A program made the position numbers and the translations under genes. From [Clostridium] aerotolerans DSM 5434 (GTDB lineage Bacteria > Bacillota > Clostridia > Lachnospirales > Lachnospiraceae), in assembly GCF_000687555.1 (NCBI RefSeq), contig NZ_JHWJ01000004.1, forward strand, positions 62,001-126,000: a stretch of DNA of 64,000 nt. The letters are read 5' to 3'. The notes under the pieces are model-generated. The model saw nothing but the letters and a program-made list of their open reading frames with translations, was not told the DNA's origin and did not search any database. Below, piece by piece: positions 1 through 64,000 of the stretch (position 1 is the first letter of the stretch; each line of letters opens with the position of its first letter).

Positions 1-573
1 GATTTCTTAAGTTCCTCGAGGGAGGAAGGAAGCTGGGATTACGGATATCTCCATCCGGCGAATGGTATTTTTACCGTAGTGGGAGATGAGTTATATTTTT
101 ATTATTCCGCATTTTCAGGAGAATCCCCCAAATTCGGCAGTCATAAATATTCCGGAGGGGCAGTAGGCGTTGCCAAGTTAAGACGGGATGGGTTTGCCGC
201 AATGAAAGCCTTAGATTCAGAAGGTTCCCTGACAACAGAAGTTTTAAAATATCAGGGAGAGTTTCTGTTTGTAAATGCAGACTGTGCCGGAGGAAGCCTG
301 GCTGCCGAGATTTTGGATATGGATGGAAATGTAATTCCTGGGTACTCCAAAGAAGAGTGTTGCCTGATGAGGGAAGATGCAACGAAATTCCGCATAAAAT
401 GGCAAGATAAACAGAGCTTAAAAGACCTCGATCAGGACAAAATAAGAGTGAGATTTATTTTAAATGATGCTTCTATTTTCGCTTTCTGGATAACAGACAG
501 TGAAGAAGGAAAAAGTCACGGCTATCTTGGGGCAGGATCTCCAGAACTTAAGAATGGAACCAAAGATGACTAA
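1..573 (+). CDS. C-terminal part of a glycosidase-like beta-propeller protein (5' end outside window)
   Basis: The reading frame is open from base 1, so the start lies upstream; the visible part is about 190 residues. It contains a GDELYFYYSAF stretch, then LRRDGFAAM, and a later beta-rich section (LFVNADCAGG, EILDMDGNVIPG). This order is typical of the last propeller blades and the C-terminal beta-sandwich of proteins related to GH32/GH43-like glycosidases. I infer a sugar-related role. No catalytic residue can be judged because the N-terminal part is missing. It ends 48 bases before the YiaK-like gene and may share its transcript. Confidence 0.55.
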   Translation, partial: DFLSSSREEGSWDYGYLHPANGIFTVVGDELYFYYSAFSGESPKFGSHKYSGGAVGVAKLRRDGFAAMKALDSEGSLTTEVLKYQGEFLFVNADCAGGSLAAEILDMDGNVIPGYSKEECCLMREDATKFRIKWQDKQSLKDLDQDKIRVRFILNDASIFAFWITDSEEGKSHGYLGAGSPELKNGTKDD

Positions 574-621
574 AACCAGCACATATTACTACGGATTACG
601 TGCTGACAGGGAGAGTGATAA

Positions 622-1626
622 ATGATGAGAGTTCCGTATGATACAATGGTAAATGAATTTAAAAGAGTCCTTGAAAAAAAAGGGTTTCAAAAAGAACGGG
701 CAGAAGCTGCAGCCGTGATTTTCGCTCAGAACAGCCTTGCAGGTGTTGCTTCTCATGGGTTGAACCGGTTTCCAAGAGTAGTGGAATATTTGGAAAAGGG
801 TGAGATTGATCCGGATATTACAGCCGAGTGCGAGCTGCAATTAGGAGCACTGGAACGCTGGAATGGCCATAGAGGCTTTGGCCCGCTGAATGCAAAGCTT
901 GCGATGGACAGAGCCTGTGAATTGGCAAAGCAATATGGAGTTGGTATCGTGGCTCTGGGAAATAACAATCATTGGATGCGTGGGGGAAGCTACGGATTTC
1001 AGGCGGCTGACCAAGGCTGCATCGGAATCTGCTGGTCCAATACATGTGCGAATATGCCGGCATGGGGTGGTATGGATAAGAAGATTGGTAACAATCCAAT
1101 TATTTTCGCGGTCCCAAGAAGCAGTGGAGAGCATGTGGTCATCGACTGTGCTGTGTCCCAGTTTTCCTATGGTAAGCTGGAGGAGTACAGACTAAAGGGA
1201 CAAAATCTTCCTGTACCTGGAGGATATGATACAAAGGGAAATTTAAGCTCGGATCCGGCAGAGATTGAAAAAAGCTGGAGAGTTCTTCCTATGGGATACT
1301 GGAAGGGAAGTGGAATTTCAATTGCCCTTGATTTAATTGGTACCGTTCTAACCAATGGAAATCCGGTGCATATCATAGATACGTTTGGAGATGAAGTTGG
1401 TCTTACACAGGTGATGATAGCAATCGATCCTTCAAAAGCAAACTCTATGGAGCTAACCGATAAAATTGTAGACGATATTATAGCGGATATCAAGTCCTCT
1501 GTACCAGTAGAGGAAAATGGAAAGGTGCTGTATCCCGGAGAGCCGGAAGCCATAGCCATAAAGGAAAATATGGAAAAAGGCATCCCCGTTGCGGAAGAAA
1601 AGTGGAATCAAGTACTTGCCATGTAG
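622..1626 (+). CDS. dlgD: 2,3-diketo-L-gulonate reductase-like oxidoreductase (Ldh_2 family)
   Basis: The 334-residue protein belongs to the malate/L-lactate dehydrogenase (Ldh_2) family, which uses NAD(P)H to reduce 2-keto acids. It resembles E. coli YiaK/DlgD closely along its whole length (332 residues there): SHGVNRFPR appears as SHGLNRFPR, NANHWMRGGSYG as NNNHWMRGGSYG, and LPMGYWKGSG is identical. The SHG histidine near residue 50 and the NHWMRGG loop are the family's substrate and cofactor residues. YiaK reduces 2,3-diketo-L-gulonate to 3-keto-L-gulonate. Here the substrate is inferred, and ureidoglycolate- or lactate-type activity is less likely. The start is the ATG at 622 after a GGGAGAG ribosome site; a second ATG follows at once. 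A hairpin terminator comes right after the gene. Confidence 0.82.
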   Translation: MMRVPYDTMVNEFKRVLEKKGFQKERAEAAAVIFAQNSLAGVASHGLNRFPRVVEYLEKGEIDPDITAECELQLGALERWNGHRGFGPLNAKLAMDRACELAKQYGVGIVALGNNNHWMRGGSYGFQAADQGCIGICWSNTCANMPAWGGMDKKIGNNPIIFAVPRSSGEHVVIDCAVSQFSYGKLEEYRLKGQNLPVPGGYDTKGNLSSDPAEIEKSWRVLPMGYWKGSGISIALDLIGTVLTNGNPVHIIDTFGDEVGLTQVMIAIDPSKANSMELTDKIVDDIIADIKSSVPVEENGKVLYPGEPEAIAIKENMEKGIPVAEEKWNQVLAM

Positions 1627-1654
1627 TAAGGTTTATAAAGATGTAATAAGAGTG

Positions 1655-1699
1655 CCCGGAACAGATCATTTAACGGATATCTGTTTCGGGTATTTTTTT
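1655..1699 (+). terminator. Intrinsic terminator after dlgD-like gene
   Basis: A 12-base stem (1655-1666 with 1679-1690, one G-T pair) with a 12-base loop is followed by TATTTTTTT. It separates the reductase gene from the cobalt transporter genes. Confidence 0.88.
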
Positions 1700-1747
1700 G
1701 CATTTTCCCAAATAGGAAACCTACTTGCTATTATTTATGAACCGCAA

Positions 1748-1776
1748 TTGCACAATTACATCTTATGACGTATAAT
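1748..1776 (+). promoter_or_regulatory. Sigma-A type promoter for cbiQO
   Basis: TTGCAC, a 17-base spacer and a perfect TATAAT at 1771-1776 lie just upstream of cbiQ. The expected start of transcription is about 1783, only about 20 bases before the cbiQ start codon. This leaves no room for a cobalamin riboswitch, so cbiQO should not respond to B12 through a leader. Confidence 0.75.
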
Positions 1777-1801
1777 CAGCCTTGGAAAGGAGGTGAGAAC
1801 G

Positions 1802-2569
1802 ATGGAAACCATTGATCATTATGCGTATGCATCTCGTATGAGAGGTATCAATCCACAATTGAAAGCAGCTGTGGCCATGGGGACTCTTATATTATGCATT
1901 GGGGCGGACCGCTTCTGGGTATCAGTGACGGTACTTCTTACGATGTCTGCAGTTATCTTATGGGGAGGGGGACTTACCTTTTTAAAGTATATAAATCTTC
2001 TTAAAATACCCCTTGGTTTTCTCATCCTGGGGACGGTTGCCATTGTGATTGAAATATCTTCAAGGCCATTTGGTTACGTGTTGTTTCATGGATTCGGGCA
2101 TTATGTTTGGGTATCAAAAGAGGGAGGCGTGACGGCTCTTAAACTGGTCTTAAAGGCAATTGGAGCATTAAGTGCCATGTATATGCTGGTTCTTTCTACT
2201 CCAGCCAGTGAGATTATCGGTGTCTTAAAGGACCTCCGTGTGCCAAAGTTAATAATAGAGCTGATGCACATGATCTACCGGTTCATTTTTGTTATGACGG
2301 ATACCCAGCGCCTTATGAAGCAGGCGGCTGTATCAAGACTTGGCTACCAGGATTTTAAAACCTCATGCCGGACGTTTGGAAGCAGTGCAGGAAATCTGTT
2401 TGTGGTATCCCTAAAGAGGGCAGGGACTTATTACGATGCTATGACAGCCAGGTGTTACGATGGAGAGCTATTATTTCTATCAGAGGAAAAAGGGGTCAGA
2501 CCGTGGCAGGTTATGGCTGCCCTAAGTTATTTCCTGATTCTCATTCTGATTTACATACTGGTACCATAA
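1802..2569 (+). CDS. cbiQ: Cobalt ECF transporter T component CbiQ
   Basis: This 255-residue membrane protein is the transmembrane coupling subunit of an energy-coupling-factor transporter. It links the CbiO ATPase to the substrate-binding CbiMN. Visible features are about five hydrophobic segments, the family N-terminal region (DHYAY, RGINPQLK) and a cytoplasmic region with the Ala-Arg-Gly-like motifs of T components (RLGYQDFKTSCRTFG, MTARCYDGEL). A GTG at 1793 is in frame but sits inside the AAAGGAGG ribosome site; the ATG at 1802 has correct spacing and is chosen. The cbiO gene follows after 17 bases. CbiMN are encoded 1.2 kb downstream behind a separate promoter and riboswitch. Confidence 0.9.
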   Translation: METIDHYAYASRMRGINPQLKAAVAMGTLILCIGADRFWVSVTVLLTMSAVILWGGGLTFLKYINLLKIPLGFLILGTVAIVIEISSRPFGYVLFHGFGHYVWVSKEGGVTALKLVLKAIGALSAMYMLVLSTPASEIIGVLKDLRVPKLIIELMHMIYRFIFVMTDTQRLMKQAAVSRLGYQDFKTSCRTFGSSAGNLFVVSLKRAGTYYDAMTARCYDGELLFLSEEKGVRPWQVMAALSYFLILILIYILVP

Positions 2570-2586
2570 GAGAAAGAAGGTATGCG

Positions 2587-3426
2587 ATGGAAGATGTACT
2601 ATTAAAAGCGGAGGGGATTCGTTATTCCTACGGTCAGGAAAAAGAAGCTTTAAAAGGGATTGACCTGACTGTGCAAAGAGGGGAAAAGGTTGCAGTGCTT
2701 GGTTCCAATGGAGCTGGAAAATCTACCTTATTTTTGACTCTTAACGGCGTTCTTACTCCAGATGGGGGTAAAATCGCTTATAAGGGAAAGGAAATCGGGA
2801 GGAAGAACATTCAGGAGCTTCGTAAAAATGTTGGAATCGTATTTCAGGATGCAGATAACCAGATCATAGCATCAACGGTTTTTTCTGAGGTCTCCTTTGG
2901 CCCCATGAATTTAAGGCTTCCAAAAGAGGAAGTTAAAAAGCGGGTTCATTCTGCACTGGCGGCCATGAATCTGACTGGAATGGAGGAGAGGCCTCCTCAC
3001 TATTTAAGCGGAGGGGAGAAAAAGCGGGTGAGCATTGCGGATATCATTGCCATGGAACCAGAGATGATTCTGTTTGATGAACCGACGGCTTCTCTTGATC
3101 CGGTCAATGTGGTGATGTTAAAGGAAGTTCTGGATGAGTTGTCTGATTTGGGGAAAACTCTTCTCATTTCCACACATGATGTGGATTTCGCCTTTCAGTG
3201 GGCAGAGCGTGCTCTGGTTTTTTCGGGAGGTCGATTGATTGCAGACGGTCCCATAAGAGAGGTATTTGATTCTCCTGCGGTATTGGAAGAAGCAAATTTA
3301 AGAAAGCCAGTGATTTTAGAGGTATTTGAAAGTCTGGTAAGACATGGAGTCTTACAAAAGGATGCCATCTGTCCCAGGCATGCAAAGGAGCTTGAGGCGA
3401 TGTTGGCAGCAGTATCTGGCAAATGA
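2587..3426 (+). CDS. cbiO: Cobalt ECF transporter ATPase CbiO
   Basis: This 279-residue ATPase drives cobalt uptake with CbiQ and CbiMN. It has a Walker A motif (GSNGAGKST, about residues 39-47), a Q-loop (VFQDADNQI), the ABC signature LSGGEKKR, Walker B ILFDEPTASLD and the switch histidine (STHDVDF). The frame is open further upstream into cbiQ, but homology begins at the ATG at 2587, which follows an AGAAAGAAGG ribosome site. It is translated with cbiQ as one unit. Nickel or biotin-type ECF ATPases look similar; the neighbouring cbiQ and cbiMN decide for cobalt. Confidence 0.9.
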   Translation: MEDVLLKAEGIRYSYGQEKEALKGIDLTVQRGEKVAVLGSNGAGKSTLFLTLNGVLTPDGGKIAYKGKEIGRKNIQELRKNVGIVFQDADNQIIASTVFSEVSFGPMNLRLPKEEVKKRVHSALAAMNLTGMEERPPHYLSGGEKKRVSIADIIAMEPEMILFDEPTASLDPVNVVMLKEVLDELSDLGKTLLISTHDVDFAFQWAERALVFSGGRLIADGPIREVFDSPAVLEEANLRKPVILEVFESLVRHGVLQKDAICPRHAKELEAMLAAVSGK

Positions 3427-3433
3427 AAATAAT

Positions 3434-3462
3434 TTGACAGAATATGGTATTAAGGCTAAAAT
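3434..3462 (+). promoter_or_regulatory. Sigma-A type promoter for the cobalamin riboswitch and cbiMN
   Basis: A perfect TTGACA (3434-3439), a 17-base spacer and TAAAAT (3457-3462) lie right after the cbiO stop and immediately upstream of the riboswitch aptamer. This gives cbiMN a transcript start independent of cbiQO. Confidence 0.82.
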
Positions 3463-3476
3463 AAGAGAGTATTTTG

Positions 3477-3685
3477 TGAAAGGTGCCTGTGAAAATTCTC
3501 CGCAGGATAATAGGGAAAAGGGTGAGAATCCCTTACGGTCCCGCCGCTGTAAATGTGGAGCACAGTTCCATACATCACTGGGAAACTGGGAAGAGGAACT
3601 GCTGTGAGGATGCATGAGTCAGAAGACCTGCCTTTCATTTCGCTGCGCGCCGGTTACGAGCGATGACCGGTGCGGGGGATTTTTT
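3477..3685 (+). ncRNA. Cobalamin riboswitch with terminator expression platform
   Basis: The leader holds the conserved parts of the cobalamin aptamer in order: AATAGGGAA, GGGTGAGAATCCC, the B12 box ACGGTCCCGCCGCTGT and a late GAAGACCTGCC. The ends pair as P1 (TGAAAGG at 3477 with CCTTTCA at 3631-3637). A terminator hairpin follows (3646-3654 with 3666-3674, then a T run). In this family, B12 binding favours termination, so cbiMN would be off when cobalamin is plentiful. The 350-base gap between cbiO and cbiM is fully accounted for by promoter, riboswitch and terminator. Confidence 0.93.
3646..3685 (+). terminator. Riboswitch-controlled terminator upstream of cbiM
   Basis: CGCGCCGGT pairs with ACCGGTGCG (one G-T pair) around an 11-base loop and is followed by GGGGATTTTTT. 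It lies between the aptamer and cbiM, where an expression platform is expected. Confidence 0.85.
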
Positions 3686-3776
3686 GTGGTACAAAGGATT
3701 CCCTTAAAGAGCGCCTGTCTGATGAGTGGGAATCGTCGGATGTAAGGTGCTTATTTTATTGGAAGGAGAATAACAA

Positions 3777-4526
3777 ATGAGTAAGAAAGAAAAAAGTATC
3801 ATGAAGCTTGCAACCGCATTTGCACTGGCTTTTGGAATTGTTCCAAGTGCCTTTGCCATGCATATTATGGAGGGGTATCTGCCGGTGAAATACTGTATTG
3901 CCTGGGGAGCAATCTGTGTACCATTTCTGGCAGCGGGATTTTTCTCCATTAAGAAGACCCTTCGGGAGAATCGGAAAGCAATGACAATCCTTGCCATGTC
4001 AGGTGCATTTGTCTTTGTGATTTCCTCCTTAAAGATTCCGTCTGTCACAGGGAGCTGTTCCCATATGACAGGGACCGGCCTTGGAGCTATCCTGTTTGGG
4101 CCGTCGGCGGTCGGCATTCTTGGAATCATTGTTTTGATTTTCCAGGCTATCTTGCTGGCGCACGGAGGACTTACCACCCTTGGGGCTAATACCTTCTCCA
4201 TGGCGATTGCAGGACCTTTCGTGTCTTTTGGTATATATAAGTTGTGCAGAGGCTTAAAGGTCAATAAGCTTGTCAGCGTATTCCTGGCTGCCATGTTGGG
4301 TGATCTCTTTACATACTGCGTGACCAGCATTCAGCTTGCCCTTGCCTATCCATCAGAGGTTGGCGGTGTAGGGGCTTCTGCTATTAAGTTCTTAGGAGTA
4401 TTTGCACCGACTCAGCTTCCTCTTGCAATCATTGAGGGAATCCTCACAGCTGTGATTGTTATGACTCTTGAGACTTATGCACTTCCAGAGTTAAAGTCAA
4501 TCGGATTTTCCAAGGAGGTGGGTTAA
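3777..4526 (+). CDS. cbiM: Cobalt ECF transporter substrate-binding membrane subunit CbiM
   Basis: This 249-residue protein is the S component that binds Co2+. A signal-like N-terminal hydrophobic segment ends in AFA, followed by the diagnostic MHIMEG, whose first residues after processing coordinate the metal. Further family motifs are [12 protein letters not shown] and [14 protein letters not shown]. About six to seven membrane segments are visible. The ATG at 3777 follows GGAAGGAG. It is the first gene behind the cobalamin riboswitch and is followed one base later by cbiN. Confidence 0.95.
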
Positions 4527-4527
4527 G

Positions 4528-4845
4528 ATGACAAAGAAGAATAAAAAGATTATGGCGGTGCTGCTACTTCTCGTGTGCCTCATTGCAGTCATTCCTCTCT
4601 TTGCGATCAAGGGAGCGGAGTTTGGCGGTTCTGATGACGCAGGAAGCCAGATGATTTCTGAGATTCGCGGAACAGAATATGAGCCATGGTTCACTCCGGT
4701 GCTGGAGACTATGATCGGCGGAGAGCTTCCCGGAGAAGTGGAGAGCCTGATTTTCTGTCTTCAGACAGGAATCGGAGTGGGAGTTCTGGCATTTTTCATG
4801 GGGCGGTTTGTGGAACGGAAAAAATGGCAGGAAAAGCAGAGCTAA
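4528..4845 (+). CDS. cbiN: Cobalt transport accessory protein CbiN
   Basis: This 105-residue protein has two membrane segments (about residues 8-28 and 75-95) around an extracellular loop with GAEFGGSDD and the pattern EYEPWFTPVLE. These are typical of CbiN, which loads Co2+ into CbiM. It starts immediately after cbiM with an AAGGAGG ribosome site inside the cbiM end, so the two are co-translated. A terminator follows, closing the riboswitch-controlled unit. Confidence 0.92.
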   Translation: MTKKNKKIMAVLLLLVCLIAVIPLFAIKGAEFGGSDDAGSQMISEIRGTEYEPWFTPVLETMIGGELPGEVESLIFCLQTGIGVGVLAFFMGRFVERKKWQEKQS

Positions 4846-4866
4846 AGAATAAAATATTTATAAATC

Positions 4867-4901
4867 AGGGGGTAATCGCAGTTTATGCGGTGCCCCCTTT
4901 T
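4867..4901 (+). terminator. Intrinsic terminator after cbiN
   Basis: AGGGGG at 4867 pairs with CCCCCT near 4893-4898 as the outer stem, with additional imperfect inner pairing, and a short T run (TTTT) follows. Confidence 0.7.
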
Positions 4902-4953
4902 CGAAACTACAGGAAAATGGTATACTAATCCTATCTTTAATTTGAGGTGATGA

Positions 4954-5712
4954 ATGATGAAAAAAATGATTTCCTGGAATGTAAATGGCCTTCGTGCCTG
5001 TGTGGAGAAGGGATTTTTGGATTATTTTAATGAAGTGGATGCAGATGTATTTTGTATCCAGGAAAGTAAGCTGCAGGAAGGACAGATCGATCTTCCGACC
5101 CCAGGCTATTATCAGTACTGGAATTATGCGGAGAAAAAGGGCTATTCCGGAACTGCTATTTATACTAAGGACGAGCCTATTTCCGTTGCTTACGGAATTG
5201 GGGAAGAGGAGCACGACAAAGAAGGCAGAGTCATTGCGGCAGAATTTGAAGATTATTATGTGGTTACCTGCTATACTCCTAATTCCCAGAATGAGCTGGC
5301 AAGACTTCCTTACCGCATGACCTGGGAGGAAGCATTTCTTGCTTATTTGAAAAAGCTGGAGGAGAAAAAGCCAGTGATCTTCTGCGGGGACTTAAATGTG
5401 GCCCATAAAGAGATTGACTTAAAGAACCCAAAGACCAACCGGAAAAATGCAGGCTTTACCGATGAAGAGAGAGAGAAGTTTTCCAATCTCATTGGTGCTG
5501 GCTTTATTGATACGTACCGCTATTTTTATCCGGATCAGGAGGAAGTATATTCCTGGTGGTCTTATCGGTTCAGTGCCAGACAAAAGAATGCAGGGTGGCG
5601 TATTGACTATTTCTGCGTTTCAGAAAGCTTAGAGGACAGGCTTGTAAGTGCGGCCATCCATACAGAGGTACTTGGTTCAGACCACTGCCCGGTGGAGCTT
5701 GTGATCCGCTAA
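4954..5712 (+). CDS. xth: Exodeoxyribonuclease III (AP endonuclease)
   Basis: This 252-residue protein is a Mg2+-dependent exonuclease III of the EEP superfamily, acting in base excision repair on abasic sites. Visible motifs are [10 protein letters not shown] at the N terminus, the metal-binding Glu in [18 protein letters not shown], the tyrosine-bearing [15 protein letters not shown], the [18 protein letters not shown] region and the catalytic SDHCPVEL near the end. Length is normal for the family. Two ATGs in tandem (4954 and 4957) follow TTGAGGTGATG. It stands alone between two terminator- or SD-defined units. Confidence 0.95.
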
Positions 5713-5739
5713 AGGACAGACAGGAGAAAAGGATAAGGA

Positions 5740-7551
5740 ATGAATTTACTGACGATTGAGCATTTAACAAAATCATATACAGAACGGCTATTGTTTGATG
5801 ACACCAGCTTCAGCATCAACGAAGGAGAGAAGATTGGTCTCATCGGCATCAATGGCACGGGAAAATCCACGCTTCTTAAAATCGTTGCAGGACTTGAGGT
5901 GCCGGATGAGGGAAATGTGGTAAAGGGAAGAAACTTGGACATTCGGTTTTTATCCCAGAATCCCATTTTTCACGAAGGGGATACCATCATAGAAAGCATT
6001 GTCCGGGAAAATGAAGGGCATGACCACGTGTGGGATTTGGAGAGCCAGGCAAAGGCAATGCTGACCAGACTGGGCTTTACTGACTTTGATTCTAAAGTGG
6101 AGACTTTATCCGGGGGACAGAGAAAGAGGGTCGCTTTAGTAAGCGTTCTTCTGTCTACAGTTGATATTTTAGTTCTTGACGAGCCGACCAACCACTTGGA
6201 CAGCAGCATGGCAGACTGGCTGGAGGATTATCTGCGCCGCTTTAAAGGGGCTCTTCTTATGGTAACCCATGACCGGTATTTTCTTGACAGCGTGACCAAC
6301 CGGATTGTTGAGCTGGATAAGGGAAAGCTATACAGCTATCAGGCCAATTACGAAGGCTATTTAAAGCTTAAGGCAGAGCGTATGGATATGGCCGTTGCCA
6401 GCGAGAGAAAGCGCCAGTCCATACTTCGTGTGGAGCTTGAATGGATGCAGCGTGGAGCAAGAGCCCGTTCTACCAAGCAGAAGGCGCATATTGAACGGTA
6501 TGAGACGCTCCGTGACCAGAAGGGCCTGGAATTTGATCAGACCGTGGAACTGGATTCCATTTCCAGCCGTCTGGGACGAACTACGGTGGAGCTTGAAAAT
6601 ATATGTAAGGCCTATGGTGATAAGGTTCTTATGAAGGACTTTACCTATATCTTTTTAAAGAATGACCGTATCGGCATTATCGGGCCTAACGGAAGCGGAA
6701 AATCTACGCTGATGAAGATCATCGCTGGATGGCAGGAAGCGGATTCCGGTACGATCACCGTGGGACAGACGGTTAAAATGGGGTATTTCTCCCAGGAGAG
6801 CGAAGACATGGATGGCAGTGTAAAGGTCATCGATTACATTCGAAATGTGGCTGAGTATGTAAAAACAAAGGACGGAAGCATCAGCGCTTCTCAGATGTTA
6901 GAGCGTTTCCTGTTCCCGTCAAGCGTTCAATATACCACCGTAGAAAAGCTCTCAGGTGGAGAAAAACGAAGACTTTATCTCCTACGGATTCTTATGGAAG
7001 CACCCAATGTACTGCTTCTTGATGAGCCTACCAATGATCTTGATATTCAGACTCTGACTATTTTAGAGGATTATCTGGACAGCTTTTTAGGAATTGTAAT
7101 TACGGTTTCCCATGACCGGTATTTCCTGGACCGTGTGGTGCGGCGTATCTTTGCCTTTGAAGGCGATGGCAGGGTGACTCAGTATGAGGGCGGCTTTACC
7201 GATTATCAGGCGGCTTATGAAGCAAAGAACCCAGAGGGAACGGAATCAAAGGACGGAGCTTTAAAGAAGGCTGAAAGCGGCGAGAAAAAGAAGCAGGAAA
7301 AGCCAAAATCAGAACGAAAGCTTAAATTCTCCTTTAAGGAACAAAAAGAATGGGATACCATTGAAGATGAAATCGGTGCCTTGGAAGAGGCTCTGGAAGG
7401 GCTGGAGGTCGAGATGGCTGAAGCAGCCAGAGATTACAGCAAGTTAAATGCCCTGATGAAGGAAAAGACGGAAAAAGAACAGCTTCTGGAAGAGAAAATG
7501 GAACGCTGGATGTACTTAAATGAACTGGCAGAGCAAATCAACAACCAGTAA
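5740..7551 (+). CDS. uup: ABC-F family ATPase, Uup type
   Basis: This soluble protein of 603 residues has two ABC domains and no membrane segment. Domain 1 carries GINGTGKST, LSGGQRKRV and LVLDEPTNHLD; domain 2 carries GPNGSGKST, LSGGEKRRL and LLLDEPTNDLD. The linker has the Uup-like WMQRGARARSTKQKA pattern. After the second ABC domain there is a charged stretch (ESGEKKKQEKPKSER) and a C-terminal coiled coil of about 80 residues, as in Uup. Such proteins act on ribosomes or on branched DNA. An antibiotic-resistance role is possible but not supported by the short linker. It starts 27 bases after xth with an AGGAGAAAAGG site. Confidence 0.88.
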   Translation: MNLLTIEHLTKSYTERLLFDDTSFSINEGEKIGLIGINGTGKSTLLKIVAGLEVPDEGNVVKGRNLDIRFLSQNPIFHEGDTIIESIVRENEGHDHVWDLESQAKAMLTRLGFTDFDSKVETLSGGQRKRVALVSVLLSTVDILVLDEPTNHLDSSMADWLEDYLRRFKGALLMVTHDRYFLDSVTNRIVELDKGKLYSYQANYEGYLKLKAERMDMAVASERKRQSILRVELEWMQRGARARSTKQKAHIERYETLRDQKGLEFDQTVELDSISSRLGRTTVELENICKAYGDKVLMKDFTYIFLKNDRIGIIGPNGSGKSTLMKIIAGWQEADSGTITVGQTVKMGYFSQESEDMDGSVKVIDYIRNVAEYVKTKDGSISASQMLERFLFPSSVQYTTVEKLSGGEKRRLYLLRILMEAPNVLLLDEPTNDLDIQTLTILEDYLDSFLGIVITVSHDRYFLDRVVRRIFAFEGDGRVTQYEGGFTDYQAAYEAKNPEGTESKDGALKKAESGEKKKQEKPKSERKLKFSFKEQKEWDTIEDEIGALEEALEGLEVEMAEAARDYSKLNALMKEKTEKEQLLEEKMERWMYLNELAEQINNQ

Positions 7552-7580
7552 AGGGGACGAAGTGGCAGAGGAGAAGATGT

Positions 7581-9413
7581 ATGGAACAGTACAGGATTAA
7601 GGCCGGAAATGACAACTATCCCATGGGGCTTCATATGGTGCCCGGCGGGATTCATCTTTGCACAGCCGCAGAAGGAGATAACGTAAGCCTTTTGCTATTT
7701 AAAGAGGGAGAGAAGGAGCCGATATTGAGCCTTCCCTTTCCCCAGGAGACAAGAAGAGGAAATGTCTTTTCCATGACGGTGCTTGGAACTGATTTTTCCG
7801 GTCTTTCCTACTGTTTTGAAATGGACGGCAAACGTTTTTCTGACCCTTATGGGAAACGGTTCTTAAACCGGGATACCTGGGGAGATCTGGAACGTGTTCA
7901 GGATATCTTACTCTCACCAGTGGAATCGGTGGACTTTGACTGGCAGGGAGATAGTCTGCCTTTTATCCCTTATGAAGATACCATCATCTACCGCATGCAT
8001 TGCCGTGGGTTTACAAACCATAGCTCCTCTGGCGTGAAGGAAAAAGGGACATTTCAGGGGATCCTCGAAAAGATTCCGTACTTAAAGGAATTGGGTATTA
8101 CGACGGTGGAGCTTATGCCGGTCAATGAATTTCAGGAGGTAATCCTGCCGGAACGTGTGCCCGGGAACCCCTTTGGTGTGGATAGACCTACTGGAAAAAT
8201 CAATTATTGGGGATATGGACCTGGATTTTACTTTTCCCCGAAGGCATCTTATGCTTCCGAGGGGACGAATCCGGGGACGGAATTAAAAAGTTTGGTCAAA
8301 GCCCTTCATAAAGAGGGCATGGAGTTAATTGCGGAGCTTTACTTTAATGGTAAGGAGCCTGCCTCCTTTGTTCTTGATGTGGTTCGTTTCTGGGCGGAGG
8401 AATTTCATTTAGACGGAATCCATTTGTCAGGCTTTCTGCCTCTGGAGCTGTTGAGAAATGACCCTTATTTAAGCCGGTTAAAGCTTTTGGCTCATTCCTG
8501 GGAAGAGGAGAAGGAAGGCGGAAGAAAACATCTGGCTGAGTGCAATGATGGATTTCTTATTGATATGCGCCGGGTACTTAAGGGGGATGAAGACCAGATG
8601 AAGAACCTGGCATTTCGCTTAAGGAACAATCCGCCTGACCGGGGAGTGATTAACTTCATGGCATCTACCAATGGGTTTACCATGATGGACATGGTATCCT
8701 ATGATACCAAGCACAATGAAGGGAACGGGGAGAACAATCAGGATGGGACCCCTTATAACTACTCCTGGAATTGCGGAACTGAGGGGCCTACCAGAAAAAA
8801 GGCTGTGGTGGAGCTTAGAAAAAAGCAGCTGCGGAATGCATTTTTACTTTTGTTCTTAAGTCAGGGAACCCCACTTATCATGGCAGGAGATGAGTTTGGC
8901 CATACCCAGTCAGGTAATAACAATGCTTATTGTCAGGATAACGAGATATCATGGCTTAACTGGAATCTCTTAAAGAAGAATCAGGATATTTTTGAGTTTG
9001 TGAAGGCCCTGATTGCGTTTCGGAAGTCTCATCCCGTGTTTCATATGGAAAAGGAACCTAAGTTAATGGATTATCTGGTCTGCGGTCTGCCGGATATGTC
9101 TTATCATGGTGTGAGAGCATGGTGCCCGGAGTTTGAGAATTTCAGGCGTCAGCTTGGGATTTTCTACTGGGGTGAGTATGGGAAGAAGGCGGACGGGACG
9201 AAGGATGACAGTTTTTATGCAGCCTTTAACATGCACTGGGAACCTCATCAGTTTGATTTGCCAAGTCTGAAGGAAGGAAAGTCCTGGCGCGTGGTATTTC
9301 ATACCGATGAAAAAGAGATCAACGGGATGTATGACTCTGGGAAAGAACCAAAAGCGGAGGGAAGACAATTTATGGTTCCGCCAAGGACAATTGTTGTGTT
9401 CATGGGGAAATAA
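7581..9413 (+). CDS. Isoamylase/GlgX-like GH13 protein lacking all catalytic residues (probable pseudoenzyme)
   Basis: The 610-residue protein aligns by motif to glycogen-debranching isoamylases: an N-terminal CBM48-like domain (about 1-100), then the GH13 barrel with ITTVELMPVNEF, YWGYGPGFYFSP, KHNEGNGENNQDG, SWNCGTEGPT, AGDEFGHTQSGNNNAYCQDNEISWL. The active-site motifs are degraded. The DGFRFD nucleophile motif reads DGIHLSG, with Asp replaced by Ser283. The AEPW acid/base motif reads AHSW, with Glu replaced by His305. The AHDGFT motif reads STNGFT, with His and Asp replaced by Thr363 and Asn364. The region-I VVYNHT stretch is shortened to ELYFNG. The frame is intact, so this looks like a maintained binding or regulatory protein rather than decay. 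The start has a GAGGAG site. Confidence 0.8.
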   Translation: MEQYRIKAGNDNYPMGLHMVPGGIHLCTAAEGDNVSLLLFKEGEKEPILSLPFPQETRRGNVFSMTVLGTDFSGLSYCFEMDGKRFSDPYGKRFLNRDTWGDLERVQDILLSPVESVDFDWQGDSLPFIPYEDTIIYRMHCRGFTNHSSSGVKEKGTFQGILEKIPYLKELGITTVELMPVNEFQEVILPERVPGNPFGVDRPTGKINYWGYGPGFYFSPKASYASEGTNPGTELKSLVKALHKEGMELIAELYFNGKEPASFVLDVVRFWAEEFHLDGIHLSGFLPLELLRNDPYLSRLKLLAHSWEEEKEGGRKHLAECNDGFLIDMRRVLKGDEDQMKNLAFRLRNNPPDRGVINFMASTNGFTMMDMVSYDTKHNEGNGENNQDGTPYNYSWNCGTEGPTRKKAVVELRKKQLRNAFLLLFLSQGTPLIMAGDEFGHTQSGNNNAYCQDNEISWLNWNLLKKNQDIFEFVKALIAFRKSHPVFHMEKEPKLMDYLVCGLPDMSYHGVRAWCPEFENFRRQLGIFYWGEYGKKADGTKDDSFYAAFNMHWEPHQFDLPSLKEGKSWRVVFHTDEKEINGMYDSGKEPKAEGRQFMVPPRTIVVFMGK

Positions 9414-9462
9414 GGTGTCTGGTTTAAGCAGGAGTTGTCGTTCTTAAATAGAGGAGAATTGA

Positions 9463-9930
9463 ATGGAAATCAAAAACATAAACCAGCTATCAGACCAGTT
9501 TATCTGGCAGGATAAGGTGGGCTTAATGACGAAATCATTGGGGGAGGCCGGTGGGAACCGTAAGATTTATGTAAATATAGATTATGTCCCGCCGGGTACC
9601 TACAGCACCCGGTATCACAGTCATTCACAACAGGAGGAGTTCTTTCTCATACTTTCCGGGACGGGGACTCTTAAGTTAAATGGGGAAGAGAAGGAAGTCA
9701 GTATCGGAGATTTTATAGGGAAGCCAGCTGGAGAGAATATCGCCCATACCTTTTATAATTCAGGCAATGAGGTATTGGAGATTTTGGATGTCGGTACCAA
9801 TGAACCAGAAGATACCTGTTACTATCCGGAGGAAGATATGTATATGCATAAATCCAATGGGGAAAAACGGTGTTTTAGTGGAAAGGATATTAGTAACACG
9901 TGGTATCCGGATCCTAATCCGATAAAGTAA
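9463..9930 (+). CDS. Cupin-domain protein
   Basis: This 155-residue protein has one cupin fold. The first motif is RYHSHSQQEEFFLILSG, with the usual His-His-Glu metal ligands. The second motif spans IGKPAGENIAHTFYNSG and supplies the last His. The ligand and reaction are unknown. It starts with a GAGGAG site 49 bases after the GH13-like gene and may be cotranscribed with it. Confidence 0.75.
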   Translation: MEIKNINQLSDQFIWQDKVGLMTKSLGEAGGNRKIYVNIDYVPPGTYSTRYHSHSQQEEFFLILSGTGTLKLNGEEKEVSIGDFIGKPAGENIAHTFYNSGNEVLEILDVGTNEPEDTCYYPEEDMYMHKSNGEKRCFSGKDISNTWYPDPNPIK

Positions 9931-10043
9931 AGGCAGCATCACCTTGCAATAAGTGAAGAGCAAGCAATATCAGGAGCCAGTTTACATGGAATGTATATAG
10001 GTGTGAAATAGTTCGCATAGCTGTATTATTTGGAGAGGGTAAA

Positions 10044-10478
10044 ATGAATCAAATTCGCTTAATGAAAATAGAAGATTATGATTTGGTGAACCATTTATGG
10101 TGTACCACACCTGGAATGGGAATGCGTAGTTTAGATGACTCTAAGGAAGGAATCAACCAGTTCTTGTTGCGAAATCCATATACTTGTTTTGTGGCAGAGT
10201 ATGAAGGTGATTTGGCAGGAGTGATTTTATGCGGTCATGATGGACGAAGAGGCTATATCTATCATACTGCCGTTAAAGAGAACTATCGGAAAAAAGGCAT
10301 CGGAAGTGCTTTAGTGAACCGGGTGCTTGAAGCATTGAAACATCAAAATATAAATAAGGCTGCACTGGTGGTGTATTCCACAAATGAGTTAGGGAATCAA
10401 TTCTGGGAAGGTCTGGGATTTGAGATGCGAGACGATTTGACTTATAGAAATATTAGCCTGAACCAGGATAACAACTAA
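10044..10478 (+). CDS. GNAT-family N-acetyltransferase
   Basis: This 144-residue protein is a single GNAT domain. The acetyl-CoA-binding loop is NYRKKGIGSALVNRVLE (about residues 81-97), preceded by the beta strand IYHTAV. The C-terminal motif is NQFWEGLGFE. It resembles the YpeA-like group, with unknown substrate. It starts with GGAGAGGG and is followed by a hairpin terminator. Confidence 0.82.
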   Translation: MNQIRLMKIEDYDLVNHLWCTTPGMGMRSLDDSKEGINQFLLRNPYTCFVAEYEGDLAGVILCGHDGRRGYIYHTAVKENYRKKGIGSALVNRVLEALKHQNINKAALVVYSTNELGNQFWEGLGFEMRDDLTYRNISLNQDNN

Positions 10479-10528
10479 ATTAAATATCATAAGTAAGATA
10501 ATATTGTTTCATAAGATATATATCTACA

Positions 10529-10569
10529 AACGGCTGGCTATCTTTATTTCTTAGCCCGCCGTTTTTTCT
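10529..10569 (+). terminator. Intrinsic terminator after the GNAT gene
   Basis: AACGGCTGGCTA (10529-10540) pairs with TAGCCCGCCGTT (10552-10563) with one mismatch, and a T run follows on the plus strand. It also sits at the end of the minus-strand glycan operon, where the reverse complement is preceded by few T residues, so it mainly serves the plus strand. Confidence 0.82.
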
Positions 10570-10572
10570 GTA

Positions 10573-10683
10573 TTATTTTTTAGGAATACAGGGCAGATAA
10601 ATTACGCGGTTGTTATGGTTTACATAAATAAGCGCCAATGCAGATGTGGAAGTGCCTACATTTACATCTGAAAATACAACCAT
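10573..10683 (-). CDS. Possible 36-residue protein at the end of the nonulosonic-acid operon
   Basis: An ATG at 10683 opens a 36-codon frame ending at TAA (10573-10575). It reads VVFSDVNVGTS, SALALIYVNH and VIYLPCIPKK, a beta-like hydrophobic pattern reminiscent of the ends of small surface proteins. The ribosome site is weak (GAATTAGGT). It could be a real small gene, the remnant of a longer gene, or chance. No other gene lies in the 228-base gap 10479-10706. Confidence 0.25.
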   Translation of the reverse strand: MVVFSDVNVGTSTSALALIYVNHNNRVIYLPCIPKK

Positions 10684-10706
10684 ACCTAATTCAATTTATT
10701 ATAATC

Positions 10707-11426
10707 TTATGTTTCATTTAGATGTTCAGGCACACCATTTTTTAGAAGAAGCTCCGCCAGATAAAACTCATACTCATCGTCAATATCAATGGAATGTAGT
10801 GGGTTCATAAAGTAAGGATAGGTGGTCCCGGCATAAAAGTTCTCGTGCTTTAAGTAAAATGGCACAGAGGTAAGATAGACAGCCCCATTCACCCGATATC
10901 CTGATGAGACATCCTGCCTTCTTATCTGTCTATCATGGAGAGATGGCATCACAATCTCACCAGATTTCTTAAGGGTCACAGCCAAATAACAGTTACAATC
11001 AAAGGGACATACGCTGACCATGGAATCTGCTCCTGTCTCAAAGTAACGTTTCACGCTCTCTCTTATATGCATTTCATTTCTCAAGGGAGACGTAGGCTGG
11101 AGCAGCATGATGTAATCATACGTCTTTCCCAGCCGTTCCATCTCTTTGATTCCATGAATGATCACGTCCTTTGTGGCAGCTTTATCCCCTGAAAGCCATG
11201 CAGGCCTTAAAAATGGGGCAGTTGCCCCCCATTGATTCGCAATATCCCTATACTGCTCCGAATCTGTAGAGACAACAATATCGTCAAAAATACCAGCATT
11301 TTTACAGGCCTTTATGGTATATGCCATGAGTGGCTTATGATTCAGCTCCTTGATGTTCTTATTGGGCAATCCCTTGGAACCACTTCTGGCTGGTATAAAT
11401 GCTAGAAACCGTTTGTTCTCATACAT
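10707..11426 (-). CDS. legF: CMP-nonulosonate cytidylyltransferase (NeuA/LegF family)
   Basis: This 239-residue enzyme activates a sialic-acid-like sugar with CTP to give the CMP-sugar used by glycosyltransferases. The motifs are FIPARSGSKGLPNKNIKEL at the N terminus, ISTDSE-like VVSTDSEQY, QPTSPLR and later SIDIDDEYEF. The family uses Mg2+ bound by the DIDD aspartates. An upstream TTG is in frame, but the ATG at 11426 has GGAG six bases before it and overlaps the legG stop (TAATG). It is the last large gene of the operon. Choice of legionaminate over neuraminate rests on the neighbours legB and legC. Confidence 0.88.
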   Translation of the reverse strand: MYENKRFLAFIPARSGSKGLPNKNIKELNHKPLMAYTIKACKNAGIFDDIVVSTDSEQYRDIANQWGATAPFLRPAWLSGDKAATKDVIIHGIKEMERLGKTYDYIMLLQPTSPLRNEMHIRESVKRYFETGADSMVSVCPFDCNCYLAVTLKKSGEIVMPSLHDRQIRRQDVSSGYRVNGAVYLTSVPFYLKHENFYAGTTYPYFMNPLHSIDIDDEYEFYLAELLLKNGVPEHLNET

Positions 11427-12589
11427 TACAAACTCCAATCAATATCATAAAATTCTTTCTCCAGTTCAATCCCATTTTGAAACGCCTGCTTTATTTCAGA
11501 AATTATTTTTCCGCTGGTACCCGGATATTCATAAGGATTATGGAGGGAGGAATTTACCCAGTCAACTTCCAATGCTTTCTGAACGGCCGATAGAATGCTG
11601 TCATAGGAATCATCACAATTTATCACAGAGTCTGCCATTACCCGCCCCATTTGTCTGGTACCGATGTTCACGGTTGGGACCTTAAGGCTGGGAGCCTCAA
11701 TAATTCCGCTGGATGAGTTTCCTATGACCACCTGACAGTGGCTCATAAGACTTAAATAACGAAGTGAGCCCAGAGACGTAAAAAAAGCAGCCCGTTCCGG
11801 GTGGCATTTTGCATAATCGGCAGCCAATTCATTGATTCGGCTTCCACCTGTATCTGAATTGCTTCCAGTAAATACTGCAAACAAACAGGGGAGAGAATCC
11901 AGGGCTTGAAAGAGTGGTTTTATTTGTTCCTCAACACTCGTTGTTTCAAGTGTGGCAGGGTGAAATGTGATCAGGGCAAGTTCAGATCCAAGGGAAAGGT
12001 TTAAGGACTGCTCCAGTTCCTTTATGGATAGGAAAGACAGCTCTTTCAGCCTTTCCACACCCAGAGCTCCAACGTGAAAGACTCTCTCCGGAGCTTCTCC
12101 CAGTTGTATCACCCGCTTCCTATATTCCATTGTACTGGTGAAATGAAGGTAGCTCATTTTGGTAATTCCATGCCTCATACAGTCATCATAGGCGCCCCTT
12201 GTCTGCTCGCCCCCATGAATATGAGCAATGGGAATCCGGCAAATGGCGGCAGCGCTTGCAGCGGTAAAGATCTCATAGCGGTCGCCTAAAAGCAGTATCA
12301 TATCCGGCTTTAACCTCTCATAAGCCTTAGAAATGCCAATGAGCTCAAGGCCCATGGATTTACAGATTCCATAGGAAGTGTCGCTGGCCAGATTCATTTC
12401 CACGGTTTCATCTATGGTTATCCCGTCCAGTTCCATGTCCCGGTAAGGGGAACCGAATCTGGAATCCATGTGAGCGCCGGTCACTACCATCTGAAGCTTT
12501 ATATAAGGATCGGCCATGGCTTTTCGAATGACTGGAGTCAATAGACCGTACTCCGCCCGGCTGCCTGTTACTACGCATAACCGCATCAT
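11426..12589 (-). CDS. legG: UDP/GDP-sugar 2-epimerase, hydrolysing (NeuC/LegG family)
   Basis: The 387-residue protein has the epimerase-2 fold. Key motifs are VTGSRAEYGLL, the HIHGGEQTRGAYDD region, LGDRYEIFTAA, and the C-terminal IGNSSSGIIEAPSLKVPTVNIG nucleotide-binding part. In the legionaminate pathway, LegG removes the nucleotide and epimerises C2 to give 2,4-diacetamido-trideoxymannose. The start ATG overlaps the end of the synthase gene by four bases. NeuC of sialic acid synthesis is the alternative; the gene set favours LegG. Confidence 0.88.
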   Translation of the reverse strand: MMRLCVVTGSRAEYGLLTPVIRKAMADPYIKLQMVVTGAHMDSRFGSPYRDMELDGITIDETVEMNLASDTSYGICKSMGLELIGISKAYERLKPDMILLLGDRYEIFTAASAAAICRIPIAHIHGGEQTRGAYDDCMRHGITKMSYLHFTSTMEYRKRVIQLGEAPERVFHVGALGVERLKELSFLSIKELEQSLNLSLGSELALITFHPATLETTSVEEQIKPLFQALDSLPCLFAVFTGSNSDTGGSRINELAADYAKCHPERAAFFTSLGSLRYLSLMSHCQVVIGNSSSGIIEAPSLKVPTVNIGTRQMGRVMADSVINCDDSYDSILSAVQKALEVDWVNSSLHNPYEYPGTSGKIISEIKQAFQNGIELEKEFYDIDWSL

Positions 12590-13581
12590 TTTATAATCCT
12601 CTCATCCATCTTATAATCCCTGTCAGAAGGCGTTCCAAGGAGGGCTTTAAGCCTCATGGGAGAGATTCCAGGGGAACAGCGTTTGGCGCACAGATTATCC
12701 ACGGTAAATGGCTCCCCTTTTTTTATGTCCCTGGAGGCCACCAGAAACTTTCTCACCCGGTCCCGGTTTTTACATTCTTCCTTCGATGGTTCCTTATATC
12801 CGTTTCCCAAAGCTATCTCAATGTTTCTTATGCTGTCGGTCATATGTCTAAATTCTTTCGGCTCCAGGCTCAGTCTGTGGTCTGGTCCAGGCATGGTCTT
12901 ATCAAGGGTCATGTGCTTTTCAATGACGCAGGCACCCAGGGCAGCAGCGGCAATTGCAACCTCGATTCCCATGGTATGGTCGGAGTATCCGATGCTTCTT
13001 GAAAATACCTGTTTCATATGGGACATGGCATTTAAGTTCACTTCTTCCATTGGGGTGGGATAAGCGCTGGTGCAGTGGAGCAGAGTGATATCCTGACCAC
13101 CCTCATCAAGAAGATCCAGTGCCTCCCCGATCTCTTCCATAGTAGACATACCGGTAGAGAGAATGATTGGCTTTTTTAAGGAAGCAGCTTTCTTTAAATA
13201 CCCGTAATTAGTAATTTCTCCAGAGGGGATTTTTATGATTCCAACTCCTAGCTGGTCCAGATATTCCATGCTTGTTTCATCAAATGGGGAAGATAAGAAC
13301 ATGATATTGCGGGAAGCGCAATAAAGAGAAAGTTCTTTGAAGCTGTCATAGGATAGCTCAAGTTCTTTAAGCATTTCATATTGGGAGAGACTTTTCCCTG
13401 TGTTCCGGTACTGATAATCTGCTTTTATTGCGTCCCTGACAGCCAAAAACTCGGTGCGGTAGGTCTGAAATTTCACCGCATCGGCGCCCGCTTCCCTTGC
13501 CGCATCCACCAGCCTTTTGGCTGTATCCAAGTCCCCATTATGGTTTACCCCTGCTTCAGCGATAATCATAACTCTGTTCAT
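12586..13581 (-). CDS. legI: Nonulosonate synthase (NeuB/LegI family)
   Basis: The 331-residue protein condenses a mannosamine-type sugar with phosphoenolpyruvate. The N-terminal TIM barrel has EAGVNHNGDLDTAKRL, KFQTYRTE, SSPFDETSMEYL, KIPSGEITN, LLHCTSAYPTP, YSDHTMGIEV and EKHMTLDKTMPGPDHRLSL. A C-terminal antifreeze-like SAF domain (about 275-331) starts with SRDIKKGEPFTVDNL. The frame extends to a TTG at 13590, but the ATG at 13581 has AAAGGAGG nine bases upstream. It overlaps the acetyltransferase gene by 26 bases. NeuB of sialic acid and PseI are alternatives; legB and legC nearby favour LegI. Confidence 0.9.
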   Translation of the reverse strand: MNRVMIIAEAGVNHNGDLDTAKRLVDAAREAGADAVKFQTYRTEFLAVRDAIKADYQYRNTGKSLSQYEMLKELELSYDSFKELSLYCASRNIMFLSSPFDETSMEYLDQLGVGIIKIPSGEITNYGYLKKAASLKKPIILSTGMSTMEEIGEALDLLDEGGQDITLLHCTSAYPTPMEEVNLNAMSHMKQVFSRSIGYSDHTMGIEVAIAAAALGACVIEKHMTLDKTMPGPDHRLSLEPKEFRHMTDSIRNIEIALGNGYKEPSKEECKNRDRVRKFLVASRDIKKGEPFTVDNLCAKRCSPGISPMRLKALLGTPSDRDYKMDERIIK

Positions 13582-14221
13582 AAACACCAACCTCCTTTGC
13601 AGGCCTTCCGTAAGCCAGAGTATGGGAAGAAATATTCCTTAATACGAGACTTCCGGCCCCAATCATGGCATTGCTTCCTATGGTGATATTTTGAATGACT
13701 GTAGTTCCGGCTCCAATGTGAGTATTTTCCCCTACGGACACATTGCCGCACAGAACGCAGCCAGGGGCGATGTGAACGAAGTCCCCGATGTTTGCGCCAT
13801 GTTCTATAATTGCTCCTGTGTTAATGATGCAGCCTTTACCAAGAACCGCCCCGGCCCCAAGGATAACACCCTTGCCAACATAGCTGCCTTCTCCCATTGA
13901 TACATCCTGAGATAGGACTGCACTTTTATCTATGATGTTAGGCAAAGCTAACCCCTTCTGCTTTAAGGTCTCATAGATCCTGATTCTTGGATGGGGGTCT
14001 CCCAGGCTTCCTACGGCGATGACACCGTAAGAGATTCCCTGATGGCAAAGGTCAGATAGGAGTTCATCGGTTCCCAGAACCGGAATGCCTGAAATGGATG
14101 TGCCTGCCTCAAGCGTTTGGTCCAGAATACCAATGATTTCGTATTCATTGGCAGAACGAATGGAATCAATGACGCTTTCTCCATGGCCGCCTCCACCAAT
14201 TAGTATCAGCTTTTTTTTCAT
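13556..14221 (-). CDS. NeuD/PglD-type sugar O- or N-acetyltransferase (probable LegH function)
   Basis: This 221-residue protein has an N-terminal nucleotide-like fold (KLILIGGGGHGESVIDSI) and a C-terminal left-handed beta-helix of hexapeptide repeats (VGKGVILGAGAVLGKGCIINTGAIIEHG is the start of the series, described here in parts: GKGVILGAG, INTGAIIEHG, GDFVHIAPG). The catalytic His lies in IIEHGANIGDFVHI. In a legionaminate cluster this family acetylates the C4 amine (LegH). Its ATG overlaps the upstream stop by four bases, showing co-translation. Confidence 0.85.
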   Translation of the reverse strand: MKKKLILIGGGGHGESVIDSIRSANEYEIIGILDQTLEAGTSISGIPVLGTDELLSDLCHQGISYGVIAVGSLGDPHPRIRIYETLKQKGLALPNIIDKSAVLSQDVSMGEGSYVGKGVILGAGAVLGKGCIINTGAIIEHGANIGDFVHIAPGCVLCGNVSVGENTHIGAGTTVIQNITIGSNAMIGAGSLVLRNISSHTLAYGRPAKEVGVYEQSYDYR

Positions 14222-15264
14222 AGCTTCATACGCTCCGCCATTTTTCTCATTTCACTGAATTCACCCATGTCAAGCCAGGTGCTGTCCATCACCGGATACA
14301 CACCAGCTTTCTTCCCGTTTTGCAGACAGAGGCGGATCAGATCCGGCATATCAAATGGGACTCCTTCCGGGAGATCATTTAATGTGCCTTTTTCCAGAAC
14401 GTATAGACCGGTGCTGACGAGAAATTCATAGCTGGGCTTTTCATTTAAGGCCTGTATGCAGCCTTCTTCATCCAGTGAGACCACGCCATAAGGAACTTCA
14501 TAATTTTTCATAGCAGTGACTACGGTGATCTGATTTTCATTTTTTATATGATGGTCCAGAAGTTTTTCGTAATTCACGTCCACTAATATATCGCAGTTGC
14601 TGACAAAGAAGCTGTCTGTGATTTTGTCTTTTAAAAGTGAGAGAGAGCCTGCGGTACCAAGTGGCTCCTTTTCTTCTATAAAGTTAAGATGATAACGGTC
14701 ATCATCGTTAAAATACGCTTTAATCAGCTCTTTTCGGTAGTTGACTGTGAGATAGAATTCCGTAAAACCGTAAGACATCATCTGATTCATGATTCGTTCC
14801 ACGATGGGGGTATCCCCAATGGGAATTAAGGGTTTTGGTATAATTTTAGTATAAGGATAGAGTCTGGAACCTTTTCCTCCTGCCATGATGACCACAGGAA
14901 CCTTTTTGCCCTCTGTTACCCTTTCCTCAGAGGAATTCAGCTCATTCCAGAATAAAATATCTACAACCTCCATGTGTTCATTTACAAGTGGAAGTCCTTC
15001 AATCTTTTTCTCTCTCATGATATCAAGGGCCAGGGGAGTTTCTGACCGTGTGATAACGATAGGAGAGGTGTTCATAATGCGGCTTACGGCCATGGATAGA
15101 TTTTCATTTTTTAGTATCCAGCGTCGGATGTCTCCGTCCGTAATTACCCCCACCAGCTTGTCGTTTCGAACTACCACCAGGAGTTTCTTAGCCGTTTCAT
15201 CTAACTGCCGGATTGCTGTTCTGATGGAATCATCAGGTGAAATTGAGAATTTCTTTACGTCCAT
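14218..15264 (-). CDS. CBS-domain sugar-1-phosphate nucleotidyltransferase (PtmE-like)
   Basis: The 348-residue protein has two CBS motifs in about the first 120 residues (SIRTAIRQLDE, KLVGVITDGDIRRWIL, VDILFWNEL). A nucleotidyltransferase domain follows, with MAGGKGSRLYPYTKIIPKPL, GDTPIVERI and DILVDVNY. The same CBS-transferase fusion is known as PtmE in Campylobacter, which makes GDP-glucosamine for legionaminic acid. I infer that role here. The frame runs up to a GTG overlapping legC, but AGAAGGAGG lies nine bases before the ATG at 15264, which is chosen. Confidence 0.83.
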   Translation of the reverse strand: MDVKKFSISPDDSIRTAIRQLDETAKKLLVVVRNDKLVGVITDGDIRRWILKNENLSMAVSRIMNTSPIVITRSETPLALDIMREKKIEGLPLVNEHMEVVDILFWNELNSSEERVTEGKKVPVVIMAGGKGSRLYPYTKIIPKPLIPIGDTPIVERIMNQMMSYGFTEFYLTVNYRKELIKAYFNDDDRYHLNFIEEKEPLGTAGSLSLLKDKITDSFFVSNCDILVDVNYEKLLDHHIKNENQITVVTAMKNYEVPYGVVSLDEEGCIQALNEKPSYEFLVSTGLYVLEKGTLNDLPEGVPFDMPDLIRLCLQNGKKAGVYPVMDSTWLDMGEFSEMRKMAERMKL

Positions 15265-15287
15265 GTAAGCCATCCTCCTTCTGGTAA

Positions 15288-16436
15288 TCACCCTTCATTC
15301 AGGGCCTTAACAATAAAAACCACGTCAGCTTCCTTAAGGTTAACGCTGCAAGGAAGATTGATCACATTGCTCTGGTAAAAGGGTGCTTTCTCAATATAAT
15401 ACGCCTGACAGTCCTCATACATGGTCTGGGTGTGATTTAGCTTCCAGATGGGTCTTGTTTCAATGCCGGATTCCCTTAACCTGGCCATAAGTGCATCCCG
15501 CCCTGATTTGTGGTCATTTAAGAGCAGGGAATAAAACCAATGGTTATTTCTGGCCTTTTCACAAAATGGAAGAAGTGTGACATCGTCTCTGTCTTTTAAT
15601 AAGCTCTTGTAATAAACGTAGTTCTTTCTCTTTTTTTCAATGTACTCTTCCAGACACTCCAGCTGTCCCACGCCCAGGGCTGCCTGAATGTTGGTCATAC
15701 GGTAGTTATAGCCGACTTCATGATGAACGTAGTAAAATGGATCATCCTTAGCCTGTGCGGATAAGTATACGGCCTTTTTTAGATCCTCCTCATTTCTGGC
15801 AGTGATCATACCGCCTCCGCCAGTGGTGATTATCTTATTGCCGTTAAAGGAATAAGCACCAAAATCTCCTATGGTGCCTGCAAACCTGCCCTTTAAGCTT
15901 CCTTCGGTGTATTTGGTGCCAAGTGCTTCCGTTGCATCTTCAATCAGTTTTAGATGGTACTCCTGGCACAAGCTTAGAAGGGTTTCCATATCAGCCATAT
16001 TGCCAAAGACATGAACAATGACAACAGCCTTTATGATCCGCCCTGTAGAGCGGTTTAAAAGGCCTTCCTGAGTTTTGGTACACTCTGTTTTTAGAAATCT
16101 CTCCAGCTTTTCCAAGTCCATATTCAGGGTATGGTCGCAGTCCATAAAGATGGGGTGTGCTCCTAAGTATGTCACAGGATTAACTGCGGCAATAAAGGTG
16201 AGAGTAGGAACGATGACCTCCTCACCCCTTTTAATGCCGGAAAGAAGCATAGCCAGGTGGAGGGCTGCCGTGCCGCTTTGTACAGCGGCAGTGTTTGGAA
16301 CCTTTAAGTAGTCTGCCATTTCCCTTTCAAAGCGGGTCACATAGCTGCCGGCGGTGGAGACCCAGCCGCTTGTGATGGCATCGTCCATATATTTCTTTTC
16401 ATTTCCTTTTAAAACAGGAACGGATAACGGTATCAT
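15288..16436 (-). CDS. legC: LegC-family PLP-dependent aminotransferase
   Basis: This 382-residue member of the DegT/DnrJ/EryC1 family transfers an amino group to C4 of the 4-keto sugar made by LegB. Motifs are SGWVSTAGSYV, the AVQSGTAALHLAML nucleotide-sugar/PLP region, DATEALG (Asp contacting PLP) and the Schiff-base lysine in YSFNGNKIITTGGGGM (about residue 185). The C-terminal YNYRMTNIQAALG is characteristic. It starts at ATG 16436 after AAGGGAG. It belongs to the same operon as legB upstream. Confidence 0.92.
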   Translation of the reverse strand: MIPLSVPVLKGNEKKYMDDAITSGWVSTAGSYVTRFEREMADYLKVPNTAAVQSGTAALHLAMLLSGIKRGEEVIVPTLTFIAAVNPVTYLGAHPIFMDCDHTLNMDLEKLERFLKTECTKTQEGLLNRSTGRIIKAVVIVHVFGNMADMETLLSLCQEYHLKLIEDATEALGTKYTEGSLKGRFAGTIGDFGAYSFNGNKIITTGGGGMITARNEEDLKKAVYLSAQAKDDPFYYVHHEVGYNYRMTNIQAALGVGQLECLEEYIEKKRKNYVYYKSLLKDRDDVTLLPFCEKARNNHWFYSLLLNDHKSGRDALMARLRESGIETRPIWKLNHTQTMYEDCQAYYIEKAPFYQSNVINLPCSVNLKEADVVFIVKALNEG

Positions 16437-16453
16437 ATGACTCCCTTCCTATG

Positions 16454-16487
16454 GGTCTAAACAATGTACTGGTCTAAACAATGTACT
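16454..16487. repeat. 17-base tandem duplication at the legB 3' end
   Basis: GGTCTAAACAATGTACT occurs twice in direct succession (16454-16470 and 16471-16487), followed by GGTCT. One copy contains the legB stop codon (16474-16476); the other lies just after it. This looks like a recent slippage duplication that leaves the protein end unchanged. Confidence 0.9.
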
Positions 16488-17454
16488 GGTCTGTCCGGAA
16501 ATGGTCCCCATTCTCTTTGATCCACTGAATGGTATTTTGAAGGCCAACGGATAGGGAATATTCCTGCTTCCATTGGGTGAGACGAGTCAGCTTTTCATTG
16601 GAGCCAAGAAGCCTTGTTACCTCACTCTTTTCTGGGCGGAGCCTTTGGTCCTCGCAAAGGATTCTGGATTCTGGACTAATCTGGCGTATGAGTTCCTCTG
16701 CCAGATCGCCGATGGAGATTTCTTTGCCGCTTGCTATGTTTATCTCTTCTCCCATGGTTTCGGGGGAGCGTTCTATTTCTATAAAGCCGTTTACCGTATC
16801 CTTTACATAATTAAAGTCTCTGGTAGGCGTAAGGCTGCCCAGACGAATCTCTTCTTTTCCGGCCAGAAGCTGGCTGATAATGGTTGGTATTACCGCTCTG
16901 GCAGATTGTCTGGGTCCGTAGGTATTAAAGGGACGGACAATGGTCACCGGCAGGGAAAAGCTGCGGTAAAAGGACAGAGCAAGCTGGTCTGCCCCTATTT
17001 TCGTGGCGGCATAGGGGGATTGGGCCTTTTTTGGGTGAGCTTCATCAATGGGAACATAGTCCGCACTTCCATAGACCTCTGAGGTTGAGGTGATGAGCAC
17101 CTTACTGGTTCCCAGGCTTTTGGCTGCCTGAAGGACATTTAAGGTTCCTTTTACATTGGTATCTACATAGGAATCGGGAGACTGATAGCTGTAGGGAATG
17201 GCAATGAGGGCTGCCAGATGAAAGACAGAATCAATACTGGAAAGACAGGCCCTAACCCCATTGGAGTCCCTGATATCTCCGCTTATAATCTCGATTTCAT
17301 TTCTTATAGAAGCTGGCAGGGTATCCAGCCAGCCATAGCTGTTAAAGGAGTTGTAATAAGCAAGTGCCCTGACTTCATACCCCTTTAGAACCAGCTCTTC
17401 GGTAAGATGGCTACCGATAAAACCATCGGCTCCGGTCACCAGCACCTTTTTCAT
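16474..17454 (-). CDS. legB: LegB-family NAD-dependent sugar 4,6-dehydratase
   Basis: The 326-residue short-chain dehydrogenase/epimerase binds NAD through VTGADGFIGSHL. It has the catalytic YAATK (Tyr and Lys, about residues 149-153), the STSEVYG strand and RPFNTYGPRQSARAVIP. LegB converts a nucleotide-GlcNAc to the 4-keto-6-deoxy sugar, the first step of legionaminate synthesis. The ATG overlaps the small upstream gene by four bases. Its last codons lie in a 17-base tandem repeat. Confidence 0.9.
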   Translation of the reverse strand: MKKVLVTGADGFIGSHLTEELVLKGYEVRALAYYNSFNSYGWLDTLPASIRNEIEIISGDIRDSNGVRACLSSIDSVFHLAALIAIPYSYQSPDSYVDTNVKGTLNVLQAAKSLGTSKVLITSTSEVYGSADYVPIDEAHPKKAQSPYAATKIGADQLALSFYRSFSLPVTIVRPFNTYGPRQSARAVIPTIISQLLAGKEEIRLGSLTPTRDFNYVKDTVNGFIEIERSPETMGEEINIASGKEISIGDLAEELIRQISPESRILCEDQRLRPEKSEVTRLLGSNEKLTRLTQWKQEYSLSVGLQNTIQWIKENGDHFRTDQYIV

Positions 17455-17702
17455 GGATTTCTCCCTTCTCCGTGGCTGTTATCAAATACCTTGACACGAT
17501 ACGTGCTCGTTCTGTCAGAAACGGCAAAGCAGAATTCTCCATGCCGGTTGGTCAGGGTATGGCCTAAATAAACGCTTGATAAGTCTTCTTCCTTCCGTTC
17601 CTCGTTAAACACAGGGACCAGCCGTTCCAGGATAACTACGGCTCCCACAACAGGGACGCGGTTGGTGTGCCGGACCAGGCCGCGAATGATTGCATGTGCC
17701 AT
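17451..17702 (-). CDS. Small carboxypeptidase-regulatory-like beta protein, paralogue 4
   Basis: This 83-residue protein shows a transthyretin/carboxypeptidase-regulatory-like pattern: IIRGLV start strand, PVVGAVVILE, LGHTLTNRHGEFCFAV and YRVKVFD. It has no signal peptide or membrane segment. Three other genes of this operon encode the same pattern. The role is unknown. Because it is encoded with sugar synthesis genes and a Maf-like transferase, it may be a surface structural protein and glycan acceptor. Confidence 0.7.
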   Translation of the reverse strand: MAHAIIRGLVRHTNRVPVVGAVVILERLVPVFNEERKEEDLSSVYLGHTLTNRHGEFCFAVSDRTSTYRVKVFDNSHGEGRNP

Positions 17703-17716
17703 AAGATTCCCCTTTC

Positions 17717-18016
17717 TTAAATGCTCTGGACCGGCTCAAACATATCAAGCTGATAATCAATCTGGGGATTTTTTAAAACAGAAACCGCAAATTCGCCAAA
17801 CTGGTTGGTTAAGACATAGCCGAGAAGCGTTTTCTCTTTTAAGATGTTGACCTCAGTGATGCGGACCACGGCACCTTCAATGGCCTGACATTGTGGGTTT
17901 AATACAGTACCCGTTAATAATACTTCACAGGAGGCTTCCATGGTGATCACCGCCTGAGCCACGTTACGATTATTAAATTTATCAGGTGAAATAATCAGTT
18001 CAGTATAACCGCTCAA
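17717..18016 (-). CDS. Small carboxypeptidase-regulatory-like beta protein, paralogue 3
   Basis: This 99-residue protein has LTGTVLNPQCQAIEGAVVRI, then LLGYVLTNQFGEFAVSVLK and a final YQLDMFEP. These match the pattern of its neighbours (gain of GTV, GA-V, LGY-TN-GEF, Y-L). The N-terminal part (ISPDKFNNRNVAQAVI) is distinct. It overlaps the preceding gene by four bases. Function is unknown. Confidence 0.7.
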   Translation of the reverse strand: MSGYTELIISPDKFNNRNVAQAVITMEASCEVLLTGTVLNPQCQAIEGAVVRITEVNILKEKTLLGYVLTNQFGEFAVSVLKNPQIDYQLDMFEPVQSI

Positions 18017-18339
18017 GAAGAGTCCTCCTTCTGGTTTGTTATGAGGGGAGCATAGACCGACAGCTCATACTTCATCTGCGGCTTTGCTTCAAGGGAAAAA
18101 AGATACTGCCCGGCCTCATCGGTCACGGCATAGCCAAGGACAAGACGTTCCTGGTTCCCTTCATCGATTTGAGTGAGCATAATGGAAGCACCGGCGCAGG
18201 GGGTCCCCTCCTCTGAATATACCGTTCCTTTTATGATCTGGTGATGATCCCGGCTTAGATGAAAGTTATAGTGATTTTCTCTCCACGGCAGAAGCTTGGA
18301 ACCCCGGATCGTAAATGTGTTCCTTTTGGGGCCGTCCAT
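18013..18339 (-). CDS. Small carboxypeptidase-regulatory-like beta protein, paralogue 2
   Basis: This 108-residue protein begins with a basic, aromatic region (PKRNTFTIRGSKLLPW) followed by IIKGTVYSEEGTPCAGASIML, LVLGYAVTDEAGQYLF and YELSVYAP. It is the same fold pattern as the genes at 17451, 17717 and 20325. It has no secretion signal. It starts at ATG 18339 after GAGGGGGGAG. Function is unknown. Confidence 0.7.
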   Translation of the reverse strand: MDGPKRNTFTIRGSKLLPWRENHYNFHLSRDHHQIIKGTVYSEEGTPCAGASIMLTQIDEGNQERLVLGYAVTDEAGQYLFSLEAKPQMKYELSVYAPLITNQKEDSS

Positions 18340-18363
18340 TGAAACTCCCCCCTCCTTTCACCC

Positions 18364-18528
18364 TTACTCGTTCTGGGTATAAACCGTCACGTTTAATTCC
18401 TGTAGGTTCTTGGTGTCCTCCCCGTGAATGATATTGCCTTCCTGCTCTTTGCCGTTTACAATCATTTTATTGATCTTTATTTCTTTGTATTTACCATCCA
18501 TGATCTCTTTCTTATTATCCTGTTCCAT
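18364..18528 (-). CDS. 54-residue hydrophilic protein
   Basis: The ATG at 18528 is preceded by AAAGAGGA and opens a 54-codon frame ending at TAA (18364-18366). It reads MEQDNKKEIMDGKYKEIK, KMIVNGKEQEGNII, ELNVTVYTQNE: very charged, with no Cys and no membrane segment. It fills the only gap between the Maf-like gene and the next small gene and has a proper ribosome site, so I take it as real. No family is recognised. Confidence 0.6.
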   Translation of the reverse strand: MEQDNKKEIMDGKYKEIKINKMIVNGKEQEGNIIHGEDTKNLQELNVTVYTQNE

Positions 18529-18557
18529 ACAAATCCTCTTTCCTTCCGGCAGATTTA

Positions 18558-20288
18558 TTAAACTATATGCGATTCATAAAATTCTGATACCGTAGAACGG
18601 GCAGTATCCCTGATCTCTGTTAAAATCTCATGGAGCTTTGAAAAGTACTCATAAAAGAAGTTGGCCTGATATTGAAGGTCAGAGGTCAGCCGTTCAAAAT
18701 CCTTTGCCGGCATGGAATTATGCTCTTCCTTTATTTCATAGAGAAATTCACTGTAATATCCCCCCAGGTAACTGGTGTAGGGGTGGTTTTCAAAGCTGTT
18801 TACCAGATGCAGGATATAGAGGATACGCTGAAGATCAATGTCATCCTCCTCGACTTCAACAAGAGATTTGGTCGCATTCTCCAGACGTATGGTCTCACAT
18901 AGCTCCAGGCCCTGATCCGTCTTAATGATAGAATCTTCTAAAAATTCCATCAGGGACTTAACAATATCCTTTGAATCCAGGGTCAGTTCATGACTTGGAA
19001 GAAATGGAACCTTCTTCTTTGAGAAGTCACCGTGACCTAGCATCTCATCAAGCTCCTTGTGAGGGGCCCCTTTTATTTCAGCTCCGTAGGAGCAGTTAAA
19101 GAAGCGGATAAAGGGATGGTCCTTGTATTGATTGATATAAAGCTCAAGGTTTTTTCTGAAATAATCAAGAGTCACCGTGGAGCCGACCCATTGACCGTTT
19201 ATGTCCTTTACCAGGGTCTGCGGTGCATAGTTTATGGTGCTGTCATAGAGAAATGTAGCACTGTCCGCATGATGCTTCTGGTTCGTATAAGCCAGATCCT
19301 GACCGATTAGTAAAATGGGAGAGCAGCCAAGCATAGCAGCGATGTCAATGCAGGCATGTGAAACAGAGCCGCCGCAGTAGACAGCCTTTAAGTGCTCCAT
19401 GCCTTTTACGGTGTGGGAAAGCAGCAGGGAGATAAAGATTTTTTCTCCCTTATACTGTTTCATAAGATACCGGTTGCTGTACTCATAAAAGGCAAGAGGC
19501 ACCGTAAGATCCAAATGCTCCTTCATCATATCAAAGTTGGCATCCACCGGATCCACCGATACGATGAGATCAGGGGTAATTCCATTTTTAATCAGGGCAT
19601 CTACGGTTCTGCTTCCCGTAATAATAAAGCAATCCTTTAACCTGTCTTTGTGATTTTTCATGTCTTCTATGTTCTTATCCAGGGAAGGCCCTCCCGATAC
19701 CACGATGGCTGGTACTCCCGCATTGGAAAACAGGTAGCGGTGGATGGGGGTGGACTGGTGGATCAGCTTCATGTTGGCAATCATATTTTTAATAAATATC
19801 TTTTTAAAGCGCCTGGCTAACGACACCTGGGAGGCAGTCTTTATAATCGTCCAGTCCAGATGCTCGATAAGCCTGTCATGTTCCTTTTTATACACGGTAC
19901 TGTAATTGCCAAAGGAAAAGAAGTAAATATTGTTAATGTTCTTTAGGTTAATATTTTCTTCAAAAATCTTCTTTGCCACATCTTCCTTATAGTACACCAG
20001 CTTTATGTTATTCCCCGGATCACTGGAGAAGCTGCGGTATATGGTGAGATTCGGTTCAAATATAATGACTTGATTTTTTGAGCTCAGCACCTTTTTTAAT
20101 TCCGGCAGATAATCGCCTGTATCAATTCCAAATAAAAAAATCAGGGAGTCAAATTTTAAATCACTTAGCGTATTTAAAAGATCCCTAATGTTGTTTCTGT
20201 AGCTGGTACTGTCTGCCAGTAAATGATACTGCCGGTCTTTTTTTATACGGTAGACGGAGTATCCATCTGAAGTTTTGACTTTTTTCAT
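18558..20288 (-). CDS. Maf-like (DUF115) nonulosonic-acid glycosyltransferase
   Basis: This 576-residue protein shows the MAF_flag10/DUF115 domain: FEPNLTIYRSF, AIVVSGGPSLDKNIEDM, IITGSRTVDALIKNGITPDLIVSVDP, YCGGSVSHACIDIAAMLG and LIGQDLAYT. Maf proteins transfer pseudaminic or legionaminic acid from the CMP-sugar to Ser/Thr of flagellin. No flagellin or flagellar gene is in the window, so the acceptor is unknown; the adjacent small proteins are candidates. The frame reaches an ATG at 20300, but the inner ATG at 20288 has GGAGG five bases upstream and is preferred. Confidence 0.82.
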   Translation of the reverse strand: MKKVKTSDGYSVYRIKKDRQYHLLADSTSYRNNIRDLLNTLSDLKFDSLIFLFGIDTGDYLPELKKVLSSKNQVIIFEPNLTIYRSFSSDPGNNIKLVYYKEDVAKKIFEENINLKNINNIYFFSFGNYSTVYKKEHDRLIEHLDWTIIKTASQVSLARRFKKIFIKNMIANMKLIHQSTPIHRYLFSNAGVPAIVVSGGPSLDKNIEDMKNHKDRLKDCFIITGSRTVDALIKNGITPDLIVSVDPVDANFDMMKEHLDLTVPLAFYEYSNRYLMKQYKGEKIFISLLLSHTVKGMEHLKAVYCGGSVSHACIDIAAMLGCSPILLIGQDLAYTNQKHHADSATFLYDSTINYAPQTLVKDINGQWVGSTVTLDYFRKNLELYINQYKDHPFIRFFNCSYGAEIKGAPHKELDEMLGHGDFSKKKVPFLPSHELTLDSKDIVKSLMEFLEDSIIKTDQGLELCETIRLENATKSLVEVEEDDIDLQRILYILHLVNSFENHPYTSYLGGYYSEFLYEIKEEHNSMPAKDFERLTSDLQYQANFFYEYFSKLHEILTEIRDTARSTVSEFYESHIV

Positions 20289-20324
20289 AGTATCCTCCAT
20301 AAAATGTCGCCTTTTTGGCTTTTT

Positions 20325-20612
20325 TCATATGGACGAAAATGCCCGAAGCTTATATTGTCTGCCAGGAATTCTGGGAAGAGAGAGTGCATAGGTCCCGTCT
20401 GGAAGGGTAAAGGTGAGTCCTAACCGGACCACTTCCCCAGGACTTTCAGGCTGATAGGATAGAATTTCAACCGCGGCATTGGAAAGAGGGATTCCCGATG
20501 GACTGTAAACGGTTCCCGTAAGAAGCAGTAAAGAACTGCCGGGAGCCACTGCATCAGCAGTCACAACTCCCAAACAGATGAGCTGACAGCCTGTAAAGCA
20601 TAAGTTTGACAA
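20325..20612 (-). CDS. Small carboxypeptidase-regulatory-like beta protein, paralogue 1
   Basis: This 95-residue protein starts with TTG at 20612, set by AAGGAGG eight bases before it. It has LLTGTVYSPSGIPLSNAAVEIL, RLGLTFTLPDGTYALSL and YKLRAFS, the same pattern as three other small proteins of the operon. The N-terminal part is hydrophobic with three Cys (CFTGCQLICLG). It may be disulfide-linked or membrane-near, but there is no classical signal peptide. Confidence 0.65.
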   Translation of the reverse strand: MSNLCFTGCQLICLGVVTADAVAPGSSLLLLTGTVYSPSGIPLSNAAVEILSYQPESPGEVVRLGLTFTLPDGTYALSLPRIPGRQYKLRAFSSI

Positions 20613-20671
20613 CGTTCCCCACCTCCTTAATCAGGGGTGTCCTTAAACCGTGACTGGACACCCCTAAGTGA

Positions 20672-20956
20672 TTACCTACTGTAAAATTTTAACCGAAGTA
20701 TGACGCCGGCTCTGGTTGTAATACCATAGTTTGCGTTAGCATCTGTAAATGTTACAAGATCTGGCTCTTCTGTGGTTAGTTTTGTGCTCTCCCAAATCGC
20801 AACAGCACCGCTCCTTAAAATGGTATTGCTAAAGACAGCAGTACCACGAAGCAACAAAAGCCCCCAGCTGGTTGTGGAAAGTTTTGAAACGATCACCTGT
20901 CCGGAATCAGCAACAGAGGCCAAAATAGTTTTCGCAATCGGTTTATAGTTAGCCAT
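20672..20956 (-). CDS. Unknown 94-residue protein, first gene of the glycan operon
   Basis: The protein reads as beta strands rich in Ser, Thr and Leu (SKLSTTSWGLLLLRG, FSNTILRSGAV, ESTKLTTEEPDLV, TRAGVILRLKFYSR). I do not recognise the family. There is no signal peptide, Cys or membrane helix. The high Ser/Thr content would suit O-glycosylation. It begins at ATG 20956 after GAGGGGGCG, about 40 bases downstream of a sigma-K-like promoter, so it should be the most strongly expressed gene of the operon, as expected for a structural component. Confidence 0.6.
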   Translation of the reverse strand: MANYKPIAKTILASVADSGQVIVSKLSTTSWGLLLLRGTAVFSNTILRSGAVAIWESTKLTTEEPDLVTFTDANANYGITTRAGVILRLKFYSR

Positions 20957-21001
20957 AAAAACGCCCCCTCAAATTCTCATTAGAAATACGTATTTCTATG
21001 T

Positions 21002-21028
21002 TATAGTATGTCTTGAATGAAATAGAGT
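21002..21028 (-). promoter_or_regulatory. Sigma-K-like sporulation promoter for the nonulosonic-acid/Maf operon
   Basis: On the minus strand AC (21028-21027), exactly 16 bases, then CATACTATA (21010-21002) match the sigma-K consensus AC-N16/17-CATANNNTA. The predicted start is near 20995, about 40 bases before the first gene. No convincing sigma-A promoter is visible in this gap. Sigma-E recognises a similar -10, so sigma-E cannot be excluded. Confidence 0.55.
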
Positions 21029-21078
21029 GACTAGGCAGTCCAAAGCCTGCGTTCAGGCGATTTAAGGAGAAATAAAGT

Positions 21079-21120
21079 AAAAAATACGGCAGGCATGAGA
21101 ACGTTCATGCCTGCCGTATT
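21079..21120 (-). terminator. Strong intrinsic terminator after the 55-residue membrane protein gene
   Basis: A perfect 16-base stem (21083-21098 with 21105-21120) with a 6-base loop is followed on the minus strand by TTTTTT. It ends the small membrane protein transcript just upstream of the sigma-K-like promoter region. Confidence 0.9.
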
Positions 21121-21126
21121 ATCCTG

Positions 21127-21294
21127 TTACCGCTTCTTAAAAAAACCCTTGTCATAGAGTAATCCCAGGGAAAGGCCGAATATCAACCCTATTCCAAGAT
21201 TATTAATTACTGCTCCAATAATCAGACCAATGCAGAGGCCTGTAGCTAAGCCATATTGATAAGAATCATCCTTATTCCGATAGAAATTTGACAT
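21127..21294 (-). CDS. Small membrane protein with glycine-zipper helices (55 residues)
   Basis: The ATG at 21294, preceded by AAGGGG, opens a 55-codon frame: a polar start (MSNFYRNKDDSYQYG), two hydrophobic Gly-rich stretches (GLCIGLIIGAVI and LGIGLIFGLSLGLL), and a basic end (FFKKR). This is typical of small glycine-zipper membrane proteins. A strong terminator follows directly, supporting a separate transcript. Function is unknown. Confidence 0.65.
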   Translation of the reverse strand: MSNFYRNKDDSYQYGLATGLCIGLIIGAVINNLGIGLIFGLSLGLLYDKGFFKKR

Positions 21295-21401
21295 TGTATG
21301 TACCCCTTATTTTTTTAATTAATTGTACCTCAGCAAGGGGGGCAAGTACACTGGTATTTTCTGAGAGTGCTTTGAAAAAGCACCAGGGGTTCATACCATT
21401 T

Positions 21402-22058
21402 TTAATGATCTCCAAATACTGCTTTATAATCAGCCTGAAATTTTGCAATTCCCTGGGTAGTCAGAGGGTGGTTTACCATTTGCTCCAATACCTTATACGG
21501 AACAGTTGAAATATGGGCACCTGCTTTTGCACAATCCGTTACGTGAATGGGGTTGCGGATACTGGCGGCAATAATTTCAGTTTCAATTTGCCCGGCTTTA
21601 AATATCTCGGTAATTTCCTTGATCAGGACAATGCCTTTCATGGAAATGTCCTCAAGGCGCCCCAGAAACGGTGATACATAAGTAGCTCCTGCGCGTGCGG
21701 CTAAAAGAGCCTGTGCGCTGGAAAAAACAAGAGTTACGTTGGTTCTGATTCCTTCTTTGCTTAAAACCTTAACCGCCTTTAACCCTTCTGTTGTCATTGG
21801 AATTTTAACCACCATATTGGGATGAATGGCGGAGATTTCTCTTCCTTCCAGGATCATGCCGGCAGCATCAATGGTTGTTGCCTTAACTTCCCCGCTGACC
21901 GGCCCGTCCACAATGCCAGTAATTTCCCTTATGACCTGGTGAAAAACTCTCCCTTCCCTTGCAATCAGGGAAGGATTGGTAGTGACACCACAGATGATTC
22001 CCATATCATTTGCCTTTATGATTTCTTCCACATTAGCTGTATCAATATAAAATTTCAT
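21402..22058 (-). CDS. fsa: Transaldolase of the fructose-6-phosphate aldolase (TalC/FSA) family
   Basis: This 218-residue TIM barrel is of the short transaldolase type. Motifs are [11 protein letters not shown], the [14 protein letters not shown] loop, the Schiff-base lysine in [22 protein letters not shown] and [10 protein letters not shown]. The family either moves a dihydroxyacetone unit between sugar phosphates or performs direct aldol cleavage of fructose 6-phosphate. It is the last gene of the sugar operon, after the split transketolase, which fits a non-oxidative pentose phosphate role. A sulfosugar transaldolase cannot be excluded. Confidence 0.88.
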
Positions 22059-22072
22059 ATTCTCTTCTTCCT

Positions 22073-22471
22073 TTATGCCAGACTTCTTATGGCAGCAATC
22101 TGTTTTTCATTCAGGTTAAATATATCACTGTTTTCCATAGAAGTATTGGAATCTTCTATTAAAATCATTTTTGTGTCCTTTTGCGTGATGGTGTTGTGCC
22201 ATAAGGTCGCCGGTATATTAAAAACCTTCCCCGGCTCCATTTGAACAGAACTAAATTCCAGGCCATTGTCTGTTTCATTGGCATAAATAAGGGTGCATGC
22301 ACCTTCTGTCAGGACAAAGAGTTCATCTGTTTTATTATGTCTTTCCAGACAATCAATGCCGGTTATATCATTGGCTGGCTTCCAGTTCTTGATTCCCACC
22401 GTCCATTTCTCGTTCTCATAAACTCTCTGCATTCCTTCTCCGGTAAATTCAAAATCTGTTATACTCATCAT
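22073..22471 (-). CDS. Cupin-like protein of the sugar operon
   Basis: This 132-residue protein looks like a single cupin barrel. [15 protein letters not shown] holds the first ligand group (His and Glu), and [12 protein letters not shown] supplies the final His. It may be a sugar isomerase or a sensor, but no reaction can be assigned. It overlaps the 3' end of the transketolase C-subunit gene by 23 bases and has GGAGGAT before its ATG pair, so it is co-translated with that gene. Confidence 0.65.
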
Positions 22472-23411
22472 TTGTATCCTCCCTTTCCCTTAAGAGCTCT
22501 TTACAAGTCGTTACTACGTGCCTGGCGGTCAGTCCATATGCCTCAAAAAGCTGTTCTGGCTTTCCGGATTTTCCAAATTTATCCTGAATTCCCAGGCTTT
22601 TAAACCTGGCACCGTTATGGCCGGCCAGAACCTCTGCAACTGCAGAGCCGAGACCGCCGATTACAGAATGCTCCTCCAGTGTGACAATTCCTTTGCAGAT
22701 TTCATTCATTTTTAGGATAATGTCCTTATCAATTGGTTTGATGGTATGCATGTTCACAACGGAAGCATATATTCCTTCTTTCTCAAGCTCCCTGGAAGCC
22801 TTTAGCGCTTCAGGAATCATAAGGCCACAGGATATGATACAGATATCATTTCCTTCTTTCATGACATTGGCTTTGCCTGGAATAAAGGGGGTATCCGTTG
22901 TTGTAATGTCTTCACAAACCGGCCTTGCTACGCGGATATAGACTGGTCCGTTGATTTTGGCTGCCGCCTGAACTGCTTTCTCTGTTTCCTCAGGATCGCA
23001 GGGTACAAAAATAGTCATATTGGGCATCTCTCTCATCAGTGCAATATCCTCAATGGATTGATGGCTGCCGCCGTCTTCTCCTACAGAAAGTCCTGAATGG
23101 GAAAATCCGAATTTCACATTTGCGTTGGTATAAGAAATAGAGTTTCTTATCTGCTCGTAAGCCCGTCCTGCGCCGAACAGGGCAAAGGTACTTGCAAATG
23201 GAATATAGCCTTTATCTGCAAAGCCTGCCGCGGTGCACATTAAGTTTGCCTCTGCAATTCCCATATTAAAGAAGCGGTCTGGGAATTCCTTTTGAAACAT
23301 ACATGTCTGGGTGGCGTGTGCGAGATCTGCATCAAGCACCACTATTTTTTCATTTTCTGACCCTAATTTTACCAGGGACTCTCCATAAGCGACTCTCAAA
23401 GACTTTCCCAT
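22449..23411 (-). CDS. tktB: Transketolase, C-terminal (pyrimidine-binding) subunit
   Basis: This 320-residue protein is the second half of a split transketolase. It has the PYR domain (VVLDADLAHATQT, FFNMGIAEANLM, FGFSHSGLSVGEDGGSHQSIEDIALM) and the C-terminal transketolase domain (INGPVYIRVARP, KGIVTLEEHSVIGGLGSAVAEVL). The Glu of GIAEAN activates thiamine diphosphate. It needs the N-terminal subunit encoded one base upstream. Similar split enzymes act on pentose phosphates and, in some bacteria, on apulose or sulfosugar phosphates. Confidence 0.92.
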   Translation of the reverse strand: MGKSLRVAYGESLVKLGSENEKIVVLDADLAHATQTCMFQKEFPDRFFNMGIAEANLMCTAAGFADKGYIPFASTFALFGAGRAYEQIRNSISYTNANVKFGFSHSGLSVGEDGGSHQSIEDIALMREMPNMTIFVPCDPEETEKAVQAAAKINGPVYIRVARPVCEDITTTDTPFIPGKANVMKEGNDICIISCGLMIPEALKASRELEKEGIYASVVNMHTIKPIDKDIILKMNEICKGIVTLEEHSVIGGLGSAVAEVLAGHNGARFKSLGIQDKFGKSGKPEQLFEAYGLTARHVVTTCKELLREREDTNDEYNRF

Positions 23412-24212
23412 TTATACTACCTCCTGCTCTTTCATTGCCTGGGCAAATTCTTCTGGATTCATTGGTCTTCCATGCCAGCCATATTGACTCTCCATAAAGG
23501 AAACTCCTTTTCCCTTAACGGTGTTGCAGCAGATGAATTTCGGCTTTCCGGTTATGGGAGTTTTTAAAGCCTTAGTTATGGCTCTGATATCATGTCCGTC
23601 AACCTCCGTGCACGCAAACCCAAATGCTTCAAATTTCTTTTTAATATCACCAAGACCCATAACTTCTTCATTGCTTCCATCAATCTGAAGCTTATTATAA
23701 TCCAAAAGGAAGGTGAGATTATCCAGATGGTAATGAGCGGCTGCCATTGCGGCTTCCCACACAAGTCCTTCCTGGCATTCCCCATCGCCAAGAACTGCGT
23801 ACACGTGATAGGATTCACCTCCGTGCTTTGCGGCAAGCGCCATACCCATGGCAAGTGATGCTCCCTGTCCCAGAGAACCGGTATTCATATCAATTCCCGG
23901 TGTCTTAGTGCAGTCCGGATGCCCCTGAAGATGGCTGTCAATCTGTCTGAGTCCTGCTAAATCCTCTTTTGGGAAATAGCCGATGTCTGCAAGGATTGCA
24001 TATAATGCCGGGCAGGCATGACCTTTGCTTAATACCAGGCGGTCCCTGTCAGGCTTATCCGGATGCTCAGGGTCCACTTCCATCACCTCATAATAGAGAG
24101 ACATAAGCATTTCCACACAGGATAAGGATCCGCCCGGATGTCCTGACTGGCAGGCAAATAGCATTTTGAGTATTTCTCCCCGCAATTCCTTTGCTTTTAA
24201 ATCGTACTGCAT
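23412..24212 (-). CDS. tktA: Transketolase, N-terminal (diphosphate-binding) subunit
   Basis: This 266-residue subunit binds thiamine diphosphate and Mg2+ through GDGECQEGLVWEAAMAA and DYNKLQIDG. It also shows the SGHPGGSLSCVEML start, RLVLSKGHACPALYA and the HLQGHPDCTKTPGID region of transketolases. It is encoded directly before the C-terminal subunit, with an AAGGAGG site. Together the pair would make a heterotetramer moving two-carbon ketol groups. Confidence 0.92.
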   Translation of the reverse strand: MQYDLKAKELRGEILKMLFACQSGHPGGSLSCVEMLMSLYYEVMEVDPEHPDKPDRDRLVLSKGHACPALYAILADIGYFPKEDLAGLRQIDSHLQGHPDCTKTPGIDMNTGSLGQGASLAMGMALAAKHGGESYHVYAVLGDGECQEGLVWEAAMAAAHYHLDNLTFLLDYNKLQIDGSNEEVMGLGDIKKKFEAFGFACTEVDGHDIRAITKALKTPITGKPKFICCNTVKGKGVSFMESQYGWHGRPMNPEEFAQAMKEQEVV

Positions 24213-24237
24213 AAATAACTTCCTCCTTATGATAGGC

Positions 24238-25074
24238 TTAACCTTTTACAGCTCCTGCTGTCAGGCCCTCCACTAAACGCTTTTGAGCGAAAAAGAACAT
24301 GATACATACTGGTATGATGGTTATAATGCCACCCGCCGTAAGCAAATCCCACTGAACTCCAAGCTGTCCGATCAGGCTTTTTAATGCAACGGGAATGGTA
24401 CGTGTTTCCGCATTGGTAAACATCACGGCAAAGGTGTATTCATTCCATGATGTCATAAAGATGTAAACGCCGGTAGCAACCAGGCAGGGGCCAAGAATTG
24501 GAAGAATGATCCTTACAAAGGCGACGCCTCTGTTGCAGCCGTCTACCAGGGCAGCTTCCTCCAGAGACATGGGAAGGTCATTTAAGAACCCCAGCAGCAG
24601 CCATACGGAAAACGGAATGGTAAACGTGGTATAAGATAAAATCAGTGAAGCAGGTGTATACAAAAGCCCCATTTTTCGCATGATGGAATACAGCGGAATC
24701 AGCAGCAATACTGTAGGAAACATATTATTGCAAAGGAACGTACACATAAGAATCTTTCTTCCGGCAAATTGATATCTGGAAAATGCATATGCCGCGAGCG
24801 TGGAGGCTGTTAATGATACAATGGTTGTCATTGTCGCTGTAATGAAGCTGTTTTTCATTGCCCCAAAGAAATCAACGGTGGTAGTAAAAAGCTTTCCATA
24901 AGACTCAAGCGTTAAAACTCTCGGCCAGTATGTTACGTCCATGCCGTATAATTCGTCCGCAGGCTTTAACGATGTAATGAGAGTCCAATAAAATGGAAAT
25001 AATATGAAAAGCAAAATGACGAACAGAGGCAGGTAAACACAAACGATGTCTTTTAACTTGACTTGCTTTTTCAT
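24238..25074 (-). CDS. Carbohydrate ABC transporter permease, MalG type (CUT1)
   Basis: This 278-residue integral membrane protein has six predicted helices and the EAA loop EAALVDGCNRGVAFVRIILPILGP that docks the ATPase. The MalG-like features are PFYWTLITSLKP near the start and the SWNEYTFAV stretch. No ATPase gene is in this operon; a shared MsmK-type ATPase encoded elsewhere is the usual solution in Firmicutes. GAGGAGG precedes the ATG. Confidence 0.9.
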   Translation of the reverse strand: MKKQVKLKDIVCVYLPLFVILLFILFPFYWTLITSLKPADELYGMDVTYWPRVLTLESYGKLFTTTVDFFGAMKNSFITATMTTIVSLTASTLAAYAFSRYQFAGRKILMCTFLCNNMFPTVLLLIPLYSIMRKMGLLYTPASLILSYTTFTIPFSVWLLLGFLNDLPMSLEEAALVDGCNRGVAFVRIILPILGPCLVATGVYIFMTSWNEYTFAVMFTNAETRTIPVALKSLIGQLGVQWDLLTAGGIITIIPVCIMFFFAQKRLVEGLTAGAVKG

Positions 25075-25076
25075 CC

Positions 25077-25949
25077 TTATACCTCCTCTTTAAAGTTCAT
25101 TTTTAAATATGGTACAGCTGCAAACAACAGAAGGACTGCTAATAATAATGCCATTGCCGATGCATAGCCAAGATTAAGCGCATTTCCCTTATTGAAAATA
25201 TAAACGCTTAGCGTCTGGGTAGAATAGGCCGGTCCGCCTTCTGTCATATTAAAGATCACATCCACAGAATTGGCGACCCAGATAACACGAAGCAGAGCTG
25301 TTACATAAATAGTATTTTTGATGGATGGAATGGTAATTAAAATAAGTTTTTTCCAGGAACACGCTCCATCAATGCTTGCCGCCTCGTAGATTTCGGTAGG
25401 TACCCCCTGTAAGGCAGCAAGAAGCATAAGTGCAAAAAAAGGGATTCCCTGCCATATAATTGTTACAATGACACTTGGAAATGCTGTGGTCACCTGAGAA
25501 AGAAACGGAATTTTATGTGACGAGATATGAAACTTTAATAACAAATCGTTCAGCACTCCAAAGTTACCATCGTAGATCCATCTCCACATAAGTCCAATCA
25601 AAACTCCCGGCGTAACCCAGGGGATCATACTCACCGCCCGTACCACTCCCCTTCCGGTAAACTCCTTATTCAGAAGAAGAGCCAGAATAAAACCAAACAG
25701 AAATTGAAAGCCTACTCCGCATACGACCCAGAGTATGGTTCGTATGAGTGAACTAAAAAAGAGGGGATCCATGAAAGCTGCTCTGTAATTGGAAAGTCCG
25801 TTAAATCCAATTTCCTTGGGTCTTCTTAAATCATAGTTCTGGAAACTCATAATGATTGCATTGATAACCGGTATAAATACCACGCACAGGATGATAATCA
25901 CTGCCGGAGCCACTAATACATAGGGCCATATGGATGGTTTTTTAACCAT
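25077..25949 (-). CDS. Carbohydrate ABC transporter permease, MalF type (CUT1)
   Basis: This 290-residue membrane protein pairs with the MalG-type permease. It has six helices, an N-terminal KPSIWPYVLVAPAVIII segment, GVLIGLMWRWIYDG and the EAA loop YEAASIDGACSWKKLILITIPSI. The frame extends to 25994 inside the binding-protein gene, but the ATG at 25949 has an AGGAGG site and is the better start. Substrate is unknown; CUT1 systems usually take oligosaccharides, glycosides or sugar derivatives. Confidence 0.9.
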   Translation of the reverse strand: MVKKPSIWPYVLVAPAVIIILCVVFIPVINAIIMSFQNYDLRRPKEIGFNGLSNYRAAFMDPLFFSSLIRTILWVVCGVGFQFLFGFILALLLNKEFTGRGVVRAVSMIPWVTPGVLIGLMWRWIYDGNFGVLNDLLLKFHISSHKIPFLSQVTTAFPSVIVTIIWQGIPFFALMLLAALQGVPTEIYEAASIDGACSWKKLILITIPSIKNTIYVTALLRVIWVANSVDVIFNMTEGGPAYSTQTLSVYIFNKGNALNLGYASAMALLLAVLLLFAAVPYLKMNFKEEV

Positions 25950-25977
25950 AGGTATTTCCTCCTGACATAGAAACAGC

Positions 25978-27327
25978 TTATTGATAAAGTCCATCCTGTA
26001 AGGTTCTCATGCACTGTTTTGCAGTGATGCTTCCGGTGAGCGCCTGTGAAACCGTATTTGGCCAAAGACTGGAAATCCATTCTGTAGTGGTATCGAGAAT
26101 TGGAACAATACCCGCATAACCCTGTCCGTCAATTGAGGCTTTCATAAAACGGTTGTTCTGGAAGAAATCAGAGGCCTGTATGCTCTTGCTTACAGGAACA
26201 TTTCCAGTTCCCTCACACCACATCTTCTGACCTTCTCCTGCCGCCAGATAAGATACCCATTCAAATGCAGCTTCTTTGTTCTCACAGGAGTTAAATATGA
26301 CTGTCTCCGTATCTCCCATAGAGGTCCACTGTCCTTTCCCTGCGGGGAATGGGAAAGCAGATACATCGTCTCCAAATACTTTCTCCATATCTTTGCTGGA
26401 TCCTGTATGGTGAATGGTCATAGCGGTCAGCCCTGATTGGAAATTAGCAATGATTTCACTGAATCCGTCGCTGACAGCGGTAGGAGGTACATATCCTTTT
26501 TTATAAATATCGATAAAATCCTGCATACCTTGTTCTGCTTCAGGAGTCGTTAAATCCTTAAAGCTTCCTCCGCGTCCATAAATAAAACTGCCCCACGGCT
26601 CCTGTCCGCCTTTAGCGCCTCTCATACCAAAGCCGTATATATCCGTCTTTCCGTCCCCATTTGTGTCCAAGGTACATTTTTCAATTGCCTGTAAGAATTC
26701 TTCGTAGGTTTTTGGAACCTCAATTCCTGCCTGCTTGAAAACAGATGGTCTGTAATAAACATACAAGACCTGAATATTCCACGGCATTACATAGATGCGT
26801 TCCATATCTCCAGCCTCTACCATAATGTTATAAATGTTTTCGTCAATGTCATTTTTCTTGTCCCAGGCATCAATAAATGGTGTTAAATCAGCCAGGAGAT
26901 CATTATTAACAAATAATGGAGTAGAAGTTAACTTCCAGGTTGCACAGTCCACATCTCCTCCTCCCATCTTTGTATTGAACAGGTTTTCGGAATATGCGCC
27001 TCCATCCCATGGGCTTTCCTCGCCAACCACCGTAATTCCTTTTCCGTTTTCCTCATTGAATTTTTTAATGATATCCTGCATGAGCTGGGAATAATCCGTA
27101 TTATCTGCCCAGTAGCGGAATTTAATGGTACACGGCTTTATTTCGCCTGTAGGTGCCTGTCCGGCCTTTGCCTCGGAAGCAGCAGTCGCAGCTGTTTCTT
27201 TTTTCGTTGTCTCTGATGGATTCTTGCTTTCTTTGCCGCCTGTAGAACAGCCTGACATTGTAGCTGCCGCCATAAGGGCTGCCATGGCTAATGCAATTGT
27301 TCTCTTGCTAAGTGATTTTTGTTTCAT
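25978..27327 (-). CDS. Sugar-binding lipoprotein of the ABC importer (SBP family 1)
   Basis: This 449-residue extracellular solute-binding protein has a lipoprotein signal with the lipobox ATMSGC (about residues 22-27) and a Ser/Thr/Ala-rich linker. The mature domain contains IKFRYWADNTDYSQL, KKFNEENGKGITVV and a hinge with FNSCENKEAAFEWVSYLA, as in CUT1 binding proteins. It would sit outside the membrane and deliver a sugar to the two permeases. It follows the GntR gene directly and is probably controlled by it. Confidence 0.9.
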   Translation of the reverse strand: MKQKSLSKRTIALAMAALMAAATMSGCSTGGKESKNPSETTKKETAATAASEAKAGQAPTGEIKPCTIKFRYWADNTDYSQLMQDIIKKFNEENGKGITVVGEESPWDGGAYSENLFNTKMGGGDVDCATWKLTSTPLFVNNDLLADLTPFIDAWDKKNDIDENIYNIMVEAGDMERIYVMPWNIQVLYVYYRPSVFKQAGIEVPKTYEEFLQAIEKCTLDTNGDGKTDIYGFGMRGAKGGQEPWGSFIYGRGGSFKDLTTPEAEQGMQDFIDIYKKGYVPPTAVSDGFSEIIANFQSGLTAMTIHHTGSSKDMEKVFGDDVSAFPFPAGKGQWTSMGDTETVIFNSCENKEAAFEWVSYLAAGEGQKMWCEGTGNVPVSKSIQASDFFQNNRFMKASIDGQGYAGIVPILDTTTEWISSLWPNTVSQALTGSITAKQCMRTLQDGLYQ

Positions 27328-27328
27328 T

Positions 27329-28030
27329 TTAATCCTCCCTCTCCCTTACATCATTTAATGTTTCCCATACATGTCTTTCTGCCAGAAATTTAGCTTCCAT
27401 ATAGTTGCCGCTGGCGATTGCTTTATATAGACCCCTGTGGCTTCGTTTTGCCCGTTTAAAGCTCTCCAGGTCATTATGGGTTTCCACATGACTGCGCCGG
27501 ATGGATTCATTAATAATAGGGACCACCCGGATCAGCACCTCATTATGAGTACATTCAGCAACCGCAGTATGGAATTGAACATCCATTTCTGCCGTAGAAG
27601 CGCTGTTGATCTGAATCTGATCCATTTCCGCAACCAGTCTTTCCAGATTTTTTATATCCTGGGGCGTAGCTCTCTGTACGGCCAATCCAGCAATCTGAGG
27701 TTCAATCAGCATACGAGTTTCAAAAAGGTTTTTGATCAGATATCTCTGATCGGTAAAGTGAAGTCCGAGAGGATCTGCTCCAATTCCCGTTCCCGCACTG
27801 ACAAAGGTTCCGCTTCCCTGACGTATGACTACAACATTTTCAGCCCTTAAAAACTTCATGGCTTCTCGTAAGGTAGAACGGCTCACCCCAAACAGCAATG
27901 TCAAATCCTTTTCTGTAGGAAGTCTGTCACCAGGCTTCATTTCCCTTTGTATTATCATTGTTTTTACCTTTTGTGCCGTTGCCATAGGAAGTACATCAAT
28001 GTTCTGCAATTCATTTGAATTTCTGCGCAT
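27329..28030 (-). CDS. GntR/FadR-family transcriptional regulator (FCD domain)
   Basis: This 233-residue regulator has an N-terminal winged helix (MATAQKVKTMI, PGDRLPTEKDLTLLFGVSRSTLREAM, IRQGSGTFVS) and a C-terminal all-helical FCD ligand domain. The metal-ligand histidines lie in VQFHTAVAECTHNEVL and SHRGLYKAIASG. It is the first gene of the sugar operon, ending one base before the binding-protein gene, so it likely autoregulates and responds to a sugar acid or sugar phosphate. AAGGAG precedes the ATG. Confidence 0.9.
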   Translation of the reverse strand: MRRNSNELQNIDVLPMATAQKVKTMIIQREMKPGDRLPTEKDLTLLFGVSRSTLREAMKFLRAENVVVIRQGSGTFVSAGTGIGADPLGLHFTDQRYLIKNLFETRMLIEPQIAGLAVQRATPQDIKNLERLVAEMDQIQINSASTAEMDVQFHTAVAECTHNEVLIRVVPIINESIRRSHVETHNDLESFKRAKRSHRGLYKAIASGNYMEAKFLAERHVWETLNDVRERED

Positions 28031-28096
28031 ACTCTACTCCTTTTTTATTACATATGGACAAAATGCATATAAATGTTGCGATTATGCGTTAATGTT

Positions 28097-28123
28097 TGGT
28101 TATTATGTCCTGGCTTATAACCA
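28097..28123. promoter_or_regulatory. Inverted repeat upstream of the GntR operon (candidate operator)
   Basis: TGGTTAT (28097-28103) and ATAACCA (28117-28123) form a perfect 7-base inverted repeat around 13 bases, about 70 bases before the GntR start. The TTGG/CCAA-like arms resemble half-sites of FCD-type GntR regulators. The 404-base gap 28031-28434 otherwise holds only the elements listed separately. Confidence 0.4.
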
Positions 28124-28265
28124 TAGGCTAGCATAACATATGACGTATGTAAACACATTTCTTGCATTTATTCTGAAATTCATTATTATATAACAATGTT
28201 TTTAGTTTTATTTGTCTAAAATGTATATTATTTCAGAAAAATTCATCATACCTTTTCAAATAGAT

Positions 28266-28281
28266 CATACCAATTGGTATG
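28266..28281. promoter_or_regulatory. Perfect 16-base palindrome CATACCAATTGGTATG (candidate GntR operator)
   Basis: The sequence is fully self-complementary and lies between the divergent GntR operon and the HD-domain gene. Its half-site ATACCAA/TTGGTAT is what FadR-subfamily GntR proteins such as UxuR/ExuR often recognise. It is about 235 bases from the GntR start codon, so it could serve the divergent gene as well. Confidence 0.45.
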
Positions 28282-28365
28282 TTCATTCCGTTTACAAAAA
28301 CAGGAGAGGGGAATTTGAAATCAAATAATTACTCAGATCATAGTTAAAAGACATGAAATTTTAAA

Positions 28366-28394
28366 TTGTATACTAACAGAAAAAATGATATACT
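28366..28394 (+). promoter_or_regulatory. Sigma-A type promoter for the HD-domain gene
   Basis: TTGTAT, a 17-base spacer and TATACT (28389-28394) precede the gene; the ribosome site ATAGGAG follows about 25 bases later. Confidence 0.65.
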
Positions 28395-28434
28395 TCTAAA
28401 AATTTTACTTAAAACAGATAATAGGAGAATCGTC

Positions 28435-28896
28435 ATGAACAGATTAGAAATAGTCAGGGAATACGTAGACAAAGTGCTTTTAATGGTGCCGGATCCAGAA
28501 TATAGGAGATGCGGTTACATACATTTATATGGAGTTTCTCAGGCCTGTACCCTAATTGCAATAAAACGAAAGGAAGATGCAGAACTGGCTGCGATTGCAG
28601 GTATGCTTCATGACATCTATTCCTATACAGCTATGGATACCAGTGATCATGCTCATAAAGGCTCGGTCATGGCCAGGGAGATTTTGGAGTCTCTATCTGT
28701 ATTTGAACCTCAGGAAATGGATTTAATCTGCCGTGCAATCTATAACCATAGCAGTAAAGGAAAAGAGCATGATTCCTTTGATGAGATATTGATTGATGGA
28801 GATGTGATGCAGCATTGTTTTTACAATCCTCTTTTCGAGGTGGCTGAGAAAGAAAAAGCCAGATATGAGAAGTTAAAGGCAGAGTTTGGGCTTTAA
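28435..28896 (+). CDS. HD-domain phosphohydrolase-like protein
   Basis: This 153-residue protein has the core of an HD domain: GYIHLYGVSQACTLIA with the first His, AAIAGMLHDIYSY with the His-Asp doublet, and AIYNHSSKG with a later His, ending with IDGDVMQH (Asp). These residues would bind divalent metal for phosphohydrolase activity; the substrate is unknown. The frame is open to 28366, but the ATG at 28435 follows ATAGGAG and is chosen. A strong terminator follows. Confidence 0.78.
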   Translation: MNRLEIVREYVDKVLLMVPDPEYRRCGYIHLYGVSQACTLIAIKRKEDAELAAIAGMLHDIYSYTAMDTSDHAHKGSVMAREILESLSVFEPQEMDLICRAIYNHSSKGKEHDSFDEILIDGDVMQHCFYNPLFEVAEKEKARYEKLKAEFGL

Positions 28897-28977
28897 GGGG
28901 TAAGGTTAATGATAATGATAGGGCTGTCACCTAAGGAATTTATGATGGTAATAGATATAATCGTATCATAGAGATGG

Positions 28978-29042
28978 CACCAAAATGCCCCTATAGAGGA
29001 CACTTTCATGTTCTCCTATATAGGGGCATTTTGGTGTTTTTA
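28978..29042 (+). terminator. Strong intrinsic terminator after the HD-domain gene
   Basis: CACCAAAATGCCCCTATA (28978-28995) pairs perfectly with 29019-29036 and is followed by TTTTTT. The stem is 18 bases, with additional pairing possible inside. Confidence 0.93.
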
Positions 29043-29116
29043 AAGAAAGTCAAATCAGTATAAAGCAATTTCCATAGTTGTTTTTTAATACTCAATTATA
29101 AATTAAATAATAAAAG

Positions 29117-29180
29117 TACCAGAGTCTAAACTACCGGAGACTAAATTATCAGAGCTAAAAGGCACCAGAGTGTGAAATTA
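29117..29180. repeat. Four degenerate 15-17-base repeats of unknown role
   Basis: TACCAGAGTCTAAAC, TACCGGAGACTAAAT, TATCAGAGCTAAAAG and CACCAGAGTGTGAAAT follow one another without spacers. No coding frame covers them. The rest of the 300-base stretch 28897-29196 contains the terminator at 28978-29042 and AT-rich sequence with nothing else I can name. Confidence 0.5.
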
Positions 29181-29196
29181 TGAGATTCTATTATCA

Positions 29197-30426
29197 TTAA
29201 ATCCCAGCCACTTGATACGTAAACTGCCCAGTCCCATCAATTCCATAAAAATCCGCAAAGGAAAGATGGAAAATATCTGTCTTTACAGAATCCAGGCAAA
29301 TACGATTCTTAATCAGGTACTGATAAATCCCGGAGTAATCGATAGGTCCTTGGATGAGGATACTCGATAAGCAGCCATCCCTAAGAATCGCCTTCTTATA
29401 ACTTACAGAATCTTCCCGAACAATAACCTCATCCCTATCCTTTGCAATGCCGTCTCCAAGCGAAAGGGTAGTGAGCCCATAAAAATTCATGGTGTTTTTC
29501 ATACCGTATTTGTCTTCGTAAATCATGTTCTGACCGCACATATTATAAGCGGCCGTCTTCCCCTGTTTCATGGCATTTGGCCAGATTCCGGCGATTCCAT
29601 TCACATCTCCCGCAGCATACACATGGTCACAGGACGTCTTTAAATAATCGTCCACCTGAATAAACCGGTCGATAGCAATGTCACTTCCCTTTACACATTC
29701 GACTGAGGGGCTGACACCAGCGGCCACCACGACCATATCGCATTCAATGAGAGATCCGTCATCAAGCATGACAGAGGTAATCTCATCGGTTTCCGGCATG
29801 GTGCTTAAAACGGTTTTTCTGCCAAGAATGAATTTGCACCCATGCTCTTCAAACAGCTTCTGATAAGCTTTTCCAGCCGTCTCATCAAGCTGCTTTGGAA
29901 GAATCCTGTCTGCCATTTCAAGGACGGTCACGTCCTTTCCCTGTTCCAGGAAGGCATAGGCTGCATCCATACCAACAAGCCCGGAGCCTACAACCAGGAT
30001 TTTGTTGGCTTTTTCAGAACAGGCTCTGATGTTCTGGGCATCGGAGAGATTACGAAGTCCAAATACATTTTTGGCCTCCCTGAAATTCATAATGGGTGGA
30101 ATCACGCTGTCAGCACCGGTGGCGATGAGGAGACGGTTATATAAAATCCTTGAATCATCCTCAAGCATCACTTCCTGACGGGCCGTGTTAATGGATACTG
30201 CCTTTTTCTGAATCCAGGTGATGTGGAAAGCATCAAAAAAGTTTTCCGGTATAAAAGAGAGAGTTTTTTCATCCCGTTCATGGCTTAAATACTTATGTAG
30301 CATACACCGGGAATGGACGTATTCATCTGGAGATATCATAATGATCCTGGCATCCGGCTCCAGCTCTCTGATGGTCTTTGCTGCGGTGATTCCGGCAGCT
30401 CCGACGCCGATAATTACATGAGTCAT
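29197..30426 (-). CDS. FAD-dependent NAD(P)H oxidoreductase of the CO dehydrogenase operon
   Basis: This 409-residue flavoprotein of the pyridine nucleotide-disulfide family has an FAD-binding IIGVGAAGITAAKTI at the start, an NAD-binding KILVVGSGLVGMDAAYAFLEQG in the middle and the second FAD motif HVYAAGDVNGIAG. It lacks a redox CxxC. Such enzymes occur downstream of cooS-cooF in several CO dehydrogenase operons, where they are proposed to pass electrons from ferredoxin-like CooF to NAD(P)+. The frame is open upstream, but the ATG at 30426 has GAGGAGG and overlaps the ferredoxin gene by four bases. Confidence 0.87.
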   Translation of the reverse strand: MTHVIIGVGAAGITAAKTIRELEPDARIIMISPDEYVHSRCMLHKYLSHERDEKTLSFIPENFFDAFHITWIQKKAVSINTARQEVMLEDDSRILYNRLLIATGADSVIPPIMNFREAKNVFGLRNLSDAQNIRACSEKANKILVVGSGLVGMDAAYAFLEQGKDVTVLEMADRILPKQLDETAGKAYQKLFEEHGCKFILGRKTVLSTMPETDEITSVMLDDGSLIECDMVVVAAGVSPSVECVKGSDIAIDRFIQVDDYLKTSCDHVYAAGDVNGIAGIWPNAMKQGKTAAYNMCGQNMIYEDKYGMKNTMNFYGLTTLSLGDGIAKDRDEVIVREDSVSYKKAILRDGCLSSILIQGPIDYSGIYQYLIKNRICLDSVKTDIFHLSFADFYGIDGTGQFTYQVAGI

Positions 30427-30875
30427 CCCTGCACCTCCTCTACATAGATCGCACCCGTTGGGCATGATTTTACGCAGCTTGGAGAAAATCCCTGGTCCGC
30501 GCAGAAATCGCACTTGATTACCTTGGTCCTTGTACTGGTATCCGCCTTTAAAACTCCGTAAGGGCAGTTCATCACGCACATAAAGCAGGAACCGCATGCG
30601 GATTCATCATAAAGCACCAGTCCTGTTTCCTTATCCTTTGTAAGTGCTCCGCTCATACAGGACATGACGCATTCCGGCTGGTCACAGTGACGGCAGAAGA
30701 TTGGGGTGTAGCCCCCGTTTCTGCCCTTTTCAATGTGATTGCGGGATTCATTATGAGGATCGGAAAGCTTTAAGTCGTAAACGGAACCCCCATCCGTCCG
30801 GTGTGCCTGCATGCATGCTATAAAACAATTCTTGCAGCCATCGCATTTGGCTGCATCAATGAATATCCGTTTCAT
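30423..30875 (-). CDS. cooF: Four-cluster ferredoxin-like electron carrier (CooF/HycB family)
   Basis: The 150-residue iron-sulfur protein has four Cys clusters: CDGCKNCFIAC, CRHCDQPECVMSC, CGSCFMCVMNCPYG and CDFCADQGFSPSCVKSCPTG. This arrangement is the CooF/HycB type with up to four [4Fe-4S] clusters. It would take electrons from CooS, encoded 11 bases upstream, and pass them to the flavoprotein encoded just downstream. Confidence 0.92.
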   Translation of the reverse strand: MKRIFIDAAKCDGCKNCFIACMQAHRTDGGSVYDLKLSDPHNESRNHIEKGRNGGYTPIFCRHCDQPECVMSCMSGALTKDKETGLVLYDESACGSCFMCVMNCPYGVLKADTSTRTKVIKCDFCADQGFSPSCVKSCPTGAIYVEEVQG

Positions 30876-30886
30876 AAGCCAACCTC

Positions 30887-32770
30887 CTATATATTAAGAC
30901 CCTCACGCTTCTCCATGATGATTGTTTCCAGGATATCAGCACTTTCCTTTGCATCCGGATTAATGATCACCTGTCCGCCAGTCAGGCTCTTCATGCCTTC
31001 TGTCAGGACCTTAACAGCTACGTCGCTTCCGGTTACAAATGGCGGTAAGCCTAAATGAAGAGGAAGTCCAAGCGCAAGACCAAAGCAGCCGTCCGCAATC
31101 GCCTGCTCTTCCAGCCACTGGGCAGCAGAAAGGACCAGAGGAAGCTTCGGAAGATCCACGCCAAGCTCCGCCGCAATTTCCGTCGCCACGATTTCCAGAC
31201 GTCCGATGGCAAGACAAGGGCCGAAGTTCAGCACAGGAGGAATTCCAAGAGCTTTACATACCTCTCTTAAGTTAGGACCAGCAAGCTCAGCCGCTTCCGG
31301 AGTCATAAGGCCGCAGTTTTCAATACCACCGGAAGAACAGCCGGCAGTCAGGACAATGATATCTCTTTTGATCAGTTCCTTTGTCAGCTCCACCGTCAGC
31401 ACATCATGTCCGCCAGCGGTTAAGTTAGAACAGCCCACGATGCCTGCGATTCCTTTGATCTTACCAGCCACAATTAAGTCGATGAGCGGCTTCCAGTTTC
31501 CCCCTAAGAAGTTTCGTAAGGAACCTTCACTGACACCGGTTAAGGTATTGTCGTTTCCGTGTTCCGGTAATAAGTTAAGAGGAACGATGCCACGTCTTTC
31601 GGTATAAGCTTCAATGACCTTATCAATGATCTTTTCGCTCTGTTCTTCCCTGTGCTCGAAATCAAATTTCATCATCTCTGCGTTTGATTTCTTAGCCACA
31701 TCATCAAGACAGATCTGCTTGATCTTTAATTCATCACAAATCGGCTCAATGCCAGGAAGGGTACAGTTGAACTCAGAAAGGACCGCATCAATGGCACCAG
31801 TGGCAAGAACGGCTTCGCTGGTGTAGTTGTTGCCTGCATGGCCGTCAAAAACTTCTGGATAAAGGGCGCCTCTTAACTGGAGATCCTGACCCACACAGGT
31901 ACAGCCAACCAGCTTAAAGCCCTTGGCACCAACGGCCTTTGCCTTAGCCACGGCCTCAGGAGAGATGAGCTTTTCCTGTAAATCCACAAAAATGGTATGC
32001 TGATGGCCGGTAATCATGATGTTTATGTAATCCGGATTAATGACACGAAGACCGACGGGAGCCAAACGAAGCTGCGGCTGTCCAAGTAAAACGTCATTTA
32101 ACAGGTTCGTCAGTGTAAGTCCATAGATGCCGGTGGAAATGCCAAGGCGTAAACAGTCGACCAGCATATCCAGAGGATCGGAGTTTAAGTTGGTGGAGCA
32201 CTTAACAACCCCTTTAAATACCTCACTTTTAGCACCGCCAGGCATAATGCCAAGCTCTTTCCAGCGTGCCACACGGGGAGCGTAAGCGACCTTTTCGGTC
32301 AGCTCCATTTCCACGTATTCCGGCTTGTAGAGATCAGAGAGAACCGCATCGGCAATCTTTTCTGCCTTCTTATAAACATCTGCCTCCTTAACGCCAAAAA
32401 GCTCCGCCAAATGCTCTAAGGATTCCATACCCTTTAATTCGCCTTTTGCCTGAGCTGTCTTCTTTAAATTGAGTGCAGTGTTCTCCACTACATGTATGTA
32501 GCAGCCGCTTCCTGAGGCAACCGCTCTTAAAAAGTTTCTTGCCACGATGGTGTCCGCATCCGCACCGCAGATTCCTCTTGGAGCGTTTGGTGTAATCCGG
32601 CATGGTCCGTTGGCACAAAGGCGGCAGCATACGCCCTGGAGTCCGAAACCGCATTTCGTACTCTGTTTTTCCACACGGTGATGGGATGTTTCCATCGGCA
32701 GTGCGGAAATAAATTTTTCCAGTGGCTTGTCAGCGCTTTCACACGTGTTGCATCCATAACATTGATTCAT
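30887..32770 (-). CDS. cooS: Anaerobic Ni-Fe carbon monoxide dehydrogenase catalytic subunit
   Basis: The 627-residue enzyme oxidises CO to CO2 and two electrons at a Ni-Fe-S C-cluster. The N-terminal Cys series (CYGCNTCES, then CGFGLQGVCCRLCANGPCRI) carries the D and B clusters. C-cluster ligands appear in GCTCVGQD, VGCSNLTAGG, TAGCSSGGIENCG and NFGPCLAIGR. Length is normal for CooS. No ACS, CFeSP or hydrogenase genes are nearby, so this is a stand-alone redox or detoxification CODH rather than a Wood-Ljungdahl complex, as far as the window shows. Confidence 0.95.
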   Translation of the reverse strand: MNQCYGCNTCESADKPLEKFISALPMETSHHRVEKQSTKCGFGLQGVCCRLCANGPCRITPNAPRGICGADADTIVARNFLRAVASGSGCYIHVVENTALNLKKTAQAKGELKGMESLEHLAELFGVKEADVYKKAEKIADAVLSDLYKPEYVEMELTEKVAYAPRVARWKELGIMPGGAKSEVFKGVVKCSTNLNSDPLDMLVDCLRLGISTGIYGLTLTNLLNDVLLGQPQLRLAPVGLRVINPDYINIMITGHQHTIFVDLQEKLISPEAVAKAKAVGAKGFKLVGCTCVGQDLQLRGALYPEVFDGHAGNNYTSEAVLATGAIDAVLSEFNCTLPGIEPICDELKIKQICLDDVAKKSNAEMMKFDFEHREEQSEKIIDKVIEAYTERRGIVPLNLLPEHGNDNTLTGVSEGSLRNFLGGNWKPLIDLIVAGKIKGIAGIVGCSNLTAGGHDVLTVELTKELIKRDIIVLTAGCSSGGIENCGLMTPEAAELAGPNLREVCKALGIPPVLNFGPCLAIGRLEIVATEIAAELGVDLPKLPLVLSAAQWLEEQAIADGCFGLALGLPLHLGLPPFVTGSDVAVKVLTEGMKSLTGGQVIINPDAKESADILETIIMEKREGLNI

Positions 32771-32822
32771 TTTCTTCCTCCTTATGAAACTTAACTATTT
32801 TAGTATAGATTCGGCCAAAAAA

Positions 32823-33224
32823 TTATTCAGCCAAAATTTTAGCCAGGGAAAATTTCTTTAAATCCTGGTTTAAATTTTTTTGGATTCTTGCGAATTCCCG
32901 ATGGACGTGACATGGACGTTTATGGGAATGGACGGGACAATCGTAACCGGCCTGCATGCATTCAATCAGCAGCATCTTTGGGTCAATCACTGAAATAATA
33001 TCGTATAAAGTTGTTGTTTCCAAATCGCAATTTAAGGCATATCCCCCTGCACTTCCCCGAAAGCTCTTAATATAACCTGATTTTTCAAGCTTTCTGGCAA
33101 TCTTGTAGGCATTGGCAGGAGTAATCTGTTCCCTCTCACTGATGGATGGAATGCTGTCTGTCTCCCCATTTGACAGTGCCCGGATGATGCGTATTGCGTA
33201 GTCACATTCTTTCGTTATCAGCAT
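32823..33224 (-). CDS. Rrf2-family iron-sulfur transcriptional regulator
   Basis: This 133-residue regulator has the Rrf2 winged helix (ITKECDYAIRIIRALS, ITPANAYKIARKLEKSGYIKSFRGSAGGYAL). The three cluster-binding Cys are spaced ECMQAGYDCPVHSHKRPC, as in IscR-like [2Fe-2S] sensors. It lies directly upstream of cooS in the same direction, with its own promoter, so it probably controls the CO dehydrogenase operon in response to redox, iron or CO. Confidence 0.9.
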   Translation of the reverse strand: MLITKECDYAIRIIRALSNGETDSIPSISEREQITPANAYKIARKLEKSGYIKSFRGSAGGYALNCDLETTTLYDIISVIDPKMLLIECMQAGYDCPVHSHKRPCHVHREFARIQKNLNQDLKKFSLAKILAE

Positions 33225-33243
33225 GTAACACCTCCACGTTATA

Positions 33244-33272
33244 AGATTAACATACTGTACCTAAATGGTCAA
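33244..33272 (-). promoter_or_regulatory. Sigma-A type promoter for the Rrf2 regulator gene
   Basis: On the minus strand TTGACC (33272-33267), a 17-base spacer and TAATCT (33249-33244) precede the gene by about 20 bases. Confidence 0.65.
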
Positions 33273-33286
33273 GTTTTATCAGTTGC

Positions 33287-33314
33287 AAAAATTCCCCCGC
33301 CGAAGCGGGGAGAA
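33287..33314 (-). terminator. Intrinsic terminator after luxS
   Basis: On the minus strand CCCCGC-TTCG-GCGGGG forms a short GC stem with a stable tetraloop, extended by TTC/GAA, followed by a T run. It starts 5 bases after the luxS stop. Confidence 0.85.
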
Positions 33315-33318
33315 TGGC

Positions 33319-33801
33319 TTATGATTCCGGATAAAGAAGATGTTCATCCTCAATCCCATAAAGGACAGTATCAAGGAACTTTCTGGCTAAGTATTTCGCC
33401 ATGTTAAGGTTCATATCGTAATAGTTACCACAGTCTCTTGCAGAAGCTCCTGGAACCTCTCCTTCAAAATCCCGGATAAATTCATACATTTCAGTCATGA
33501 GAGGCACAATATCTCTTGATTTATAATCTCCGCTAAGAAGAAGATAAAAGCCGGTGCGGCATCCCATTGGTCCAAAGTAGATTACTTTCTCGTTGTAGGT
33601 TTCATGATTTCTTAAAAAGGTAGCACCCAGGTGCTCGATGGTGTGAATCTCTGCGGTATTCATCACCGGTTCAAAATTAGGGCGGGTCATGCGGATATCA
33701 AATGTTGTAATAAGCGCATCTCCAGCCTGGTCTTTTCTGGAGACGTAGATGCCAGGAAGAAGCTTTAAATGGTTAATGGTAAAGCTTGTGATCTTTTCCA
33801 T
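33319..33801 (-). CDS. luxS: S-ribosylhomocysteine lyase LuxS
   Basis: The 160-residue enzyme splits S-ribosylhomocysteine into homocysteine and the autoinducer-2 precursor. The metal site HTIEH (about residues 53-57) and the later Cys in ARDCGNYY are present, as is GPMGCRTGFY with the catalytic Cys. Length is typical. It stands alone with its own promoter and terminator. It belongs to the same methyl cycle that MetK, encoded in the microcompartment locus, feeds. Confidence 0.96.
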   Translation of the reverse strand: MEKITSFTINHLKLLPGIYVSRKDQAGDALITTFDIRMTRPNFEPVMNTAEIHTIEHLGATFLRNHETYNEKVIYFGPMGCRTGFYLLLSGDYKSRDIVPLMTEMYEFIRDFEGEVPGASARDCGNYYDMNLNMAKYLARKFLDTVLYGIEDEHLLYPES

Positions 33802-33867
33802 ATTGTCATATCCTTTCTTATATGGTGATGGGTTCCATTGGTTTCATTTATGGTTTCTTATGGTGAA

Positions 33868-33896
33868 ATTATAATAAAAATTCCGATTTTCTGCAA
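33868..33896 (-). promoter_or_regulatory. Sigma-A type promoter for luxS
   Basis: On the minus strand TTGCAG (33896-33891), 17 bases, then a perfect TATAAT (33873-33868). Confidence 0.75.
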
Positions 33897-34034
33897 CCGT
33901 TAATGCAAATACATGTAAAATAAAGTGATTTTTAGATAAAAGCAACAAAACGTAGCAGGAATGCAACGGTAAGGCCATGTAAGAACGGTACCACTCTATG
34001 GTAATATATTAAAAAAGCAAGGAGGTAGGTTCCA

Positions 34035-34709
34035 ATGATTTTTTCAGAAAAATTATTTGTATTAAGAAAGAGTAAGGGTCTCACTCAGGAGGAACTGGCA
34101 GAGCATTTAAATGTATCCAGGCAGGCCATAGCCAAGTGGGAGAGCGGGCAGGCATATCCTGATATCTCAAATATCATTGCAATTTCAGAATTTTTCAGGG
34201 TGACCATCGACCATCTGGTGAAGGATAACAACAACTGTACCACCGCTTTGGTCGGGCAGATTCCTTATGAAAAAGAAGAAGTAGTCAAATTTATGATTCA
34301 GGCAAAAAAGGAAACCTATGCGGCAAAAGCAGGAGAATGCGAACCAACCAGACCGAATTCCCATGATTTAAGATATGAGGAAGGGGATCTTCTCTATTAT
34401 GATACGTATCTTGGAGGAGAATGCTTTTCAGGGGAAGAAGCCGTCTTTCAAAAAGGGATTCCTATCTTTTCCATGAATTACTGCGGAAGAGTCCTGGACC
34501 AGAACTTTAATAGCGATATTTTAAAAGCGGCCCTTCTTCTGGTCCCGGAAGATAAGCCATTTCGAGGACCAGCATTTTATCAGGAGAATGATTATATCTA
34601 TAGCTGCAAGCTGACTGGTGATATGGATTGGTTTCAGGGCCATGAGGAAATCAGTTACAAAAATCAGCCTGTATATGAATGCTATTTCCATGGTGGAGCA
34701 ATAAAATAA
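34035..34709 (+). CDS. XRE-family regulator with C-terminal DUF5680-like domain
   Basis: This 224-residue protein has an N-terminal helix-turn-helix (LRKSKGLTQEELAEHLNVSRQ, AIAKWESGQAYPDI). A C-terminal domain of about 140 residues follows (YEEGDLLYYDTYLGGECFSGEE, YSCKLTGDMDWFQGHEEI, YECYFHGGAI), the pattern of DUF5680 ligand-like domains. Targets are unknown. AAGGAGG precedes the ATG. The gene lies between luxS (divergent) and the iron importer. Confidence 0.82.
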   Translation: MIFSEKLFVLRKSKGLTQEELAEHLNVSRQAIAKWESGQAYPDISNIIAISEFFRVTIDHLVKDNNNCTTALVGQIPYEKEEVVKFMIQAKKETYAAKAGECEPTRPNSHDLRYEEGDLLYYDTYLGGECFSGEEAVFQKGIPIFSMNYCGRVLDQNFNSDILKAALLLVPEDKPFRGPAFYQENDYIYSCKLTGDMDWFQGHEEISYKNQPVYECYFHGGAIK

Positions 34710-34780
34710 GTAAAAGATGACAGCAAATAAATGGTTCTGTCGCAAGGTAAGATTAAGGTTTTATGATAGAAAGCGGGCGG

Positions 34781-34809
34781 TTGACAATTATGGTCTGATA
34801 TGGTAAACT
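34781..34809 (+). promoter_or_regulatory. Sigma-A type promoter for the iron importer operon
   Basis: A perfect TTGACA (34781-34786), a 17-base spacer and TAAACT (34804-34809). The predicted start near 34816 lies just before the operator dyads. Confidence 0.75.
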
Positions 34810-34819
34810 GCGGAATGAG

Positions 34820-34845
34820 TTAGTTTAGACTAATTTAAATTAGTC
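34820..34845. promoter_or_regulatory. Overlapping dyad operator of the iron importer (DtxR/IdeR-like candidate)
   Basis: A perfect 18-base palindrome GACTAATTTAAATTAGTC (34828-34845) overlaps a second dyad TTAGT-TTAG-ACTAA (34820-34833). Both have TTAG/CTAA arms, as in DtxR/IdeR-type iron boxes, and both sit at the predicted transcription start. I infer iron-dependent repression. A Fur box reads differently (GATAATGATAATC). Confidence 0.55.
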
Positions 34846-34897
34846 AATAAAACTGCAAATCGTAATTTGCCCATAATCACATAATTAGGAGGATATT

Positions 34898-35944
34898 ATG
34901 AGAAAATCATTTTTACCCAAGTTAACTGTCTTAGCAGCAGTATTTGCCTTAGCACTTACGGGCTGTCAAAGCAAGAGCAATAACACGACCTCTGCGGAAA
35001 CCAGCGCAACGGAATCCGCTGAAACAACAACAGCGGAAACCACAGCAGCAGAAGCTACAACAGTGGAAGTTACTGATATCCATGGAACGGTTACTGTTCC
35101 TGTCAATCCAAAGACAGTGGTAGCTCTGGATAATAGAACCTTTGAAACTTTATCCGATTGGGGAATTAAGTTAGCAGCAGTTCCAAAAGGAGTTATGCCT
35201 GCAGATTCACCCTATGTAGCAGACAGTGAGGTTCAGGATATTGGAAACCACAGTGAACCAAATCTTGAAATCATTGCAGCAGCAGATCCTGAGCTTGTAA
35301 TCGTGGGTCAAAGATTTGCCAGTTATTATGAAGAGATAAAGAAATTAGTTCCAAATGCAGCAGTAGTTGATCTTAGCTTCCAGGTTTCAAAAGAGGCTGG
35401 TAAGTCTGGCGAAAGCTTTGTAACTGGCCTGAAAGATTCCACCATCGCATTAGGTAAGATTTTTAATAAGAATGAAGAAGCGGAAAAATTGACTGCTGAT
35501 TTTGATCAATCAATTGAGAAGGCAAAATCAGCCTATAATGGAACCGACAAAATTATGAGTGTTGTAGTTTCCGGTGGAGACATTGGTTTTTCAGCACCTG
35601 TTTCCGGTCGTGTATGGGGTCCTTTATATGAAGTGTTTGGCTGGAGTTCAGCCTTAGAAGTGAGCGGTGCTACCTCTGACCATCAGGGAGATGATATTTC
35701 TGTAGAAGCAATTGCACAGAGCAATCCAGACTGGATCTTTGTACTGGACCGTGATGCGGCAATCTCTTCCACAAAGGATGCGGTTCCTGCTCAGGATGTC
35801 ATAAACAATTCTCCAGCGCTTCAAAACACGACAGCGATTACCAAGGGACAGGTAGTATATGCACCAAACGATACCTATACCAACGAATCCATCCAGACTT
35901 TTATAGAGTTATTTGATAACCTTGCCACTTCTTTGACCAAGTAG
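34898..35944 (+). CDS. Iron-siderophore binding lipoprotein (FatB/YclQ type)
   Basis: This 348-residue protein has a lipoprotein signal with lipobox LTGC (about residues 20-23), a Ser/Thr/Glu-rich linker of about 30 residues and a helical-backbone periplasmic-binding fold. Family motifs are VALDNRTFETLSDWG, ADPELVIVGQRF and NPDWIFVLDRDAAI, close to FatB/YclQ (anguibactin/petrobactin-like) binding proteins. It is the first gene of a binding protein-permease-permease-ATPase operon under the dyad operator. Confidence 0.88.
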   Translation: MRKSFLPKLTVLAAVFALALTGCQSKSNNTTSAETSATESAETTTAETTAAEATTVEVTDIHGTVTVPVNPKTVVALDNRTFETLSDWGIKLAAVPKGVMPADSPYVADSEVQDIGNHSEPNLEIIAAADPELVIVGQRFASYYEEIKKLVPNAAVVDLSFQVSKEAGKSGESFVTGLKDSTIALGKIFNKNEEAEKLTADFDQSIEKAKSAYNGTDKIMSVVVSGGDIGFSAPVSGRVWGPLYEVFGWSSALEVSGATSDHQGDDISVEAIAQSNPDWIFVLDRDAAISSTKDAVPAQDVINNSPALQNTTAITKGQVVYAPNDTYTNESIQTFIELFDNLATSLTK

Positions 35945-35952
35945 GATAAAGG

Positions 35953-36972
35953 ATGTATACCATAATGCGGAAAAATCGAATCAATAAAAGCACAGGGGCT
36001 GAGAATTCTCAGCCCCAGAATTGTTCTAATAAGACATGGACAAAATCTTTTACTTTGGCAGTCATCTGTGTCCTCATGTTAGGTATCGTATCACTTTTTA
36101 CAGGGGTATATGATATCAAGGGACAAGAGGATGGACTTCAGATGTTTTTTATTACACGCGTTCCAAGAACGGCGGCACTCATGCTCACCGGGGCAGCCAT
36201 GTCCATGGCGGGGCTGGTAACACAGCTGATTACACAGAATCGTATGGTGGAACCGACTACAACGGGCACCATTGAATGGGCAGGCCTGGGGCTTGTTTTT
36301 GTTTATCTGGTAATACCGGCACCGACTCTGATGCAGAGAATGGCCGGCGCTATCCTTTTTTCTTTTATAGGTACTATGATTTTCTTTCTTTTCTTAAGAA
36401 AGGTCAAGCTTCGCTCGTCTTTAATCGTTCCTATCATAGGAATGATGCTGGGAGCCGTCATTTCCTCAATTTCCACCTTTATTGGCCTCCTTTTTCAAAT
36501 GACACAAAGCATTCAAACCTGGTTCGTAGGTTCTTTTGCCCCGGTCCAGATCGGACGCTATGAGTATTTATGGCTCATTATCATTATTAATATCATCATT
36601 TTTTTCTATGCGGATCGGTTGACCTTAGCCGGATTAGGAGAAGATGTGGCAACAAGCCTTGGGGTAAATTATAATAAAATTGTAATCCTTGGCACGGGTC
36701 TTATTTCGGCAGCCGTTGGTATTGTTGCGGCTGTAATTGGAAATCTGCCGTTTTTAGGCTTAATTGTTCCCAATATTGTCTCCATGTATCGGGGAGATGA
36801 TCTTAAGAGCAATTTACCCTGGGTATGTGTGCTGGGAATGGGAGCAATCACTCTTTGCGACATTATTTCCCGTACAATTATCATGCCTTTTGAAGTCCCT
36901 GTCTCTTTAATCCTTGGAACTGTGGGTGCGGTAATCTTTATCGTGATTTTATTGAAACAGAGGAAGTTATGA
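35953..36972 (+). CDS. Iron-siderophore ABC permease 1 (FecCD family)
   Basis: The 339-residue permease has about nine helices. Typical FecCD motifs are RVPRTAALMLTGAAMSMAGLVTQ, TGTIEWAGLGLV, SLGVNYNKIVILG and GNLPFLGLIVPNIVSMYRGDD. The first about 25 residues are polar and may include an N-terminal extension; the ATG at 35953 is preceded by AGGA, and a second in-frame ATG lies 12 bases later. It overlaps permease 2 by four bases. Confidence 0.9.
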   Translation: MYTIMRKNRINKSTGAENSQPQNCSNKTWTKSFTLAVICVLMLGIVSLFTGVYDIKGQEDGLQMFFITRVPRTAALMLTGAAMSMAGLVTQLITQNRMVEPTTTGTIEWAGLGLVFVYLVIPAPTLMQRMAGAILFSFIGTMIFFLFLRKVKLRSSLIVPIIGMMLGAVISSISTFIGLLFQMTQSIQTWFVGSFAPVQIGRYEYLWLIIIINIIIFFYADRLTLAGLGEDVATSLGVNYNKIVILGTGLISAAVGIVAAVIGNLPFLGLIVPNIVSMYRGDDLKSNLPWVCVLGMGAITLCDIISRTIIMPFEVPVSLILGTVGAVIFIVILLKQRKL

Positions 36973-38033
36973 TGAGCGAAATTATAGATAAGAATAAAAA
37001 TACCGGGATGAATCCCGGAGTTGATAATAGAAGCAGATCAGCCAAAGCGTTTCGCTCCAGAAAAGAGGAGACGCGTTATTGGATATTGCTGATAACACTT
37101 ATTGTTTTAGGTTCTCTTGCCACCTATGGACTTTTGGTTTATAACAATCCGGTTCCCATGGGTTCTCCCTCCTTTGTTCCCATTGTGAAACGGAGGCTGA
37201 CCGCCATTATTGCGATGATCATTGCTGCTGTTTGTCAGAGCTTAGCGACCGTTGCATTCCAGTCCAGTACCAATAACCGGATTCTCACGCCTTCGCTTTT
37301 AGGGTTTGAGGCACTTTACTCCACCATACATACCTGTACCATGTTCTTTTTTGGTGCCGGTGTATTTATAAAATTCAAAGGGACTGGACCGTTTCTGTTT
37401 CAGGTGGCGATTATGGTACTCATGTGCTTAATCCTTTATGGCTGGCTGCTATCCGGAAAGTATGGTAATTTGCAGCTTATGCTTTTGGTGGGAATTATTA
37501 TTGGAACCGGGCTTAAGTCGGTATCCTCCTTTATGAGAAAGCTTTTGGCACCGTCTGAGTTTGATGTGCTCCAGGCAAGATTATTTGGCTCTGTGAATAA
37601 TGCAGATGCGGAGTATTTCCCGGTAGCCATACCCATTGTCATTATTACCGCCATATTGCTTCTTGCCTATTCAAAAAAATTAAATGTACTCTCCCTTGGA
37701 AAAGGTACCAGCACTTCCCTTGGGGTTCATCATAAGTCTGGAGTCATATATACTCTTGTATTAGTTTCGGTTCTGATGTCTATTTCAACCTCTCTGGTAG
37801 GTCCCCTTACGTTCTTCGGATTTTTAGTTGCCACCATGACATATCAGGCAGTGCCGACCTATGATCACCGATATGTGTTCCCAATGGCTCTTGCCATAGG
37901 CTTTTTGGTTTTAACCGGCTCATACTTTTTCATGTATCATGTATTCAGAGCCCAGGGGGTTGTATCTATCATCATCGAATTGTTTGGTGGAATTACATTT
38001 TTAGTAGTCATGCTAAGAAAGGGAACGTTATGA
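36969..38033 (+). CDS. Iron-siderophore ABC permease 2 (FecCD family)
   Basis: This 354-residue permease begins with a 35-residue polar extension (KNKNTGMNPGVDNRSRS) before about nine helices. RRLTAIIAMIIAAVCQSLATVAFQ, TPSLLGFEALYS, STSLGVHHKSGV and GPLTFFGFLVATM are FecCD-like. It forms a heterodimer with permease 1. Its ATG overlaps the previous stop, and its own stop overlaps the ATPase start. Confidence 0.9.
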   Translation: MMSEIIDKNKNTGMNPGVDNRSRSAKAFRSRKEETRYWILLITLIVLGSLATYGLLVYNNPVPMGSPSFVPIVKRRLTAIIAMIIAAVCQSLATVAFQSSTNNRILTPSLLGFEALYSTIHTCTMFFFGAGVFIKFKGTGPFLFQVAIMVLMCLILYGWLLSGKYGNLQLMLLVGIIIGTGLKSVSSFMRKLLAPSEFDVLQARLFGSVNNADAEYFPVAIPIVIITAILLLAYSKKLNVLSLGKGTSTSLGVHHKSGVIYTLVLVSVLMSISTSLVGPLTFFGFLVATMTYQAVPTYDHRYVFPMALAIGFLVLTGSYFFMYHVFRAQGVVSIIIELFGGITFLVVMLRKGTL

Positions 38034-38782
38034 TTGAGATTCTTAATGTTGAAAAAAAGTATTCAGATGAAGTAAAAATAGGACCTTTAAATATTCAAAT
38101 ACCAAAAGCCGGTCTTACTTCCTTAATCGGGCCAAATGGCGCTGGAAAATCTACTGCTCTGTTAATGATCGGTAGACTTTTAAATCTGGATGAAGGCCAG
38201 ATCAAGGTAGCCAATATGAATGTTTCACAATCTAAATCACAGGACCTGGCAAAAATACTTACGATTTTACGGCAGGAAAATCATTTTGTGACCAGACTGA
38301 CGGTAAGACAGCTGGCGGGCTTTGGGCGCTTTCCATATTCCAAGGGGAGATTGACAAAGGAAGATGAAATGATTATTTCCAAATATATTGATTTTTTAGA
38401 TTTAGGTGATTTAGAGAACCGGTATTTAGACGAGCTTTCCGGCGGTCAAAGGCAGAGAGCTTATGTGGCAATGGTTTTATGCCAGGAGACGGAATATGTG
38501 CTTCTTGATGAGCCTTTGAACAATCTAGATGTTGCCCGTTCCGTCCAGATGATGAAGCATTTAAGACATGCTGCCAATGAATTTGGACGAACTATTCTGA
38601 CTGTGATTCACGACATCAATTTTGCAGCCCAGTATTCGGATCGGATCTGTGCCATGAAAAACGGACAGATTGCCGCTTTTGGAACTGTGGAAGATATTAT
38701 GAAGCCGGAGCTTCTGACGGATATCTTTGAAACAGACATAAATATTATGGAAGGTCCTAGCGGGCCAATCGCAATTTATTGA
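38030..38782 (+). CDS. Iron-siderophore ABC transporter ATPase
   Basis: This 250-residue ATPase has Walker A GPNGAGKST (about residues 36-44), a Q-loop (LRQENHF), the signature LSGGQRQRAY, Walker B YVLLDEPLNNLD and the switch His (VIHDINFAAQ). It closes the four-gene iron importer operon, with four-base overlaps showing tight co-translation. Confidence 0.93.
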   Translation: MIEILNVEKKYSDEVKIGPLNIQIPKAGLTSLIGPNGAGKSTALLMIGRLLNLDEGQIKVANMNVSQSKSQDLAKILTILRQENHFVTRLTVRQLAGFGRFPYSKGRLTKEDEMIISKYIDFLDLGDLENRYLDELSGGQRQRAYVAMVLCQETEYVLLDEPLNNLDVARSVQMMKHLRHAANEFGRTILTVIHDINFAAQYSDRICAMKNGQIAAFGTVEDIMKPELLTDIFETDINIMEGPSGPIAIY

Positions 38783-38850
38783 TTCTATCATTCATGAAAT
38801 TAAGGGGGAGGCTCATACCATAGTAGGAGTAATGGGAAGGAGCGTCATGA

Positions 38851-41457
38851 ATGGAAGAATGGTTTCGATTATCGGAGGATGAAGCCCTGTCTCAGCTTCA
38901 GGCAAAGTGGTCAGGTCTGGATTCCGCAGAAATTATAAAGCGCAGAGAGAAGTATGGGGAGAACGCACTGTTAAAGGCAGAGCGAAAAAGTGCATTCCAG
39001 GTCTTTTTGGACCAGTTTAAGGATTTGCTGGTCATTATCCTGATTATAGCGGCGGTCATTTCCATGATATCCGGGGATGTGGAGAGCACCGGAGTCATTT
39101 TTGCAGTTCTTTTGCTGAATGCGGTGTTGGGAACCGTAGAAAATCAAAAGGCGGAGAAATCCTTAGACAGCCTGATGGCCTTATCCGCACCGGTAGCCGT
39201 AGTCATTCGGGAAGGCACCATACAGCAGGTGCTATCCGCAGAGCTGGTGCCTGGTGATATTCTTCTTCTGGAAGCAGGTGATATGGTGGCTGCCGACGGA
39301 AGGATGCTTGAAAATTACTCTCTTTTGGTCAATGAAAGCTCCTTAACAGGAGAATCCATTAATGTAGAGAAAAAAACAGGAAGAATCCGGGAAGAAAAGG
39401 TACCCCTTGCCGAGCAGAACAATATGGTCTTTTCCGGCTCTCTGGTAGCGGCAGGCAGGGCAAAGGTTCTGGTCACCGGAACTGGAATGAATACAGAAAT
39501 CGGCAGAATTGCATCCTTAATGAATGATACCGGGGAGAAAAAGACCCCCCTTCAGGTAAGCTTAGATCAGTTTGGCAGCAGGCTGGCAGCAGGGATATTA
39601 TTGATCTGCCTCCTGGTCTTCGGCTTAAGCATATACCGGAAGATGCCGGTCCTTGATTCCCTCATGTTTGCCGTGGCTCTGGCAGTAGCCGCCATTCCTG
39701 AGGCATTAAGCTCTATTGTCACCATCGTTCAGGCCATGGGAACCCAGAAAATGGCCCGTGAAAATGCCATCATCAAGGACTTAAAGGCAGTGGAAAGTCT
39801 TGGCTGCGTTTCTGTCATCTGTTCCGATAAAACAGGAACCCTAACCCAGAACCGAATGACAGTCCAGCAGGTCTATGTCAACAACCGCCTTTATACCCCG
39901 GAGATGTTAAACCCCGAAGTTCCAGTACATAAATATCTGCTCTATGATGCGGTTTTAAACAATGATTCCGCATATCACGACGGAAAGCTTCTGGGTGATC
40001 CCACGGAAGCAGCCCTCCTTCAGATGGCAGAGCGGGCCGGAGCAGAAGAAGCCGTCATTAAGTCTCATTATCCAAGAATCGGGGAAATTCCCTTTGATTC
40101 AGATCGAAAGCTGATGAGCACCCTTCACCCCATTGAGGGTAAGAAAATGCTTTTGACCAAAGGTGCCCAGGAAGTCCTTCTTCCAAGGCTTAAAAGCATC
40201 TGGACCAGTGAAGGCATCCGCCCTGTCCGGGAAGGAGATCTTCATGCCCTCATGGAGCAGAACATGGATTTTTCTGCCCAGGGCTTAAGAGTCCTCACTT
40301 TTGTATGCCGGGAAGTCGATAACAATGAGCCCCTGACGGAGAAGTCCGAAAACGGATACATCTTCTTAGGCATGGCAGCCATGATGGATCCCCCAAGACC
40401 TGAGACAAAGAATGCTGTCTTAAACGCCAAAAAGGCAGGCATCCGCCCGGTGATGATCACCGGGGATCATAAAGTGACCGCTGCCTCCATTGCAGAAAAA
40501 ATCGGCATTATGAGTGACGGGGATATGGCACTCAGCGGCCCGGAGCTTGATGATATGACAGACGAAGAACTTTCAGGAAGGCTTGAGAAAATCAGCGTCT
40601 ATGCCAGAGTCTCTCCGGAGCACAAGATAAGAATCGTCCGCGCCTGGCAGAAAAAAGGCCATATTGTAGCCATGACCGGGGACGGAGTCAACGATGCTCC
40701 CGCCCTTAAACAGGCAGACATTGGCGTTGCCATGGGAAAAATGGGAACCGAGGTTTCTAAGGATGCCTCAGCCATGATCTTAACCGATGATAACTTTGCG
40801 ACCATCATAAAGGCAGTTGCCAATGGACGGAACGTGTATCGGAACATAAGAAATGCCATTAAGTTTCTCTTATCCGGAAACATGGCAGGAATCCTTTGTG
40901 TTCTTTACACCTCCCTTAGGGGTCTGCCCCTTCCCTTTGCTCCGGTTCACTTGTTATTCATTAACCTGCTGACCGACTCCCTGCCAGCCATAGCCATTGG
41001 CATGGAACGGGCTGAGGCGGATTTGCTGGCTCAGAAGCCCAGGAATCCAAAGGAAGGAATCTTAACCATGAGGTTTGTCCTTCAGCTTCTCTTTCAGGGA
41101 GCCTTAATAGCCATCTTTACCATGGGAGCTTACGGAACCGGCCTAGTTACCGGAAGCGAAGCCGCAGCCAGCACCATGGCATTTTCCACCCTGACCTTGG
41201 CAAGACTCTTCCATGGCTTTAACTGCCGAAGCAGCCATTCTATTTTTAAAATCGGCTTAAAGAGCAATCTATGGAGTATAATGGCCTTTGAGGCAGGAGC
41301 TGTGCTTCTTGCAGCCGTACTGTTTATTCCCGGCCTTCACACCCTTTTTTATGTGGCAGATTTGACGGGAAGACAGTTTCTCACGATTTTAATATTTGCT
41401 TTTATACCCACCCTTATTATCCAGGCGTTAAAGACCATAAGGGAAAGCCTTTATTGA
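38851..41457 (+). CDS. P-type Ca2+-transporting ATPase (P2A)
   Basis: The 868-residue pump has the domain order of SERCA-like ATPases: N-terminal actuator part with LVNESSLTGES, membrane helix 4 with VAAIPEALSSIVT (calcium-binding PEA), the phosphorylation motif SDKTGTLTQNRM, the nucleotide-binding KGAQEVLL region, hinge MTGDGVNDAPALKQADIG and about four C-terminal helices with NLLTDSLPA. The PEALS form resembles the Listeria calcium pump. It would export Ca2+ from the cytoplasm. GGAAGGAG precedes the ATG. A Mn2+ pump is a less likely alternative. Confidence 0.9.
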   Translation: MEEWFRLSEDEALSQLQAKWSGLDSAEIIKRREKYGENALLKAERKSAFQVFLDQFKDLLVIILIIAAVISMISGDVESTGVIFAVLLLNAVLGTVENQKAEKSLDSLMALSAPVAVVIREGTIQQVLSAELVPGDILLLEAGDMVAADGRMLENYSLLVNESSLTGESINVEKKTGRIREEKVPLAEQNNMVFSGSLVAAGRAKVLVTGTGMNTEIGRIASLMNDTGEKKTPLQVSLDQFGSRLAAGILLICLLVFGLSIYRKMPVLDSLMFAVALAVAAIPEALSSIVTIVQAMGTQKMARENAIIKDLKAVESLGCVSVICSDKTGTLTQNRMTVQQVYVNNRLYTPEMLNPEVPVHKYLLYDAVLNNDSAYHDGKLLGDPTEAALLQMAERAGAEEAVIKSHYPRIGEIPFDSDRKLMSTLHPIEGKKMLLTKGAQEVLLPRLKSIWTSEGIRPVREGDLHALMEQNMDFSAQGLRVLTFVCREVDNNEPLTEKSENGYIFLGMAAMMDPPRPETKNAVLNAKKAGIRPVMITGDHKVTAASIAEKIGIMSDGDMALSGPELDDMTDEELSGRLEKISVYARVSPEHKIRIVRAWQKKGHIVAMTGDGVNDAPALKQADIGVAMGKMGTEVSKDASAMILTDDNFATIIKAVANGRNVYRNIRNAIKFLLSGNMAGILCVLYTSLRGLPLPFAPVHLLFINLLTDSLPAIAIGMERAEADLLAQKPRNPKEGILTMRFVLQLLFQGALIAIFTMGAYGTGLVTGSEAAASTMAFSTLTLARLFHGFNCRSSHSIFKIGLKSNLWSIMAFEAGAVLLAAVLFIPGLHTLFYVADLTGRQFLTILIFAFIPTLIIQALKTIRESLY

Positions 41458-41477
41458 TAAAATAACGCTCTTAAAAC

Positions 41478-41506
41478 TTGACATCATATACGGGTCATGT
41501 TACTAT
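41478..41506 (+). promoter_or_regulatory. Sigma-A type promoter for glpK
   Basis: A perfect TTGACA (41478-41483), a 17-base spacer and TACTAT (41501-41506), followed by an A/T-rich leader. Confidence 0.8.
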
Positions 41507-41532
41507 TTAAAATATATTAATAAATAGCCTAA

Positions 41533-41590
41533 GAGATGAAAGAGCCAGGTGATGAGTGCGGGGAACCGTTCATTTCCGAGGCTCTTTCTT
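41533..41590 (+). promoter_or_regulatory. glpK leader hairpin, candidate GlpP antitermination target
   Basis: GAGATGAAAGAG (41533-41544) overlaps a 9-base perfect stem: GAAAGAGCC (41538-41546) with GGCTCTTTC (41580-41588). The same GAGAYGARAGAG motif occurs in the second leader at 43213, upstream of the GlpA-like gene. GlpP, encoded downstream, is the family that reads such leaders. The T-rich tail is weak (TTTCTTTG), so termination here may be leaky. Confidence 0.6.
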
Positions 41591-41652
41591 TGCTGCTTGA
41601 GAAATTTTTAACAGACAGGCAAAAAAAGGTGTAATTGGAAGGGGAAGTTAAT

Positions 41653-43152
41653 ATGGGAAGTTACGTTATTGCCCTGGATCAGGGTACCACAAGCTCCAGA
41701 TGTATCTTGTTTGATGAACAGGGAAACATCTGCAGTGTAGCACAAAAGGAGTTTACACAGATTTTTCCAAAGCCAGGCTGGGTCGAGCACGATCCCATGG
41801 AAATCTGGTCCTCACAGCTTTCTGTGACCATGGAAGCCATGGGAAAGATTGGTGCCCATAACAGCGATATTGCTGCCATTGGTATCACCAATCAGAGAGA
41901 GACCACCATCGTATGGGATAAAGAGACAGGGGAGCCCGTCTACCATGCCATTGTCTGGCAGTGCAGAAGAACCTCCGACAGAATTGAACGTCTAAAGGAG
42001 GATGGCCTGGAGAGTCTTATCATCGACCGGACCGGACTGATTCCGGATGCTTATTTTTCCGGAAGCAAGATTGAATGGATTCTGGACCATGTAGAGGGGG
42101 CCAGGGAACGGGCAGAGCGTGGGGAGCTTCTGTTTGGTACCGTGGATACATGGCTGATCTGGAACCTGACTAAGGGATGCATTCACGTAACCGATTATAC
42201 CAATGCCTCCAGAACCATGCTTTATGACATTCATAAAAAATGCTGGGACGAGGACATTTTAAATTATTTCAGAATACCAAAATCCATGCTGCCGGATGTA
42301 AAACCATCAAGCTGCGTGTATGGCTATACCTCATCCGATGTCATGGGCGGAAAGATCCCCATTGCCGGAGCAGCCGGAGACCAGCAGGCGGCCCTTTTCG
42401 GCCAGTGCTGCTTTGAAGCAGGAGAAGTTAAAAATACCTATGGAACCGGTTGTTTCTTACTTATGAATACGGGAGAAAAGGCCGTTCGTTCCGAACACGG
42501 ACTCCTTACCACCATCGCAGCCAGCGACCAGGAACAGATTCAGTACGCTCTGGAGGGCAGTGTCTTTGTAGCTGGAGCCGCTGTCCAGTGGCTCAGGGAC
42601 GAGATGAGAATGGTACGGTCTGCGGCTCAGACAGAGGAATACTGCCGGGCGGTAGAGGATACCGGCGGCGTTTACATGGTCCCTGCCTTTGCAGGCCTTG
42701 GCGCCCCATACTGGGACCAGTATGCCAGAGGAACCATAGTAGGGGTCACCAGAGGTACCAGCAAGGAACAGTTCATCCGCGCCACCGTGGAATCTATGGC
42801 TTATCAGGTATCCGACGTAATCGAAGCCATGGAGCAGGATTCTGAGATTCACTTAAAGCAGTTAAAGGTAGATGGAGGTGCCTGTGCCAACAACTTTTTG
42901 ATGCAGTTCCAGTCCGACTTATTAAACACACAGATTTTAAGACCGGAATGTATTGAGACCACAGCTCTTGGAGCTGCCTACTTAGCAGGTCTTGCAGTAG
43001 GATACTGGAAGGACAAAGAGGAAATTAAAAAGAACTGGAAGGTATCAAAGGTCTTTGAAACCCAGATGGAGGAAGAGTGCCGGAAAAAACGGATCAAAGG
43101 CTGGAAAAAAGCCATTAAATGCGCCCTTATCTGGTCTCAGGACGAGGATTAG
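41653..43152 (+). CDS. glpK: Glycerol kinase
   Basis: The 499-residue FGGY kinase phosphorylates glycerol to glycerol 3-phosphate. Visible motifs are [73 protein letters not shown] and [15 protein letters not shown], all diagnostic. The frame extends to a TTG at 41635, but GGAAGGGGAAG places the start at ATG 41653. It is the first gene behind a leader hairpin. Confidence 0.97.
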
Positions 43153-43158
43153 AAACAC

Positions 43159-43187
43159 TTGACACCGGGTCTTACCTGTGATAGCAT
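43159..43187 (+). promoter_or_regulatory. Sigma-A type promoter for the GlpABC-like trio
   Basis: A perfect TTGACA (43159-43164), 17-base spacer and TAGCAT (43182-43187), starting 6 bases after the glpK stop. Confidence 0.75.
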
Positions 43188-43212
43188 GAAATTAATTAAA
43201 TAACAAACCTTT

Positions 43213-43272
43213 GAGACGAGAGAGTAAGGAGATAACACGGATTAATCCGTTTATTTTCCTTGCTCTTTTTTA
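43213..43272 (+). promoter_or_regulatory. Leader terminator before the GlpA-like gene, candidate GlpP target
   Basis: GAGACGAGAGAG (43213-43224) precedes and overlaps AGAGTAAGGA (43221-43230), which pairs with TCCTTGCTCT (43257-43266, one G-T pair). An inner hairpin CGGATTAATCCG is nested inside, and a T7 run follows. The motif and layout match the glpK leader. Confidence 0.7.
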
Positions 43273-43314
43273 CATTCAAAAATGAATATTCATTGGGCAT
43301 ATGGAGGAGAAAAC

Positions 43315-44775
43315 ATGAAGGAAATGCATTACGATGCGGCAATTATCGGCGGCGGCGTCATCGGATCGGCAATCGCAAGAGAGCTGGCCCGTTATGACAT
43401 GAAAATCTGTGTGGCGGATCGGGAGGAGGATGTCTGTTCCGGTACGTCAAAGGCAAACAGCGCCATCGTCCATGCGGGATTTGACGCATACCCCGGATCC
43501 TTAAAGGCAAAGTTTAACCTGGAAGGCAATCGCATGATGGAAGAACTTTCTAAGGAGCTTGATTTTTCCTTTATAAAGAATGGTTCCCTTGTGCTCTGCT
43601 TTTCAGAAGAGGATAGGAAGGGATTAGAGGAACTCTATGAAAAAGGGGTTCAAAACGGCGTAGAGGGGCTTTCTATCCTGTCAGGAGATGAAGTCCGTAA
43701 GATGGAGCCTAATGTTACAGAACAGGTGGTAGGGGCACTCTATGCGCCCACTGGCGGCATCGTCTGTCCGTTTGGCCTTACTATTGCCCTGGCAGAAAAT
43801 GCCTGTGACAACGGGGTGGAATTTCTTTTGAACACAGAGGTGACTGGCATTGAAAAGACCTCTGAGGGTTATGATTTAACGACAAACGAAGGAATCATCC
43901 ATGCCACCTACGTCATCAATGCGGCTGGCGTATATGCAGATGAGTTCCACAACATGGTCAGTGAAGAAAAGCTTACCATTATCCCTAGAAAGGGAGATTA
44001 CCTTCTTCTTGATAAAGAAGCAGGAACCCATGTATCCCACACGATTTTCCAGCTTCCAGGAAAGATGGGTAAAGGAGTCCTTGTCACTCCTACGGTTCAC
44101 GGAAACCTTCTTGCTGGGCCTACGGCTTCTGATGTGGAAAGCAAGGAAGATGTAAGCACTACGGCAGGGGAGCTTTCCGATATTTTAACAAAGGCAGCGT
44201 TTGGCGTTAAGAATATCCCATTTCGTCAGGTCATCACCTCCTTTTCCGGCTTAAGAGCTCATGAGGTGGGCAACGATTTCGTTATTGGTGAAGTAAAAGA
44301 TGCCCCTGGATTTTTTGATGCGGCTGGCATTGAATCCCCAGGGCTTACCAGCGCTCCTGCCATTGGAGTCTATGTTGCTGAGCTGGTGGCAGAAAAAACC
44401 GGTGCAAAAAAGAAAGCCGACTTTAATCCTATCCGTAAGGGAATCATTGATACAAGAAAGCTGACTTTGGAAGAACGGAGTAAGTTAATCAAAGAAGATC
44501 CAAGATATGGTACCATTATCTGCCGCTGTGAAGGCGTCAGTGAAGGAGAGATCGTAGATTCCATTACCCGTACTCTGGGAGCTGTTTCCCTGGACGGAAT
44601 CAAGCGCAGGGTACGTGCAGGCATGGGACGGTGTCAGGCAGGATTTTGCGGGCCTAAGACCATGGAAATTCTGGCAAGAGAGACTGGCAGAGACATCGAA
44701 GACATCTGTAAGAACCGGCCAGGTTCCAATATGCTTGAAAAGGAAGAGGGAGGCGCAGCAAATGAGAGAGCATGA
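43315..44775 (+). CDS. glpA: Glycerol-3-phosphate dehydrogenase, GlpA-like flavoprotein
   Basis: The 486-residue FAD enzyme has the N-terminal dinucleotide fold DAAIIGGGVIGSAIAREL, a DAO-type catalytic domain (NSAIVHAGFDAYPGSLKA) and a C-terminal BFD-like [2Fe-2S] domain with ICRCEGVSEGEI and GRCQAGFCGP. It would oxidise glycerol 3-phosphate to dihydroxyacetone phosphate. The ATG at 43315 has GGAGGAG; an upstream in-frame ATG at 43282 lacks a site. It overlaps the next gene by 14 bases. Confidence 0.88.
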   Translation: MKEMHYDAAIIGGGVIGSAIARELARYDMKICVADREEDVCSGTSKANSAIVHAGFDAYPGSLKAKFNLEGNRMMEELSKELDFSFIKNGSLVLCFSEEDRKGLEELYEKGVQNGVEGLSILSGDEVRKMEPNVTEQVVGALYAPTGGIVCPFGLTIALAENACDNGVEFLLNTEVTGIEKTSEGYDLTTNEGIIHATYVINAAGVYADEFHNMVSEEKLTIIPRKGDYLLLDKEAGTHVSHTIFQLPGKMGKGVLVTPTVHGNLLAGPTASDVESKEDVSTTAGELSDILTKAAFGVKNIPFRQVITSFSGLRAHEVGNDFVIGEVKDAPGFFDAAGIESPGLTSAPAIGVYVAELVAEKTGAKKKADFNPIRKGIIDTRKLTLEERSKLIKEDPRYGTIICRCEGVSEGEIVDSITRTLGAVSLDGIKRRVRAGMGRCQAGFCGPKTMEILARETGRDIEDICKNRPGSNMLEKEEGGAANERA

Positions 44776-46024
44776 CATTGTAATCATAGGAGGAGGTCCG
44801 GCAGGCCTTGCAGCAGCCGTCGCAGCCAGAAAAGAAGGAATCCAAGATATCCTCATTCTGGAGAGGGACGGAGTCTTAGGAGGAATCTTAAACCAGTGCA
44901 TTCACAACGGCTTTGGACTTCATACCTTTAAAGAAGAGCTGACCGGCCCGGAATATGCCGCCCGCTTTATTGATATGGTAGAGGCTGAGAACATCCCTTA
45001 TCTTTTAAATACCATGGTACTCGATATTAATAAGGACAAAGAAGTGACAATCATCAACCGGGAAGAAGGTCTTACGGTAATTAAGGCACGTGCTATCATA
45101 TTGGCCATGGGCTGCAGAGAGCGCCCAAGAGGAGCCCTTAATATACCTGGCTACCGTCCGGCAGGAATCTATTCCGCAGGAACCGCCCAGCGCTTTGTGA
45201 ACATGGAAGGCAAAACTGTAGGAAAAGAAGTAGTCATTCTTGGTTCCGGTGATATCGGCCTTATTATGGCAAGGCGTATGACCTTAGAGGGAGCCAAGGT
45301 AAAGGTGGTGGCAGAGCTGATGCCATATTCCGGCGGCTTAAAGAGAAATATTGTCCAGTGCCTTGATGACTATGGAATTCCACTGAAATTAAGCCACACC
45401 ATAGTGGATATCCAGGGAAAAGAACGGGTCACCGGTGTCACTCTTGCGAAGGTAGATGAAAACCGCCGTCCCATTCCAGGAACAGAGGAAACCATAAGCT
45501 GTGATACCTTACTTCTTTCCGTTGGCCTTTTACCGGAAAATGAGCTTTCCAGAAGTGCCGGGGTAGATTTAAACCCTGTGACTTTGGGCCCACTGGTAGA
45601 TGACAGCCTGGAGACCAGCGCAGAAGGCATTTTTGCCTGCGGCAACGTGCTTCATGTCCATGACCTTGTTGACTATGTATCGGAGGAGGCAGCCATGGCA
45701 GGTGTCAGTGCGGCTTCCTTTGTAACGATTGGGCAGAAAACCAGGACTGATTTTGTGGAAATAGCGGCGGAACAAGGGGTTCGTTATACCGTACCTCAAA
45801 GGCTTGATACAGAGCACATGAAAGATCAGATCACCGTAAGGTTCCGTGTGGCTGATGTTTATAAGGATCGTTACATCAGCGTTTATTACGACGGGGAGCG
45901 GGTATCCCACAAAAAGAAACGGGTGCTGGCCCCTGGTGAGATGGAACAGGTTATTATAAAGAAGGAAAGCTTAAGTGAATTTCCAGAACTTAAAAAAATC
46001 GTGATCTGTACGGAGGTGGAATAA
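44762..46024 (+). CDS. FAD/NAD-dependent oxidoreductase, GlpB-like partner
   Basis: This 420-residue protein has an FAD motif DIVIIGGGPAGLAAAVAA, a loop GGILNQCIHNGFG, a second dinucleotide fold VVILGSGDIGLIMARRM and the closing FAD motif GIFACGNVLHVHD. It belongs to the pyridine nucleotide-disulfide class without a CxxC pair. Encoded between GlpA-like and DUF1667 proteins, it probably passes electrons from glycerol 3-phosphate to an NAD or quinone-type acceptor in the GlpABC-like complex. Start ATG 44762 overlaps glpA. Confidence 0.85.
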   Translation: MREHDIVIIGGGPAGLAAAVAARKEGIQDILILERDGVLGGILNQCIHNGFGLHTFKEELTGPEYAARFIDMVEAENIPYLLNTMVLDINKDKEVTIINREEGLTVIKARAIILAMGCRERPRGALNIPGYRPAGIYSAGTAQRFVNMEGKTVGKEVVILGSGDIGLIMARRMTLEGAKVKVVAELMPYSGGLKRNIVQCLDDYGIPLKLSHTIVDIQGKERVTGVTLAKVDENRRPIPGTEETISCDTLLLSVGLLPENELSRSAGVDLNPVTLGPLVDDSLETSAEGIFACGNVLHVHDLVDYVSEEAAMAGVSAASFVTIGQKTRTDFVEIAAEQGVRYTVPQRLDTEHMKDQITVRFRVADVYKDRYISVYYDGERVSHKKKRVLAPGEMEQVIIKKESLSEFPELKKIVICTEVE

Positions 46025-46025
46025 C

Positions 46026-46391
46026 ATGGAGACGAGAGAACTGACCTGTATCCGCTGCCCACTTGGATGTCAGCTGAAGGTTACCATAGAAGAAAATGAG
46101 ATTAGCGTAACAGGCAATTCCTGTAACCGGGGAATTGAATACGGGAAAAAGGAAGTCTTAAGCCCCACCAGAATGGTCACCTCCTCTGTTCGCGTCAAGG
46201 GAGGAGAGCACATCATGGTCTCCGTTAAGACCAGCCAGGATATTCCAAAGGATAAAATCTTTGACTGCATGGAAGAAATCCGTAAGGTTACAGTCAATGC
46301 GCCGGTTGCCATCGGCGATGTAATCATTAAGGACTGCGCCGGGACCGGCGTATCCATCGTGGCAACCAGGAATGTAGATACGAAATCATAA
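46026..46391 (+). CDS. DUF1667 iron-sulfur-like protein (GlpC-like position)
   Basis: The 121-residue DUF1667 protein starts with CIRCPLGCQLKV and has a further GNSCNRGIEYG, giving four Cys that could hold a [4Fe-4S] cluster. It is always found with GlpA- and GlpB-like flavoproteins in Clostridia, so it is likely the small subunit of the glycerol-3-phosphate dehydrogenase. It begins two bases after the previous gene. A hairpin terminator follows. Confidence 0.88.
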   Translation: METRELTCIRCPLGCQLKVTIEENEISVTGNSCNRGIEYGKKEVLSPTRMVTSSVRVKGGEHIMVSVKTSQDIPKDKIFDCMEEIRKVTVNAPVAIGDVIIKDCAGTGVSIVATRNVDTKS

Positions 46392-46407
46392 AGCGACCGA
46401 GAAAATA

Positions 46408-46475
46408 CCCGGCAGGCACAGGAAGAAATGAGTGATTTTTGACCAATTCTTCCTCTTGCCGGGGCTTTTATTTCC
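46408..46475 (+). terminator. Terminator after the GlpABC-like trio
   Basis: CCCGGCA and GGAAGAA (46408-46427) pair with TTCTTCC and TGCCGGG (46448-46463) around a short internal loop, followed by a T-rich stretch. Confidence 0.78.
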
Positions 46476-46505
46476 AAAGAAAATGGGCAAAGGTCAAAAA
46501 TAGCC

Positions 46506-46534
46506 TTGACGGTGGGGGAAAGGATTGATAAAGT
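46506..46534 (+). promoter_or_regulatory. Sigma-A type promoter for glpP
   Basis: TTGACG (46506-46511), a 17-base spacer and TAAAGT (46529-46534), about 40 bases before the glpP start. Confidence 0.65.
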
Positions 46535-46573
46535 AGAACAAGATCCATATTTTGTGGGTGTGGAGGAATATTG

Positions 46574-47134
46574 ATGAAAGCAATGGAACTGTTGGAGACA
46601 TCTCCAGTAATTGCAGCGGTTAAGGATGAAAACGGACTTCATAAATGCTTTGAATCAGACTGCCAGATGGTATTTGTCCTGTATGGAAATATTATTAATA
46701 TCGGTGGAATCGTACGGCAGATAAAAGAACACGGAAAGTATGCGATTGTACATGCGGATCTGGCCCAGGGATTAAGCTCCAAGGAAATTGCTGTGGATTT
46801 TTTTAAGCAGAATACCTTCGCAGATGGGATTATCAGTACAAAACCTCTTTTGGTGAAGCGGGCCGTAGAGCTTGGCTTAATCGGGGTACAGAGAACCTTT
46901 ATCATAGATTCTCTTGCCATGAGCACCATGAAGAAGCAGATTGATACCTTCCATCCCGATGTAGTTGAAGTGATGCCTGGTGTCATGCCCAAGGTGTTAA
47001 AAGAGATTCGTGCCTATACAAATATTCCCATTATTGCAGGCGGGCTGATATCTGATAAAAAGGATATTATTGCGGCTTTTTCCGCAGGTGCGGATGCAAT
47101 CTCCACTACCAAGGAAGAGTTATGGTTCATGTAA
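46574..47134 (+). CDS. glpP: Glycerol operon antiterminator GlpP
   Basis: The 186-residue protein matches the GlpP family: the start ...LLETSPVIAAVKDENGL, YGNIINIGGIV, VHADLAQGLSSKEIAVDF, DGIISTKPLLVKRA and the end PIIAGGLISDKKDIIAAFSAGADAIST. In Bacillus, GlpP binds glycerol 3-phosphate and keeps leader terminators of glp operons open. Two such leaders are visible upstream (41533 and 43213). A TTG sits one codon upstream, but the ATG at 46574 is chosen after GGAGGA. A FAH-family gene follows 12 bases later. Confidence 0.92.
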   Translation: MKAMELLETSPVIAAVKDENGLHKCFESDCQMVFVLYGNIINIGGIVRQIKEHGKYAIVHADLAQGLSSKEIAVDFFKQNTFADGIISTKPLLVKRAVELGLIGVQRTFIIDSLAMSTMKKQIDTFHPDVVEVMPGVMPKVLKEIRAYTNIPIIAGGLISDKKDIIAAFSAGADAISTTKEELWFM

Positions 47135-47146
47135 AAGGAGGATGCA

Positions 47147-48046
47147 ATGAAATTAGTTACATACGAGGTTGACCGGAGAAGAGATATCGGGGTCATGAGT
47201 AAGGATGAGACATGGGTCTTTCCTCTCAGGGCTTTTGGTATGGAGTACAAGGAGATGCTGGAGGTTGTAAAAGGACTGAGCCAGTCAGAACTTGATTTAC
47301 TGGAGCATGCTTCCGGGCTAGACCCATACAGCAACAACATTGTGGGAGCTGCTATGAGAAAAGAAGTAAAGCTTATGGCTCCAATCTGCAGACCAGAGCA
47401 GGATATCATCTGTCTGGGGATCAATTACATGGAACATGCTGAGGAATCCGCACGCTTTAAAAAAGAACAATTCGATGGAACACGCGCCAATGCGGTTTAT
47501 TTCTCCAAACGGGTGAATGAGGCCGTTGGTCCTTACGGAGACATAGAAAGCCACAGCGATATGGTGGATAGCCTGGATTATGAGGCAGAGCTGGCCGTGA
47601 TCATTGGAAAAGACGCGAAAAATGTACCGGCAGAAAAAGCCAGAGATTATATCTTTGGTTACACCATCATAAACGATGTGAGCGCCCGCAACGTGCAGAA
47701 TAAGCACAAACAGTGGTATTTTGGAAAGAGCCTTGACGGTTTTACGCCTATGGGTCCTTGCATTTTGACGGCAGCATCCCTTTCCTATCCTCCGGAGCTT
47801 ACCATTCAGTCTAAGGTAAACGGAGAGCTAAGACAGGACAGCAACACAAAGCTTATGATCTTTCACATTGATCAGATTATCAGTGAATTATCAAAGGGAA
47901 TGACTCTTCGGGCGGGAACCATTATCTCCACCGGAACTCCTAAGGGAGTTGGAATGGGATTTGAACCTCCTAAGTTTCTACAGGTCGGAGATGAAGTGGA
48001 ATGTAAGATCGAGGGCATCGGTTCCATCATTAATAAAGTAGTTTAA
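47147..48046 (+). CDS. Fumarylacetoacetate hydrolase (FAH) family protein
   Basis: This 299-residue protein has the FAH fold with metal-binding acidic residues in DYEAELAVIIGKDAKN, the loop FGYTIINDVSARN, and GKSLDGFTPMGPC. Near the end TGTPKGVGMGFEPP is characteristic. Family members cleave C-C bonds in oxo acids or decarboxylate oxaloacetate; this substrate is unknown. It starts with AAAAGGAGG behind glpP and may share its transcript. Confidence 0.85.
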   Translation: MKLVTYEVDRRRDIGVMSKDETWVFPLRAFGMEYKEMLEVVKGLSQSELDLLEHASGLDPYSNNIVGAAMRKEVKLMAPICRPEQDIICLGINYMEHAEESARFKKEQFDGTRANAVYFSKRVNEAVGPYGDIESHSDMVDSLDYEAELAVIIGKDAKNVPAEKARDYIFGYTIINDVSARNVQNKHKQWYFGKSLDGFTPMGPCILTAASLSYPPELTIQSKVNGELRQDSNTKLMIFHIDQIISELSKGMTLRAGTIISTGTPKGVGMGFEPPKFLQVGDEVECKIEGIGSIINKVV

Positions 48047-48067
48047 CAAAGAGAGTACGTTTACTTT

Positions 48068-48167
48068 AAAATCCTCCAATAAGGATGTTTACGAAAATCA
48101 TAATTGTTTAGAACAATCAGACGATTACCGATAAAATGTAAATGATCTAAATTGGAGGATTTTTTTC
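48068..48167 (+). terminator. Long-loop terminator or structured leader between the FAH gene and ackA
   Basis: AAAATCCTCCAAT (48068-48080) pairs perfectly with ATTGGAGGATTTT (48151-48163), followed by more T. The loop of about 70 bases contains its own hairpin (ATTGTT-TAG-AACAAT). It could be a simple terminator or part of a structured RNA. Confidence 0.65.
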
Positions 48168-48299
48168 TATATGGAGGCATGCAACTGGTATGTATTTTAC
48201 TGGTTTTCTGTCTGTATAATGCACCTTGTGCCGGTGATCATGATGTTATAATGTTCCTGTCTGAAAGAACAGGTAGATGAACGAGGCAGGAGGAACATT

Positions 48300-49493
48300 A
48301 TGTACACATTGGTAATTAACTGCGGAAGCTCTTCCCTTAAATTCCAGTTAATTAAGACGGAATCAGAGGAAGTGATGGCAATTGGACTTTGTGAACGGAT
48401 TGGAATTGAAGGAAGCATGGTCACGTACCAGAGAAAGGGCGAAGAAAAGAGTGTGATGGAAGCTTCTATGCCCACGCACAAAGAAGCAGTTAAAATGATG
48501 CAGAAATTGCTTACCGATGAGCAGTCGGGTATCATAAAGAGTTTAAACGAAGTGGGTGCCGTGGGACACAGAGTGGCCCATGGAGGAGAGATTTTCACAT
48601 CCTCCGCGCTCATCACAGAGGAGACATTAAAAGCCATTGAAGAGTGCTGTGCATTAGCTCCCCTTCATAATCCGGCCAGTCTCACCGGTATTCGTGCCAG
48701 CAAAGAGCTGATGCCAGATACTCCAATGGTAGCAGTATTTGATACGGCATTCCATCAGACCATGCCGGAGATGTCTTATCTCTATGGGATTCCATATGAA
48801 TATTATGAGAAATACAAGGTTCGAAGATATGGATTTCACGGAACCAGTCACAGCTATGTTTCCATGAGGGCGGCAGAATATCTGAACAAAAATTATGAGG
48901 ACATGAAGATCGTTGTATGTCATCTTGGGAACGGTTCCAGTATTTCAGCCGTACAAAATGGAAAATCAGTGGATACAAGCATGGGATTTACTCCATTAGA
49001 AGGACTCTTAATGGGAACCAGGAGCGGAGACATTGATCCTGGTGCCATACAGTTCCTCATGATGAAAGAGGACTTGACCATTGCTGAGATGCTTGACGTA
49101 TTAAACAGAAAATCTGGTGTTCTTGGGGTGTCCGGAGTATCCAGTGATTTTCGTGATATTATGAAGGCAGCAGAAGAAGGAAATCACAGAGCGCAGACAG
49201 CCCTTAATTCCTTTACATACCGGGTCGTAAAATATATTGGAGCCTATGCAGCTGCTATGGGCGGAATCGATGCCATTGTGTTCACCGCAGGCGTAGGGGA
49301 AAATGATGGAAGCATGAGAAAGAAAATCTGTAATCAGCTTTCATTTTTAGGAATTGATTTAAATGAAGAGGCGAATTCAAAGAGAGGAAGCGAGCAGTTA
49401 ATCTCTACCTCTGATTCAAAAGTCGCAGTCTTAGTGATTCCTACCAATGAAGAATTAGCAATTGCCAGAGAGACAATTTCTATTGTTCAGTAA
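48300..49493 (+). CDS. ackA: Acetate kinase
   Basis: The 397-residue enzyme makes ATP from acetyl phosphate. Motifs are VINCGSSSLKFQLI, AVGHRVAHGGE, VAVFDTAFHQTMPE, RRYGFHGTSHSYVS, HLGNGSSI, GTRSGDIDPG and FTAGVGEND, all typical. AGGAGG precedes the ATG. No phosphotransacetylase is adjacent, but PduL of the microcompartment (60.9 kb) makes acyl phosphates, so this kinase could finish its pathway, propionyl phosphate included. Confidence 0.97.
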   Translation: MYTLVINCGSSSLKFQLIKTESEEVMAIGLCERIGIEGSMVTYQRKGEEKSVMEASMPTHKEAVKMMQKLLTDEQSGIIKSLNEVGAVGHRVAHGGEIFTSSALITEETLKAIEECCALAPLHNPASLTGIRASKELMPDTPMVAVFDTAFHQTMPEMSYLYGIPYEYYEKYKVRRYGFHGTSHSYVSMRAAEYLNKNYEDMKIVVCHLGNGSSISAVQNGKSVDTSMGFTPLEGLLMGTRSGDIDPGAIQFLMMKEDLTIAEMLDVLNRKSGVLGVSGVSSDFRDIMKAAEEGNHRAQTALNSFTYRVVKYIGAYAAAMGGIDAIVFTAGVGENDGSMRKKICNQLSFLGIDLNEEANSKRGSEQLISTSDSKVAVLVIPTNEELAIARETISIVQ

Positions 49494-49542
49494 TCCATGT
49501 ATCAATGGATACTAATAAATAAGCAAAAGGAGAAGGAAAGAA

Positions 49543-50427
49543 ATGAGTATTTTTGCTTTAATCGGGGCGTTTGGCGGAGGCGTTATTGGGGCTTACTTAG
49601 GAGCACTTCCAGCATTTATACTGACTGGAGTACTTGCACTTGCAGGAGCGGCGGTGGCAATGGCAGGAGGAGCGGATGCAACCTTAAGCTACGTTACATT
49701 TGGTTCTTATCTGGGTCCTCATGTTGCCTTTGCAGGCGGAGTTGCGGCTGCAGCTTACGCAGGGAAAAAGAAACTTTTAAAAAGCGGCACGGATATATTG
49801 ACCCCACTATTTGGATTGTCTGATCCTATGACCCTCGTCGTAGGCGGAGTGTTTGGAGTCCTTGGATTTGTCGTTCATTATCTTGCAGGAGGCGCCCTGC
49901 GGTTAAATACGGATCTTCCGGGTATTACGGTTATTGTATCCGCCCTCATCGCACGTTTTGCATTTGGAAGCACTGGTCTGATGGGAAAGGTGGAGCAAGG
50001 AGAAAAAAGAACCTATATTGCAGGAGGAAAAGAGCTTTCCTGCCTGATACTGCTTGGTGCCGGAATCGGGACTGCCACTGGGTTTGTGTATCAGACTATG
50101 GCAGCAGCAGGAGCACCGGAAGCAGTGATTGGAAACTTTCCCGTCCTTTGTTTTGGAATAGCAGCACTTTCTTTGATATTTGCCCAGACAGGTTTTGGCG
50201 TTCCCTCCACCCATCACATTGCCCTGGTCTCCGCGTTAGCGGCAGTGCTTTCCGGCAATCCCCTGATGGGAGTGTTGTTTGGTATTTTGACCGCGCTGTT
50301 TGGTGATTTTGTGGGAAGGACATTTAACAGTCATTGTGATACCCATGTGGATCCTCCTGCATGTACCATTTTTATCTTCACCTTTCTAGTAAATATATTA
50401 TTTGGAAACGGTTTTTTCCTACCGTAA
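49543..50427 (+). CDS. Unknown multi-pass membrane protein
   Basis: The 294-residue protein is very rich in Gly and Ala and has about eight to nine hydrophobic segments (FALIGAFGGGVIGAYLG, LVVGGVFGVLGFVV, LLGAGIGTATGFVY). Conserved-looking polar points are PSTHHIALVSALAA in a membrane segment and FNSHCDTHVDPP in a loop, with two His, a Cys and two Asp that might bind metal. I recognise no family. It lies 49 bases after ackA with AAAGGAGAAGG, and a bidirectional terminator follows. Possibly an anion or acid exporter, by location only. Confidence 0.6.
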   Translation: MSIFALIGAFGGGVIGAYLGALPAFILTGVLALAGAAVAMAGGADATLSYVTFGSYLGPHVAFAGGVAAAAYAGKKKLLKSGTDILTPLFGLSDPMTLVVGGVFGVLGFVVHYLAGGALRLNTDLPGITVIVSALIARFAFGSTGLMGKVEQGEKRTYIAGGKELSCLILLGAGIGTATGFVYQTMAAAGAPEAVIGNFPVLCFGIAALSLIFAQTGFGVPSTHHIALVSALAAVLSGNPLMGVLFGILTALFGDFVGRTFNSHCDTHVDPPACTIFIFTFLVNILFGNGFFLP

Positions 50428-50435
50428 TCCGTAAA

Positions 50436-50478
50436 AAAATAAGCATGACCTGCTGGCGCAGCGGGTCATGCTTATTTT
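50436..50478. terminator. Bidirectional terminator between convergent genes
   Basis: AAAATAAGCATGACC (50436-50450) pairs perfectly with GGTCATGCTTATTTT (50464-50478). A/T runs on both sides let it serve the unknown membrane gene and the GlcG gene on the other strand. Confidence 0.92.
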
Positions 50479-50481
50479 GCG

Positions 50482-50943
50482 TTATGGGCAGCCGCTCACA
50501 GCGTGTCTGGCTACGGCAATATCCTGCTCTGTTGTGCCACCTGACACACCTAGTCCGCCAAGGAAGCGGCCGCCACTGGTCAAGGGGACGCCGCCTCCAA
50601 AGACGCAGAATTTTCCGGGGTGTGTCTGCTGGAGACCGTAAAGAGGCTGTCCCGGAAGAACGGTCTTGCCCGCTTCTTCGGTGGAGATGCGCAGGGCAGC
50701 CGCAGTATATGCTTTTGCATGGGAAACCGATATTGCGGCAAGGAGGGAATTGTCCATACGGTGCATGGCGACCATGTTTCCTCCGTCATCCACCACGGTA
50801 AAGACCATGGGAACGTGAAGTGACCTGGCCATCTCTTCCCCTCGCTTCATAATACTTAAAGCCTCTTCTAAAGTCATGCGCTCACTTTTTAAGGCTTCAA
50901 TGACAGCCGCTGCAATTTCTCCCGCCATTTGGGAATCACTCAC
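50482..50943 (-). CDS. GlcG/HbpS-family (PduO C-terminal-like) protein
   Basis: This 153-residue DUF336 protein resembles the C-terminal domain of PduO, GlcG and heme-binding HbpS: TLEEALSIMKRGEEMA, VFTVVDDGGNMVAMHRMD, SHAKAYTAAAL, VFGGGVPL and GGLGVSGGT. GTG at 50943 has AAGGAGG seven bases before it. It lies divergent to the microcompartment operon, where PduO-C-like proteins are often found; role there is unproven. Flavin or heme binding is possible. Confidence 0.82.
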   Translation of the reverse strand: MSDSQMAGEIAAAVIEALKSERMTLEEALSIMKRGEEMARSLHVPMVFTVVDDGGNMVAMHRMDNSLLAAISVSHAKAYTAAALRISTEEAGKTVLPGQPLYGLQQTHPGKFCVFGGGVPLTSGGRFLGGLGVSGGTTEQDIAVARHAVSGCP

Positions 50944-51125
50944 AAGAATACCTCCTTATAGGGACTTTCATGGACTTAACATCATTATATAGGGGAAGTC
51001 TTTTGCTTTCAATTACAGTACAATCCGAAAAAAGGGACAATCCAATACAGATGATGTAAAAAGCGGAGGTTTCAAAAATACATGAAATCAGTCTGTAGAT
51101 TACTGGAATCTCAGGTCTCATTTTC

Positions 51126-51286
51126 AGGGTGTGTCTGAAAGTTCATTGCCCCAATCTGCACGTCCCACTTCGCAGTGTATTTACTCCAAATTCAGTTGGC
51201 GCGGCCCGCTACGCCGCCTTCATCTGTAACAAATCTCTCACAAAGTGTAACGCCACCTTGAAACAATCAGTTTTAGACACCTCCTG
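51126..51286. repeat. Candidate degenerate MITE-like or IS remnant upstream of the microcompartment operon
   Basis: The stretch begins with AGGGTGTGTCTGAAAG and ends with the imperfect inverse TTTTAGACACCTCC. It has no open frame of useful length on either strand and is richer in GC inside (GGCGCGGCCCGC) than its surroundings. The same GGGTGTGTCTG word recurs at 55774, in the microcompartment operon. The rest of the 553-base gap 50944-51496 is AT-rich with only weak promoter-like words (TTGTAC/AATATT near 51390) and the ribosome site AGAAGGAGG before the dehydratase. Confidence 0.4.
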
Positions 51287-51496
51287 GTAAGATGAAGCAT
51301 AGGAGACAAAAGGTTCTGGGCACCTTAAGCCTTGATCTGAGAGGGGTTAAAAAGCCTGGATATCAGGTCAGGATAGAAGAAGTCTGGATTGTACAATTTT
51401 TATGTTTTAATAATATTTCATTGTTTTCGCCTGGATGAGATATGATGTGGACAGAGGAATCAGCCAAAAACTTGTTATGTAGAAGGAGGATATTTT

Positions 51497-54019
51497 ATGC
51501 TTGCAAAAGGGTTTACAGAGCCAACGGAGCGTATAAAAAAACTGAAAAGAGCTATTGTGGATGCAATTCCATATGTTGAATCAGAACGAGCTGTTTTAGT
51601 AACAGAGTCTTATAAAGAGACGGAAGGGCTGTCTCCGATTATGAGGAGAGCAAGGGCAGCGGAGAAGATTTTTAGAAGTCTTCCAATCACCATTCATGAC
51701 AATGAACTGATTGTAGGTGCAGTTACAAAGAATCTTCGCTCCACCGAAATCTGCCCTGAATTTTCCTATGATTGGGTTGAGAAAGAATTTGATACCATGG
51801 CAACCAGAATCGCGGACCCATTCCAGATTCCAAAGGAGACTGCAGCAGAGTTAAAGGAAGCATTTAAGTACTGGGATGGAAAGACTACCAGTGCCTTGGC
51901 AGATTCCTATATGTCTCAGGAGACAAAAGACTGCATCAGCAATGGTGTATTTACTGTAGGAAATTATTTCTATGGCGGCGTAGGACACGTATGCGTGGAT
52001 TATGGCAAAGTATTAAAAATTGGATTTACCGGCATTATCCGTCAGGTCATGGAAGCAATGGCAAAGCTTGATACCAGTGATCCTGATTATATTAAGAAGA
52101 AAAATTTCTATGAAGCTCTTATCATTACATATACGGCAGCCACTCAGTTCGCACATCGTTATGCAGAAAAAGCAAGAGAGATGGCAGCGGTTTGTCTCGA
52201 TGCAGCAAGAAAAGCAGAACTGCTTCAGATTGCAGCAAACTGTGACAAGGTTCCGGAACATGGTGCGACTAACTTTTATGAGGCATGCCAGTCCTTCTGG
52301 TTTGTACAGATTCTGCTTCAGATTGAAGCCAATGGACATTCCATCTCACCAGGACGTTTTGATCAGTACATGAATCCCTATCTTGCCATGGATAAAGGCA
52401 TTTCCCATGAGCTTGCACAGGAATTGGTGGACTGTGTATGGGTCAAGTTAAATGATATCAATAAGACCAGAGATGAAGTTTCTGCCCAGGCATTTGCTGG
52501 ATACGCGGTATTCCAGAACTTAATTGTTGGCGGTCAGACAGAAGACGGACTGGATGCAACCAATGAAATGTCTTATATGTGTATGGAAGCAGTTGCACAT
52601 GTAAAACTCCCTGCACCATCATTCTCCATTCGTGTGCATCAGAACACACCGGACGAATTCCTTTACCGTGCTTGTGAGCTTACCCGTTTAGGCCTTGGTG
52701 TTCCTGCTATGTATAACGACGAAGTAATTATTCCTGCCCTTTGCAACAGAGGCGTATCCTTAGCAGATGCAAGAAATTACTGTATCATCGGTTGTGTGGA
52801 GCCACAGTGCCCTCATAAAACAGAAGGATGGCACGATGCTGCATTCTTTAATATTGCAAAGGTCCTTGAAATTACTCTGAATAACGGAAAAGTTGGGGAT
52901 AAGCAGTTAGGTCCTGTAACAGGAGATATTACCTCCTTCACCAATTTAGAGCAGCTTTTGGAGGCCTACAAAAAGCAGATGGAGTATTTTGTTTACCATC
53001 TTGCAGAGGCAGATAACTGTGTGGATTATGCCCATGCAGAACGTGCACCTCTTCCATTCTTATCTGCTTTGGTAGATGACTGTATCGGTCGTGGTAAGAG
53101 TGTTCAGGAAGGCGGAGCAATCTATAACTTTACCGGACCTCAGGCGTTTGGAGTTGCTGATGCAGGAGATTCCCTTTGTGCCATCAAGAAGCACGTGTTT
53201 GAAAATAAAGAGATTACCATGGAGCAGTTAAAAGAAGCTCTTGATCATAACTTTGGCAACTGCTGTGACAATACTTGTTCTGCAACAGAAGTCACGGATG
53301 AAGACAGAATTTATGAAGCAGTAAAGAGAATTTTAAGCAATAACGGTTCCATCAATCTTGCTGATTTACAGGCACAGTTGAGCAAGCCTCAAAAAGAAGT
53401 TTCAGGCAGCAAAGAGGACTATGCGCAGATTAAGAGAATTCTTGAGAATACGCCATGGTTTGGTAATGATGAAGACGAAGTGGATATGATCGCAAGACGC
53501 TGCGGACAGATTTATTCTTATGAAGTTGAGAAATACAAAAACCCAAGAGGTGGTCAGTTCCAGGCAGGATGCTATCCCGTATCCGCCAACGTATTGTTTG
53601 GTAAGGATGTAGGAGCCCTTCCTGACGGTAGACTGGCTAAGACACCTCTTGCAGACGGCGTATCCCCAAGACAGGGAAAGGATACCAATGGTCCCACTGC
53701 GGCAGCCATGTCTGTTGCTAAACTGGATCACGCAAACTATTCAAACGGAACCTTATATAACCAGAAATTCCTTCCATCAGCCCTTGCTGGAGATGAGGGT
53801 TTAAAGCATTTTGCTTCCATTGTACGCTCTTACTTTGATCACAAGGGAATGCATGTACAGTTTAACGTAATCGACCGTGATACTCTTCTTGCGGCTCAGA
53901 AGGACCCGGATCAGTATAAGGATCTTGTAGTCCGAGTCGCTGGCTACAGTGCGCAGTTTACCGTGCTCGCAAAAGAAGTTCAGGATGACATTATAAGCCG
54001 TACCGAGCAGACGTTATAA
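51497..54019 (+). CDS. Glycyl radical diol dehydratase (B12-independent propanediol/glycerol dehydratase)
   Basis: This 840-residue glycyl radical enzyme has the thiyl Cys433 in GCVEPQ, Glu435, Asp447 (GWHD), His164 and His281-Ser282 (GHSISPGRF). These are the same residues and numbers as in Clostridium butyricum glycerol dehydratase. The radical Gly816 lies in VRVAGYSAQF. The Asp at +14 from the Cys argues against choline lyase (CutC). An insertion of about 50 residues relative to glycerol dehydratase lies between Cys433 and Gly816 (near 590-645), as in Roseburia-type propanediol dehydratase. The substrate is inferred as 1,2-propanediol, with glycerol possible. It should act inside the shell, though no N-terminal targeting helix is obvious. 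Confidence 0.9.
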   Translation: MLAKGFTEPTERIKKLKRAIVDAIPYVESERAVLVTESYKETEGLSPIMRRARAAEKIFRSLPITIHDNELIVGAVTKNLRSTEICPEFSYDWVEKEFDTMATRIADPFQIPKETAAELKEAFKYWDGKTTSALADSYMSQETKDCISNGVFTVGNYFYGGVGHVCVDYGKVLKIGFTGIIRQVMEAMAKLDTSDPDYIKKKNFYEALIITYTAATQFAHRYAEKAREMAAVCLDAARKAELLQIAANCDKVPEHGATNFYEACQSFWFVQILLQIEANGHSISPGRFDQYMNPYLAMDKGISHELAQELVDCVWVKLNDINKTRDEVSAQAFAGYAVFQNLIVGGQTEDGLDATNEMSYMCMEAVAHVKLPAPSFSIRVHQNTPDEFLYRACELTRLGLGVPAMYNDEVIIPALCNRGVSLADARNYCIIGCVEPQCPHKTEGWHDAAFFNIAKVLEITLNNGKVGDKQLGPVTGDITSFTNLEQLLEAYKKQMEYFVYHLAEADNCVDYAHAERAPLPFLSALVDDCIGRGKSVQEGGAIYNFTGPQAFGVADAGDSLCAIKKHVFENKEITMEQLKEALDHNFGNCCDNTCSATEVTDEDRIYEAVKRILSNNGSINLADLQAQLSKPQKEVSGSKEDYAQIKRILENTPWFGNDEDEVDMIARRCGQIYSYEVEKYKNPRGGQFQAGCYPVSANVLFGKDVGALPDGRLAKTPLADGVSPRQGKDTNGPTAAAMSVAKLDHANYSNGTLYNQKFLPSALAGDEGLKHFASIVRSYFDHKGMHVQFNVIDRDTLLAAQKDPDQYKDLVVRVAGYSAQFTVLAKEVQDDIISRTEQTL

Positions 54020-54052
54020 AGGGTTCCGGCATAGAAAAAGAAGGGAGTCGGC

Positions 54053-54970
54053 ATGGAGTCAATTAATTATAATCTGACGGGAACCGTATTTGATATCCAG
54101 CGGTTTTCCCTCCACGATGGTCCGGGAATCCGTACAATCGTATTTTTAAAGGGTTGTCCCCTCTCCTGCCAGTGGTGCAGTAATCCGGAATCCCAGAGTA
54201 TAAAGCCGGTCATGATGTATAAAAAAGATGAGTGCATTCATTGCGGACGCTGTATCAGCGTGTGTAAAGTGGGAGCCATCAACCCGGAAAATGAAAGCTG
54301 GATCGACAGAAACACATGCACCAGCTGTGGAGAGTGTACCAATGCATGTCCGGCAGGAGCCCTTGTTTCAAAAGGAAAGACCATGTCCGTTCAGCAGGTG
54401 ATACGGGAATTAAAAAAAGATGCCACTACTTACCGCCGTTCCGGAGGGGGAGTCACCCTCTCTGGCGGTGAACCGCTGGTGCAGTACGAATTTGCAGCAG
54501 AGATTTTAAAGGCCAGTAAGGGGCAGGGCTGGAACACTGCCATGGAAACCACCGGAATCGGAACGGAGGAAGCGGTAGAACAGGTTATCCCATATGTAGA
54601 TACGGTTCTTTTGGATATCAAGCATATGGACCCGGAACAGCATAAGCGGTATACGGGAGCAGGCAATGAAGTGGTGTTAAAAAATGCTCCCCATATTACC
54701 CAGATATCAGATACGGTAATCCGGGTTCCTGTGATTCCAGGTTTTAATGATTCCCCGGAAGCAATTGGTGAAATTGCAGCATATGCAAAAACCCTGACAG
54801 GTATCAGAACCATACACCTTCTTCCCTACCATTCCTTTGGAGAGAACAAATATGAACTGTTAGGGAAGAAGTACGAACTGGAACATGTAAAGCCACTGAA
54901 TCCGGAAGATCTTACAGAGTGCAAGGAAGTTGTGGAAAAGTACGGTTTTCGGTGCGTAATTGGTGGATAA
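54053..54970 (+). CDS. Glycyl radical enzyme activating enzyme (radical SAM)
   Basis: The 305-residue activase has the radical-SAM motif CPLSCQWC (near residue 35), an inserted two-cluster ferredoxin domain (CIHCGRCISVCKVGAI and CTSCGECTNACPAGAL) and the SAM-binding LSGGEPL. It cleaves S-adenosylmethionine to make the radical on Gly816 of the dehydratase, encoded 33 bases upstream. It uses one SAM per activation, which may explain the metK gene in this operon. Start: ATG after AAGGGAG. Confidence 0.93.
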   Translation: MESINYNLTGTVFDIQRFSLHDGPGIRTIVFLKGCPLSCQWCSNPESQSIKPVMMYKKDECIHCGRCISVCKVGAINPENESWIDRNTCTSCGECTNACPAGALVSKGKTMSVQQVIRELKKDATTYRRSGGGVTLSGGEPLVQYEFAAEILKASKGQGWNTAMETTGIGTEEAVEQVIPYVDTVLLDIKHMDPEQHKRYTGAGNEVVLKNAPHITQISDTVIRVPVIPGFNDSPEAIGEIAAYAKTLTGIRTIHLLPYHSFGENKYELLGKKYELEHVKPLNPEDLTECKEVVEKYGFRCVIGG

Positions 54971-54996
54971 ATTCAAATTGAGAATGGAGGAAAAGA

Positions 54997-55770
54997 ATGG
55001 ATCAGCAGTTAATTGAAAAAGTAATGAAACAAGTATCTGATGAGCTTGGAATCAAGAAAGAAACAACACGTCCGGCAGCAAACGGAATCGGGATGACTGA
55101 ATTTGTGGGAACTGCCATTGGCGATACCATAGGACTTGTAATTGCCAGCGTTGACCCAATGCTTGCGGAGGCTATGAAATTAGGCAAGTACCGTTCGGTT
55201 GGTATTATTGGAGGCAGAGTCGGAGCGGGGCCCCAGATATGGGCTGTAGATGAAGCAGTAAAGGCAACCAATACAGAGATCATTTCTGTAGAGCTTCCAA
55301 GAGATACCAAAGGCGGAGCCGGACACGGAAGTTTAATCTACATCGGTGCAGAAGATGTATCCGATGCCAGAAGAGCAGTGGAAATCGCACTTCAGGTGCT
55401 GCCAAAGTACTTTGGAGATGTTTACTCCAATGATGCAGGACATCTGGAATTCCAGTATACGGCAAGAGCCAGCTACTGTCTGGAAAAGGCACTTGGAGCA
55501 CCAGTAGGCAAGGCATTTGGTATGACCTGTGCAGGTCCCGCAGCCATTGGTACTGTTTTGGCAGATATTGCAGTTAAAGCAGCCAATGTTGAAGTGGTAG
55601 GCTATAGCTCCCCGGCATCAGGAACCAGCTATTCCAACGAGGTGATCTTAACCTTTACCGGAGATTCCGGAGCAGTAAGGCAGGCCGTGCGGGCCGCCAT
55701 CGAAGCAGGCAAAAAAATGCTTGGAGCCTTGGGAGATGAACCAAAAACCTCTGAGACCCCTTACATTTAA
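54997..55770 (+). CDS. pduB: Trimeric microcompartment shell protein, PduB type (BMC-T)
   Basis: The 257-residue shell protein has two tandem BMC domains (about 45-140 and 150-250). An N-terminal stretch (IEKVMKQVSDELGIK) forms an amphipathic helix as in PduB. Motifs are FVGTAIGDTIGLVIASVD, GGRVGAGPQIWAVDEA and GTSYSNEVILTFTGDSGAVRQAV. It makes pseudohexameric shell tiles, with a possible pore at the three-fold axis. AATGGAGG precedes the ATG. Confidence 0.92.
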   Translation: MDQQLIEKVMKQVSDELGIKKETTRPAANGIGMTEFVGTAIGDTIGLVIASVDPMLAEAMKLGKYRSVGIIGGRVGAGPQIWAVDEAVKATNTEIISVELPRDTKGGAGHGSLIYIGAEDVSDARRAVEIALQVLPKYFGDVYSNDAGHLEFQYTARASYCLEKALGAPVGKAFGMTCAGPAAIGTVLADIAVKAANVEVVGYSSPASGTSYSNEVILTFTGDSGAVRQAVRAAIEAGKKMLGALGDEPKTSETPYI

Positions 55771-55829
55771 CTAGGGTGTGTCTGGAAACTAGGAACGAAA
55801 ACATTCAGGAATAATAAGGAGGCTTTACA

Positions 55830-56108
55830 ATGAGCGCAGATGCATTAGGTATGGTAGAGACAAAAGGCTTAATAGGAGCAATTGAAGCAGCTGATGCAAT
55901 GGTAAAATCAGCAAACGTAACATTAGTTGGATATGAAAAAATCGGTTCAGGACTTGTAACTGTTATGGTAAGAGGAGATGTTGGAGCCGTAAAGGCAGCA
56001 ACCGATGCAGGTGCTTCCGCAGCAGCATCCGTAGGCGAGCTAGTTTCTACTCATGTAATTCCTCGTCCTCATACTGATGTTGAAAAAGTTCTTCCAACTC
56101 TTCAGTAA
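55830..56108 (+). CDS. pduA: Hexameric microcompartment shell protein, PduA/PduJ type (BMC-H) 1
   Basis: This 92-residue BMC-H protein makes the shell sheets. It has [50 protein letters not shown] and the C-terminal [14 protein letters not shown]. The pore loop KIGSG lies in the middle. It differs from the second BMC-H protein of the locus (60604) by about one residue in five, a close paralogue. AATAAGGAGG precedes the ATG. Confidence 0.95.
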
Positions 56109-56159
56109 ATATGGTTATGGGGCGATGATAGCCCCGTTACCAGAAATGAGGTGGATGAA

Positions 56160-56885
56160 TTGACGATTAGTGAAGAGCAGCTAAAGCAGCTGGTGCTAAA
56201 AATCTTAAAGAGACTGGAAGAAGAAGGAAAAAGAGAAAAGAAACTCTTGTATATGGTCTGTACCTCAGCCTGGGATGAAAGATATTACGAATTTTTAGAA
56301 GAAATACAGAAAACAGGTGAACACCGTGTCTGCCCTGTCATTCCCGATGAATGGCAGGCGGAGGGACGGGAGACCTGTTTTAGAAATTTTTCATCCTGTG
56401 AAGGAGTACGGTACTATTCCCAGGGAATTCCGACAGATTTAGAAGATTCAGTCACGGTTTTTCCGGTGGTTGCCACAGAGGTGGCGGTAAAGACCGCTCT
56501 GTGCATTCACGATACCTTTGAGACTACCTGGTTGGCAGCTTGTTTTCGGGCGGGAAGCCGGATCCTGTTTTTACAGTCTGGGCTCACTCCATTTTCCGGA
56601 AAGGAACAGCCAGCCTATCAGGAACAGATTTTATCTTATTACAGAAAGCTTTTGGAATATGGAATAGAAATCGGTTCCTGCAAAAGTCTTTGCCGGTCAG
56701 ATTCCGTTAAGAGTGTCGCCGCAAAGGAAAAGACCAGTGAATGTGCAATCCGTGGAAAAAGGCTCATAACGGCATCCAATGTAGAAGAGCATGCATCAGG
56801 TGGAGTACTTCTTTTAAATGAGGGGGATATCATTACAGATTTAGCAAAAGACAGGGCAAGGTTATTAAACATTGTCTTACAGTAA
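56160..56885 (+). CDS. Microcompartment-associated flavoprotein-like protein of unknown role
   Basis: The protein (241 residues from TTG 56160) begins with an amphipathic helix (ISEEQLKQLVLKILKRLEEE) that looks like an encapsulation peptide. A flavoprotein-like alpha/beta part follows (LLYMVCTSAWDERYYE, VFPVVATEVAVKTALCIHDT). The C-terminal KRLITASNVEEH, GVLLLNEGDIITDLAKDRARL resembles the motif at the end of similar proteins in glycyl-radical loci. The frame reaches a GTG at 56151 inside the AGGTGG site, so TTG at 56160 is preferred. Flavin binding and reaction are unproven. Confidence 0.65.
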   Translation: MTISEEQLKQLVLKILKRLEEEGKREKKLLYMVCTSAWDERYYEFLEEIQKTGEHRVCPVIPDEWQAEGRETCFRNFSSCEGVRYYSQGIPTDLEDSVTVFPVVATEVAVKTALCIHDTFETTWLAACFRAGSRILFLQSGLTPFSGKEQPAYQEQILSYYRKLLEYGIEIGSCKSLCRSDSVKSVAAKEKTSECAIRGKRLITASNVEEHASGGVLLLNEGDIITDLAKDRARLLNIVLQ

Positions 56886-56907
56886 ATATAAGTTGTGAGG
56901 TGATTCA

Positions 56908-57663
56908 ATGAAACAGGCATTAGGATTGGTTGAAATCCAGGGATTGTCAACGGCAGTACTGGTAGCTGATACCATGGTCAAAGCAGCCAATGTAACAATT
57001 CTGGAGATTGAAAACTCCAAAGGTCAAGGCTATATGACCGTTAAGGTTGCCGGAGATGTGGGAGCAGTCAATGCGGCTGTAAGCGCAGGAAAGCAGACAG
57101 GATTGGAAAACCAGAAGCTGGTGTCCTTTAAAGTCATTGCCCGGCCTGCAGATTCTGTGGAACAGATTTTTGGAGCTGCTAAGAATACAAAAACAGATGC
57201 GCCCATCCAGCCGTCCGATTCTGCCAAGGTGCAAACGCAGGCAGAAAAAGAAGATGGGACTGCAGGGGAAACAACCGTAAAAGAAGTCATAAAAGAGACG
57301 GTAAAACCAGAGGAAGAAAAGTCAGAAGTTAAACCAGAAGTTAAACCAGAGGTTGAATCAGAAGCAAAATCAGAAGCTAAACCAGAAGTTAGACCAGCCA
57401 TTAAACCAGAAATTAAACCAGAAGTTGAACCAGCCATTAAATCAGAAATTAAACCAGAAGTTAAACTAGTAGTTAAGCCAGAAGTTAAACTAGAAGAAAA
57501 ACCAGCATTAGTGGAACAGGCAGTAGAAGAAAAACCAGCACAGGAACCACAGACTGAATCACAGGTTGAATTACTGACTGAACCACAGGCGGGAACAGAA
57601 AAGGCTTCTTCTGTAAACCCCTCTGAAGCGAAAAAAACGGCGGGACATAAAAATAAAAAATAA
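56908..57663 (+). CDS. BMC-H shell protein with a long Lys/Pro/Glu/Val-rich C-terminal tail
   Basis: The first about 93 residues are a BMC-H domain (LGLVEIQGLSTAVLVADTM, ANVTILEIENSKGQGYMTVKVAGDVGAVNAA). The remaining about 158 residues are disordered, low-complexity and charged, with many EVKP/EIKP units and a basic end (KKTAGHKNKK). Single-domain BMC-H proteins normally end near residue 95-110. The tail could coat the outside of the shell, link cargo, or tether shells to other structures. The ATG at 56908 follows GTGAGGTG. Confidence 0.88.
   Translation: MKQALGLVEIQGLSTAVLVADTMVKAANVTILEIENSKGQGYMTVKVAGDVGAVNAAVSAGKQTGLENQKLVSFKVIARPADSVEQIFGAAKNTKTDAPIQPSDSAKVQTQAEKEDGTAGETTVKEVIKETVKPEEEKSEVKPEVKPEVESEAKSEAKPEVRPAIKPEIKPEVEPAIKSEIKPEVKLVVKPEVKLEEKPALVEQAVEEKPAQEPQTESQVELLTEPQAGTEKASSVNPSEAKKTAGHKNKK
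57322..57520 (+). repeat. Degenerate 12-base coding repeats (EVKP units) in the BMC-H tail
   Basis: Copies of GAAGTTAAACCA and close variants follow one another in frame, coding for EVKP, EIKP, EAKP and AIKP units. Copies differ at one to three bases. The region is a likely place for length change by slippage. Confidence 0.85.
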
Positions 57664-57733
57664 TCTCAGGATTTAGGCGGTACACATAAGTTCGTGGGGA
57701 ATTTCTGTGTCCGGGAAAGGAAAGGGAACGTAA

Positions 57734-57997
57734 GTGAGACTGGCAAAGATTACAGGTACTGTTGTAGCGACCAGGAAAGATGAGACCTTAACGGGCTACA
57801 AGCTGATGATCGTTCGCAGGATTGATTCCCAAGGCAATTTCATAGATTCTGAAGAAGTGGCAGTAGATTATGTAGGGGCAGGAGTGGGCGAAGTCGTTTT
57901 AATTGGCCAGGGCTCTTCTGTCCGCGTAGATAAGAAGAAGCGGGAAGCTGTGATTGACATGGCGATTATTGGAATCGTTGATACCGTGGTAGGTTAA
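57734..57997 (+). CDS. pduN: Pentameric microcompartment vertex protein (BMC-P, EutN/CcmL family)
   Basis: The 87-residue vertex protein has the family start LAKITGTVVATRKDETLTGYKLM and later VDYVGAGVGEVVLIGQGSSVR, with C-terminal AIIGIVD. Pentamers cap the corners of the shell. GTG at 57734 is the start, after AAAGGGAACG. Confidence 0.93.
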   Translation: MRLAKITGTVVATRKDETLTGYKLMIVRRIDSQGNFIDSEEVAVDYVGAGVGEVVLIGQGSSVRVDKKKREAVIDMAIIGIVDTVVG

Positions 57998-58042
57998 AAG
58001 GTTCACCTTATCAGCTTTAAAGGAAAGGAGGTAAGAATTCAT

Positions 58043-59356
58043 ATGATTAGCAGTATTTACTCCAGTGTAACGGCTGCCGTATCAGCAGCAAAGACCGCAT
58101 CAATAAGATATGCAGAGCTGACTTTAAATGAGCGGCGTGAAGTTGTAGAAGCAGTAAGAGCGGCACTTCGCCCCATGGCAGCAGAATTGGCGGCACTGAC
58201 TGTGGCAGAGACCTGTATGGGAAATGAGGCAGATAAGACGGAGAAAATTCGTCTTGCCATAGAAAAAACTCCAGGTGTGGAGGATCTTATTTCAGAAATC
58301 AACACAGGCGATCACGGCATGACTCTATATGAGCTTGCTCCCGTAGGCGTTGTGTGCGCGGTTTTGCCCTCCACCAGCCCTTGTGCGACCCTCATTAATA
58401 ATACCATTGGTATGCTTGCAGCAGGAAACAGCGTGATACATTGCCCTCATCCCAGAGCACTGCGGGTATCCCAGCTGGTGACGGCGGTGATTAGCAATGC
58501 TGTATTCACCACCTGTAATATTCCGGATATTGTGGTAACACTCCATGAAAGTCTTATGGGATATACAAAAGAGATTATGAGTCACCCGGATGTAGACCTG
58601 GTGGTGTGCACCGGATGTGCGGACTCTTTAAATCAGGCAATGGCTTCCGGTAAACGGGTGATTGCAGCAGGACCGGCAAACCCGGTCACCATTGTAGATG
58701 AGACGGCTGATATCAGGCAGGCAGCTTATGACATTGTCCGTGGTGCAGCCTTTGATCACAATTTAATGTGTACTTCCGAAAAGTGCATGATCGTGACAGA
58801 GCAGGCAGCTGACGCTTTTATTTATCAACTTTTAAAGAACGGGGTCTATTATGTAAAAAATGAGGAAGAAATTCAAAAGCTTCTTAAAGTTGCTGTAACA
58901 GAAGACTTAATGGTGAATAAAAAGCTGGAAGGAAAAAGTGCTGATAAGATACTTGCCAGCGCAGGAATCTCCTGTTCATCTCCTGTAAAGCTGATTGTGG
59001 CAGAAACGGATAAGACCCATCCCTTTGTGACTCTTGAACTTTTAATGCCCCTGGTTCCTCTGATTAAGGTTTCTGATTTTGATGAAGCATTAGAGACGGC
59101 TCTTGAAGTAGAGCAGGGACTGAAACACACAGCCACCATTCATTCCCAATGTATTGGACATTTAAGCCGTGCAGCAAAAAAGATGCAGACCTCTGTATTC
59201 GTAAAAAATGGCCCGTCTTTACTGGGAGTTGGATTTGATCTGGAAGGGCACGCCAGTTTTACGGTCGCTACGACAACCGGAGAGGGAACTGTCACTGCAA
59301 GGCATTTTACCCGTAGGAGAAGGTGTACGCTGACCGACGGCTTCGCCCTCCGTTAA
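58043..59356 (+). CDS. CoA-acylating aldehyde dehydrogenase 1, divergent and without targeting helix
   Basis: This 437-residue protein belongs to the CoA-acylating PduP/EutE family and ends like the second one of the locus (RCTLTDGFALR against KCVLADAFSIR). The catalytic Cys243 is kept in LMCTSEK. It lacks the first about 30 residues, where encapsulation helices sit. It also differs in key loops: TGCADSL replaces TGGPSIV, and GPANPV replaces GAGNPP. It may be an active enzyme of another specificity, a shell-docked partner or a non-catalytic subunit. AAAGGAGG precedes the ATG. Confidence 0.85.
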   Translation: MISSIYSSVTAAVSAAKTASIRYAELTLNERREVVEAVRAALRPMAAELAALTVAETCMGNEADKTEKIRLAIEKTPGVEDLISEINTGDHGMTLYELAPVGVVCAVLPSTSPCATLINNTIGMLAAGNSVIHCPHPRALRVSQLVTAVISNAVFTTCNIPDIVVTLHESLMGYTKEIMSHPDVDLVVCTGCADSLNQAMASGKRVIAAGPANPVTIVDETADIRQAAYDIVRGAAFDHNLMCTSEKCMIVTEQAADAFIYQLLKNGVYYVKNEEEIQKLLKVAVTEDLMVNKKLEGKSADKILASAGISCSSPVKLIVAETDKTHPFVTLELLMPLVPLIKVSDFDEALETALEVEQGLKHTATIHSQCIGHLSRAAKKMQTSVFVKNGPSLLGVGFDLEGHASFTVATTTGEGTVTARHFTRRRRCTLTDGFALR

Positions 59357-59380
59357 TCATTGAGAAAGCAGGTTGAAGGA

Positions 59381-60565
59381 ATGTTTGAAAGGTGCGAGGA
59401 TAGAACCTATTTGGTGACCTCTGAATCCGTTACAAAGGGGCATCCGGATAAGGTCTGTGACCAGATTGCAGATGGGATTTTAGATGCATATTTGAAGGAA
59501 GACCCTGCATCCAGAGTGGCAGTAGAGGTTATGGCCTCTACAAACACCCTGATGCTGGCAGGAGAAGTCACCTCAACCGCCCGGATTGATGTGGTTAAAA
59601 CAGCCAGGGAGATTATCAGAGACATTGGATACGTGGAATCTGGAAAAGGGTTTGATGCAGATACCTGCATGATATTTACCAATATACATAATCAGTCTCC
59701 AGACATTTCCCTTGGTGTTACCAAAGGCAAAGACGGGGAGAAGGAAGTACTTGGCGGAGGAGACCAGGGGGTTATGTATGGCTACGCTGTCAATGAGACA
59801 GAGAGCCTGATGCCTCTGCCCTGTTATCTGGCAAACCGTCTGGCAGAGCGGCTTGATTCGGTCAGAAAGGCCCAGGGAGCCTCTTTTTTATATCCGGATG
59901 GAAAGACCCAGGTTACGGTGCGCTATAACCAGTCAGGGGAACCTGTGGGAATTCACAGCATTGTTGTATCTGCCCAGCACAGCGAAGCAGTTAGCCGGGA
60001 GGTACTTCATGCATTCATTCGCTGTATGGTCATTGAGCCGGTGATAGATTCCGGCCTTATAACGCCTGAGACAAGAATCCATATCAATCCTACGGGACGG
60101 TTTGTCATAGGAGGTCCGGCAGGAGACACGGGAGTCACCGGAAGAAAGTTAATGGTGGATACCTATGGTACCATTGGAAAGCATGGCGGAGGTGCTTTTT
60201 CCGGCAAAGATCCTACGAAGGTGGACCGCTCGGCAGCCTATATGGCGCGCTATGTGGCAAAGAACATTGTTGCCTCAGGTCTGGCAGATCGATGTGAAGT
60301 AGCCCTTGCATATGTTATCGGAGGAATCGAACCGGAGGCAATTACGGTCAACACCTTTGGAACCGGTACTATTTCAGACCATCAGTTGGAAGCGGTTGTA
60401 AAAAATGTATTCTCTTTTGGGGTTTCCGATTGTATTTCCAAATTAAAACTTCAAAGACCCCAATACCAAAAAACAGCCGCTTACGGGCATTTTGGAAGAA
60501 CAAATCAGGGATTTTGCTGGGAAGAAACAGATAAGGCATGGATATTAAGACAGTTAGCTTTTTAA
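59381..60565 (+). CDS. metK: S-adenosylmethionine synthetase encoded inside the microcompartment locus
   Basis: The 394-residue enzyme makes SAM from methionine and ATP. The motifs are TSESVTKGHPDKVCDQIADG, GGGDQGVMYGYA, INPTGRFVIGGPAGDTGVTGRKL, GGGAFSGKDPTKVDRSAAY and the end region GHFGR. It has no obvious encapsulation helix. The frame opens at a TTG (59360), but the ATG at 59381 is preferred; its ribosome site is weak, so translation may be coupled to the upstream gene, which ends 24 bases before. SAM is used by the glycyl radical activase of this operon, so local supply is the likely reason. Whether it is the only metK of the genome cannot be seen. Confidence 0.9.
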   Translation: MFERCEDRTYLVTSESVTKGHPDKVCDQIADGILDAYLKEDPASRVAVEVMASTNTLMLAGEVTSTARIDVVKTAREIIRDIGYVESGKGFDADTCMIFTNIHNQSPDISLGVTKGKDGEKEVLGGGDQGVMYGYAVNETESLMPLPCYLANRLAERLDSVRKAQGASFLYPDGKTQVTVRYNQSGEPVGIHSIVVSAQHSEAVSREVLHAFIRCMVIEPVIDSGLITPETRIHINPTGRFVIGGPAGDTGVTGRKLMVDTYGTIGKHGGGAFSGKDPTKVDRSAAYMARYVAKNIVASGLADRCEVALAYVIGGIEPEAITVNTFGTGTISDHQLEAVVKNVFSFGVSDCISKLKLQRPQYQKTAAYGHFGRTNQGFCWEETDKAWILRQLAF

Positions 60566-60603
60566 TAGAAGGTTCGTATAACCAAAAATAGGAGGATAAA
60601 CAA

Positions 60604-60879
60604 ATGTCTAATGAAGCATTAGGAATGGTGGAAACAAAAGGTCTGGTAGGCGCTATTGAAGCAGCAGACGCAATGACGAAAGCAGCAAATGTAACAATGA
60701 TAGGATACGAGAAAATCGGTTCTGGTCTTGTAACGATTATGGTTCGTGGAGACGTAGGCGCTGTAAAAGCATCCGTAGACGCAGGTGCAGCGGCTGCAGC
60801 AAATGTAGGGGAAGTGGTATCCTGCCATGTCATTCCAAGACCTCATACAGATGTAGAGAAGATTTTGCCAAAATTATAA
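60604..60879 (+). CDS. pduJ: Hexameric microcompartment shell protein, PduA/PduJ type (BMC-H) 2
   Basis: This 91-residue paralogue of the shell protein at 55830 has the same KIGSG pore loop and [14 protein letters not shown] end. Two near-identical BMC-H proteins, as PduA and PduJ in Salmonella, usually build the main faces. AATAGGAGG precedes the ATG. The TTAACC-free gap to metK holds only the ribosome site. Confidence 0.95.
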
Positions 60880-60916
60880 TAAGGGGTAAAAACCAGTTCA
60901 AAAGGAAAAGGGAATC

Positions 60917-61558
60917 ATGGATAAAGAAGAATTAATCAAGCTTGTTACCAGGCGGGTCATCGAGAAAATGAAAGATTATGACACACATAAAGTTCCCATT
61001 GGGGTATCGAACCGGCATGTCCATGTATCCAGACAGGATTTAGACATACTTTACGGAAAGGATTATGAACTGACCAGGAAAGGCGACTTAAAACAACCGG
61101 GACAGTTTGCAAGCAATGAGACAGTAACAATACGAGGCCCTAAGGGAGAATTTGAACGGGTACGGATTCTTGGACCAGTGAGAAAACAAAGTCAGGTCGA
61201 AGTATCAAAGACCGACAGTTTCCGTCTTGGAATCCGTCCTCTCATAAAGGAATCCGGAGACTTAACAGGAACTCCGGGACTGGATTTAATCGGTCCCAAA
61301 GGCATTGTTTCTCTTTCCAGTGGTGCGATCGTTGCTTTACGCCATATCCATATGACGCCTGCACAGGCAGATGCTTTTGGCCTTAAGGACAAAGATATGG
61401 TAGAAGTAGAGACATTTGGCGAAAGACGGGGTGTATTTGGAGATGTTCTGGTTCGTGTATCGGATCAGTTCGCTTTGGAAATGCACGTAGACGTTGATGA
61501 AGCCAATGCCTTTTCCTTAAGCAACGGCGATCATGTAATCATTAGAAAAGAACGATAA
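60917..61558 (+). CDS. pduL: Phosphotransacylase PduL
   Basis: The 213-residue PduL converts acyl-CoA and phosphate to acyl phosphate and CoA. It has an N-terminal amphipathic helix (EELIKLVTRRVIEKMKDY) as encapsulation peptide. The two zinc-binding pairs are VSNRHVHVS and LRHIHMTP. Both PduL repeats are present. It recycles CoA inside the shell, and the acyl phosphate can give ATP through acetate kinase. Confidence 0.94.
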   Translation: MDKEELIKLVTRRVIEKMKDYDTHKVPIGVSNRHVHVSRQDLDILYGKDYELTRKGDLKQPGQFASNETVTIRGPKGEFERVRILGPVRKQSQVEVSKTDSFRLGIRPLIKESGDLTGTPGLDLIGPKGIVSLSSGAIVALRHIHMTPAQADAFGLKDKDMVEVETFGERRGVFGDVLVRVSDQFALEMHVDVDEANAFSLSNGDHVIIRKER

Positions 61559-61604
61559 GGATTTCTAAAACAGATTCACAATAAGGGAAAGAAGGTAGAG
61601 ACAC

Positions 61605-63020
61605 TTGGATATGGATTTAAAAGCAATTGAACAAATGGTAGAACAGGTTTTACGTGAGATTCAGTCAGAGCAATTGATGAATGTAACAGAGCAAAGAAAA
61701 GAAGGATACGGTCTTTTCTCAACAATAGACGAAGCCATAGAAGCTTCTGAAAAGGCACAGAAAAAACTTCTTTATACCAGCATGGCTGACCGCCAGAAAT
61801 ATGTAGATGTAATCCGAAAAACGGTCTTAAACAAAGAAAACTTAGAGCTGATTTCAAGACTGGCAGTGGAAGAGACAGAGATAGGCTGTTATGAGCATAA
61901 GCTTATTAAGAACCGTCTGGCAGCGGAAAAAACTCCTGGAACAGAAGATCTGATTTCCGAGGCAGTCACAGGGGATAACGGTCTTACTCTCATTGAGTAT
62001 TGTCCCTTTGGAGTCATTGGTGCCATCACTCCCACCACCAATCCAACGGAGACCATTATCAATAACTCCATTTCCATGATCGCAGGTGGAAACACCGTTC
62101 TCTTCAGCCCTCATCCAAGAGCGAAAAAGGTGTCCAGACTTCTTGTTAAGATGTTAAATAAAGCATTAATAGAAGCGGGTGCTCCATCCAACTTAATTGC
62201 TATGGTGGAAGAGCCATCTTTAGAGAATACGGAAAAGATGATAAGCAATCCCAAAGTTCGCCTTTTAGTTGCTACCGGCGGCCCTTCCATTGTAAAGAAA
62301 GTTCTCTCCTCCGGAAAGAAAGCCATTGGAGCAGGTGCAGGCAATCCTCCTGTGGTCGTTGATGAAACCGCAGATATTAAAAAAGCAGCAAAGGATATTG
62401 TAGATGGCTGCAGCTTTGACAATAACGTTCCTTGTATTGCAGAGAAAGAAGTATTTGCCGTAGACTCCATCTGTGATCACCTCATCCAGTATATGAAGGA
62501 TAATGGTGCCTATCTGATGACGGATAGACAGCAGATCGAAGCATTAAAAGCTCTTGTAACCACAGAAAAAGGCGGTCCAAAGACTTCCTTCGTTGGAAAG
62601 AGTGCAGTCTATATCCTGGATCAGCTGGGAGTAAAGGTACCAGATTCTGTTCGTGTGATCATCATGGAAGTACCAAAGGATGATTTATTTGTCCAGGAAG
62701 AAATGATGATGCCCATTCTTCCAATTGTACGTGTTTCTGACGTGGATACTGCCATTGAATATGCCTATGAAGCAGAGCAGGGAAACCGCCATACCGCAAT
62801 CATGCACTCTCAGAACGTAGAGAAATTAAGCAAGATGGCAAAAATATTAGAAACAACAATCTTTGTAAAAAATGCACCATCCTTTGCAGGAATCGGAGCA
62901 GGCGGAGAAGGCCATACCACATTCACCATTGCAGGACCTACCGGAGAAGGCCTTACCTCAGCAAGATCTTTCTGCAGAAAACGGAAATGCGTTCTCGCCG
63001 ATGCATTCAGCATCCGGTAA
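61605..63020 (+). CDS. pduP: CoA-acylating propionaldehyde dehydrogenase 2, PduP type with encapsulation helix
   Basis: The 471-residue enzyme oxidises aldehyde to acyl-CoA with NAD+. The N-terminal helix (DLKAIEQMVEQVLREIQSEQ) is a typical PduP encapsulation peptide, followed by a linker. The catalytic Cys277 is in NVPCIAEK, and NAD binding is in GAGAGNPPVVVDETADI. The start may be TTG 61605 (well spaced from AAGGTAG) or ATG 61611. It produces the acyl-CoA for PduL. Confidence 0.93.
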   Translation: MDMDLKAIEQMVEQVLREIQSEQLMNVTEQRKEGYGLFSTIDEAIEASEKAQKKLLYTSMADRQKYVDVIRKTVLNKENLELISRLAVEETEIGCYEHKLIKNRLAAEKTPGTEDLISEAVTGDNGLTLIEYCPFGVIGAITPTTNPTETIINNSISMIAGGNTVLFSPHPRAKKVSRLLVKMLNKALIEAGAPSNLIAMVEEPSLENTEKMISNPKVRLLVATGGPSIVKKVLSSGKKAIGAGAGNPPVVVDETADIKKAAKDIVDGCSFDNNVPCIAEKEVFAVDSICDHLIQYMKDNGAYLMTDRQQIEALKALVTTEKGGPKTSFVGKSAVYILDQLGVKVPDSVRVIIMEVPKDDLFVQEEMMMPILPIVRVSDVDTAIEYAYEAEQGNRHTAIMHSQNVEKLSKMAKILETTIFVKNAPSFAGIGAGGEGHTTFTIAGPTGEGLTSARSFCRKRKCVLADAFSIR

Positions 63021-63062
63021 AGCGGTTCGGCTTATATTCTTGGAAAAGAAGGAGAAACGCAT

Positions 63063-64000
63063 ATGTCAAATGTAACCATGAAGACCAGAATACAGGAAGG
63101 CAACCAGGCAAGAGAGTATTTAAAAGGTATAAAAAATAAGCGGATTTTAATTGTTTGTGATAAGTTCCTTTCAGAAAATGGAGCTGTTACATATTTAACA
63201 GACATTCTTTGTTCCGGCAATGCCGTAGAATTATTTGACAAAGCCATCCCTGATCCAACCATCCAGGTGGTAGGATCGGGACTTTGTATGATATTTCAGG
63301 TAAAACCGGATATTGTTATAGGTTTTGGTGGGGGATCTGCCATTGATACCGCAAAAGGAATCATTTATTTTTCCATGGTAAAAGAACTTGTTAAAAAGCC
63401 CCTCTTTATTGCAGTTCCAACAACCAGCGGAACTGGATCTGAGGTAACTCAAGCTTCTGTCATAACGGATCCTGACAACAAGAGCAAGCACCTGATCTCG
63501 TCGGAGGAAATCCTTCCTGATGTAGCAATCTTAGATCCAACACTGACCTTGTCAGTCCCTCAGGTCGTTACGGCGAATACGGGAATGGATGTACTGACCC
63601 ATGCATTAGAGGCTTATGTTGCCACCGGCGCCAACGCCTTCTCTGATGCTATGGCAGAAAAGTCAATTGAGCTTTTGTTAAAATCCCTGCTTGGCTGCTA
63701 CAAGGATGGCAATGATATAAAAGCCAGAACCAGGATGCAGGAAGCCTCAACCCTTGCAGGAATCGCATTTAATACGGCTGGTCTTGGTATCAATCACAGC
63801 ATAGCCCATCAACTTGGGGGAACCTTTCACATTCCCCATGGCCTGGCAAATGCTATATTGTTAAATCATGTAATAGAATATAATTGTACAAGCCAGGAAA
63901 TCATGAATAAGTATGCCGCACTTGCAGTAAAAGTACAGTTGGCAGAAGCAAAGGAAGACTCCAGGGATGCCGTAAAAGCAATCAAAGGGCTGGTCACAGC
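63063..64000 (+). CDS. Iron-containing alcohol dehydrogenase, PduQ-like (3' end outside window)
   Basis: The 312 codons visible encode an Fe-dependent alcohol dehydrogenase that would reduce part of the aldehyde to the alcohol, regenerating NAD+ inside the shell. Motifs are GFGGGSAIDTAKGI, PTTSGTGSEVT, MDVLTHALEAYVA (metal-binding) and GINHSIAHQLGGTFHIPHGLANA (metal-binding His). The gene runs off the end of the window. GAGAAACG lies before the ATG at 63063. Confidence 0.92.
   Translation, partial: MSNVTMKTRIQEGNQAREYLKGIKNKRILIVCDKFLSENGAVTYLTDILCSGNAVELFDKAIPDPTIQVVGSGLCMIFQVKPDIVIGFGGGSAIDTAKGIIYFSMVKELVKKPLFIAVPTTSGTGSEVTQASVITDPDNKSKHLISSEEILPDVAILDPTLTLSVPQVVTANTGMDVLTHALEAYVATGANAFSDAMAEKSIELLLKSLLGCYKDGNDIKARTRMQEASTLAGIAFNTAGLGINHSIAHQLGGTFHIPHGLANAILLNHVIEYNCTSQEIMNKYAALAVKVQLAEAKEDSRDAVKAIKGLVT

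What the first reader, a model, noticed from the sequence alone, without database searches (positions are those of the whole stretch)
10573..21028. Nonulosonic-acid and Maf glycosylation operon behind a sigma-K-like promoter: candidate spore-surface glycosylation system
A legB, legC, ptmE-like, neuD-like, legI, legG, legF set with a Maf-like transferase is normally linked to flagellin. Here no flagellar gene is present, and the only good promoter fits sigma-K (AC-N16-CATACTATA), the late mother-cell factor. Bacillus subtilis has a sigma-K-dependent spore polysaccharide operon (sps) that also encodes NeuB-like enzymes. A Maf-type protein glycosylation system acting on the spore coat or exosporium would be new to me.
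Basis: partly seen in the sequence, partly recalled or inferred. Interest (0 to 1): 0.82.

Follow-up and report, generated by a model that had tools for sequence, protein, structure and literature searches.

The report
Candidate spore-surface protein glycosylation operon
This stretch carries an operon that appears to make a sialic-acid-like sugar and attach it to small co-encoded proteins late in spore formation, which would be an unexpected spore job for an enzyme family known from decorating flagella.

The parts
21002..21030 (-). sigma-K-type promoter TCAC-N16-CATACTATA (-35 TCAC at 21027-21030, -10 at 21002-21010)
   Evidence: Fits the consensus a/cACa/c-N16-CATAN3TA quoted in PMC5749712 (passage) at AC, spacing and -10; present in 23 of 23 loci with variable spacer
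20982..20997 (.). perfect 16-bp palindrome AGAAATACGTATTTCT, 4 nt after the -10, near the expected transcript start
   Evidence: First 15 positions in 23 of 23 loci, all 16 in 21 of 23; only copy in the genome at 0-1 mismatch. Role unknown
20672..20956 (-). SP94: 94-aa protein, 22% Ser+Thr, no Cys, first gene; candidate glycan acceptor
   Evidence: No Pfam hit alone; beside maf in 10 of 10 loci outside the genus; profile match to CNA2, 89% probability, E 2.3e-6; AlphaFold model low confidence, pLDDT 56
20325..20612 (-). CNA1: 95-aa CarboxypepD_reg-like protein
   Evidence: PF13620 21.5 bits, below cut-off 32.3; co-conserved
18558..20300 (-). Maf-type glycosyltransferase, 580 aa; only PF01973 match of the genome at E 0.001
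18364..18528 (-). 54-aa protein following maf, similar small proteins after maf in most loci looked at; function unknown
18013..18339 (-). CNA2: 108-aa CarboxypepD_reg-like protein
   Evidence: PF13620 31.0 bits, cut-off 32.3; 12 of 15 aligned members match PF13620 at E<=0.01
17717..18016 (-). CNA3: 99-aa CarboxypepD_reg-like protein
   Evidence: PF13620 18.9 bits, below cut-off
17451..17702 (-). CNA4: 83-aa CarboxypepD_reg-like protein
   Evidence: PF13620 17.6 bits, below cut-off
16474..17454 (-). legB, 4,6-dehydratase
   Evidence: TIGR04180 over cut-off
15288..16436 (-). legC, aminotransferase
   Evidence: TIGR04181 over cut-off
14218..15291 (-). ptmE-like nucleotidyltransferase with CBS domain
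   Evidence: PF00483 and PF00571 over cut-off
13556..14221 (-). neuD-like sugar acetyltransferase (likely LegH role)
   Evidence: TIGR03570 over cut-off
12586..13590 (-). neuB/legI, nonulosonic acid synthase
   Evidence: TIGR03569 over cut-off; the genome's only other PF03102 match is partial, 33.4 bits
11426..12589 (-). neuC/legG, 2-epimerase
   Evidence: TIGR03568 over cut-off
10707..11438 (-). legF-like CMP-nonulosonic acid synthetase
   Evidence: PF02348 over cut-off
21083..21120 (-). terminator-like hairpin (16 pairs) between the operon and the genes upstream
   Evidence: the number of terminator-like sites in the region is at chance (11 found, 11.2 in shuffles), but this stem is the longest listed

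Best explanation
The operon is a sporulation-specific protein O-glycosylation system. Late in sporulation RNA polymerase with sigma-K transcribes it in the mother cell (inferred from the conserved promoter). LegB, LegC, the NeuD-like, LegG, LegI, LegF-like and PtmE-like enzymes make CMP-legionaminic acid or a close relative (enzyme families shown; product inferred). The Maf transfers the sugar in the mother-cell cytoplasm to Ser/Thr of the co-encoded small beta-sandwich-like proteins, SP94 first among candidates (inferred from linkage; SP94 is 22% Ser+Thr). These proteins show no classical signal peptide by eye, which fits assembly from the mother-cell cytoplasm onto the forespore surface, as part of the outer coat, exosporium or an appendage. 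Flagellin is served by a different island.
Against: No transcript, proteome or glycan data. All 25 genus genomes and 13 of 13 host records reached through loci (10 of them outside the genus) have flagellin, so no non-motile host was found; in the window's genome this is the only Maf. Two genus members with spoIVA, G210 and G212, lack the Maf. L117, L118 and L120 lack an exact promoter match. The dpaA control showed the motif in 0 of 25 rows. SP94's fold is unresolved. The Cys/Asn-rich proteins are called spore-like from composition and recall only. No signal-peptide predictor was run. In L117 and L119 no nonulosonic acid synthase was found in the stretch held.
Confidence: 0.67

Rival explanations
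1. Ordinary flagellin glycosylation by a relocated Maf/legionaminic island in vegetative cells.
For: Maf and Leg genes are classically flagellar; the genome has flagellins and no other Maf; all hosts tested have flagellin.
Against: 0 of 25 loci with flagellin versus 19 of 27 comparison Mafs; separate GT2/GT9/HldE-like island beside one flagellin; promoter type; G144 has two further Mafs near flagellin; G210 and G212 have flagellin without it.
Confidence: 0.11
2. Sporulation-specific, but the nonulosonic acid goes into a spore polysaccharide or crust glycan as with B. subtilis sps, and the small proteins are carriers or scaffolds rather than acceptors.
For: B. subtilis puts legionaminic acid on the spore surface from sigma-K sps genes; its transferase and acceptor were not identified (PMC7439481, passages).
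Against: The only glycosyltransferase recognised in the operon has a Maf fold, and no polymerase or flippase was recognised there.
Confidence: 0.12
3. Glycosylation of another, vegetative surface structure built of the small beta-sandwich-like proteins.
For: CarboxypepD_reg-like domains are common in surface proteins (established knowledge); the domain assignment is.
Against: No LPXTG motif in the six small proteins and no classical signal peptide by eye; sigma-K-type promoter; SPOCS neighbour in two clusters.
Confidence: 0.08

Closest known systems
B. subtilis spsA-L/spsM spore legionaminic acid system (PMC7439481, passages read)
   Same: CMP-legionaminic acid made from sigma-K promoters in the mother cell for the spore surface
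   Different: sps uses a UDP-linked pathway with SpsM/C/D/G/E/F; [quoted passage not shown] Here a LegB-type set, a Maf and candidate acceptors are in one operon
Maf flagellin glycosyltransferases (5MU5; C. botulinum CbMaf, PMC11339370, abstract; Clostridium flagellar islands, PMC13317340, passages)
   Same: PF01973 core, full-length fold match to 5MU5, co-encoded nonulosonic acid genes
   Different: Own clade, no flagellin found nearby, sigma-K-type promoter, constant partnership with small beta-sandwich-like proteins
Clostridial spore appendage clusters (C. taeniosporum P29a/GP85, PMC5749712, passages; F-ENA, PMC11952670, passages)
   Same: Surface-protein genes behind sigma-K-type promoters (C. 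taeniosporum); DUF11 proteins; putative O-glycans on F-ENA-4
   Different: The small proteins hit neither DUF4183 nor DUF3992 in Pfam; appendage formation here is untested

Membership tests
Maf glycosyltransferases | PF01973 core over the curated cut-off | tested here: met
   156.2 bits, cut-off 34.6
Maf glycosyltransferases | Full-length Maf fold rather than only the shorter archaeal MptE/HPPK fold | tested here: met
Maf glycosyltransferases | Transfers a nonulosonic acid to Ser/Thr of a protein | not testable with these tools
   Needs co-expression and mass spectrometry
Maf flagellin-modification systems | Gene next to flagellin or flagellar genes | tested here: not met
   0 of 25 loci (4 of them on contigs under 10 kb) and none in the window; 19 of 27 comparison loci positive
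CMP-legionaminic acid pathway | legB, legC, legH/neuD, legG, legI, legF present | tested here: met
   LegB, LegC, NeuD, NeuC and NeuB models over cut-off; LegF only by PF02348. Product not tested
sigma-K regulon | AC-N16-CATANNNTA conserved among orthologues | tested here: met
   23 of 23; 6 of 9 outside the genus
sigma-K regulon | Expression lost in a sigK mutant | not testable with these tools
   Experiment
B. subtilis sps operon | Orthologous sps gene set | tested here: inconclusive
   Searches show a LegB/LegC/NeuC-type set and a Maf; no search with sps proteins was run
Endospore appendage (ENA) systems | DUF3992 or DUF4183 subunit, by sequence | tested here: not met
   Pfam scan of the five small proteins at E up to 10 listed neither; folds not compared

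The most novel reading that the evidence does not exclude
A modular spore glycoprotein system of Clostridia: a Maf subfamily that moved from flagella to sporulation, tied to a set of tiny beta-sandwich proteins that polymerise into a glycosylated spore-surface layer or fibre (SP94's first 33 residues are low-confidence in the model and could be a connector), with the sugar module exchanged between lineages (legionaminic-type in Lachnospiraceae and Clostridium, pseudaminic-type genes in Romboutsia).
Probability: 0.3. Interest if true: 0.85.

Novelty: new variant of a known kind. Interest (0 to 1): 0.72.

Why it matters
Maf enzymes are known from flagellin. A Maf devoted to spores would name both a transferase and candidate acceptors for spore nonulosonic acids, which stayed unknown in the B. 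subtilis study read here (PMC7439481, passages), and the operon is small enough to test in a laboratory E. coli strain. Spore-surface sugars affect adhesion and hydrophilicity of spores, as that study shows for B. subtilis.

Tried and rejected
A single promoter match as evidence was rejected: CATANNNTA occurs at chance in the window, so conservation was used. A 5'-terminal RNA hairpin as a conserved element: inverted repeats of differing sequence follow the -10 position in L114, L117, L118 and L119, but none of 17 leaders folded clearly better than dinucleotide shuffles (lowest p 0.05), so the palindrome's role stays open. The palindrome as a regulon operator: at 0-1 mismatch only this copy exists in the genome, and 7 sites at up to 2 mismatches equal the reversed control. 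dpaA as a sigma-K control gave 0 of 25 rows with AC-N15-17-CATANNNTA; two rows (L130, L141) used an unsuitable start. This control does not help the reading. SP94's model against the PDB gave no match at E 0.001 (best 0.15), and the model is poor. A Foldseek search of the Maf model could not be run; VIA-align, which re-aligns Foldseek's own best chains, was used. A sequence profile of the Maf found 5MU5 only weakly (E 0.00079). No relative of the Maf was found in phage records or, with close-relative patterns, in viral contigs. Rfam at gathering scores shows one cobalamin riboswitch in the window, and no tRNA was found. Literature: searches, of an open-licence PMC library, listed no paper on a Maf in spores; four lists were capped (20 of 26, 20 of 531, 20 of 2,325 and 15 of 267 papers shown). 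One search printed neighbourhoods for 10 of the 25 named loci; the other 15 are Lacrimispora-type loci, largely the same genomes as. L112 and L122 are the same loci as L082 and L083. The tree left out L102 and L121. SP94 cannot be seen in L103, whose contig starts just before maf. The 27 comparison loci are those of the best-scoring family genomes returned, not all 45 genomes with a match.
Full report
What is there. The window lies in a 4.73 Mb genome (G000, contig C4:62001-126000). The nearest named relatives of its Maf are in Clostridium sp. 12(A), 95%, a Hungatella-labelled MAG (UBA7603) and Lacrimispora algidixylanolytica, both 78%, so the host is most likely a Lacrimispora-type Lachnospiraceae; the genome itself is unnamed. 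On the minus strand, from 20956 to 10707, lie SP94, a CarboxypepD_reg-like gene, maf, a 54-codon gene, three more CarboxypepD_reg-like genes, then legB, legC, ptmE-like, neuD-like, neuB, neuC and a legF-like gene. A 16-pair terminator-like hairpin stands upstream at 21120-21083.

The small proteins. CNA2 family members match CarboxypepD_reg (PF13620) in 12 of 15 at E up to 0.01; the window member scores 31.0, just under the cut-off of 32.3, and CNA1, CNA3 and CNA4 score lower. SP94 has no Pfam hit alone, but its profile aligns to that of CNA2 (89% probability, E 2.3e-6). Its model has five strands after a low-confidence first third (mean pLDDT 56), so its fold is suggested, not shown. SP94 is 22% Ser+Thr. 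I saw no classical signal peptide by eye, and no LPXTG motif; no predictor was run.

Conservation of the unit. In the genus, 23 of 25 genomes have this Maf. By tblastn the 13 operon genes queried (the 54-codon gene was not) occur in the same order and strand in 21 of 24 loci; L066 and L042 are cut by contig ends, and L083 lacks a hit for legB and CNA4. A scan of named genomes with a Maf alignment gave 25 loci, among them Lachnotalea glycerini, [Clostridium] fimetarium, C. beijerinckii HUN142, C. gasigenes, Romboutsia lituseburensis and R. sedimentorum. In the 10 loci outside the genus (two are L082 and L083 again), SP94 and at least one CNA-like protein lie near maf in 10 of 10, legB in 6 of 10. 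In R. lituseburensis (L118) PseC, PseI and PseG models score over cut-off; in R. sedimentorum (L119) PseB and PseC do, though no nonulosonic acid synthase was found in the L117 and L119 stretches held. So the transferase and small proteins are the constant core, and the sugar genes change.

Not the flagellar Maf. Of 200 family genomes searched, 45 have a relative of this Maf at E 0.001, the window's own included, but only G144 (55%) and G170 (47%) have the close type; the next is 28%. In a tree of 53 Mafs the 24 of this type form one side of a branch with 100/100 support; long branches are flagged there, so the sister group is unsure. Flagellin sequence was found in 19 of 27 comparison Maf loci, whose flanks are about 1.5 kb, and near both other Mafs of G144, but in 0 of 25 loci of this clade, with flanks up to 10 kb (four lie on contigs under 10 kb), and nowhere in the window. 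All 25 genus genomes have flagellin, as do 13 of 13 host records reached through loci, 10 of them outside the genus. In the window's genome one flagellin (C4:18650) sits among a GT2-TPR transferase, a GT9 heptosyltransferase-like gene, a PfkB/cytidylyltransferase (HldE-like) gene and further glycosyltransferase-like genes, which suggests a different glycosylation chemistry.

The promoter. Of 24 upstream regions, L083 had too little sequence. In the other 23 (22 of the genus and G144), TCAC, exactly 16 nt, CATA[CT][TG]ATA, 4 nt, then AGAAATACGTATTTC are present in 23 of 23, while most spacer columns vary (alignment). In nine loci outside the genus, AC-N15-17-CATANNNTA lies with its -10 52 to 57 nt before SP94 in six (L111, L112, L113, L114, L116, L119; L112 is the G144 locus again, so five of eight are new). 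Shuffles give 0.005 expected for the -60 to -50 interval, which was set after seeing the hits, or 0.09 for anywhere in 150 nt. L117 and L120 differ by one base in the -10, and L118 has none. The -35 separates sigma-E (ATA) from sigma-K (AC) in C. difficile (PMC3789822, passage), and a/cACa/c-N16-CATAN3TA is quoted for C. taeniosporum appendage genes (PMC5749712, passage). As an internal control, spoIVA, a sigma-E gene in B. subtilis (recalled), has ATA at exactly that position in 24 of 24 rows and the sigma-K pattern in 0 of 24; dpaA, sigma-K-dependent in B. subtilis (recalled), has the pattern in 0 of 25, which does not help my reading.

The same motif elsewhere in the genome. TCAC-N15-17-CATANNATA occurs 18 times against 8 for the reversed pattern. 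Besides this operon, six sites precede frames for four Cys/Asn-rich proteins (L179, L181, L187, L194), a DUF6774 protein (L186) and a rubrerythrin-like protein (L184); others precede an ABC-type ATPase-like frame (L192) or a frame of 343 residues (L189), have no clear gene, or lie within longer frames. The Cys/Asn-rich proteins look like coat or exosporium proteins by composition; that label is mine, as Pfam names no coat family for those scanned.

A spore link. In L119 (R. sedimentorum) and L117 (a Peptostreptococcaceae MAG) a 273-aa protein directly before CNA1 matches both SipL/SPOCS and DUF11. In L119 SPOCS is over its cut-off (24.8 versus 23.6) and DUF11 just under; in L117 DUF11 is over (25.2 versus 24.6) and SPOCS just under. 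SPOCS is known from the coat-anchoring protein SipL (recalled), and DUF11 occurs in clostridial appendage clusters (PMC5749712 and PMC11952670, passages).

Mechanism. Shown: gene content, predicted fold of the Maf, conserved promoter, co-inheritance, separation from flagellin. Inferred: sigma-K transcription in the mother cell, CMP-legionaminic acid as donor, the small proteins as acceptors, and their place on the spore. Cytoplasmic Maf action suits the mother cell, whose cytoplasm surrounds the forespore, so no secretion step is needed. In B. subtilis legionaminic acid reaches the spore surface from sigma-K genes, but transferase and acceptor were not identified (PMC7439481, passages). That a Maf can act on sequence grafted onto a beta-sandwich protein has been shown for CbMaf (PMC11339370, abstract).

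Limits. G210 and G212 have spoIVA and flagellin but lack the Maf, so it is accessory to both. No non-motile host was found. The palindrome after the -10 is unexplained: it is unique in the genome at 0-1 mismatch, and its RNA hairpin is not clearly stronger than chance.

Noticed in passing
window 20982-20997: Perfect palindrome AGAAATACGTATTTCT near the expected transcript start of the operon, first 15 positions in 23 of 23 loci and single-copy in the genome at 0-1 mismatch; some other lineages have inverted repeats of different sequence in the same place.
   Followed up: partly
window 18364-18528: 54-aa protein after maf; in L110, L111, L117, L118 and L119 its counterpart has a longer C-terminal tail rich in basic and hydrophobic residues that could bind a membrane or a partner. 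It might help the Maf; its family was not searched.
   Followed up: partly
L086 and L096 (G000:C4, about 17000-42000): Flagellin-linked glycan island with GT2-TPR, GT9 and HldE-like genes, outside the window.
   Followed up: partly
L179, L181, L187: Three sigma-K-like promoters before Cys/Asn-rich proteins share CTTGTCT just after the TCAC element, possibly a regulator site.
   Followed up: no
L119:8314-9135 and L117:8313-9134: Protein combining SPOCS and DUF11 matches next to CNA1 in Peptostreptococcaceae clusters.
   Followed up: partly
window 3464-3649: Cobalamin riboswitch (RF00174, 110.6 bits).
   Followed up: no
window 51497-54019: Glycyl radical enzyme (PFL-like with glycine radical domain).
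   Followed up: no
L081/L121 (CP070896.1): maf, ptmE, neuB, neuC and legF all give split tblastn matches in this one assembly, more likely sequencing error than decay.
   Followed up: no
G216, G221, G200: Additional MptE-like genes 8-13 kb from a flagellin in three genus members that also have the Maf of this operon.
   Followed up: no
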